IMG/VR virus record: IMGVR_UViG_3300002141_000039
Coordinates: 1 to 31,054 of that record
Reading direction: 5' to 3' (one strand)
Origin: a virus
DNA: 31,054 bases
Shown here: positions 1 to 31,054 of the stretch, piece by piece
How the letters are laid out: every line of letters begins with the position of its first letter
Position numbering within the stretch: position 1 is the stretch's first letter
Translations under genes and position numbers: made by a program
The notes under the pieces: model-generated
Told to the model about the DNA's origin: nothing
The model's input: only the letters and a program-made list of their open reading frames with translations
Databases searched by the model: none

Positions 1-2
1 CG

Positions 3-971
3 TTACTTAACCCAATCCCACTTTGAACCATTGTCATAGAAATATTTGATAGTTTTATTCAATCCGTCTTCTAAAGACACACTCGGTCTTCGAGAAATAA
101 CTCCGTGGAGTTTTGTGTTATCCGATTGTAAATGCCAGATTTCCCAAGGTCTTACACGGGATTGTTCCGTTTCAATTATGGTTTCGGAGTGTCCCATAAG
201 TTTACCAATTTGGATAGCCAAGTCGTAAATACGAACACCTTCTTCGCTACCCATGTTATACACCTCTCCGAAATTTCCATTCTCAAGAAGTTCAACCGCC
301 ATACGAACTGCATCACCAGCATACAAGAAATCTCGGAATGAGTTGTTACCCAACCTAACGACATTGCTCTTTGCCAATTGAGAAATAATCTCAGGAATGA
401 CATATTCGTGAGTTTCCCGTTCACCGACACAGTTGAACTGTCTCAATGAAAGTGCGGGAACTTTCGCTTCTCGCCATCTGACTTGGACCAATCCATCGGC
501 TGCGAGTTTGGAAACTCCATACGTCGAATGTGGTTCAACTGGATCACTTTCCTTAATCTTACCCTTCAAGTCACCGTAAATTTCTGCAGAGGAAACTTGT
601 AACAATCCTTTAATCTTAGACTTCTGACATGCGTTTAATACCTTCAAAACTGCCGTTGCATTAATATCGAAAAAGTGCATTGGTCGTTCAAAACATTCTG
701 GAATGTATGGTTCGGCTGCGTAATTGAACACATACTCAATCTTATGTTTTTCAAAAATACGAACCAATTCGTTTTCATCATCACGAATATCGGCCCATAC
801 AAACTTAGCTTTAGGATTGATATTTTTGGTCTTACCGGTGATTAAATTGTCGATGACAATTACATTACACCCACGTTCGTCCGCTAAATAATCCACTAAA
901 TGAGAACCGATAAATCCAGCTCCCCCGATCACACATACGTTACAATTTTCAATTTTTCTTATATCATTCAT
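3..971 (-). CDS. NAD-dependent sugar-nucleotide epimerase/dehydratase
   Basis: Extended short-chain dehydrogenase/reductase of the UDP-glucose 4-epimerase/dTDP-glucose dehydratase type, 322 aa, a normal length. The N-terminal Rossmann motif GGAGFIG is at residues 16-22, followed by an acidic residue at the end of the second strand (VIDN, about 39-42). The catalytic SSAEIYG stretch (about 127-133) and YGVSK (Tyr151, Lys155) are intact. It would interconvert or dehydrate a nucleotide-activated sugar in the cytoplasm; the exact substrate cannot be read from sequence. It is the last gene of the leftward glycan run and starts 3 bases after the stop of the methyltransferase gene. GGGAG lies about 11 bases before the ATG. 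With the aminotransferase upstream it suggests an amino- or deoxy-sugar pathway (inference). Confidence 0.93.
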   Translation of the reverse strand: MNDIRKIENCNVCVIGGAGFIGSHLVDYLADERGCNVIVIDNLITGKTKNINPKAKFVWADIRDDENELVRIFEKHKIEYVFNYAAEPYIPECFERPMHFFDINATAVLKVLNACQKSKIKGLLQVSSAEIYGDLKGKIKESDPVEPHSTYGVSKLAADGLVQVRWREAKVPALSLRQFNCVGERETHEYVIPEIISQLAKSNVVRLGNNSFRDFLYAGDAVRMAVELLENGNFGEVYNMGSEEGVRIYDLAIQIGKLMGHSETIIETEQSRVRPWEIWHLQSDNTKLHGVISRRPSVSLEDGLNKTIKYFYDNGSKWDWVK

Positions 972-974
972 AAT

Positions 975-1466
975 TTATTTGACTCCCACAATTAAAAAGT
1001 CTCTACTTGGGTTGTTGTGGAAATATCCATCTCCAACCTGAATATCACTAAAACCTACGTCATACATGATTCTACCGAGAGTTTCGGGACACCAGCACCA
1101 TTTATGACCTACCGTAGTATCACCACCGAATAACTGTAAAACACCATTGATTCCATTTATCAAATCCGCATCCGAATGGTCCATAATAAACTTTGCAACA
1201 GACTTTAAATTACCAGTTTCTATAATAACCTTGCCACCCGGCTTTAACCAACTATACCACCGGTGCATTAAAACGGGCATTTCTTTCAAAGATATATACA
1301 TTGCAAAATGTGATAAAATGATTTCTTCAACAACATTTTTTTCCCATTCTAAAGAAAAAACGTCGGCTTCTTTATCAACCCGTATATTTCCATGATACAT
1401 TGATTTATTATCAATGTTGATATACCCATCCAAATATAACTGACCAGATGCTAAATTTAATTTCAT
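975..1466 (-). CDS. Class I SAM-dependent methyltransferase-like protein
   Basis: A 163-aa protein with a short SAM-binding motif at the N-terminus (LNLASG, residues 3-8), an acidic loop (NIDN) after the next strand, and the late-strand motif LKPGGKVIIETGN typical of small class I methyltransferases found in glycan loci. The ATG at 1466 overlaps the aminotransferase stop as ATGA, so I prefer it to an upstream non-ATG start that adds nine residues. Known relatives methylate sugars or act within glycosyltransferase clusters; the acceptor here is unknown. It lies between the aminotransferase and epimerase genes, so a role in tailoring the same sugar is the simplest reading. Confidence 0.82.
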   Translation of the reverse strand: MKLNLASGQLYLDGYINIDNKSMYHGNIRVDKEADVFSLEWEKNVVEEIILSHFAMYISLKEMPVLMHRWYSWLKPGGKVIIETGNLKSVAKFIMDHSDADLINGINGVLQLFGGDTTVGHKWCWCPETLGRIMYDVGFSDIQVGDGYFHNNPSRDFLIVGVK

Positions 1467-2542
1467 ATGAAAGATTTCTTTATCACTCCACAAATAAAGT
1501 CTATTTGTTTATTTGTCAATTTTGTATATGTTGGTAAAATAATTCCATTCTTGGCAATATACTCCGCATTTTCCAAAACCTCACCACTGTTTATAAACGG
1601 TTGTTTGTGAAGAGGGTAGAAAGTATGACGATAATCAATACCCGATTCTGTTAAATCTACCAACACTTTCTCAATATTTTCCTTAATTATAATGGTGTAA
1701 TACCAAAAAACATTGTCATTTTCCAATCCACTATACGGCAATTGAATAGGTTCCAATTTACTTAAATGATGACTATATCGTTTCGCAATCCGTCTTCGTT
1801 GTTTTATGGTCTTATTAATATTCTTCAATTGTCCCAATCCTATACAACAACTAATATTGTTCAATCGGAAGTTAAAACCTACGTCGGAGTGAATATATCG
1901 TTTTCTATCGGTGAAGTTCAAATTTCTTAACAAACACAACTTGTCATACACATCCACATCATCGGTCAATACCATACCACCCTCACCCGTCGTGATTATC
2001 TTATTTGCATAAAATGAAAATGTGCTAATATCACCAATCGAACCGGCTCTGGTTCCGTTAAATTCAGCCCCATGAGCCTCCGACGCATCCTCAATTATCT
2101 TGATATGGGGGTAATCACGTTTTAACTTACTTACCTCATTTACATTCAATACCAACCCATACATATCCACCAAAAGTATTGCGGATGTGTTGTTGGTTAT
2201 TTTCGTTCTCACCGATTCAAACGATACATTCCACGTTATCTTATCCGAGTCACAGAATACCGGGATTAGTCCATTTTCCGTAATTGCCGTTAAACACGAT
2301 ACAATCGTCAGGGTTGGAAGTATGACTTCTGACCCCTTGGGGAGATTCAAGGCCTTTATAGCCAAGTATAGGGCCACCGTGCCGTTACTACATGTGACAG
2401 CATACTTACGATTGCAGTAGAAGGCCATTTCCTTCTCAAACAACACAATCTCTGGTCCGTTAGCGATAAACCCCTCGTTTATTGCATTCTTTGCCCAAAC
2501 CTTGTCTTCTTTGTATAAATGTGGAATGGAAGTGGGTATCAT
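1463..2542 (-). CDS. DegT/DnrJ/EryC1/StrS-family sugar aminotransferase
   Basis: A 359-aa PLP-dependent aminotransferase of the type that converts keto-sugar nucleotides to amino sugars. Visible signatures are the cofactor pocket (CSNGTVAL, about 51-58), the EDASEAHG motif (150-157), and the Schiff-base lysine in SFYANKIITTGEGG, with Lys181 as the candidate catalytic residue. The length is normal for the family. The start codon overlaps the upstream glycosyltransferase stop by four bases (ATGA), which indicates translational coupling. Together with the epimerase/dehydratase at 3-971 it supplies a plausible two-step route to a nucleotide-linked amino sugar. The substrate is not known. Confidence 0.93.
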   Translation of the reverse strand: MIPTSIPHLYKEDKVWAKNAINEGFIANGPEIVLFEKEMAFYCNRKYAVTCSNGTVALYLAIKALNLPKGSEVILPTLTIVSCLTAITENGLIPVFCDSDKITWNVSFESVRTKITNNTSAILLVDMYGLVLNVNEVSKLKRDYPHIKIIEDASEAHGAEFNGTRAGSIGDISTFSFYANKIITTGEGGMVLTDDVDVYDKLCLLRNLNFTDRKRYIHSDVGFNFRLNNISCCIGLGQLKNINKTIKQRRRIAKRYSHHLSKLEPIQLPYSGLENDNVFWYYTIIIKENIEKVLVDLTESGIDYRHTFYPLHKQPFINSGEVLENAEYIAKNGIILPTYTKLTNKQIDFICGVIKKSFI

Positions 2543-3390
2543 AAATTAAATGCGTTCTTACGGTATAGAATTGGTCCAATGGTTCCTTTATTATGAATCA
2601 TAAACTGACCAACAATCGTTGATTCAATTACCTTACTCCCAACAGGAGATAATTCACCCAATGGTTCACATAGGTTATTATAATTCAACTTCATACCTTT
2701 TCTAACCGCATCAAATGTATGACAGTCTGTTTTGTATTTCAACTTTAAAATGTCACCATTTAACCAAAATTGAAAATTTGCCTGAATGAAGTCTAACGTT
2801 CCCGGTAATTTTACATTAAAGGCTATAAATCCCGTTTCAGTGTGGGTATCTTTATCCGTCGATGGGACGGTGTTTGTACACACATATTGTCCATTAACAT
2901 ACCCACCGTGTCTCATTATTTTGAAATTTTCACGACCTAAGAAAGCAATGTGATAATCAGATAACATGGTGTTGAAAAAAGAATCATCAATCTCTTGAGT
3001 GAAGAGACAGTCGGAATCAATTGAACAGAAATTCTCACCAATCAACTCCGATGCGTATTTAATTGCAGCAACTGGCCTAAACCACTTGACACTTCGAGGA
3101 CTCGAATATTCATCCGTGAATTGAATTTTACCGGATAACACCGAGTCAACGAATGGTATAATTCGGATGTCACGATATTCATACGTCATGAGATTTACAA
3201 TCACAATTTGGGGATTTGTGACATATTTACTTAACCAGTCTGGATAATACTCGGTGTATAAATCTTCTTGATTTTCGAAAAAAACGTAGAGTTTATGAGG
3301 TTTGTTTTTTTGCGTATCAATGAATGACTCAATCATCTCCCGACCACAAATTTCATAAATATCTCTTGTTAACGTTGTTATAAAAATCAT
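2539..3390 (-). CDS. Putative glycosyltransferase (GT-A-like)
   Basis: A 283-aa protein. The N-terminus (MIFITTLTRDIYE) and the central DSD-containing CSIDSDCLF resemble GT-A transferases, where a DxD motif binds the metal and nucleotide sugar. A second region carries HTETGFIAFN followed by aromatic and acidic residues. I do not recognise the exact family. The ATG at 3390 follows the upstream stop as TAATATG with a GAGGCGG-like SD sequence, so I prefer it to a GTG nine codons upstream. It overlaps the aminotransferase start by four bases. Its place in the cassette supports transfer of a sugar; donor and acceptor are unknown. Confidence 0.65.
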   Translation of the reverse strand: MIFITTLTRDIYEICGREMIESFIDTQKNKPHKLYVFFENQEDLYTEYYPDWLSKYVTNPQIVIVNLMTYEYRDIRIIPFVDSVLSGKIQFTDEYSSPRSVKWFRPVAAIKYASELIGENFCSIDSDCLFTQEIDDSFFNTMLSDYHIAFLGRENFKIMRHGGYVNGQYVCTNTVPSTDKDTHTETGFIAFNVKLPGTLDFIQANFQFWLNGDILKLKYKTDCHTFDAVRKGMKLNYNNLCEPLGELSPVGSKVIESTIVGQFMIHNKGTIGPILYRKNAFNL

Positions 3391-3391
3391 A

Positions 3392-4054
3392 TTAACCGCC
3401 TCTATTTTCCGAGACACTAAAATCTCTCATATATCTATTATTCGATTCTTCTTGTTTTGCCATCGTTTTGTTATGAATTAGAGACAAATCATAATCAAAC
3501 GGTAGTTGGGAAATAACTTTGGCACCAACGACACGTTCATGTAATCTTTTCTCCCAACGAATTTCCGGTAAATTCTTGAAAATTCTGGTTTGTGGGTCTG
3601 GCCAATTGACTATACGTTTACCATTATAGTCTGTTAATCTCCAGCCCCATTTACGTGCATACTCATCATTTACACCAACGAAGTCGTTTATACGTGAAAC
3701 CCAAAACAATTCAACCTCTGGATTAAGGTTCAATATATCTCGTAAATTGGCTAAAAGCGTTTCACTTGGAATTTCATCCGCATCAATTTGAAAAATGTAT
3801 TTTCCACGACATAGGGATTTACCGTAGTTTTTATGTTCGCCGTAGTTTTTATTCAGGTGATGTTTTTCAACTCTGTAAAATGGAATTTTGGATACAGTAT
3901 CCAGAATATTCAATGTCTCCACATCATCACTATAATCATCTAATATAACACATTCAGCATTCAGACTATCAATAAATAACAAATCCAATAACGGTTGGAG
4001 TTGTTTTCCTTCGTTTTTACACGTCACTAAATAACTGATAAAAGGTTTACTCAT
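3392..4054 (-). CDS. Family 2 glycosyltransferase
   Basis: A 220-aa GT-A protein. The N-terminal ISYLVTCKNEG strand-loop and ILDDYSDD are typical of GT2, and FQIDADEIP contains the DxD metal-binding motif. It is shorter than many GT2 enzymes but has the whole donor-binding half. Three in-frame starts are close together: a TTG at 4081, ATG at 4063 and ATG at 4054. GGAG lies 11 bases before the 4054 ATG but only 2 before 4063, so 4054 is preferred with moderate certainty. Its SD sequence sits inside the last codons of the GIY-YIG endonuclease gene, so that gene cannot be lost cleanly without affecting this start. Confidence 0.88.
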   Translation of the reverse strand: MSKPFISYLVTCKNEGKQLQPLLDLLFIDSLNAECVILDDYSDDVETLNILDTVSKIPFYRVEKHHLNKNYGEHKNYGKSLCRGKYIFQIDADEIPSETLLANLRDILNLNPEVELFWVSRINDFVGVNDEYARKWGWRLTDYNGKRIVNWPDPQTRIFKNLPEIRWEKRLHERVVGAKVISQLPFDYDLSLIHNKTMAKQEESNNRYMRDFSVSENRGG

Positions 4055-4055
4055 A

Positions 4056-4877
4056 TTATTCATATCTCCATATGAATCCAAACGCGGATTTTCGGGTACC
4101 CCTACATACAGAATAAATTTCCCCGGTTTGTTTTGGTTTTTTTATAAATTCACACGCAACCGGTGCATTCTCATGTTTTTTTATAAATTTTCCATCTTTC
4201 GAAAATTGAAGGATAGGTTTTAATTTCATTCTTTGTATTTTCTTCGTTATTTCAGATCTATTTTTACATATTTCTTTAGAAACCTTTTTTCTATTTTTAT
4301 GTCGTACATACCACCCATTCTCTTTCAAAAATCTTATTAAAAGTCCTAAATCACAATTCAATATATCACAAATTTCTGTTGTAGAATGGGTTTTATACAA
4401 TCTATATATAATATCAGACTGTGGTTTTAATTTTCTTTTACCTGTGTTTAACATTGTTGCCCTTTGTAAATTCTCGATAGATGTTTTTAATCTATCCGAT
4501 TCCAGTGATGATTGGGACATTTTTGTTTTGCTTAAATCGGTATGTTTATATCCAGAGATACCTTCTCCACCTAAAGTTAAATTACATAATATACCACCGT
4601 CCATTTTTCGACCATATTTTGAAATCTCAGACATTTCTAATTTTAGAGCCGATTCTTCTGAAATTCCCTCCACCACTTTATCGTATATAACATTCAATCC
4701 ACCATTCAATACTTTTTTGATTTTATTAAATAATAATATATTGTTATGTGGTATTTTATTGTTTTTAACAAACTCCACATGTGAATACATCCTATTACCT
4801 ATACCTTTCCCAACATAAAAAGGTAATGAATTTCTTGGATCAATTAAATGATATACATAATATGACGACATATTCAT
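4056..4877 (-). CDS. GIY-YIG homing endonuclease with NUMOD-like DNA-binding modules
   Basis: A 273-aa free-standing endonuclease. The GIY-YIG domain is at the N-terminus: YYVYHL (6-11) is the GIY strand, FYVGKG (20-25) the YIG strand, and Arg29 follows at the usual distance. A NUMOD3-like stretch (GISGYKHTDLSKTKMS) lies near residues 106-121 and a C-terminal NUMOD1-like segment (ILQFSKDGKFIKKHENA) near 221-237. This is the domain order of phage seg-type and intron-encoded homing enzymes. The gene lies between two glycosyltransferase genes and is more AT-rich than they are, consistent with separate acquisition. There is no sign of a host intron. Activity and target site are unknown. Confidence 0.88.
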   Translation of the reverse strand: MNMSSYYVYHLIDPRNSLPFYVGKGIGNRMYSHVEFVKNNKIPHNNILLFNKIKKVLNGGLNVIYDKVVEGISEESALKLEMSEISKYGRKMDGGILCNLTLGGEGISGYKHTDLSKTKMSQSSLESDRLKTSIENLQRATMLNTGKRKLKPQSDIIYRLYKTHSTTEICDILNCDLGLLIRFLKENGWYVRHKNRKKVSKEICKNRSEITKKIQRMKLKPILQFSKDGKFIKKHENAPVACEFIKKPKQTGEIYSVCRGTRKSAFGFIWRYE

Positions 4878-4906
4878 AACTATTAACTAATTGAACAAAA
4901 ACTGGA

Positions 4907-6220
4907 TTATTTATCATCAATCTTATTTAATTTTGGAAGATTCAACCTTTTCAGGGATGGTAATACAATCTTTTGTTCTGTTGGAAACTCTGGAACATAT
5001 TTGTCCAACATTGCGTGGAATTGTTTATCAATGGTTGACTCGTTGAACTTCTCTGCATTATGCACTCTCAATTTTTCAGCCTTGACTAACAACTTATCAT
5101 AATTCTCAATCACCCCACGCATTTTTTGTTTTGCCTTTTCATAGTTTACAAAAAACCAACTAGATTCTTTTATCAACCATTGATTTGCGGATTCTGGTGC
5201 AATTTGTTTTACATCTCCGGGTAATAAATTTGCCATAGATTCATCTAAAAAATCTAAATGACCACTCCAATTGGAGGCCATAACCGGTTTTCCACTCAAA
5301 CTCGCCAACAATAATGGGTGTCCATATCCCTCTCCATGTGTGAAACTGATATGAGTCTTTACCTTGTCATGATTCAACAATGCGTTTAATTCTTTATCTG
5401 ACAACTCACCGTGTAGAAGATATACATTTGGCATATCAGTTCCACCAACCTCATTTCTAATTGCGTTGATACGATTCAAACACTCAGCCTTATCTACCTT
5501 AGAAAAAGAGACACCACTAGTTTTGAGTATCAACGCCGGACGATTCTTCTCACCCTTAAATGCTTCACAGAATGTCTTTATTAACATTCCGATGTCTTTT
5601 CTATCACTATACAGTCCATTTGAATGTGTCCATTGTCCGACGAATAGAAAACAAAATTCCTCTGGAATTGTTGATAATACTTCATCTATGGAAGATTCTT
5701 TTTCATCCGTCTTTTTATACACAGTTGTATTTGCGCCCCAATTGACAACTTCCATCGGTTTAGTCAACTTGACTTCTTCTTTTTGTCCATTTGGGTGTTG
5801 TTTTGTAAACGACACTTTTTCAAAAACATCTTTATTGAATTTGGATAAGACGAAGTTGACATGCATTTTATTCAAACCCTCCATCCACTCACCCGCTGGA
5901 ATGGTTGTTTCAATACCTGCGGTCATACCAATGTTGAATTTCGCTGGTGCTTGAAATTCGCTTGGAATGGTCATTTGAATGAAAACCTCCGCTTGTTTAT
6001 TCAATGGTTCTCTTAAAATTCTATTGAATAACTGTCGTTCAGCTTCATCATTCAATTCTTCAAGTGAATTTTTAGATGGACACCCACCCCATCTCGTTGG
6101 GACTATTTTTAAGTCGAATAGCCCATACCTCAAAAGAGATTTCGCTATTGCCATACTCCACTCCCCATATCCACTCCTAGTAAATAAAGGAGATTGTAAT
6201 ACACATATTGGTTTATTCAT
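4907..6220 (-). CDS. Family 4-like (group 1) glycosyltransferase
   Basis: A 437-aa GT-B protein. The N-terminal domain begins with LQSPLFTRSGYGEWS, a glycine-rich acceptor-side loop. The C-terminal domain has FLFVGQWTHSNGLY and the donor-binding segment HGEGYGHPLLLASLSGKP, in which the first glutamate of the usual E-x7-E pair is present and the second position is replaced. It would transfer a sugar from a nucleotide donor in the cytoplasm; the acceptor is unknown. Its ATG overlaps the stop of the zinc-finger endonuclease gene by four bases (ATGA). No strong SD sequence is visible, so coupling to the upstream gene may matter. Confidence 0.85.
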   Translation of the reverse strand: MNKPICVLQSPLFTRSGYGEWSMAIAKSLLRYGLFDLKIVPTRWGGCPSKNSLEELNDEAERQLFNRILREPLNKQAEVFIQMTIPSEFQAPAKFNIGMTAGIETTIPAGEWMEGLNKMHVNFVLSKFNKDVFEKVSFTKQHPNGQKEEVKLTKPMEVVNWGANTTVYKKTDEKESSIDEVLSTIPEEFCFLFVGQWTHSNGLYSDRKDIGMLIKTFCEAFKGEKNRPALILKTSGVSFSKVDKAECLNRINAIRNEVGGTDMPNVYLLHGELSDKELNALLNHDKVKTHISFTHGEGYGHPLLLASLSGKPVMASNWSGHLDFLDESMANLLPGDVKQIAPESANQWLIKESSWFFVNYEKAKQKMRGVIENYDKLLVKAEKLRVHNAEKFNESTIDKQFHAMLDKYVPEFPTEQKIVLPSLKRLNLPKLNKIDDK

Positions 6221-7080
6221 AAATTTAAATCTTTTTCTGTAATAATTCTATAAGTTAGGTTTTTCCGTTTACAATATTCGATTCCAGCATTTATTTTTAA
6301 AGGGATGTAAAACTTTTCACATTTTAATAGTTTTTCAGGCTTTACTTCCTCAACTATACAATCGTTTATTAGAAAATCTGGTATATACTTCCTCCGTTTT
6401 CCAAAATAGTCAATATATTCTATTCTAATTCCATGTTTTTTGGTCCAATATAATCCCAAACCATCCAACTGTTTCATCCTAATAAGTTCATATGAACTAT
6501 CATAATAATTACTCTCCCCATTAATTTTGGAAAAATAGTAACCTTTATGTGACGACGTGGTGTAGGGAATATTTATTCCCATAGATATATCATACGCCAT
6601 GTTATCATTATAACATTTTTTTGAACAATATTTACCATATCCATATTTTATTTTTGATTGAACTATATTAAACGTTTCATTACACCATAGACATATCACA
6701 TCAACCCGTTTAGTAAAATCTTTGACACGTTTTTTACACCCAACCCGTTTACATTTTACATTACAAAATTTCTGTATTGAGTTTGTTGTAGAATATTCTA
6801 ATCCACATGATTGACATTGTTTTATTTTTAACCCACTCTCTTTTCTTTTTTTTAAAAAAGATAATCGACAATTGTTATTACAAAACTTTTTAATATTAAC
6901 CCGACTTTTAATAGTTTCTGATATATTTCCACAATTATGACATGAGAACGATATTCTATCTCTAGTCAATATTTTACCCAAATCTGCACATTGCCTAGAA
7001 CAGTAAATTCCTTTACCAACTTTTACCCTATTTAGTTGGACATTAAATATAGAATTGCACTGTCTACATATTTTCTTCAA
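6217..7080 (-). CDS. Zinc-finger PD-(D/E)XK nuclease, probable homing endonuclease
   Basis: A 287-aa protein with two parts. Residues 1-160 carry four CxxC...CxxxC zinc modules (Cys5/8/27/31, 47/50/67/71, 89/92/106/110, 130/133/152/156). Residues 190-265 look like a PD-(D/E)XK nuclease: Glu198 in SSYELIR, Pro234-Asp235 in YIPDF, then Glu245-x-Lys247 in VEEVKP. This arrangement fits mobile, sequence-specific phage endonucleases. The start is a TTG overlapping the dUTPase stop as TTGA, supported because the first zinc cysteine is residue 5 and AAAGAG lies 7 bases upstream. The end overlaps the next glycosyltransferase by ATGA. The composition is AT-rich. Target unknown. Confidence 0.75.
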   Translation of the reverse strand: MKKICRQCNSIFNVQLNRVKVGKGIYCSRQCADLGKILTRDRISFSCHNCGNISETIKSRVNIKKFCNNNCRLSFLKKRKESGLKIKQCQSCGLEYSTTNSIQKFCNVKCKRVGCKKRVKDFTKRVDVICLWCNETFNIVQSKIKYGYGKYCSKKCYNDNMAYDISMGINIPYTTSSHKGYYFSKINGESNYYDSSYELIRMKQLDGLGLYWTKKHGIRIEYIDYFGKRRKYIPDFLINDCIVEEVKPEKLLKCEKFYIPLKINAGIEYCKRKNLTYRIITEKDLNL

Positions 7081-7595
7081 TTTTTTTCTCTTTCTCTAAC
7101 AACGTCGATATACTTTTTATAAATAACAACTATTGGTTGTTGCTCATATAATTTAACTAAATTGTCTGGAACATTGATGACTGGCTTATCGGTGCTTCCA
7201 AAACCACCAGACCGATTGGTTTCAGTTAAATCATCCACTTCCTCAAAAGTGTAATTATCATAACTTTCAAATATGATTTGCGAAATTCTATCACCGACTT
7301 TAACGGTGTATGAACTTTCACCCAAATTTATCAAAATTACACCAACCTCATTACGATAGTCGGAATCAATAACTCCCGCCAGAACATCTACACCATATTT
7401 GAATGCTAATCCACTTCTAGGAGCAATACGTCCATATTTTCCAACGGGAATAGCCATGGCCCAACCAGTTTTGAACAACTTACGTTCTAAAGGTTTCAGT
7501 TCGTAATCCTCAAGTGAGTAGAAATCATAACCGGCTGCTCCCTCGGTTCCTTTAGTCGGCACCATCGCTAATTCATGTAATCTCTTTAATTTCAT
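7077..7595 (-). CDS. dut: dUTP diphosphatase (dUTPase)
   Basis: A 172-aa trimeric-type dUTPase that hydrolyses dUTP to dUMP, keeping uracil out of DNA and feeding dTMP synthesis. All five family motifs are visible: AAGYDFYS near the N-terminus, APRSGLAFKYG, AGVIDSDYRNEVGV with the catalytic Asp, GDRISQIIFE, and the C-terminal RSGGFGSTD that closes over the site. About 35 residues follow motif 5, longer than the minimal enzyme. The ATG at 7595 is chosen over a TTG three codons upstream. No SD sequence is visible; an extended -10 element ends 9 bases before the ATG. The gene sits inside the glycan cassette, away from the other nucleotide genes. Confidence 0.96.
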   Translation of the reverse strand: MKLKRLHELAMVPTKGTEGAAGYDFYSLEDYELKPLERKLFKTGWAMAIPVGKYGRIAPRSGLAFKYGVDVLAGVIDSDYRNEVGVILINLGESSYTVKVGDRISQIIFESYDNYTFEEVDDLTETNRSGGFGSTDKPVINVPDNLVKLYEQQPIVVIYKKYIDVVREREKN

Positions 7596-7604
7596 ATTTG
7601 ACAA

Positions 7605-7613
7605 ATTATACCA
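7605..7613 (-). promoter_or_regulatory. Candidate extended -10 promoter for the dUTPase gene
   Basis: The minus strand reads TGGTATAAT, a perfect TGn-TATAAT extended -10 element, in the 27-base gap before the dUTPase gene. No good -35 box is seen. The predicted start of transcription would lie almost at the ATG, giving a near-leaderless mRNA, consistent with the missing SD sequence. Sequence match only. Confidence 0.35.
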
Positions 7614-7622
7614 ATAATAGAC

Positions 7623-7952
7623 TTATTCAAGTTCTTTTACATTCTTCATCTTCTTATCCAAGATTTGAATATATTCTTTAATCAACTGTAATTCTTTTAT
7701 ATCCACCTTCACCGTTTTTTTGGTGGTCTTCTTGGTTGATTTTTTCTTATCTACATACTGCATGTAGAAAATAACCCCAAAATGACTCTCGATATTATCC
7801 AACTGTTTTTTGAAACCATCTTTCGTCAAAAACTTTTTAGACACGGCATTTGGAATTACCAATTTTCGTGAATGTTCAGTTTTTTTTGTGAAGTGTCTCA
7901 AGAGTTCATCTTTGGTTCCCATTAGAACTTTTATGCGTTTTTCACAAATCAT
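7623..7952 (-). CDS. Hypothetical lysine-rich small protein
   Basis: A 109-aa protein I do not recognise. The central part is mixed (FGVIFYMQYVD), then a lysine/threonine-rich linker (KKKSTKKTTKKT, about 69-80), then a likely helix rich in leucine, isoleucine and lysine to the C-terminus. No signal peptide or membrane segment is apparent. It lies between the C-terminal half of the split glycosyltransferase and the dUTPase gene, codirectional with both. The start at 7952 has no obvious SD sequence; an ATG ten codons further in is possible. The basic linker could bind nucleic acid, but this is only a composition argument. Confidence 0.6.
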   Translation of the reverse strand: MICEKRIKVLMGTKDELLRHFTKKTEHSRKLVIPNAVSKKFLTKDGFKKQLDNIESHFGVIFYMQYVDKKKSTKKTTKKTVKVDIKELQLIKEYIQILDKKMKNVKELE

Positions 7953-7958
7953 ATGTGT

Positions 7959-8939
7959 TTAAGTTTTTGTCATTTCTGATATTTCCTGTTTTACTTTGTC
8001 AATGTCGATTTTAGGAATTTCAAATCCCAAACAACCATTTGGCATATTGTGACCAACATGTTCATCGGGTGTATGTAAACTAAATGGTTTTTCTGGTATG
8101 AAATTCGCAATGGTGAAATCCATCGCTTTGATAAATTGTGCAGCCAAATTCTTGTGGTTCAATCCACCCTCATTCAACGCCCAACGACGTCCTTCTGCAC
8201 CGAATTTCTCACGGGTTTCGTTATCAATCAAATACCAATACATCATAGCGTCTGCGACATCTTCCCACTTACATAAATCATCGAAGATATACGGTGTTGG
8301 TGGCGAACCTTGAACAACCCTAGCGGATGGCCATACTGGCTTTGCCCAGACACCATGACGACTATATCGACGAACGTTATTGGAACCAAAATCTAAATCA
8401 AATTCAACGGGGTTACCATTATCATCAATTTGCCCAATTTGGTCCTGTAAACCACCAGTTACGTTGACAATAACCGGTGTTCCAGCAACAATAGACTCAG
8501 CCACACTCAAACCGAATCCTTCATTAGAACTGATATTGACTGTTACATCTGCGATATTGTATAATACGTTCATATCTTCTGGACTATAACGGTGTTCTAA
8601 AACCAATGTATTATATCCCTTCAAAAAGGCTTCTTGAATGGCTCCTAAATCGGTTCCCGCATCCAACACCTTCTCGGTATGTAGAATTAAAATACATTCA
8701 TCCGCCTTGTCTTTTGGAAGATTTTCACAGAACGTTCGATAAGCCAACATTATATTGGCTGTTCTCTTACGATTTATGTTACGACTATTGTAGAAAAATA
8801 CAAATTTGTAATTTTTTTCACCAAAAATGGTTTTTTTAAATTTGACTACATTATCATCAGATTTATCCAATGGTTTAAAAACGTCGTAATTTATACCATG
8901 TGGAACGTAATGTAATAGATGTTTTCCTTTTACTGACAT
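7959..8939 (-). CDS. Glycosyltransferase, C-terminal (donor-binding) half of a split GT-B enzyme
   Basis: A 326-aa protein that begins where the second Rossmann domain of a GT4-type enzyme normally begins: HYVPHGINYDVF is the inter-domain segment, FFYNSRNINRKR the first strand-loop, and SSNEGFGLSVAESIVAGTPV the donor-binding E-x7-E motif (EGFGLSVAE). The N-terminal acceptor domain is missing and is encoded by the gene immediately upstream (8941-9504). The ATG follows that gene's stop as TAATATG, in another frame, and has its own strong SD sequence (AAAGGAG, 8948-8954), so it is likely made as a separate chain. The two chains probably act together as one sugar transferase (inference). Confidence 0.85.
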   Translation of the reverse strand: MSVKGKHLLHYVPHGINYDVFKPLDKSDDNVVKFKKTIFGEKNYKFVFFYNSRNINRKRTANIMLAYRTFCENLPKDKADECILILHTEKVLDAGTDLGAIQEAFLKGYNTLVLEHRYSPEDMNVLYNIADVTVNISSNEGFGLSVAESIVAGTPVIVNVTGGLQDQIGQIDDNGNPVEFDLDFGSNNVRRYSRHGVWAKPVWPSARVVQGSPPTPYIFDDLCKWEDVADAMMYWYLIDNETREKFGAEGRRWALNEGGLNHKNLAAQFIKAMDFTIANFIPEKPFSLHTPDEHVGHNMPNGCLGFEIPKIDIDKVKQEISEMTKT

Positions 8940-8940
8940 A

Positions 8941-9504
8941 TTAATTGACTCCTTTAATTACTTTACCAAACTTATCATAATCACCTTCAATTGAACAACA
9001 ATTTTCCGGTCCCAAAACCCACTTGTTGATATTCATGGTCTGTTTAGAAATACTAAACAGTCCATCACAGCTCTCATAAAATGGTCTATTCCACATAGGA
9101 TATGGAATATCATCCCAAATATTGAGATATGTAAGTGGAATTTTTTGTCTAATTGTTCTTTCAATTTGATACAACCATCCCCAAAATCTAGGGTCTGTGA
9201 AATGGAGGATTGCATCTGGTTTCTCCATTGCCATGACCGACGTTAGTATATCCTCGTTACCATAACCATCGACGGGATATAATCTCAAATATGCATCATC
9301 TACCTTTGCATATTCTTTTGCCGCTTGATTCATATCAACAACACGACCGGCTTCTGGATGTTTTATCGCTCCTGCAATTTGTACCCAATTATAGTGATGA
9401 ATGGTGCTCAAAACGAGTTCTCGACTTTGACACGCTATCCCACTAAACATCCGCAAATCATCGGACATTAAGAGAACTGTTGGTTTCTCGTTATTTTTAT
9501 CCAT
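8941..9504 (-). CDS. Glycosyltransferase, N-terminal half of a split GT-B enzyme
   Basis: A 187-aa protein resembling only the N-terminal domain of a group 1 glycosyltransferase. LLMSDDLRMFSGIACQSREL has the first strand and glycine-containing acceptor loop, then AILHFTDPRFWGW, and LFSISKQTMN near the domain boundary. It stops at 8941, one base before the start of the gene for the donor-binding domain. The ATG at 9504 has an excellent SD sequence (AAGGAG, spacing 5); the GTG two codons earlier is less likely. The last codons carry the SD of the next gene, which favours coupled translation of the two halves. Confidence 0.78.
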   Translation of the reverse strand: MDKNNEKPTVLLMSDDLRMFSGIACQSRELVLSTIHHYNWVQIAGAIKHPEAGRVVDMNQAAKEYAKVDDAYLRLYPVDGYGNEDILTSVMAMEKPDAILHFTDPRFWGWLYQIERTIRQKIPLTYLNIWDDIPYPMWNRPFYESCDGLFSISKQTMNINKWVLGPENCCSIEGDYDKFGKVIKGVN

Positions 9505-9518
9505 ATTCACTCCTTATA

Positions 9519-9704
9519 TTATGGATTTGCAGCTACCGTGGCATTAGAATTGAAATCTTCAATGGTTGCTTTAATCTCCGATTCTAAATCTTTGATACGT
9601 TCTTTATAACCTGCATTGACATCTTTTTGATCCAATTTAACTTGGATTAATTTTTCAGTCAATTCATAGACCTTCATTTCAGCTTGTTGTTTAGTCATTT
9701 TCAT
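9519..9704 (-). CDS. Small coiled-coil protein
   Basis: A 61-aa protein of unknown function. Residues 4-53 form a likely continuous helix with heptad-like spacing of hydrophobic residues (KVYELTEKLIQVKLDQ, then IKDLESEIKATIEDF), ending in a short loose tail (NSNATVAANP). It overlaps the end of the ribbon-helix-helix gene by 14 bases and precedes the split glycosyltransferase. There is no clear SD sequence; translation may depend on the upstream gene. It could be a small oligomeric adaptor, but nothing in the sequence proves a role. Confidence 0.62.
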   Translation of the reverse strand: MKMTKQQAEMKVYELTEKLIQVKLDQKDVNAGYKERIKDLESEIKATIEDFNSNATVAANP

Positions 9705-9861
9705 ATGTTTTTATTTTGTAACTACCGGAGACGGCTTGTAAAATCGCCTTTTCGACGAATTTATTCATCTTATAACCATTATCCTCACAAAATTCTTTCA
9801 CTAGGTCACGGACCACAGTTGAAACTTGAATGGAGGTTTTATCTTTGCTATTATCAGCCAT
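9691..9861 (-). CDS. Small ribbon-helix-helix (Arc/CopG-like) DNA-binding protein
   Basis: A 56-aa protein with the layout of a ribbon-helix-helix repressor: a short basic N-terminus, one strand (TSIQVS), helix A (TVVRDLVKEFCEDNG) and helix B (KMNKFVEKAILQAVSG), then a tail. Such proteins dimerise through the strand and bind short tandem operators. I prefer the ATG at 9861 because the fold begins right after it; an in-frame ATG at 9885 would add eight residues. Two perfect 10-bp tandem repeats (9881-9900) lie just upstream of the 9861 start and could be its own operator (inference). It probably regulates a local transcript. Confidence 0.65.
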   Translation of the reverse strand: MADNSKDKTSIQVSTVVRDLVKEFCEDNGYKMNKFVEKAILQAVSGSYKIKTYEND

Positions 9862-9880
9862 TTGTAGATAAGTATGGACA

Positions 9881-9907
9881 AACATTAGAAAACATTAGAA
9901 AATATTA
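9881..9907. repeat. Tandem 10-bp repeats upstream of the RHH gene
   Basis: The unit AACATTAGAA occurs twice without mismatch (9881-9890 and 9891-9900), followed by a degenerate third copy (AATATTA). The 10-bp period equals about one helical turn, as in operators of ribbon-helix-helix repressors. The repeat fills most of the gap between the glycosyltransferase stop at 9913 and the likely RHH start. Confidence 0.55.
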
Positions 9908-9912
9908 ACTCT

Positions 9913-11244
9913 TCATTTCTTATACAAATAACCATCTTTTAACAACACAATATCTGGCTGATTTCGGAGGTAATTACGATATGGTGTGATTGAGAATCCA
10001 CCAACACTCCAACCCAAATAATCCATCAATGTTTCTTTGGAAACATAATTATTTTTTTTGATGAAGTTGTAAATATCAATTGCTTTTGGTGTAGGAGTTT
10101 TAAAACTCTTGAATTGGAATATATCCCAACCATTGAACCACTTTCCAATAGATTTCTGCCACATTAAATTTTGACTAATCGTATTCAATGTATCAACGTG
10201 TTTCTGTCTGAAATTTGTATCATCCAACACCGACTCTAATTTAGTAAGAAAGTCGTTTTCGTTTTCAAAAAATAGTGGATAATCTTTACCAACCATTTCT
10301 GGATAACAAAATTTATTTGGTAATAGATACGGAACTCCACGACTTAATCCATCCGTTACAGATAATGACCACGCACTATAATTTTTAAAGAATCCGACAC
10401 CGACATACATCTGTTTTAGAAATTCACTATAATCCTTACGATTTAGATTTACCTTCTTAATGTAAGGACGTTCTTGTTCACCCAATGTAACATAGACTGT
10501 GAAATCCTGTCGTTTTGCATATAACTTGTCCATGGATTTAAGAAAGTCATTCCAACCTGTATATTCATTGGGACGGTGGTTGAATAGAATACTATTGGTG
10601 ATAATTTCTCGATTTGGAACTGTGTCCATATCCACACCGAGATAATGTGGTTTGATAATTTTATCCAACTTTTCGATAACCTGTTTGGAATAATATTCAG
10701 ACGCCTTCTCCAAAATCAATTTCTTCAACCATTCGGAGTTGACACCACACTCTTCCATTTCGAGAGTTCCCGCAATGTTATTCAAAAATACATTTTTAAC
10801 ATACGACGTATTTTCTCCAACTTCATACCAGTGACAGTAACCAATGAATTTAGGACGAAGATTGGTTTGATTTACAAATAGATTGGATAATTGTAATGTA
10901 TGTTCGGGTAAATGACTATAAACAATGTCATAATCCGTTTTACGACAATTTACCAATTCCAACACTTTTTTGAAATCAAAGTGAATACGCATAGCATTCG
11001 GATACGTTGGAATGTCGTATATTAACTGTTCGGTATTATCGAATTTAAGACTATTTACTTCGTGTGGAGTAACTATGGTCCAGAATACACCGGGGACAAG
11101 TTTATTCACTTCCCGAATTACGTTGGTCAACACCACGACAAAAGAATCCTTCTCCAAATCTTCGGAATATGTAATGTTTGGCCATACCAAAATCTTATAT
11201 TTACATTCCAAGTCGGGCTTATTGTATTCAAAAAAATCACTCAT
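9913..11244 (-). CDS. Glycosyltransferase-like protein (GT-B) with C-terminal helix-turn-helix-like tail
   Basis: A 443-aa protein. The first half includes ILVWPNITYSEDLEKDS, DIVYSHLPEH and GYCHWYEVGE, consistent with an N-terminal Rossmann domain. The second half has SILFNHRPNEYTGWNDF and VTDGLSRGVPYLLPN, in the place of the GT-B donor-binding motif. Residues 387-443 look separate: KAIDIYNFIKKNNYVSKETLMDYLG is a winged-helix-like pair of helices followed by a short hairpin (IVLLKDGYLYKK). The start overlaps the upstream DruA-family gene by eight bases. Family assignment is by overall pattern. The DNA-binding-like tail on a sugar transferase raises the possibility that DNA is the acceptor (inference). 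Confidence 0.68.
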   Translation of the reverse strand: MSDFFEYNKPDLECKYKILVWPNITYSEDLEKDSFVVVLTNVIREVNKLVPGVFWTIVTPHEVNSLKFDNTEQLIYDIPTYPNAMRIHFDFKKVLELVNCRKTDYDIVYSHLPEHTLQLSNLFVNQTNLRPKFIGYCHWYEVGENTSYVKNVFLNNIAGTLEMEECGVNSEWLKKLILEKASEYYSKQVIEKLDKIIKPHYLGVDMDTVPNREIITNSILFNHRPNEYTGWNDFLKSMDKLYAKRQDFTVYVTLGEQERPYIKKVNLNRKDYSEFLKQMYVGVGFFKNYSAWSLSVTDGLSRGVPYLLPNKFCYPEMVGKDYPLFFENENDFLTKLESVLDDTNFRQKHVDTLNTISQNLMWQKSIGKWFNGWDIFQFKSFKTPTPKAIDIYNFIKKNNYVSKETLMDYLGWSVGGFSITPYRNYLRNQPDIVLLKDGYLYKK

Positions 11245-11998
11245 AACTATTCAATATCAGTTTCCAATTATGGACTAAAGGTTTGATAAAGACAATTTTT
11301 TTCTTCGTTTCCGTAATTTTATATCCGCTACTGTTGTGGTCACCCAAATATCCACCATATTGTTTTAAACACTCAACCTTATCTTCTCTGGCTAATCTTC
11401 CCCGTTCACTATTTTCCTTTGCCCACAACAACATTGGAGACTTTCTAATACTCGCACCAGATGTAAGTCCTACGTCAATCCAATTGTCCGCTCGGTAACA
11501 ACTTCCATTACGAAGAATTTGACCGTTATACTCCCCATCTCTTTCTGGTTGGACAAACGTTTCCAAAAGTATCAAATCATCACCATATCGTGATTTCCAA
11601 TCTTTTGCACCAATTATACGTAATTGTTTTAATGTAGAACTGGCCACGTTCTTTATAGTGAAATTATCTCGTATCAGACAGAATCTATTGTTGTTTGCGA
11701 GTTTATTCAGGTGTTTCATCTTCAATTTATTATCCCATCCGATGAACTTATCCCGACCAGCAACCGCAAGTGTAGCACTACTTATTCCGACAGCTCCAAC
11801 GTGATTTCCACTCTTTCCTTCAAACACCAAATACCGGATTCGTCTTGTTGGAGAATCTTTGTATTTGACGTAGGAGTGGTATGTATCAATGGTGTCACGA
11901 AATAACTTATTATCAACCGGAGAGTCACACAATCGTAAAACTATGTGACTCTTCGGTGATTCTTCTTGAAAGAATTGACTTGGATATAAGTTGTTCAT
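11237..11998 (-). CDS. DruA/DUF4338-family protein
   Basis: A 253-aa protein that I match to the DUF4338 (Druantia DruA) family. The core runs VGAVGISSATLAVAGRDKFIGW (residues 67-88), NNNRFCLIRDNFTIKNVASSTL (102-123), DWKSRYGDDLILLETFVQPER (133-153), GSCYRADNWIDVGLTSG (165-181), and a C-terminal KKIVFIKPL (233-241), all in the family order. The function of DruA is not established. The layout of an NxAS helix followed by a cysteine-tyrosine strand and ANW-like segment resembles the Mom/GNAT acyltransferase pattern (inference). No DruB-E partners are present. The start overlaps the dNMP kinase stop as ATGA. A second relative lies at 15072-16259. Confidence 0.82.
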   Translation of the reverse strand: MNNLYPSQFFQEESPKSHIVLRLCDSPVDNKLFRDTIDTYHSYVKYKDSPTRRIRYLVFEGKSGNHVGAVGISSATLAVAGRDKFIGWDNKLKMKHLNKLANNNRFCLIRDNFTIKNVASSTLKQLRIIGAKDWKSRYGDDLILLETFVQPERDGEYNGQILRNGSCYRADNWIDVGLTSGASIRKSPMLLWAKENSERGRLAREDKVECLKQYGGYLGDHNSSGYKITETKKKIVFIKPLVHNWKLILNSYE

Positions 11999-12648
11999 TT
12001 AAAAAGTGTCTTCAATACTTCACCGACAACTTCTCTTAAATATGGGTCATTTATCAATTCATTATAGGACTTCTTACCACCGGAGCCAATATCTTGCCAT
12101 TCGATACTTACATCACTCCACTTTTTCAAAATTGGGTCATTTACCAATTCGTGTTCATTTGCAGGTTCAACGTATTTCTTGACGATATTTGGTTTATCAA
12201 ATTTGTTGATAGTTTCATCAACCATGGTGAATTTGGTGATATGAACCAATTTACCATTCAATTCATTACGCAACCAAAATACCTCATCTTTATCATACAT
12301 GACATAACGGATGTCTGTGATGAAATTGATTTCCGCATCAGACTTCTCCAAATCTTTCTGCAACATTTCTACCCAATATCTTCCATTGGTCTGTTTACGT
12401 TTAACTCCACCATACCAAACCAATAGTGGTCTAAATATGTCTTTATCAGCCGTGTTTTCAGACCATACTGACAATCCTAATTTTTCCTTGACGAATTCTT
12501 CACAATCTCTTTTCAAGTAATATGCGAGTGCGTGAGCTTTACTTGTCAAATTGTATTCTTTTTTCAAAATGTCGTTTGCAATATCGTAAAATAGATTTTT
12601 ACCGACTCTTGCAACACCACCAATTCCTATATATCTTTTATTTTTCAT
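11995..12648 (-). CDS. Deoxynucleoside monophosphate kinase (T4 gp1-like)
   Basis: A 217-aa P-loop kinase. The N-terminus YIGIGGVARVGKNLF holds a Walker A variant (GVARVGKN) similar in position to T4 gene 1 kinase, followed by a helix and an ALAYYLKRD segment. WYGGVKRKQTNGRYWVEML resembles the conserved LQxxGTD-x-R-x8-W region, and INFITDIRY is the next strand-loop with DxR. It would phosphorylate dNMPs, in T4 including modified dCMP. The ATG at 12648 has GAGGA eight bases upstream; an ATG two codons earlier is possible. It overlaps the clamp-loader gene by 11 bases. The assignment is by motif and context. Confidence 0.72.
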   Translation of the reverse strand: MKNKRYIGIGGVARVGKNLFYDIANDILKKEYNLTSKAHALAYYLKRDCEEFVKEKLGLSVWSENTADKDIFRPLLVWYGGVKRKQTNGRYWVEMLQKDLEKSDAEINFITDIRYVMYDKDEVFWLRNELNGKLVHITKFTMVDETINKFDKPNIVKKYVEPANEHELVNDPILKKWSDVSIEWQDIGSGGKKSYNELINDPYLREVVGEVLKTLFK

Positions 12649-13138
12649 CTTCATTTCCTCTACTCATTATACTTTCAATTTCTTTATCGGTCATGCCATA
12701 TCCTTGACAAATTTCATATAAATGATTAATTCCCCCATCATCTTTCATCAAAATTTCACAATAATCCGATGCATCCGATTTACTCACCACATACTTATTA
12801 CTGACATGTTGTATTAGTGTCTTGTTCAGTTTCTTATATTTACTTTTTACGTAAGGAGTGTATTTGACTGGTGATGTTAATGCACACGCCACTTTATAAA
12901 ACGAATTACTATCCATCTTATCAAATATTTTAGACAAATAGGATATTTCATAAATACAATTCACATCCATACTTAAAAATCGACAAATCATAAAATGATT
13001 GAATGATTTCTTATCCTCGTTAGATAATTCATCAAAATAGTTTGGATTTTTTACATTTCTAATTTGATTTACGTGATCAAATAGAGTTTTAGATTTTGGT
13101 TTTTCCGACTTGTCTTGAATTTTCTTTGTTCTTGCCAT
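12638..13138 (-). CDS. Clamp-loader small subunit (T4 gp62-like)
   Basis: A 166-aa protein. After a lysine-rich start it has LFDHVNQIRN, FNHFMICRFLSMD, CALTSPVKYTPYVK and SDASDYCEIL, which line up in order with T4 gp62 segments (FFEIIGAINN, SKFMVENALS, MAAVPRGKRYGKWAK, NDAINYKSIL). T4 gp62 joins four gp44 ATPases to load the sliding clamp gp45. Neither gp44 nor gp45 is in this window. The length is slightly below T4's 187 aa. The start lies inside the end of the upstream membrane-protein gene, and its own stop overlaps the dNMP kinase gene, so translation is tightly packed. Confidence 0.75.
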   Translation of the reverse strand: MARTKKIQDKSEKPKSKTLFDHVNQIRNVKNPNYFDELSNEDKKSFNHFMICRFLSMDVNCIYEISYLSKIFDKMDSNSFYKVACALTSPVKYTPYVKSKYKKLNKTLIQHVSNKYVVSKSDASDYCEILMKDDGGINHLYEICQGYGMTDKEIESIMSRGNEDEK

Positions 13139-13376
13139 AAATAAACCTACTTACTTTCTGTATCTCTGATAGTAATGTATTTTGATTGGTTCGTATAGTA
13201 TTAATATCCTTTTTAAAGGATTCATTATTTTCATCTTGTACGATGAAATTTTGATTGGTAAACATTCGATTTGTTAGAAACAAAAATACCGCTAATCCGA
13301 GGAATAGCGGTGTTATGATTGGAAACAAAATACAAATGAAAGTTACCGATAGACTAGCTATTATAGGTATTTTCAT
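13089..13376 (-). CDS. Small membrane protein with cytoplasmic coiled tail
   Basis: A 95-aa protein of unknown function. Residues 1-37 are strongly hydrophobic (IPIIASLSVTFICILFPIIT, then PLFLGLAVFLFLTN), enough for two short membrane helices with a proline-marked turn. The remainder is polar and helical (ENNESFKKDINTIRTNQNTL, then SEIQKVSRFIYG). The ATG at 13376 is preferred to a TTG two codons upstream. The C-terminus overlaps the clamp-loader gene by 50 bases in another frame, a long overlap for this genome, so the gene is somewhat less certain than its neighbours. It follows the small basic-protein gene from the 13654-13682 promoter. Confidence 0.6.
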   Translation of the reverse strand: MKIPIIASLSVTFICILFPIITPLFLGLAVFLFLTNRMFTNQNFIVQDENNESFKKDINTIRTNQNTLLSEIQKVSRFIYGKNKENSRQVGKTKI

Positions 13377-13387
13377 CTGCAATCATG

Positions 13388-13618
13388 TTACTTGGAGGCC
13401 AACTTAGCAGCGGTATCAAGAACCTTACGAAGCGTATTGATTTGATGACCATTCAACTTAATGCTTCCAGCTGGCGTTTGGAGAGTGAGTCTACTACCTC
13501 TCTTTGCCTTACGGAAAGATTGGGTAATGGAAGCACTAAACTTACCGAAGGTTGCACCAACGGCTACACGTTTTCTATAATTTTTTTGTATTGTCATATG
13601 TTTTATAAATTTAGCCAT
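13388..13618 (-). CDS. Small basic protein, unknown
   Basis: A 76-aa protein rich in lysine, arginine, serine and threonine with few acidic residues. Visible segments are YRKRVAVGATFGKFSAS, FRKAKRGSRLTLQTPAGSI, and a C-terminal helix (HQINTLRKVLDTAAKLA). The basic strand-rich centre suggests nucleic-acid binding, but I recognise no family. Starts at 13618 and 13597 are both possible; neither has a good SD sequence. It is the first gene after a good promoter (13654-13682), and an inverted repeat (GAACA-CGA-TGTTC, 13620-13632) abuts the first start codon, so it may be regulated and abundantly expressed. Confidence 0.65.
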   Translation of the reverse strand: MAKFIKHMTIQKNYRKRVAVGATFGKFSASITQSFRKAKRGSRLTLQTPAGSIKLNGHQINTLRKVLDTAAKLASK

Positions 13619-13619
13619 C

Positions 13620-13632
13620 GAACACGATGTTC
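13620..13632. promoter_or_regulatory. Inverted repeat at a start codon, candidate operator
   Basis: GAACA-CGA-TGTTC is a perfect 5-bp inverted repeat with a 3-base spacer, ending one base before the ATG at 13618 and 22 bases downstream of the candidate -10 box. It could be an operator or a small hairpin masking the start. Only symmetry and position support it. Confidence 0.3.
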
Positions 13633-13653
13633 AATGAACTATTAATTTAACTG

Positions 13654-13682
13654 ACAATACATCGACAATAATCAATTGTCAA
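13654..13682 (-). promoter_or_regulatory. Candidate sigma70-type promoter for the 13618-11237 gene run
   Basis: The minus strand has TTGACA (13677-13682), a 17-base spacer and TATTGT (13654-13659), in the 114-base gap after the UVDE gene. It would drive the basic protein, membrane protein, clamp-loader subunit, dNMP kinase and DruA-family genes. The -35 is a consensus match; the -10 matches at four of six positions. Confidence 0.5.
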
Positions 13683-13732
13683 ATGGAATTTTCATCAATT
13701 AGTTTTTATATCATAGTTGAAAATCACATATT

Positions 13733-14668
13733 TCATGGGGACACTTTCTCATACCGTAACTCAAAATCTTTGATAGCCAAATCTTTGGATTTGAATTCAA
13801 ACTCCAAATCAATACGTTCGTCATTGTCATACTCCACAGGGATTGATTGAACATAATCCGCATGTGCCCGTGGATTTTTTAACGATGCATCGGTGTCACT
13901 AAAATGAAACAGTGGGACGTGATTTTTCCACGTAGATTTGGCTAAGTTAAAAGCCTCAACACTAGATAAGTCGCCAGGATTGCATCGGTGGTGAAGATTG
14001 TCGTAAGTAATCGGTATTCCCAATTCTTGATGGATGTGGTCATACAACTGTTTAACATTCCAACTATTCGGCTTGTCTTCATTTTCCAACACAAGTCGTG
14101 ATTTAACATTATCATTTAACAAATTGAATGCGTCAACAAAACGTTTTGTCGTATCTTTGAGTGTGCTACCCTTGAACGAATTCATGTGAATGTTGATGGG
14201 AGATTGATAAGACTGAGGTAACCCAAACATATCCATAATGTATCCATGATAATTCAACTCAATAATGGATTTTTTGACAACATCGGGATTGAGTGATGCG
14301 GGTACAACGTATTGGTCAGGGTGTGTGGAACACCGAATTTTACCAGATTTGATTATTTTTACACACTCAGTAAAGGAGTGTCGAATCAAATCTTTATGTG
14401 GTAAATCATTAATCGAAAATTTGGCATCTGGTAATGTGGCCAATGGAATGACATCACTACTAATACGAAGGTTCCAACCATTTTCGATGCAGTAAGTCAA
14501 CAGTTTATGAGTGACATTGACATTGTTTAGTGTCCGTTCACCAACTAACTGTAATGCGGTTGGTCTATCCAAACTCAAAAAACGAGATTTCGTCATAGTT
14601 GCGGATTTATGTCCTTGTGATTGAAGGATATTTGATATGCAACAGAGACTTTTCTTTTTATTATTCAT
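13733..14668 (-). CDS. uvsE: UV damage endonuclease (UVDE)
   Basis: A 311-aa TIM-barrel repair nuclease that nicks DNA 5' to UV photoproducts and some other lesions. The metal-site segments are all present in order: STHPDQYVV, INIHMNSFKG, LVLENEDK, ITYDNLHHR, LFHFSDTD, HADYV and LEFEFKSKD. The length is normal for bacterial UVDE. An SD-like AAAAAGGTAG lies just before the ATG. In T4 the comparable role belongs to the unrelated glycosylase DenV, so this phage uses a different enzyme. The gene follows a small unknown gene after an 18-base gap and ends before a promoter region. Confidence 0.94.
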   Translation of the reverse strand: MNNKKKSLCCISNILQSQGHKSATMTKSRFLSLDRPTALQLVGERTLNNVNVTHKLLTYCIENGWNLRISSDVIPLATLPDAKFSINDLPHKDLIRHSFTECVKIIKSGKIRCSTHPDQYVVPASLNPDVVKKSIIELNYHGYIMDMFGLPQSYQSPINIHMNSFKGSTLKDTTKRFVDAFNLLNDNVKSRLVLENEDKPNSWNVKQLYDHIHQELGIPITYDNLHHRCNPGDLSSVEAFNLAKSTWKNHVPLFHFSDTDASLKNPRAHADYVQSIPVEYDNDERIDLEFEFKSKDLAIKDFELRYEKVSP

Positions 14669-14686
14669 CTACCTTTTTATAACACA

Positions 14687-15088
14687 TCATTCAAAAAAGT
14701 CAACACTCCGTTCGTTGATTTTATCAACTCTCACGATTGAGGATTTGTCCTCAAAATACAAATCGAATGGAGATATGTAAAACAATCCAATTTTGTAATC
14801 CGCATACGCAACTGTTTTCAACTGATAATAAACCTTAACATTCGACAAATCATTACTTAGGAATTCTACATAATATACTCGTAAATCAGTCAATCTGTAT
14901 ATTTGTTCCACCGGAACATGGATGTTTTTGTTCTTAATTTTGGTATCGTAAACTTCCACATATGGTCCACGACCACCAAACACAACTCGATTATATGATG
15001 TCAATAACGGTAATCCAGCATTGGTATATAGCGTGATATTATCACCCGAATCCTTTATCTTCAACAATTCTTTAACGTCCAACTTCAT
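14687..15088 (-). CDS. Hypothetical beta-rich protein
   Basis: A 133-aa protein that I do not recognise. It is rich in alternating hydrophobic residues and tyrosine (RVVFGGRGPYVEVYD, LRVYYVEFLS, VKVYYQLKTV, IGLFYISPFDLYF), suggesting a mainly beta fold. There is no signal peptide or membrane helix. The ATG at 15088 is well supported by AAAGGAGG 9 bases upstream and removes a 13-residue extension seen from a farther start. It overlaps the end of the DruA-related gene by 17 bases, so the two are probably coexpressed, and it precedes UVDE by 18 bases. A partner role for the DruA-related protein is possible but unproven. Confidence 0.78.
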   Translation of the reverse strand: MKLDVKELLKIKDSGDNITLYTNAGLPLLTSYNRVVFGGRGPYVEVYDTKIKNKNIHVPVEQIYRLTDLRVYYVEFLSNDLSNVKVYYQLKTVAYADYKIGLFYISPFDLYFEDKSSIVRVDKINERSVDFFE

Positions 15089-16259
15089 CAAAATATTCCT
15101 CCTTTGCATCAGCATAATCCATACCAATCATAGAATTGTAATAGAGAATTCCACCTTTTAATTTTCCTTCGGATTTCAATCTCTTGTATCTATCGACTGC
15201 TTTTGGTTTCCACCAATTGAGAATAACGTCTTTATCACCCGCATATAACGGTTTCATACGTAATTCTTCTTCGGTTACTTTGTCTTGTAAAAACTCCTTT
15301 GTGTTTTCATAGAATGGTGCATAATAAACTCCACGTTCATACCCATGAACATATTCCGAACCACGAAGTCCCAATTGACTGAAAATCATTCCGATGGTTC
15401 TTTGTTTTGCACCCGTGACTGGTCCTGATACTCCCTCTTTTTGGGTCATCATCTTTTCATATTCCAACTTTTTATTCTCTTGCAACCAGTGATGCCAAAT
15501 GTCATAAAATCTATCGTCGGGTTTAATTGGAATCTTACCCGCACTACTACCGCATTTGTGCCACCATTTGAGACTGTTATACATACTGTAGCTACCATAC
15601 AAACTCGTCGTGGTCATACCCACCAACGTATTATTGTATGCCTTCTTCCAAACGTCTCTAATCACGGATGTAGTGACTAAACACGCGGAAAGTTTACCAC
15701 CTAAAAAATTATATCCGAATGGTTGTGTTGACATAATGCAACTACCAATTGCGTTGTTGTTGATTCGTTTGTTGTTTTTCAACTTCGTCTCCGCAGTCCA
15801 ACCAAGATATTTATCTCTATCGGTGATTGCAATAACGTCACTGGATACTGATACACCACCCAAATATCTCTTATTTTCCAAATTTCCATCATGAACGATA
15901 AACTTCAAAAAACGTCCGGGGGTTTGACTGAATTCCATGGTGTGACAAAAAACTCGCAACATTAACCAATCTAATTCATCCACAGAAGATTCCACCAATT
16001 CAATAGTGGGATTCATGGATTCGATTTCAGAAATGGTTAGTTTCTCGTCATTAATATCCGTTGGAGTCCAGATTTTGGCCTTGATGTTAGAAGATGTGGC
16101 AATGAAACTCTGGTAATTTTGGATTTCATACCATTTTTTATAGAAGGTTTGTTCCTCGACGGTCATGCTTTTTAACAAATTCATGTTGTCAATGAACTTT
16201 TTCTTCTCCCCATCGTAATCAAAAATGGGCATGTCGAAAAAATCGTGTTGTAAATTCAT
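15072..16259 (-). CDS. Divergent DruA-related (DUF4338-like) protein
   Basis: A 395-aa protein. Its centre (about 115-243) resembles the DruA-family protein at 11237-11998: GGVSVSSDVIAITDRDKYLGW (134-154) matches GAVGISSATLAVAGRDKFIGW, then KLKNNKRINNN, a cysteine/serine strand (IGSCIMS), a GGKLSACL helix, and DVWKKAYNNTLVGMTTTSLYG followed by LKWWHKCGSSAG. The glycine-threonine-tyrosine and WWHKCG positions parallel the YRADNWIDVG region. Around it are a 110-residue N-terminal extension and a 150-residue C-terminal extension (WKPKAVDRYKRLKSEG near the end) with no family I know. Function unknown; an acyltransferase-like fold is an inference. A promoter-like TTGATT-16-TATTAT lies 16 bases upstream. 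Confidence 0.72.
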   Translation of the reverse strand: MNLQHDFFDMPIFDYDGEKKKFIDNMNLLKSMTVEEQTFYKKWYEIQNYQSFIATSSNIKAKIWTPTDINDEKLTISEIESMNPTIELVESSVDELDWLMLRVFCHTMEFSQTPGRFLKFIVHDGNLENKRYLGGVSVSSDVIAITDRDKYLGWTAETKLKNNKRINNNAIGSCIMSTQPFGYNFLGGKLSACLVTTSVIRDVWKKAYNNTLVGMTTTSLYGSYSMYNSLKWWHKCGSSAGKIPIKPDDRFYDIWHHWLQENKKLEYEKMMTQKEGVSGPVTGAKQRTIGMIFSQLGLRGSEYVHGYERGVYYAPFYENTKEFLQDKVTEEELRMKPLYAGDKDVILNWWKPKAVDRYKRLKSEGKLKGGILYYNSMIGMDYADAKEEYFDEVGR

Positions 16260-16274
16260 ACTTATATGAAAGAC

Positions 16275-16302
16275 ATAATACTATGGAATTCAAAAAAATC
16301 AA
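16275..16302 (-). promoter_or_regulatory. Candidate promoter for the DruA-related gene
   Basis: On the minus strand TTGATT (16297-16302), a 16-base spacer and TATTAT (16275-16280) precede the ATG at 16259. It overlaps the start of the small plus-strand gene, so either promoter or gene call could be wrong, or the two interfere. Confidence 0.35.
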
Positions 16303-16510
16303 TATAAAAGAAAAGGTATTTCATCATATAGAAATCAATCCAAACACTCATGTTCTATATGATTCGCAGTTTGATATACCGATTGAGTATGGAAATCGAT
16401 TATCAATTTATAAAATTGTGGAGAAATTAAAAGAAGCTACTATTTGTCATTATCGGATAATTGGGGATAAAGTCACTCTGAAAAGTAAGAGAGGCCCCAC
16501 TATAAAGTAG
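16283..16510 (+). CDS. Possible small plus-strand protein, unknown
   Basis: A 75-aa reading frame facing right, between two leftward genes. The translation is protein-like: an amphipathic start (EFKKINIKEKVFHHIEINPN), DIPIEYGNRLSIYKIVEKLK and a basic end (IIGDKVTLKSKRG). There is no stop-poor shadow gene on the opposite strand to explain it. Against it: only 23 bases separate it from the divergent start at 16259, no clear SD sequence is present (only AAAGA), and its last codons lie in a hairpin. It could be a real small regulator or a chance frame in a 275-base intergenic region. Confidence 0.45.
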   Translation: MEFKKINIKEKVFHHIEINPNTHVLYDSQFDIPIEYGNRLSIYKIVEKLKEATICHYRIIGDKVTLKSKRGPTIK

Positions 16511-16532
16511 GGCCTCTGTGAACTACTTTATA
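16490..16532. terminator. Terminator-like hairpin with an overlapping alternative hairpin
   Basis: Hairpin A pairs AGAGGCCC (16490-16497) with GGGCCTCT (16510-16517), with an inner ACT/AGT pair. Hairpin B pairs TATAAAGTAG (16501-16510) with CTACTTTATA (16523-16532). They share bases and cannot both form. The pair begins just after the stop codon of the leftward gene at 16535 and also covers the end of the plus-strand frame. U-runs are weak on both strands, so termination strength is uncertain. Confidence 0.55.
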
Positions 16533-16534
16533 CT

Positions 16535-16891
16535 TTAGACGGTTTGGTTGACCGACTCAATCTTTTCAGCGGGAGTTGTGTTTTCTTTCACATCTACCAC
16601 TTTGACAGTGAGAGATTCGTGAAACATAACTCCGAAAGCCTTGGCCGATTCCATGATTTCTTGAGAAACTGGAGCAACAGCATAAACCGATTGTGGTCGC
16701 CCCTTTCCAAGATTCTTTGTACCCAACTCGACGACTTGACCCTTTTCAGCGGAATTCTTGAGACGGACACGTAGGGTGATTTCCACGAAATCCTTGTTTC
16801 CCTCCCACAACTTTTCAAACGTGAAGTGTGAGGTTGGCCAGTTAATCGTTAGTTTGGTTTTATTTTTTCTATTAGTTTTATTTGTAATCAT
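16535..16891 (-). CDS. Hypothetical protein
   Basis: A 118-aa protein I do not recognise. A basic N-terminus (TNKTNRKNKTKLTINW) is followed by a mixed domain with FTFEKLWEGNKDFVEITLRV, KGQVVELGTKNLGKGRP and SVYAVAP, and a helix (SQEIMESAKAFGVMF). The tail is polar. The ATG at 16891 has AAAGG ten bases upstream and is preferred to a start 17 codons earlier that lies in low-complexity sequence. It follows the VWA gene from which it is separated by 62 bases, and ends at the overlapping hairpins. It may be carried on the MoxR-VWA transcript. Confidence 0.72.
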   Translation of the reverse strand: MITNKTNRKNKTKLTINWPTSHFTFEKLWEGNKDFVEITLRVRLKNSAEKGQVVELGTKNLGKGRPQSVYAVAPVSQEIMESAKAFGVMFHESLTVKVVDVKENTTPAEKIESVNQTV

Positions 16892-16953
16892 ATTTATGAT
16901 ACCTTTCGATTTAGAATATATCATGACTTTAAACTTAGTCAACCGATTTTTAT

Positions 16954-19101
16954 TTAATCAAAATTGTTTTTTTGTAGAAAGAGAGCATTCATCGTTTTGG
17001 CTATTTCTGCTACATTACCAACATTGATGAAAGATGCATCACGACCATACATGGTTTTAAACAAAGTCGCACACTCACGACTCGTAGACCCCTCACCATC
17101 AATGAAATACGATATGACCTTATATCCCTTGTTACGAATTTTCCGAACTTGTTCCTTGGTGTGTTCTGCCGCCGGTTCACCAACATAGGTAATTTGTTTT
17201 CCACCAGCTTGACCTGTAAAATATGGTTCCCCGTCTGATAAATTCAAAAAATAGAAGTTTTCATCCGTCTTTTTATTCGGGAGATTATCGACAATAGCCT
17301 CAAACGTTAATCCTTCCGGGGTGATATTAGAAGGCATAATTCTCTTGAAAAACTCCTGAACCTTCTTAAATTTGTCTTTAGAAGAGTCGTAAGCCATTAC
17401 AATGTAAGGAGTTTGACCATTTGTGTTTGATGAAATAGTTGTTCTAAAACTGACACTTATCCTCAAATTGTTAATCATAGACCCGGCTTTACATAGGGCA
17501 ACCAACATAGTCATGGTCTTGAACCACTTTTGACCACCCATAGATGAACTTGCATCCACACTGATATGTAAGAAGGAATTGTTATATTGGTCAACTTGAT
17601 TGGTGTAGAACACCTTTTCATTATCGAATCCCAATTCAGCAATGGTTCTCTTATCAATCTTGCCCACGGCCTTTCTCATGAATTTGACTACATTCACATC
17701 ATTTCTAATCTGCAATCGTTTGCCGAGTAGTTTACCCATGATTATGCCGTTTGTGACAGCCTCTTCCAAGAGAGGATTTTCACAATAGGCCCTTAATGGA
17801 AAATCAACACTCTCCAACAACTCATTTGTCAGATTATTGACCACGATACAATCTACCCCGGTTTTTGAAAAAGATGAGTTTTGACCCACTCTTATCAAGA
17901 CCATACCACTCTGTTCGATATTTCGAATTAAGTTGGATTCAATATCCGTGAGTGACTTCTTTTGGACATCTCCATTAATGAAAGTTTTTTGCGTCTCAAG
18001 TAATTTTTCAATCTTTTTTACTCTGACATCGGTAAATTCAGATGTGTCACCCATTCGGTGTGACTCATCATCATTATCTACCTTCGTATCTACTTGTGAA
18101 CCACCCAAGACATCATCCAATTCATTTTTTGATGATTCGGTATTTTCGGGTTTATCCGACGAATCTGGTTTAGAATCTGTTTCAGATTTTTTTGGTTCAT
18201 TGAAATCATCCGGGTTACCAGACTCAGGTTTCCCTTCATCAGAATCGTCATTTTCAGGTTCTTCGTCACTTGACGAGTCACCACCCGTCGTGGATGAAGA
18301 TGGTTTATTTCCGGGGGAATTTCCCGGCTTTTTACCCGATGATGGAGGTGGTGTGTTAACATCCTGAATATTCCGTAGAATTAACTCCGTGACCTCGAAA
18401 CTCAACTCATACCTTTTAAGTGGAGTATCCAGTCTTAAAATATCATCGTAGTTGATTAAATTGAAAATTGTCTCTAACTCTGGCAATGCGGTTAAATCTG
18501 TTCCGTCGTTGGTGAAATTAATCATCCGAAACAAATACGCATCCACGGTTGGAATCCGATACGCTTGAGACTGCAATACCAACGTGGTCAATGGACTGTT
18601 GAAATATCTCTCATATAATGAGATGTAGTATCCTTTATATCCCGGTGCAGTGGTAAAAATATATTGGTCAATGAATCTATCCTCAATATAGTTAAGAGTC
18701 GTTTTGGCCAAATCAATGACTTCGTTTTTACACATTCCCTTTTCATCACCAAGGGTGAATAAAATTCGAGGAGTTCTTTGCCATAAAGTTTTTATCAAAT
18801 TGAAATCACTCAATACGATATGGGCTCCTTCATGTAGAGCCAAACCAACGGTTACATCGAAGTCTTTCTTCTCTTTAATCTTGGATGATAAATATACCGT
18901 TTCACCATCAGTCATATTCGCACCTTGAGTGTTGAATAAAACTGGAATGGGTTTATTGGTTAGAATTCTGACAAAGTTTGATACCGCTTTTTTTGCAGTA
19001 GCCATCTTTATCAAATCTATATCGAAGCTGGTGTATGATTCATCGACATTTGAAATGTTTACATCATCCAACCAAAAATCCGAATGTATGATTTTATCCA
19101 T
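16954..19101 (-). CDS. HExxH metallopeptidase-like / VWA-domain protein, MoxR partner
   Basis: A 715-aa protein. Residues 1-250 contain HEGAH (90-94), an HExxH zinc motif, followed by NYIEDRFID (137-145), the layout of the putative metallopeptidase domain that accompanies VWA-like domains. Residues 250-345 are a low-complexity acidic Ser/Pro/Gly linker. The C-terminal half is a VWA domain: the MIDAS motif DASSSM at 516-521, the threonine region ITPEGLTF (593-600) and LSDGEP (621-626). Such proteins work with MoxR/CobS-type AAA+ ATPases, encoded three bases upstream here, to remodel or insert metal into a target complex. The target in this phage is unknown. Whether the zinc site is active is not known. 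Confidence 0.85.
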   Translation of the reverse strand: MDKIIHSDFWLDDVNISNVDESYTSFDIDLIKMATAKKAVSNFVRILTNKPIPVLFNTQGANMTDGETVYLSSKIKEKKDFDVTVGLALHEGAHIVLSDFNLIKTLWQRTPRILFTLGDEKGMCKNEVIDLAKTTLNYIEDRFIDQYIFTTAPGYKGYYISLYERYFNSPLTTLVLQSQAYRIPTVDAYLFRMINFTNDGTDLTALPELETIFNLINYDDILRLDTPLKRYELSFEVTELILRNIQDVNTPPPSSGKKPGNSPGNKPSSSTTGGDSSSDEEPENDDSDEGKPESGNPDDFNEPKKSETDSKPDSSDKPENTESSKNELDDVLGGSQVDTKVDNDDESHRMGDTSEFTDVRVKKIEKLLETQKTFINGDVQKKSLTDIESNLIRNIEQSGMVLIRVGQNSSFSKTGVDCIVVNNLTNELLESVDFPLRAYCENPLLEEAVTNGIIMGKLLGKRLQIRNDVNVVKFMRKAVGKIDKRTIAELGFDNEKVFYTNQVDQYNNSFLHISVDASSSMGGQKWFKTMTMLVALCKAGSMINNLRISVSFRTTISSNTNGQTPYIVMAYDSSKDKFKKVQEFFKRIMPSNITPEGLTFEAIVDNLPNKKTDENFYFLNLSDGEPYFTGQAGGKQITYVGEPAAEHTKEQVRKIRNKGYKVISYFIDGEGSTSRECATLFKTMYGRDASFINVGNVAEIAKTMNALFLQKNNFD

Positions 19102-19104
19102 GTG

Positions 19105-20112
19105 TTAGAATGGAGGTTGTCCACCCGCACCGGGAACAGATTGAGAAATGGGTGCATTAATATTATTTGTTTGTACCGTTGGATTTACTTTATTGTTCTT
19201 TTTAAAAGGTGAGTTGTTTGTAATGGTCGGACTACCAACATATTTCTGTATTAACTGTTTCATATATGTTCGTTCGCTATTTACCCCACCTTCCGAATCA
19301 AAGTCAGGATAAATTGCATTCTCCGCAATTTCCGCCAAATTAAATCCATCTATCAAAAGTTCCGCCATTTCAACAACCGAACGAGTTGATAAAAAGTTGG
19401 TAAGTTTTGCGTCGTCTTGTTTTACTGTAATACGAGTGTGTTCTGCAATCTCCACAACATATTTCAAATTTTCAAGAATGTGTTCATTCGTAATATTGTA
19501 TTTCGTAGTCAACAGATTGTATTCTTCGTCTTTGTTGAGGGGATTCATTTCAATTTTGACAGAAAACCGATTCAGCAAAGCTCTGTCCATAATCCGTGTT
19601 GCGGTATATTCATTACCAATGTTAGCAGTTGCGATGAAAGTCACACCCTTCGCAACGTGGATAACTTCACTATCTTTCTTTTCATCCAACCGCAAATACC
19701 GTTGGAGGTCATCCAATACGGTCATCAAGATATTCCACGCATCGGGGTGAGCACGACTAATTTCGTCAAGAAGAATGATAGCCCCCTCCGTTCTTAGAGC
19801 ACGAACAAATGTGGATTCCTCGAAAATGGTTCCCGTGGCTTTCTCAAAATGGGTGTTACCAATCAAACTACTACGTGCATCCTGTGTACTTCCCAAATTG
19901 ATGTAGAAAAACTTATCTTCCTTACCCAAAGCCTTGGCGACGGTTTGCGCACACAGTGTTTTGCCACAGCCAGTTGGACCAACTATCAATACGTTCTTGC
20001 CCCGGACCACACTACGAACCAAATATTTCCACTTCAAGTCATCAATGACTAAAGTGTTTGGTTTAAACGTATTACAATTTTTTAAAAAACTTTTAATGTC
20101 AGTAGAATCCAT
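19105..20112 (-). CDS. MoxR/CobS-type AAA+ ATPase
   Basis: A 335-aa AAA+ ATPase. Numbered from the ATG at 20112: Walker A GPTGCGKT (45-52), Walker B IILLDE (112-117) with SRAHPD after it, sensor 1 ATAN (161-164) and an arginine-finger region ALLNRF (178-183). The C-terminal tail is proline/glutamine/asparagine-rich and disordered (VPGAGGQPPF). A farther TTG start is rejected because it lies inside a terminator hairpin. A promoter-like sequence sits just before the ATG. The VWA partner gene follows after three bases, so the pair forms its own transcription unit. Cyanophage relatives are often labelled cobS, but cobalt chelation is not implied. Confidence 0.92.
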   Translation of the reverse strand: MDSTDIKSFLKNCNTFKPNTLVIDDLKWKYLVRSVVRGKNVLIVGPTGCGKTLCAQTVAKALGKEDKFFYINLGSTQDARSSLIGNTHFEKATGTIFEESTFVRALRTEGAIILLDEISRAHPDAWNILMTVLDDLQRYLRLDEKKDSEVIHVAKGVTFIATANIGNEYTATRIMDRALLNRFSVKIEMNPLNKDEEYNLLTTKYNITNEHILENLKYVVEIAEHTRITVKQDDAKLTNFLSTRSVVEMAELLIDGFNLAEIAENAIYPDFDSEGGVNSERTYMKQLIQKYVGSPTITNNSPFKKNNKVNPTVQTNNINAPISQSVPGAGGQPPF

Positions 20113-20122
20113 ATCTTTACTG

Positions 20123-20150
20123 ACTATAAATGAGGTTTTTATATTGTCAA
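20123..20150 (-). promoter_or_regulatory. Candidate promoter for the MoxR-VWA unit
   Basis: The minus strand reads TTGACA (20145-20150), a 16-base spacer, and TATAGT (20123-20128), immediately after a strong terminator. The -10 box ends 10 bases before the ATG at 20112, so the leader would be only a few bases long. A consensus -35 and a 5/6 -10 make this one of the better promoters in the window. Confidence 0.55.
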
Positions 20151-20153
20151 CCT

Positions 20154-20190
20154 CAAAAAAGAGACGCCCCAACGGTTAAGTTGGGGCGTC
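20154..20190 (-). terminator. Rho-independent terminator after the lysine-rich gene
   Basis: GACGCCCCAAC (20163-20173) pairs perfectly with GTTGGGGCGTC (20180-20190) around a 6-base loop. On the minus strand the hairpin is followed by TC and six T residues (20154-20159). It ends the transcript of the gene at 20218-20970 and insulates the MoxR-VWA unit. Confidence 0.9.
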
Positions 20191-20217
20191 GGACCAAAGA
20201 TGCTATCTCTGGTGGGG

Positions 20218-20970
20218 TTATTTCTTCTTAATTTTGGTAACAGACAACTTCAACTCACGTCCTTTACCACCCTTAACAATGTGTTTTTTATCAGCCTTAT
20301 CTTGTTTTGGATAAGTGTATTTAACTTTATCACCGGCAACAGGTTTATCACTCAACTTGTCAAACTTACCAACCTCTTTCAATGGTTGGTTGGGTTTGTC
20401 TTCGTCTTTCTTGACTTCTTGTTCGATGTAATCTTTATTCTCATTCTTGGTATCTGTCAACTTCTTAATGTCATTTTGTTTCGTTTCTGGTAATCCAGCT
20501 TCTTTCTTAACTTGATCCTTAGAGTTTTCGGCTGATTTATTAAAGGCTTTCTGAGTATAGTTTCCCTTTGCGTCCAATTTTTCCTTAACGAAATCTTTTA
20601 ACTCTTTATACGTCAAACCCATTTTACGTTCACGGTCACTACCATCTTTAAAATAAATGACTTCGTAATTGTCTTGATATTTTGGACGAATCTCGAAGTG
20701 GTGTGGTAAACAATTGCAAAGGTCGAAAGTTCCCTTTTTTGTCTTTTTGATGGCGTATGTCTTATTCTTTTCCTTGACAAACTTAGATAGATTTTTCATA
20801 TCTTCAATATATGAATTAGCATCTTCAATCTTGATTTCCTCCAACGACTCTTTGATGAGTGATTTGAGTTGACCTATTGTGGATTCATTTAATGGTGTAG
20901 ATTGTTTCTTTTCACCAACTACCTCCGCAATTGTCTGCTGAATTAATGCTTTAAAATCTTTTACTTTCAT
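20218..20970 (-). CDS. Hypothetical lysine-rich protein
   Basis: A 250-aa strongly charged protein. The N-terminus has two amphipathic helices of similar make-up (DFKALIQQTIAEVVGE and GQLKSLIKESLEEIKI), a pattern often seen in phage capsid-assembly or scaffold proteins. A small folded part follows (TFDLCNCLPHHFEIRP, YEVIYFKDGSDRERKMG). The rest is lysine, glutamate and asparagine-rich and probably flexible, ending in KLSVTKIKKK. I do not recognise a family. It is the last gene before a strong terminator. A structural or DNA-binding role is a guess from composition. Confidence 0.78.
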   Translation of the reverse strand: MKVKDFKALIQQTIAEVVGEKKQSTPLNESTIGQLKSLIKESLEEIKIEDANSYIEDMKNLSKFVKEKNKTYAIKKTKKGTFDLCNCLPHHFEIRPKYQDNYEVIYFKDGSDRERKMGLTYKELKDFVKEKLDAKGNYTQKAFNKSAENSKDQVKKEAGLPETKQNDIKKLTDTKNENKDYIEQEVKKDEDKPNQPLKEVGKFDKLSDKPVAGDKVKYTYPKQDKADKKHIVKGGKGRELKLSVTKIKKK

Positions 20971-21035
20971 GGGTATAAATATCTCTTAAAATACGAATTA
21001 TTGACATTATTTTCAACTATCACCGATTTAAGTAG

Positions 21036-21626
21036 TTATAGGACTTTAATGTTACCTATATATCCACCTTTAGCCATCTTAGTTGCGGTACACTCAACTT
21101 TGATACTTTTCCCCGTCGAATCCACCATTCTATAAGTATCTTCAAATAATCGACCATCTCTGACTGCACTATTCCAATTTTCCACAACACGTTCTCTATC
21201 ATCATCATGAATAGCGCTTTTCCACCCATGATTGATAAAATAACTCATATCTCGTCTGAGTAAATTCATGTATGGTTTATTGACCCAAGTACACTTACCA
21301 TCGGACTGACTTTCAAATATCGGTTCATCTCTATTGTCTAATAACCAATGTTGTGAATGATAGATAACCTCGGTCATATCGGTATTCTTCTTCAATTCAA
21401 TAGTCAATTGATTAACGTTATCTTTCAACGACCCACCACCATTCGGTGTCAGTTCCTTAAATATAGTATTAATTTGAGCATGAACTTTCATTAGATTATC
21501 ATAATGAACCTTCATATATCGGTATAATACCATAAGTCCTTTTATGGATGCACCGATGGTGGTTAAAATCAATACGAATATTTCTAAATTTAGTTTAAAA
21601 TCGCCTATATCAATCATAGAAATCAT
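21036..21626 (-). CDS. Membrane-anchored single PAS-domain protein
   Basis: A 196-aa protein. The N-terminus has one likely membrane helix (LEIFVLILTTIGASIKGLMV, about 13-32), then a coiled stretch (HAQINTIFKELTPN, VNQLTIELKKNTD), and a PAS fold: GKCTWVNKPYMNLLRRD, WKSAIHDDDRERVVENWNSA, LFEDTYRMVDSTGKSI and a final strand (YIGNIKVL). No kinase, cyclase or other output domain follows. It could sense a ligand or compete with host PAS sensors at the inner membrane (inference). A longer start at 21689 would translate a terminator hairpin and is rejected; an ATG at 21617 is also possible. It follows the RNR terminator, so it may have its own promoter. Confidence 0.78.
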   Translation of the reverse strand: MISMIDIGDFKLNLEIFVLILTTIGASIKGLMVLYRYMKVHYDNLMKVHAQINTIFKELTPNGGGSLKDNVNQLTIELKKNTDMTEVIYHSQHWLLDNRDEPIFESQSDGKCTWVNKPYMNLLRRDMSYFINHGWKSAIHDDDRERVVENWNSAVRDGRLFEDTYRMVDSTGKSIKVECTATKMAKGGYIGNIKVL

Positions 21627-21660
21627 GGTGTATATAAATATGGGATTATTTTTGTTAATT

Positions 21661-21700
21661 ATAAAAAAAAAGAAGTCGGTGAAAATCACCGACTTCTTTT
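21661..21700. terminator. Bidirectional-type terminator after the RNR gene
   Basis: AGAAGTCGGTGA (21671-21682) pairs with TCACCGACTTCT (21686-21697) around a 3-base loop, a perfect 12-bp stem. It is flanked by A-rich sequence on one side and T residues on the other, so it can work on either strand. In context it ends leftward transcription of the ribonucleotide reductase gene at 21716. Confidence 0.9.
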
Positions 21701-21715
21701 GTAGAATATGTTGAA

Positions 21716-23710
21716 TTATCTAATTGGACATGCCCCACCTTCACACTCAATTCCCTGCAATACATCACCCCCCGATAAATTGGTGAAAATATTCAATTTG
21801 ATTTTGGAACTAGCTTTTAGGTATTCCTCTTCGGTGATTTCCTGATACGGTGCTTGTTTGAACCCATGGTCTTTGTGTAAAAGGAAACTGACACTCTTAA
21901 TGTGTTCTTTATAGTTGTCTTTCAACCAAACCTTGAGGGTGTCCAATTCTTCTGGTTTATAATAAGCCGTTACACTTACTGCGTTATCACTCCAGATATA
22001 TTGTAGTTTTTTGACCATTTCCAATTGTTTGAGGACTTTCATATCCTTCGCCAATATGGCATTATCCGGCGTTTTACATGGAAAATAGACTACCACGGTG
22101 TCATGATTCTCACTATTATCGAAATTCAATAGAAATTCGACTGGATACCCCGCATCTTTACACATTTTGACCAATTTATCGGTCGAAGACATACGAACCG
22201 TTCTCATATAATACTTACTATATGCTGGGTGAACTCCCGGTGTAGCTCCACCAAGCAATGATAACGTTCCACTTGGTTTGATAGTGGTAAGTTTGATACT
22301 TTCAGACCAACCTTTTATCTTACTCCATTCTTTATCAAATTTACGTAATGCAATATACGCAGTATCCAACCAGCCAATTTTATCCAATGATTGACAAATA
22401 CCCGTGACTCCCAATCCCAATCGCATGTTCTTGTGAACGATTTTGTTGGTTTCGTCGTGAATGAAAGGTAGCGCCGCAATCGCTTTTTGTGTTTTGTATA
22501 ATAACTTAGCACAATCCACTAATTCAGCCTCACTTTCGATATTGTTCAAATATAGTTCTGATAAGTTACAACACTCGTAACTTGCCAATGAGATTTCCCC
22601 ACATGGATTCGTGCCTACAACGTTATCCGTGTCCGTTGGGTATAAACTACTGTTCTTCATTAAACCGTCTTTTAAACGGCCATAGTTCTGCGATAACGGT
22701 AGATTGAACAAACCATATGGTTCACCATTGGCTTGACCTGTTTCTTTGTTGATTGTATATCCATTATCCCACACTTCTTCCATGATATGTGCGTAATCAT
22801 CCACATAAATCGTGTTGTTACTCATACCTCTCCAATTAGGAATGTTTCCAGTGTTCCAATTTTTAGCACGAATGTAAAGAATGTCGTCCGGGTCACCCAA
22901 TGCAATTTCCGCACTACGTCTAACGTTACCGGCTACAACGATACTACCAATGATGTTACATACGTCCAAAACATCTACACTTCGTAATTTCTTACCTTCT
23001 CGGTTTTGGAATATTTTGGTTATTTTCCCCATACCTTCAACCAAAATGGTTGGACCACTAGCTTTTCCACCAAATCCACGAATAGGTTCACCTGCACCAC
23101 GAATTAGAATGGTTGAATATGAAAACGATTTACCGTTAACGTAGAACGCATTCAACATGTTTTCAAGTAACTTTACCCAACCCTCCCGTGTATCTGGAAC
23201 GATAAAGTCAGCATCTTTCGTGGCTTTATGTGTTACTACAACACCACGTTTAACTTTTGGTAATTCGTGAACATCTTCACGTCGGATACTATAACCAACT
23301 CCACCTCCGAGCATCAAATTCTCAAATAAGAATGTAAATGCCTTTGGTTCGTTCATACTGACATACCAACAGTTGAGTAAACTGTTTGCCCCGAATCTGT
23401 CAACGGTGGAAGTTCCTAATTGCCAAAGCATTCGTCCAGCAAAATTACACTTCAAGTCGAATACCAATTGAAAAAGTCTTTCAGCTTCTTCCTTGGTATA
23501 ATCAGCACCAATTTTTTGTGCTCCATTTATACATCGGGCAATCGTTTCTGGCCACTCTTCCGTCTCACCATTTTCTTTTAATCGTGCGTATGTTCTTTTA
23601 TAGACTATATACCCAAGTCCATTAAATCCCCAATTAGGTTGTTTGTTTTTGTATGTTTCTAAAAATTTTTCCGTAATAATATTTTCTGTCATAAAACTGT
23701 TTGATTCCAT
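21716..23710 (-). CDS. Adenosylcobalamin-dependent (class II) ribonucleoside-triphosphate reductase
   Basis: A 664-aa class II reductase, making dNTPs from NTPs with a B12-derived radical. Visible features are the N-terminal active-site cysteine (LLNCWYVSM), the large finger-loop motif NPCGEISLASYECCNLSEL with the N-x-C-x-E core, the TIKPSGTLSLLGGATPGVHP segment that binds substrate phosphate, and a C-terminal CEGGAC (CX4C) redox pair as in Lactobacillus RTPR. It is shorter than the roughly 740 aa of that enzyme but has all catalytic parts. Starts at 23710 and 23692 (MTENII) are both possible; neither has an SD sequence. It follows the helicase gene after 98 bases and ends at a strong terminator. 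Confidence 0.95.
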   Translation of the reverse strand: MESNSFMTENIITEKFLETYKNKQPNWGFNGLGYIVYKRTYARLKENGETEEWPETIARCINGAQKIGADYTKEEAERLFQLVFDLKCNFAGRMLWQLGTSTVDRFGANSLLNCWYVSMNEPKAFTFLFENLMLGGGVGYSIRREDVHELPKVKRGVVVTHKATKDADFIVPDTREGWVKLLENMLNAFYVNGKSFSYSTILIRGAGEPIRGFGGKASGPTILVEGMGKITKIFQNREGKKLRSVDVLDVCNIIGSIVVAGNVRRSAEIALGDPDDILYIRAKNWNTGNIPNWRGMSNNTIYVDDYAHIMEEVWDNGYTINKETGQANGEPYGLFNLPLSQNYGRLKDGLMKNSSLYPTDTDNVVGTNPCGEISLASYECCNLSELYLNNIESEAELVDCAKLLYKTQKAIAALPFIHDETNKIVHKNMRLGLGVTGICQSLDKIGWLDTAYIALRKFDKEWSKIKGWSESIKLTTIKPSGTLSLLGGATPGVHPAYSKYYMRTVRMSSTDKLVKMCKDAGYPVEFLLNFDNSENHDTVVVYFPCKTPDNAILAKDMKVLKQLEMVKKLQYIWSDNAVSVTAYYKPEELDTLKVWLKDNYKEHIKSVSFLLHKDHGFKQAPYQEITEEEYLKASSKIKLNIFTNLSGGDVLQGIECEGGACPIR

Positions 23711-23808
23711 AGTGTCAAATAACTATTTCTTTTAATCTATTAATTTGATTTTTGATAAAACTTTTTTTAAATAAAGTTGATGCGTTTTGTATTTTACCGT
23801 ATAGGTGA

Positions 23809-25185
23809 TTATTCCTCATCCCCCATGTGCGACTTCCATTTATTTGAAATCATCTTTTTTACAAGATTTTCACCTTCGTTCATCTCCTGAATAGCAGACA
23901 TACCTTCTCTCGATTTTTCGTCGAAGATTTGAATGTCACCACAACTTGCATTCATTCGACTTGGGAAAGTCAAACCATCTGGACCGAATCGGTTTTTGAT
24001 AATGTGCATACGTGCAGTGTTGCTTACTTTATCATTCACTTTACGAGATACGCTCATAACGAAATCGGCGGTCATAATTTTTCGATAACTATCCGAAATG
24101 TTATTTGCTTGAATAATATCCTCTTCCATAGCTGCACGATTACTTTGTGAAGCAGTCCAGATAGGAATTTGTAATTCCCCCGCGACACCACGTAATTCTT
24201 CGTAAATACCCCCAGCCTCACTATAACTGTTACTATTCTTATCAGATTGGGATGGTCGTAGAATGTCGGCATAATCGACAATCATCAAATCAATCTTCGT
24301 TCCCAACATTTGAATTCGTTCTGCGTGCATTTTCAATGTTGTTGCACTGACGGTTTTAATTGGAAAGTATTTGATAATCAATTTACCCGGAACTTTTGAA
24401 ATCTTGTCCTTGACAATCGAAACATTGTTACGAATGTTTTGGAAATCAATTCCAGTAAAACAACTATCATATCGAAGACCGACATAATTTTCGTTCAATT
24501 CCAAAGTGACGTGTAAAACATTTTTACCCTGTTTCATTGCTTCCGCACCGATACGTGCCAAAACCCAACTCTTACCTGCGCCAGCACATGCGGTTATGAC
24601 TCCCAACTCACCACCAGCCAATCCACCGTCCATAATACTGTCAACGACTGCCCAGTTTGTTTTCAGTGTATTTCTAGCCATGACACTCATACGGGTTTCA
24701 ATTTCAACCATATAATCATGACCAACATTTCTCTCCATACCAGCCTTCAATGCGTCTTGGACAATTCGAGAAATTTTATCATACTCACCACCACGGATTA
24801 AATCCACACTGGATAGAATCGCACCCTTCATTGTCTGATTACGACAAAATTCGAGGTATTGTTCTTTGACGAATTTAATGTCACTTTCACTGATTTTTTG
24901 ATAGACCAATTTTAATTGGTCGATAACGGATTTTTTAAGGACATCCGTTTCAATGGTGTCTACATGTACTTTAAATACATTAAGTGTTGGTATATCTTTA
25001 TACTGTAAGAAGTATGACACAGTTGTTTTTACAATCCATTGGTGTGCATCCGACTCGAAACTGGTTGGGTCAATAATATCGCAAACTCTTTCCAAGAAAG
25101 ACTTATCACTGAGGATGCTTGATATACATTTGATTTGAAATTCAGGACCGTATTTTTTTAAGTTATCAATAATTTGTTTTTCCAT
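23809..25185 (-). CDS. Replicative DNA helicase (DnaB / T4 gp41-like)
   Basis: A 458-aa RecA-fold hexameric helicase. The N-terminal helical domain covers about 1-150. Walker A is ACAGAGKS (199-206), Walker B LMIVDYADI (about 287-295), and the IWTASQSNRAAM and HIIKNRFGPDG segments match the DnaB/gp41 motif 3-4 region with its arginine. The C-terminus is acidic (MGDEE). It unwinds duplex DNA ahead of the polymerase and normally partners with a primase, which is not in this window. AAAGAG lies before the ATG at 25185. It is the first leftward gene after the divergent plus-strand cassette. Confidence 0.92.
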   Translation of the reverse strand: MEKQIIDNLKKYGPEFQIKCISSILSDKSFLERVCDIIDPTSFESDAHQWIVKTTVSYFLQYKDIPTLNVFKVHVDTIETDVLKKSVIDQLKLVYQKISESDIKFVKEQYLEFCRNQTMKGAILSSVDLIRGGEYDKISRIVQDALKAGMERNVGHDYMVEIETRMSVMARNTLKTNWAVVDSIMDGGLAGGELGVITACAGAGKSWVLARIGAEAMKQGKNVLHVTLELNENYVGLRYDSCFTGIDFQNIRNNVSIVKDKISKVPGKLIIKYFPIKTVSATTLKMHAERIQMLGTKIDLMIVDYADILRPSQSDKNSNSYSEAGGIYEELRGVAGELQIPIWTASQSNRAAMEEDIIQANNISDSYRKIMTADFVMSVSRKVNDKVSNTARMHIIKNRFGPDGLTFPSRMNASCGDIQIFDEKSREGMSAIQEMNEGENLVKKMISNKWKSHMGDEE

Positions 25186-25236
25186 ATGTTCTCTTTATAC
25201 GTAATCAAAATAATACTATAAAAAATAAAAGACAAA

Positions 25237-25312
25237 TTGTTTTACTATCGGATCACTACTTATATTCGTGGACACATAAAGTTTGTGGTCACAGAAATCC
25301 GCTGTAGAGCGG
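25237..25312 (+). promoter_or_regulatory. Leader of the plus-strand gene: candidate promoter and hairpin
   Basis: A weak promoter match, TTGTTT (25237-25242), 18 bases, TATATT (25261-25266), is followed by an imperfect stem (25268-25276 with 25283-25291) and a tight CCGCT-GTAG-AGCGG hairpin (25299-25312), 19 bases before the ATG at 25332. The intergenic region also holds the divergent helicase leader. The AAAGGTAAT SD sequence is just outside the hairpin. Confidence 0.35.
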
Positions 25313-25331
25313 CTTAAACAATAAAGGTAAT

Positions 25332-26132
25332 ATGTATAATGTTAATATTGAGGCTAATGTCCTCATCAATGGTAAACCCGTCGCTACTTATCGAAAAGAT
25401 GGTAAAGTCTACGTCGAAGCAAAAGAAGGTAGTGAATATGAAATCCAAATCAAAAACAACCTGTGGAAACGTATTCTAGCCATATCAAGTGTTGATGGTT
25501 TGAATGTATTAAATGGAGAATCTGATTCTCCCGATGATAGTGGTTATGTCATCAATGGATACAATAGTTATCGAATCAAAGGGTTTCGATATAGTGATGA
25601 AAAAGTTGGTGCCTTCAAATTCGTGAAGAAAGAAAATTCCTACGCATCTGATAAAAAGGATGGTTCTGATGCTAACTGTGGCATTATCGGAATTCGAATT
25701 TACGATGAATATACCACACCCGTTTCCACATACTATCGTCCGTTGGAAACCAATGGAGGTTGGGATAATCTTCCACCTTATACAATGACTTGTAATAGCA
25801 ATGGTGTATTACGAAGTATGAATATGAGTAACTCATCCGATAACAGTTTGAGTTTAGATTCCGCATGTTATTCATCTCAATTAAGTGATACAACTACTAA
25901 TCAAGTAAAATCGTTGTCTTTTGACATGGGTTCTACATGGGGTGAATCGAAAGAAAGTAAAGTCACATCCACCACCTTCCAAAAGGGGTCGATGGTATTC
26001 TCCTTAGATATTTACTATGCTTCTCGTCAATCGTTGATTGAAATGGGAGTGATTGAAGCAAACAAACCACAAGTTGCATTTCCAAACAGTTTTCCGAGAT
26101 ATGCAACCCCACCTAAAAATTGGGTAGGATAA
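25332..26132 (+). CDS. Conserved beta-rich protein of unknown function, isolated rightward gene
   Basis: A 266-aa protein, the only clear rightward gene. The N-terminal half looks like a conserved family found also in bacterial genomes: DGKVYVEAKEGSEYEIQIKN, WKRILAISSVDGLNVLNG, SGYVINGYNSYRIKGFRYSD and KVGAFKFVKKENSYA, ending in GIIGIRIYDE (about 10-136). The C-terminal half (137-266) is serine/asparagine-rich with MGSTWGESKESKV and no family I know. No signal peptide or membrane helix. The SD sequence AAAGGTAAT precedes the ATG. The gene sits between its own leader and a strong terminator, opposite to its neighbours, like a self-contained moron. Function unknown. Confidence 0.88.
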   Translation: MYNVNIEANVLINGKPVATYRKDGKVYVEAKEGSEYEIQIKNNLWKRILAISSVDGLNVLNGESDSPDDSGYVINGYNSYRIKGFRYSDEKVGAFKFVKKENSYASDKKDGSDANCGIIGIRIYDEYTTPVSTYYRPLETNGGWDNLPPYTMTCNSNGVLRSMNMSNSSDNSLSLDSACYSSQLSDTTTNQVKSLSFDMGSTWGESKESKVTSTTFQKGSMVFSLDIYYASRQSLIEMGVIEANKPQVAFPNSFPRYATPPKNWVG

Positions 26133-26150
26133 CAAATAATTGCAATAAAC

Positions 26151-26180
26151 AACCCCTCGGTTTTTGCCGAGGGGTTTTTG
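26151..26180. terminator. Strong terminator after the plus-strand gene
   Basis: AACCCCTCGG (26151-26160) pairs with CCGAGGGGTT (26167-26176) around a TTTTTG loop, followed by a T-rich run on the plus strand and preceded by A residues. It ends the rightward gene and, because the next gene at 26222 is leftward, separates the convergent transcripts. The stem is 10 bp and GC-rich. Confidence 0.92.
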
Positions 26181-26221
26181 TTTTTACCAAGGATACGGTT
26201 GTATAGCTGTCTATAAATAGT

Positions 26222-27289
26222 TTAGACTTTGATGAAGTTATCAAGTTTTCCAAATGCTTCAGTCAACCAAACATTTGCGTTTGGAATGTTATTCCAAATC
26301 TTGTCTTCCCGCATCATTCCAATGAATTGCATTCTATTCAATTTATTGATTGATGTATCGACTATTTCTTCAATTCTCAATTGTGTAAAACTTTGAATTT
26401 GTGTATCGTTCAATTGCATCAAGTCATAATTCCTCTGAACTATGTCCCGGTTTTCAAGAATGGTGTCATGCAATTTATATCTACCCTTGTTGGTATCACA
26501 ATAGTTTATGATTTCATCCACACTATATCGGTGGTTGTGTTCAAAAATGGGGAAACATTTTTTGATGGTTTTTAATCCCGCACCACGGATGCCGTTGATA
26601 TTGTCACTTACATCTCCTTCGAGGACTCGGTAATTGACAAAATTTTCACAACTGATTCCATATTCCAAAAGAATCTCGGCACAACCGTAGAGTTTTTTCT
26701 TTGTCGAACTCCAAATTTTCACACGACTACTGGCCAATTGTAAGAAGTCTTTATCCGACGACATTATCGTAACATTACTATCTTTGAATTTATCCAAAGC
26801 CAAATATGCAATAACGTCATCTGCTTCTACATTGTCAATAGCCATGACGGTCAATGGTAAACAATCAAGATACCCAACCGTGCGAATCAGTTGTTTTTTT
26901 AGATTCGCTTCTTCTTCATCGGGAGATGAATTTTCCAAATATGTCCGATTGATACGGACTTTGGTGACTCGTTTGTTCTTATAATCTGGATACAACTTTC
27001 GTCGTTTTTGACTTCCACCACTTCCATCGAATACAATGACGCATCGAGTTGGGTTAAAAAGTTTGATGGCATATCCGATACTTTTCAAAAAGCCGGATAT
27101 GCCACCAGTATGAACTCCATCATCATTCATGTAAGGAGATACAGACCAAGATTTTATGAATTGATTCAACCCGTCGATAATTAGAATATCGGAGGATTGC
27201 GTTTTTTGCAATCCATCGTCTTTCATTTCATCTTTGATATTCTCAAATAATGAAAATAATTTCTTCTTTTCTGACGCATTGAAGTCCAT
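26222..27289 (-). CDS. 5'-3' exonuclease / flap endonuclease (T4 RNase H-like)
   Basis: A 355-aa PIN-fold nuclease. Metal-site segments are LIIDGLNQFIKSW near residues 31-43, VIVFDGSGGSQKRRKLYPDY, AIDNVEADDVIAYLA and MSSDKDFLQLAS, followed by the helix-hairpin-helix-like EGDVSDNINGIRGAGLKTIKK. It would remove RNA primers and 5' flaps during lagging-strand synthesis. GGAAGA precedes the ATG. It starts two bases after the stop of the UvsX gene, so the two are cotranscribed. The phage lacks any visible polymerase I 5'-nuclease domain in the partial polymerase at the right edge, so this gene probably supplies that activity. Confidence 0.93.
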   Translation of the reverse strand: MDFNASEKKKLFSLFENIKDEMKDDGLQKTQSSDILIIDGLNQFIKSWSVSPYMNDDGVHTGGISGFLKSIGYAIKLFNPTRCVIVFDGSGGSQKRRKLYPDYKNKRVTKVRINRTYLENSSPDEEEANLKKQLIRTVGYLDCLPLTVMAIDNVEADDVIAYLALDKFKDSNVTIMSSDKDFLQLASSRVKIWSSTKKKLYGCAEILLEYGISCENFVNYRVLEGDVSDNINGIRGAGLKTIKKCFPIFEHNHRYSVDEIINYCDTNKGRYKLHDTILENRDIVQRNYDLMQLNDTQIQSFTQLRIEEIVDTSINKLNRMQFIGMMREDKIWNNIPNANVWLTEAFGKLDNFIKV

Positions 27290-27291
27290 AA

Positions 27292-28443
27292 TTATTCTTC
27301 CCCTACACTTTCTTCCTCGGTATCTACAACAGCGTCTTCAACGATTACACTGTTTGGGTCTTTGTATTTCATAATCAATGCATCGCATATCTGTTTATAA
27401 AATACGTTTTTCAATTCAACATTCGTTGTCATCATAGTAACAAAGTCTTTTGATTGAAACTGTTCTTCTTCACCTTTTAGATTTGTGAATTTATAGTAAG
27501 CACCACCTTGTTTGATAATACCATTCTCCTTTAGAATTGCCAACCAACTTGCGTAATCAGCAATACCACTATCGAAGTAAATATCAAATTCGGCATGACG
27601 TTGTGGTGGTCCCATTCGGTTTTTGACAACAACTGCTTTACACTTGTTACCAATGACTTCCTCACCCCGTTTTAACTTACCAGTATTGTTCAAACGAACA
27701 CGTACAGAACAGTGATATGCCAATGCTTTACCACCAGATACGATGTATTTATCACCGAACGCCATAGCATTCAAGTTTTGTCGTAGTTGGTTGGTGAAAA
27801 CAATCAAGACCTTTTGACGACCAATCATGTTGGTAATCTTTCTCATAGCCTTGCTGATAATAATGGATTTTGCGGTTGCATAACCATCTTTACCGTGCGC
27901 ACTTTCTTGTTCCGTCTTTGTAGATGCGGCAGCCACGGAATCTACAATTATAGTAAGAATACGATTCTTATTAGATTTACGAACGACGGAAATGAGGTTT
28001 TCCATCTGTTCAAATATTTCTTCCACGGTTTCACATGGAATGTATGGAAGATTTGTTAAATCGACACCCAAACTTTTCCAAAACTCAGGTGCGGCTGCGT
28101 TTTCAGTATCGAGAACGACGGCGACTCCACCCTTTTTCTGTGTATTTGCAACAATGTGTGCGGATAAAAGTGATTTACCCGTTCCTTCCAACCCGTTGAA
28201 TTCGACCATTCTACCGACCGGCAATCCACCGTCTGGCCTATTGCTAATAGCTAAATCCAACATTGAAGAACCGGTTCCAATCCAATCACTTACAGACGAT
28301 GGATCATCGTTGTCATCTAAGAAAAAGACCTTTTTACCTTCCTTGGAATTTTTATTTAGCATGTCTGCTAATTCTGTAACAAGTTCATCTCTACTTTGTT
28401 TTGCGTCGAATGACGTGTTATTTGTACTTTTATTTTTTGCCAT
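27292..28443 (-). CDS. uvsX: UvsX/RecA-family recombinase
   Basis: A 383-aa recombinase. Walker A is GLEGTGKS (84-91), Walker B IIVDSVAA (about 165-172), and a RecA-like L2 region reads FTNQLRQNLNAMAFGDKYI followed by SGGKALAYH. The C-terminus is acidic (VVDTEEESVGEE). It forms the presynaptic filament for strand exchange and recombination-dependent replication. The L2 region is closer to bacterial RecA in layout than I would expect for T4 UvsX, so the symbol is used in the T4-like sense. AAGG lies 11 bases before the ATG. It follows the SSB terminator and precedes the FEN gene. Confidence 0.93.
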   Translation of the reverse strand: MAKNKSTNNTSFDAKQSRDELVTELADMLNKNSKEGKKVFFLDDNDDPSSVSDWIGTGSSMLDLAISNRPDGGLPVGRMVEFNGLEGTGKSLLSAHIVANTQKKGGVAVVLDTENAAAPEFWKSLGVDLTNLPYIPCETVEEIFEQMENLISVVRKSNKNRILTIIVDSVAAASTKTEQESAHGKDGYATAKSIIISKAMRKITNMIGRQKVLIVFTNQLRQNLNAMAFGDKYIVSGGKALAYHCSVRVRLNNTGKLKRGEEVIGNKCKAVVVKNRMGPPQRHAEFDIYFDSGIADYASWLAILKENGIIKQGGAYYKFTNLKGEEEQFQSKDFVTMMTTNVELKNVFYKQICDALIMKYKDPNSVIVEDAVVDTEEESVGEE

Positions 28444-28457
28444 ATAATTAAAAACCT

Positions 28458-28497
28458 TGAAAAAAAAGGAGATGGAGATTTTGCCTCCATCTCCTTT
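28458..28497 (-). terminator. Terminator after the SSB gene
   Basis: AAAGGAGATGGAG (28465-28477) pairs with CTCCATCTCCTTT (28485-28497) around a 7-base loop. On the minus strand it is followed by seven or more T residues. It lies between the gp32-like gene and UvsX, so SSB can be made from its own short transcript in excess over the recombinase. Confidence 0.88.
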
Positions 28498-28512
28498 AAT
28501 GTTTACAATATA

Positions 28513-29334
28513 TTACGAGTTGAACAAATTGTCAAATGCTTTCGTCACGTCACTAGCGTTAACCTTAGACGTTGTTGCACTTGGAGATTTATTCGACTTC
28601 GCCGGAATCGCAGCAGCTTCTACTGCGGCGGTTTCAACTTCTTCAACAACCGGAGTTGGGGATTCCTCTTCCGAATTACTGCTGTGTAACCATGCTTCCA
28701 TTACACCCTTCAATTCATCATAACTCAATTCTGGAAAGAGTTCCAAAATGTTTGTTTGATTTTGTAACTTCGATACCAACAACGTATTGTTTGGATCAAC
28801 TGCGGGAGACACGTTTGGTTTTACACGAATCGAAGTTTCTGGAAATTGCTTGCCAGTTTCTTCAGCGGTTCGGAATTCAACCACGATGTCACGACCCGTA
28901 GTTGGGTCGGTAATATCACCGAAGTCAGGGTCGGAGATGATAGAAAGAATTTCTTGATAGACATTCTTACCAAATCCCCAAAACTTGACACCTTCTGCTT
29001 CAGCACCACGAACCACGATTGGAACGAAAGTACGCATTTTTGGTTCGATTTTCTTACCAAATTTCCACTCTTCCTTATCACCCGTCTTCTTTAGTTTGTT
29101 ACTAAATTCAACGATTGGGTCTGGTCGGTTAAAACTGTCAGGAGACAAATACGTTTTGTTATTCAAACCATAATGGAACTTCAATTCAATGAATGGACTT
29201 TCTTGGTTGAATTTGTAAGGAACAATACGAATGGTTTGTTTACCCGGACTTGGTTTCCAAATGAGGTTTGATTTGGTGTTTGTGTTTGAGAGGGAGTTCA
29301 AACGACTCTTGATTTTATCAATGTTAATTGCCAT
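28513..29334 (-). CDS. Single-stranded DNA-binding protein (T4 gp32-like)
   Basis: A 273-aa protein matching the gp32 layout: a basic N-terminus (residues 7-24, IDKIKSRLNSLSNTNTKS), an OB-fold core with KQTIRIVPYKF, FIELKFHYGL, MRTFVPIVVRGAEAEGVKFWGFGKNVY and DIVVEFR, and an acidic low-complexity tail ending in DVTKAFDNLFNS, where partner proteins dock in T4. The protein has no cysteine at all, so the T4-type zinc site is lost. It coats single-stranded DNA. The start codon directly follows four AACTAATT-like repeats and has no SD sequence. It is separately terminated. Confidence 0.9.
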   Translation of the reverse strand: MAINIDKIKSRLNSLSNTNTKSNLIWKPSPGKQTIRIVPYKFNQESPFIELKFHYGLNNKTYLSPDSFNRPDPIVEFSNKLKKTGDKEEWKFGKKIEPKMRTFVPIVVRGAEAEGVKFWGFGKNVYQEILSIISDPDFGDITDPTTGRDIVVEFRTAEETGKQFPETSIRVKPNVSPAVDPNNTLLVSKLQNQTNILELFPELSYDELKGVMEAWLHSSNSEEESPTPVVEEVETAAVEAAAIPAKSNKSPSATTSKVNASDVTKAFDNLFNS

Positions 29335-29365
29335 AATTAGTTAATTAGTTAATTGTTAATTAGTT
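29335..29365 (-). promoter_or_regulatory. Tandem-repeat leader of the SSB gene, candidate autogenous operator
   Basis: On the minus strand four AACTAATT-like units of 8, 7, 8 and 8 bases run straight into the ATG at 29334 (plus-strand blocks 29335-29342, 29343-29350, 29351-29357, 29358-29365). T4 gp32 represses its own translation by binding a comparable unstructured AU-rich leader. Here no SD sequence is visible, so the repeats are well placed to be the repressor target. Binding is not shown. Confidence 0.55.
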
Positions 29366-29422
29366 CGATGAATTTTAGGTCTAACAACTTTAGTCAAACC
29401 TCAAATTTACCGTTACTAATAA

Positions 29423-29456
29423 GTAGTAAAATACTACGACAAACATCCATTTTCAA
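29423..29456 (-). promoter_or_regulatory. Candidate SSB promoter with an inner hairpin
   Basis: The minus strand has TTGAAA (29451-29456), a 17-base spacer and TATTTT (29428-29433). A perfect small hairpin, GTAGTA-AAA-TACTAC (29423-29437), overlaps the -10 box. The rest of the 145-base gap (29335-29479) is AT-rich and holds the repeat leader. Weak match; listed because SSB needs its own start. Confidence 0.3.
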
Positions 29457-29479
29457 CATATAATAATGTGAAAATTTTA

Positions 29480-29869
29480 TTATATTTTGATAATATTAGA
29501 CAGTCGTAATTCTACTATTTTGTAACCATTTTCTGTAGTTATAATTAGGCAGTTTTTAAATAAATTCCAATCAATCTGATAACCCTTATCAAGCTGACCA
29601 TTGTTTTCTTCTTCGATAATTTTGTTCAACGCATTCAACGTATATAATGTGTTGGTTTGTTTTTTCCTATGAATTGAAATGGTGTAAGGGATTTTTTCAA
29701 ATCTATCATGTATCATTACGTTGTATGTTAGAAAAATATCCTTCTCCGATTTAACGTCTTGAAATACAAAAAAACGTTTGTCGGATAAAGTGTATGTTCC
29801 CCGAATGGATTCAACCATTCCCTCACAGGTTTTATCTGTGGCGAACGTACAGAGTAATTGTATCTTCAT
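29480..29869 (-). CDS. Hypothetical phage protein
   Basis: A 129-aa protein I do not recognise. The sequence is mixed alpha/beta: MKIQLLCTFATDKTC, RGTYTLSDKRFFVFQD, YTISIHRKKQTNTLYTLNAL and YQIDWNLFKNCLIITTENG. No membrane segment or signal peptide. It lies between the Pro/Ala-rich protein gene and the SSB leader, two bases after the former's stop. The position next to gp32-like and polymerase genes suggests a replication or translation-control role, but there is no motif to prove it. Confidence 0.72.
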   Translation of the reverse strand: MKIQLLCTFATDKTCEGMVESIRGTYTLSDKRFFVFQDVKSEKDIFLTYNVMIHDRFEKIPYTISIHRKKQTNTLYTLNALNKIIEEENNGQLDKGYQIDWNLFKNCLIITTENGYKIVELRLSNIIKI

Positions 29870-29871
29870 GA

Positions 29872-30567
29872 TTACTTACTTATGAGGACAACATCTTTAT
29901 GTTCGTCGTAGGTTTGGGTTCCAACATACTCACCATCGGGTGAGAACCAATTGTTACCCTTCTTATAGAAATTTAAATTCTTGGCTTCTTGTAGTGTGTA
30001 TGAACCCTCGGTACTTAGTATTTTTTCTACATACTCCGATTGTGCAGCTTTTGTTTCTTCTTCCTCACGACGTTTAATTTCTTCCGCTGGTAAAACCAAT
30101 ACCGGTGTTGTGACCACTTTTGGTGGTGGAGGTGCAACCGGGGCGGCTGGAGCTGCTGGAGCTGGTTCAGTTGTTGGAACTGCGGCTGGTGCAACCGGGG
30201 CTGCTGGAGCTGGTGGTGGAGTTGGTGCAGGTGGAGCTTTAACGGATCCCTGTGGAGTAAATTTCAAATTACTTTGTCCCGCCTTTGGGTTTTTCTCGAA
30301 ATGTGTTCCACGTTGTAAAGCCCGTTGTTTATATTCGGGGGTTGGAAAGGTAACCAGAATACCATTGGTGTTGTATGCCTGTCTTTCTGGATGTTTACCT
30401 TCAATCATTTTATTACGGAATTCGATTGATTCATCAGTGGTTGCACCCATCTTTTCGAGATATTCCTGAAAAATGTCTAAGTGGTCGTTGTTGGTAATTT
30501 CGAATATACCATCGGTAATTCGTTCATCTAACGAGATTTTGTTTAAAAATTTATCTATGGTATTCAT
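29872..30567 (-). CDS. Protein with a proline/alanine-rich linker, unknown
   Basis: A 231-aa protein with three parts. Residues 1-105 are folded-looking (DHLDIFQEYLEKMGATTDES, GILVTFPTPEYKQRALQRGT). Residues 108-160 are a Pro/Ala/Val linker made of PAP and AAP-type repeats. Residues 161-231 contain an acidic helix (EEIKRREEEETKAAQ) and a small C-terminal domain (NWFSPDGEYVGTQTYDEH). Good SD (AAAGAG) before the ATG. A two-domain scaffold or virion protein is possible; I know no family. The linker DNA is markedly GC-rich compared with its surroundings. Confidence 0.78.
   Translation of the reverse strand: MNTIDKFLNKISLDERITDGIFEITNNDHLDIFQEYLEKMGATTDESIEFRNKMIEGKHPERQAYNTNGILVTFPTPEYKQRALQRGTHFEKNPKAGQSNLKFTPQGSVKAPPAPTPPPAPAAPVAPAAVPTTEPAPAAPAAPVAPPPPKVVTTPVLVLPAEEIKRREEEETKAAQSEYVEKILSTEGSYTLQEAKNLNFYKKGNNWFSPDGEYVGTQTYDEHKDVVLISK
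30131..30240 (-). repeat. GC-rich imperfect repeats encoding the Pro/Ala linker
   Basis: The plus strand carries GGTGCAACCGGGGC blocks starting at 30131 and 30188 (57 bases apart), each followed by GCTGGAGCTG-type runs. They encode the proline/alanine linker and are an internal coding repeat, with likely length variation between relatives. Confidence 0.6.
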
Positions 30568-30617
30568 GACTCTTTATTGTATCATGCTATAAATATAACA
30601 TAAAATTCCAATAATGG

Positions 30618-31054
30618 TCAATTTATATTGATTTTAACCAAGTCGTGATAGTTGTTACCCACATAACACTTAATTGGAAACTGGTTGTTTATCATAATCT
30701 CCTTGATGTGTAATAGGGTTTCTTTTTTATCATCCTTACATATGTCTATCAAAATCGAGTCATAGTTATACAAAACCACCTTCGATTTCTTATTTATGAG
30801 GTATTCATTAACCCGATTGATGTTTTGTATCGAAAACTCCGTTTCGGATGCTTGTAGGAGGTAATTGAACAACTTATTCGGATTTGGGTCAATAATGTGT
30901 TTAGACGTAATCCGACGTTTGAAAATGGGAGTCTCAACATACTCATTTTCCAAGAAAAACGACCATCTGTGGTTGATGTATTCATTGACTTTTTTGAAAT
31001 ATTCAATGTGTTTGTATTCATCTCGAATTCCACCATACAAATTTTTGAACGTCA
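30618..31054 (-). CDS. Family A DNA polymerase, C-terminal part (runs off the window)
   Basis: The frame stays open through the window end at 31054, so this is the C-terminal part of a longer gene. The segment at the edge, TFKNLYGGI, fits motif B of phage family A polymerases (a conserved Lys/Phe then LYGG), which contacts the incoming nucleotide. NYLLQASETE follows, and VVLYNYDSILIDI occupies the place of motif C, with the catalytic aspartate (usually HDE). The end is FPIKCYVGNNYHDL. I see no exonuclease domain because it lies outside the window. A TTG at 31040 is not the real start. Confidence 0.8.
   Translation of the reverse strand, partial: TFKNLYGGIRDEYKHIEYFKKVNEYINHRWSFFLENEYVETPIFKRRITSKHIIDPNPNKLFNYLLQASETEFSIQNINRVNEYLINKKSKVVLYNYDSILIDICKDDKKETLLHIKEIMINNQFPIKCYVGNNYHDLVKININ

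Follow-up and report, generated by a model that had tools for sequence, protein, structure and literature searches.

A reverse-oriented accessory gene with a conserved leader RNA element in the replication gene cluster of a T4-like phage

Analysis of a viral DNA stretch of 31,054 nucleotides (the window, meaning the whole stretch) revealed a T4-like phage segment in which the helicase, exonuclease, UvsX-like recombinase and ribonucleotide reductase genes are all leftward and a single gene, for a protein of 266 aa, runs against them, behind a short RNA element that its relatives share. Comparison of related sequences identifies this gene as a self-contained accessory unit of long standing, oriented against the T4-like replication gene cluster, and the joint claim of a self-contained unit with a conserved RNA element is held with high confidence. 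The best overall explanation, in which such a unit would have dedicated RNA control and a late or virion-associated product, stands at an even balance. The features concerned are the following.

23809..25185, - strand: left neighbour, gp41-like DnaB helicase (phrog_19, E 1.9e-74)
25237..25263, + strand: promoter-like motif TTGTTTTA-N12-TACTTAT, of putative function
about 25265-25296, + strand: upstream imperfect leader hairpin, from folding, peculiar to this phage
25294..25318, + strand: conserved leader RNA element GAAAU-CCGC-UGUAGA-GCGG-CUUAA (R1 match, covariation)
25323-25327, + strand: Shine-Dalgarno-like AAAGG, read from the sequence
25332-26132, + strand: the gene, 266 aa, a two-module beta-sandwich protein with no signal peptide
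25344..25715, + strand: module A (aa 5-128), beta-sandwich body with SVDGLNV motif, conserved in A1/A3; pLDDT block means mostly 88-98
25716..25916, + strand: variable, mostly disordered linker (aa 129-195); pLDDT mostly <50 at 152-186
25917..26054, + strand: module B (aa 196-241), beta hairpin and helix, GSTWGE...YYASRQSLIEMGV; pLDDT block means 95-97 for 201-240
26151..26186, + strand: intrinsic terminator (hairpin 26151-26176; 11 bp, 7 GC pairs, then TTTGTTTTTA)
26222..27289, - strand: right neighbour, 5'-3' exonuclease, the RNase H-like protein of T4 phages (phrog_107, E 6.3e-31; Pfam 5_3_exonuc_N, 7.9e-30)

The gene unit and its site

The isolated rightward gene described in the earlier note was borne out: it lies between the leftward helicase and the leftward exonuclease and, by eye, is the only rightward entry in the window's list of open reading frames that is not nested in a larger leftward one. 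A terminator-like hairpin was found no more than 110 nt from the stop codon in 18 of 30 loci of the helicase-exonuclease site, the window counted, where shuffled sequences lead to an expectation of 0.8. The window's own terminator had been called strong and bidirectional; it is strong on the + strand, but 'bidirectional' is only half true, because on the - strand the identical stem is followed by the weak tail GTTTATTGCA. The Shine-Dalgarno sequence, called good, is present though merely fair. Further upstream, the motif TTGTTTTA-N12-TACTTAT has one exact match in the window (three if 2 mismatches are allowed, against an expectation of 1.7). Close relatives show, by eye, the same layout upstream of the gene, with a looser form also elsewhere in some of them, and the -10 motif is present in 22 of 24 leaders, a modest excess over the shuffle mean of 15.9.

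Relatives of the gene were located in IMG/VR by a first scan (17 loci) and an alignment scan (67 loci), together 68 loci (L002-L018 and L022-L072), and in four records of named phages (Atu_ph07 twice, RHph_I1_18 and Phosso). A single-protein search of bacterial genome contigs returned no relative; the alignment search found 203 bacterial stretches that encode one, and the 80 best loci were retained. The gene occupies the same place and orientation in 40 viral loci, near-copies included, with helicase and exonuclease both on the contig in 38. A search based on the neighbours (best 80 per neighbour) added 153 loci (L153-L305); the gene is present in at least 13 of them, in part on contigs known from the earlier scans.

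A helicase tree was built from 123 distinct rows drawn from the gene-based and neighbour-based searches. Thirty-four rows have the gene, 79 lack it and leave a helicase-exonuclease gap of 400 nt or less (7 in L155, 51 in L157), and 10 are of other kinds; this ratio is not a frequency, because the gene itself had also served to retrieve the rows that bear it. The comparison of presence and absence proposed in the earlier note, run in this way, places the gene among those that are not universally present. Its distribution on the tree requires only 4 changes (shuffled mean 29.5; none of 500 shuffles as low), with the gene in all 11 rows of the window's own group and in none of the 16 rows of the sister group, and it is therefore an old, persistent gene, for the most part inherited in place, and not a recent arrival. 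Among 26 whole records, mostly from phages with the empty site, 5 contain the gene and 21 do not, although the records may be fragments. It lies at the usual place in G037 and elsewhere in G025, G027, G029 and G039; these four come from one clade that lacks the gene at the usual site, and at its other place the gene has its leader, there in a form with an AUUGU loop.

Some loci of the group show additional genes. In L027 (1841-4809) a 312-aa open reading frame, probably an inserted element, splits the helicase gene, and in L034 (3659-4909) and L035 (3555-4901) the helicase is separated from the gene studied here by a further rightward gene, whose repeated Cys motifs resemble zinc ribbons by eye.

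The arrangement had been likened in the earlier note to that of phage morons, and this comparison stood in part. As in morons, the gene forms an independent unit with its own terminator, leader and promoter-like region, in reverse orientation, inserted between genes that adjoin in relatives (79 of the 123 helicase rows), many of which lack it. Unlike morons, it has a base composition native to its surroundings (G+C 0.371, against 0.360 for the window), has persisted long at one site with few changes on the tree, and carries a dedicated conserved RNA leader. A classical moron, whose product would act on the host cell in infection (envelope, exclusion or defence) and whose position would be incidental, is a possible but rather doubtful reading, on which the properties of the protein also bear (see below).

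The leader RNA element

Two leader hairpins had been proposed upstream of the gene. The region 25262-25345 folds at -18.3 kcal/mol (z -2.1), with 5 of 200 shuffles equally good. The hairpin nearest the ATG (25299-25312) is real and is kept in relatives; the upstream one folds as well, though it is specific to this phage, since most relatives lack that stretch. The short leader follows a simple plan: GAAAU, a 4-bp stem and a loop of (U/G/A)GUA type. This element precedes the ribosome-binding site in 24 distinct leaders of helicase-exonuclease copies, the window included, which were chosen by the pattern AAT[CT]-N3-5-[TGA]GTA, complementarity not being required.

The stem was examined in 20 short-form leaders (among them the window and L046, which comes from another genome context) together with 4 leaders with the AUUGU loop. 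Outside the count were L004, L023, L025, L035 and L043 (alignment A2, close to others in the set), L326, which was found later, and the second-class L327, whose stem lies in another register. All 24 stems are fully paired; they comprise 12 distinct stems with 48 of 48 Watson-Crick pairs, a result never reached in 20000 re-pairings of the arms. In alignment A6 (16 leaders with a 7-nt loop) pairing is 100% and covariation 0.987, versus at most 0.199 with the arms slid. The window leader, whose row is outside A6, the alignment of the R1 model, matches R1 with 28.7 bits (E 2.3e-5). A second stem enclosing the short hairpin was not supported (568 of 2000 swaps equally good), and the idea of a CRISPR-repeat-like hairpin was dropped, as there is roughly one element per phage and its stem is free to vary.

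The short leader is almost exclusive to this gene. Among 58 sources R1 detects the leader in 25; these are its 25 best matches, and all lie directly upstream of the gene. On whole records it matches the leader in 14 of 15, with the best match at the gene. One exact form of the leader is found on 13 contigs across IMG/VR: 11 before this gene, one (L361, 751-1483) before a lone vWA-domain gene on a 69-kb contig without the gene, and one (L363) with arms that do not pair, a chance match. The R1 leader is absent from six loci at the same site (L011, L012, L013, L016, L017 and L018) and from all 31 bacterial loci tested. L011, L016, L017 and L018 have a different, two-hairpin leader, and its second hairpin, CUCC-AAA-GGAG, is placed so that it would mask the ribosome-binding site. 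No match to the window was found among 4227 Rfam families at the gathering score, and 12 related loci gave only 2 tRNA matches; the leader literature consulted was that on freshwater-2.

Judged from these alignments, the leader displays what is expected of a candidate riboswitch or protein-bound leader, namely a structure that is conserved, covaries and precedes the members of a single gene family, and the balance tips towards its controlling the output of its gene. The reader of the conserved loop and flanks, beside the ribosome-binding site, would most simply be a protein, which may be the gene's own product, the vWA partner described below or a host factor. T4 genes 32 and 43 have autoregulatory leaders, and by analogy the present one may be compared with them as a small structured element that serves one phage gene and lies near its ribosome-binding site. 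It is unlikely that the hairpin is a mere stabiliser of the 5' end of the mRNA whose shared loop reflects the descent of one insert. In many relatives the hairpin does appear close to the presumed transcript start, as estimated, which would suit a stabiliser; however, the stem sequence has turned over to 12 forms while the loop and flanks stay alike, and a conserved loop is not needed for stabilising. Elements of the same plan are also present in distant phages, where promoter and genome position are different, and one copy sits on another gene.

The two-module protein and its relatives

The AlphaFold2 model of the product, calculated with 51 rows (mean pLDDT 82.9, pTM 0.72), shows residues 1-126 as a beta-sandwich and residues 199-240 as a beta hairpin plus helix, with disorder in between. 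The length and make-up of the linker vary widely among relatives, and that of L069 contains a collagen-like GXY run. The order of the modules differs between phages and bacteria. The viral rows, counting the window, the three named phages and near-copies, have A-B in 71 of 72 cases and A only in one, and the bacterial rows have B-A in 75 of 87, A-B in 11 and A only in one, a swap that looks like a circular permutation. In a simple reading of the model the hairpin would complete the sandwich, so that module order would be free; alignments to PDB folds spanning about residue 2 to 232 fit this arrangement without proving it. The likeness to bacterial proteins that had been noticed for the N-terminal half was confirmed and extends to the C-terminal part. 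Several Acinetobacter and Psychrobacter loci (among L073-L152) have two copies of the gene in tandem.

A simple rule based on N-terminal hydrophobicity and the lipobox classes most bacterial rows as probably exported, mostly as lipoproteins (hydrophobic N-terminus in 69 of 87, lipobox in 57), and no viral row does (0 of 72). As a signal peptide is absent, the phage product is predicted to be cytoplasmic or part of the virion. These data touch the moron reading on both sides: exported bacterial relatives, and a glycosyltransferase neighbour in L044, would be in keeping with action on the host envelope, while the missing signal peptide and the lack of any match to the PADLOC defence families argue against it.

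No known family accounts for the protein. Module A aligns with DUF7918 (PF25534) over aa 6-128 (E 0.0019), and 7 of 16 relatives match that family at E up to 0.5 (best 1.6e-8), but the score of 18.7 bits falls below the cut-off of 27 and the protein was not assigned to it. The literature searched held no paper on DUF7918 by name and no function for this protein family. Neither NCBIfam nor PADLOC has a family for the window protein, PHROGs gave only E 0.04-0.05, and a search of the PDB by sequence returned no match. At the fold level the best PDB results (Foldseek E 0.072; VIA Z 6.6, rmsd 2.1 over 70 aligned residues) lie within the range common to Ig-like sandwiches, and for this reason no PDB family is named. 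Foldseek against BFVD gave 24 matches at E 0.001 or lower, with one Rhizobium phage and one marine phage among them. The matches in eukaryotic DNA viruses are to uncharacterised proteins of giant viruses, iridoviruses, a granulovirus and nudiviruses (e.g. Pithovirus W5S497, E 3.8e-10; ISKNV ORF098, 8.2e-8), with identities of 18% or less, the likeness coming from the fold and not from the sequence.

Jumbo phages, the vWA partner and the role of the product

Jumbo phages often carry the gene in an operon with a vWA-domain gene. The two genes adjoin in all 15 loci with a vWA match, with vWA upstream in 9 and downstream in 6; most of these loci were fetched through the gene itself, and L061/L062 and L052/L063 are near-copies. 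Operons in which vWA comes first start with a longer, nested leader with two covarying helices. Its alignment A9 (9 leaders, of which L067 is not vWA-first) is 96.8% paired, with 7 pairs showing two-sided change, and the derived R2 model found leaders outside its building set (L051, E 4.7e-4; L061, 7e-4). The part GCAGNNAAGNCC of this leader is not abundant, with 0-7 matches per record, and both of those in Atu_ph07 fall within the leader. The L066 leader resembles the freshwater-2 RNA (Rfam RF02980), in which a hairpin is followed by an AAGGAG site and ATG, but the match is weak, and at 17.2 bits, where the gathering score is 49.9, membership was rejected.

The vWA partner appears to belong to some lineages only, because a reverse search starting from vWA recovered no locus out of 80 with the gene within about 4 kb; a leader shared by vWA genes in general was likewise rejected (1 of 80). 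In 16 of 24 whole records searched vWA is absent, and in G004, G006 and G007 it is present away from the gene. These results weigh on the proposal of an intracellular chaperone-like or sensor pair, in which the beta-sandwich would be the client or ligand of the vWA (MIDAS) protein in assembly or proteolysis. The adjacency in 15 of 15 loci (biased as stated), the structured leader before vWA-first operons and the short leader before the lone vWA gene of L361 are in its favour. A MoxR-vWA pair has been proposed for virion assembly in jumbo phages, according to the portion of PMC7824862 available, a likeness restricted by the partner, which here is a beta-sandwich; in Atu_ph07 the vWA gene adjoins that of ClpS (gp708, in the available portion of PMC6102473). 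Counted from ClpS, the pair in Atu_ph07 would be gp706 and gp707. Against the pair stand the empty reverse search and the T4-like relatives, most of which lack vWA (present in 3 of the 14 records G001-G014), and it is judged quite unlikely.

Three forms of the leader can be distinguished: the short one with loop UGUAUGA, the one with loop AUUGU and the nested jumbo form with loop AAGUCG. They are treated as one family since plan and context are shared. A plausible reading of the comparisons, which falls a little short of even confidence, is that they constitute a phage-borne RNA control class for a small regulon (the beta-sandwich gene and the vWA partner) that would have moved with both between T4-like and jumbo phages and may be autoregulatory or ligand-sensing.

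The distribution of late promoter motifs, which bears on the earlier note's suggestion that the gene may be expressed at a different time from its neighbours, differs between the groups. The T4 late motif TATAAATA was not found before the window gene, and a T4 late promoter was rejected there: in the window clade the exact motif occurs in 1 of 28 loci (1.6 expected) and the relaxed one upstream of the gene in 4 of 28 (3.7 expected), with no excess. In other phages the relaxed motif lies upstream of the gene in 14 of 24 cases versus 1.4 expected, and all 9 vWA-first jumbo operons are preceded by it, 5 of them by TATAAATA exactly. A late sigma factor, gp694, has been reported from the jumbo phage Atu_ph07 (PMC6102473, in the portion available). 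The window contains five TATAAATA sites, near chance (3.5 expected); all five (7118, 20974, 21633, 26212 and 30588) are on the + strand, opposing the leftward genes.

The jumbo late motifs, nearby packaging and tail genes, the collagen-like run of L069 and the tolerated absence of the gene incline the interpretation towards a late or virion role. The portal gene lies 89 nt downstream in L051 and a terminase 1.7 kb downstream in L049; in L056 the upstream side has a weak match to a tail fibre (E 3.3e-4). Against such a role, the window clade has no late-motif enrichment and its neighbours are replication genes; elsewhere they are the L044 glycosyltransferase and a DNA polymerase exonuclease subunit (L045). 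On these genomic contexts a dispensable late or virion-associated factor, for decoration or assembly, is offered as a tentative proposal that may well not hold. T4 Hoc and Soc are dispensable accessory decoration proteins, and Hoc has Ig-like domains. The product would be comparable to them in its dispensable accessory role and, in the case of Hoc, its Ig-like domains, a likeness drawn by analogy from the genes alone, and in jumbo phages it would work with the vWA protein encoded next to it.

Accessory genes are frequent in phages, but one that keeps its own covarying RNA element across genome places and distant phages points to tight control of dose. The leader element may serve as a searchable handle for the regulon, and the protein family has members in both phages and bacteria and perhaps a structural counterpart in giant viruses.
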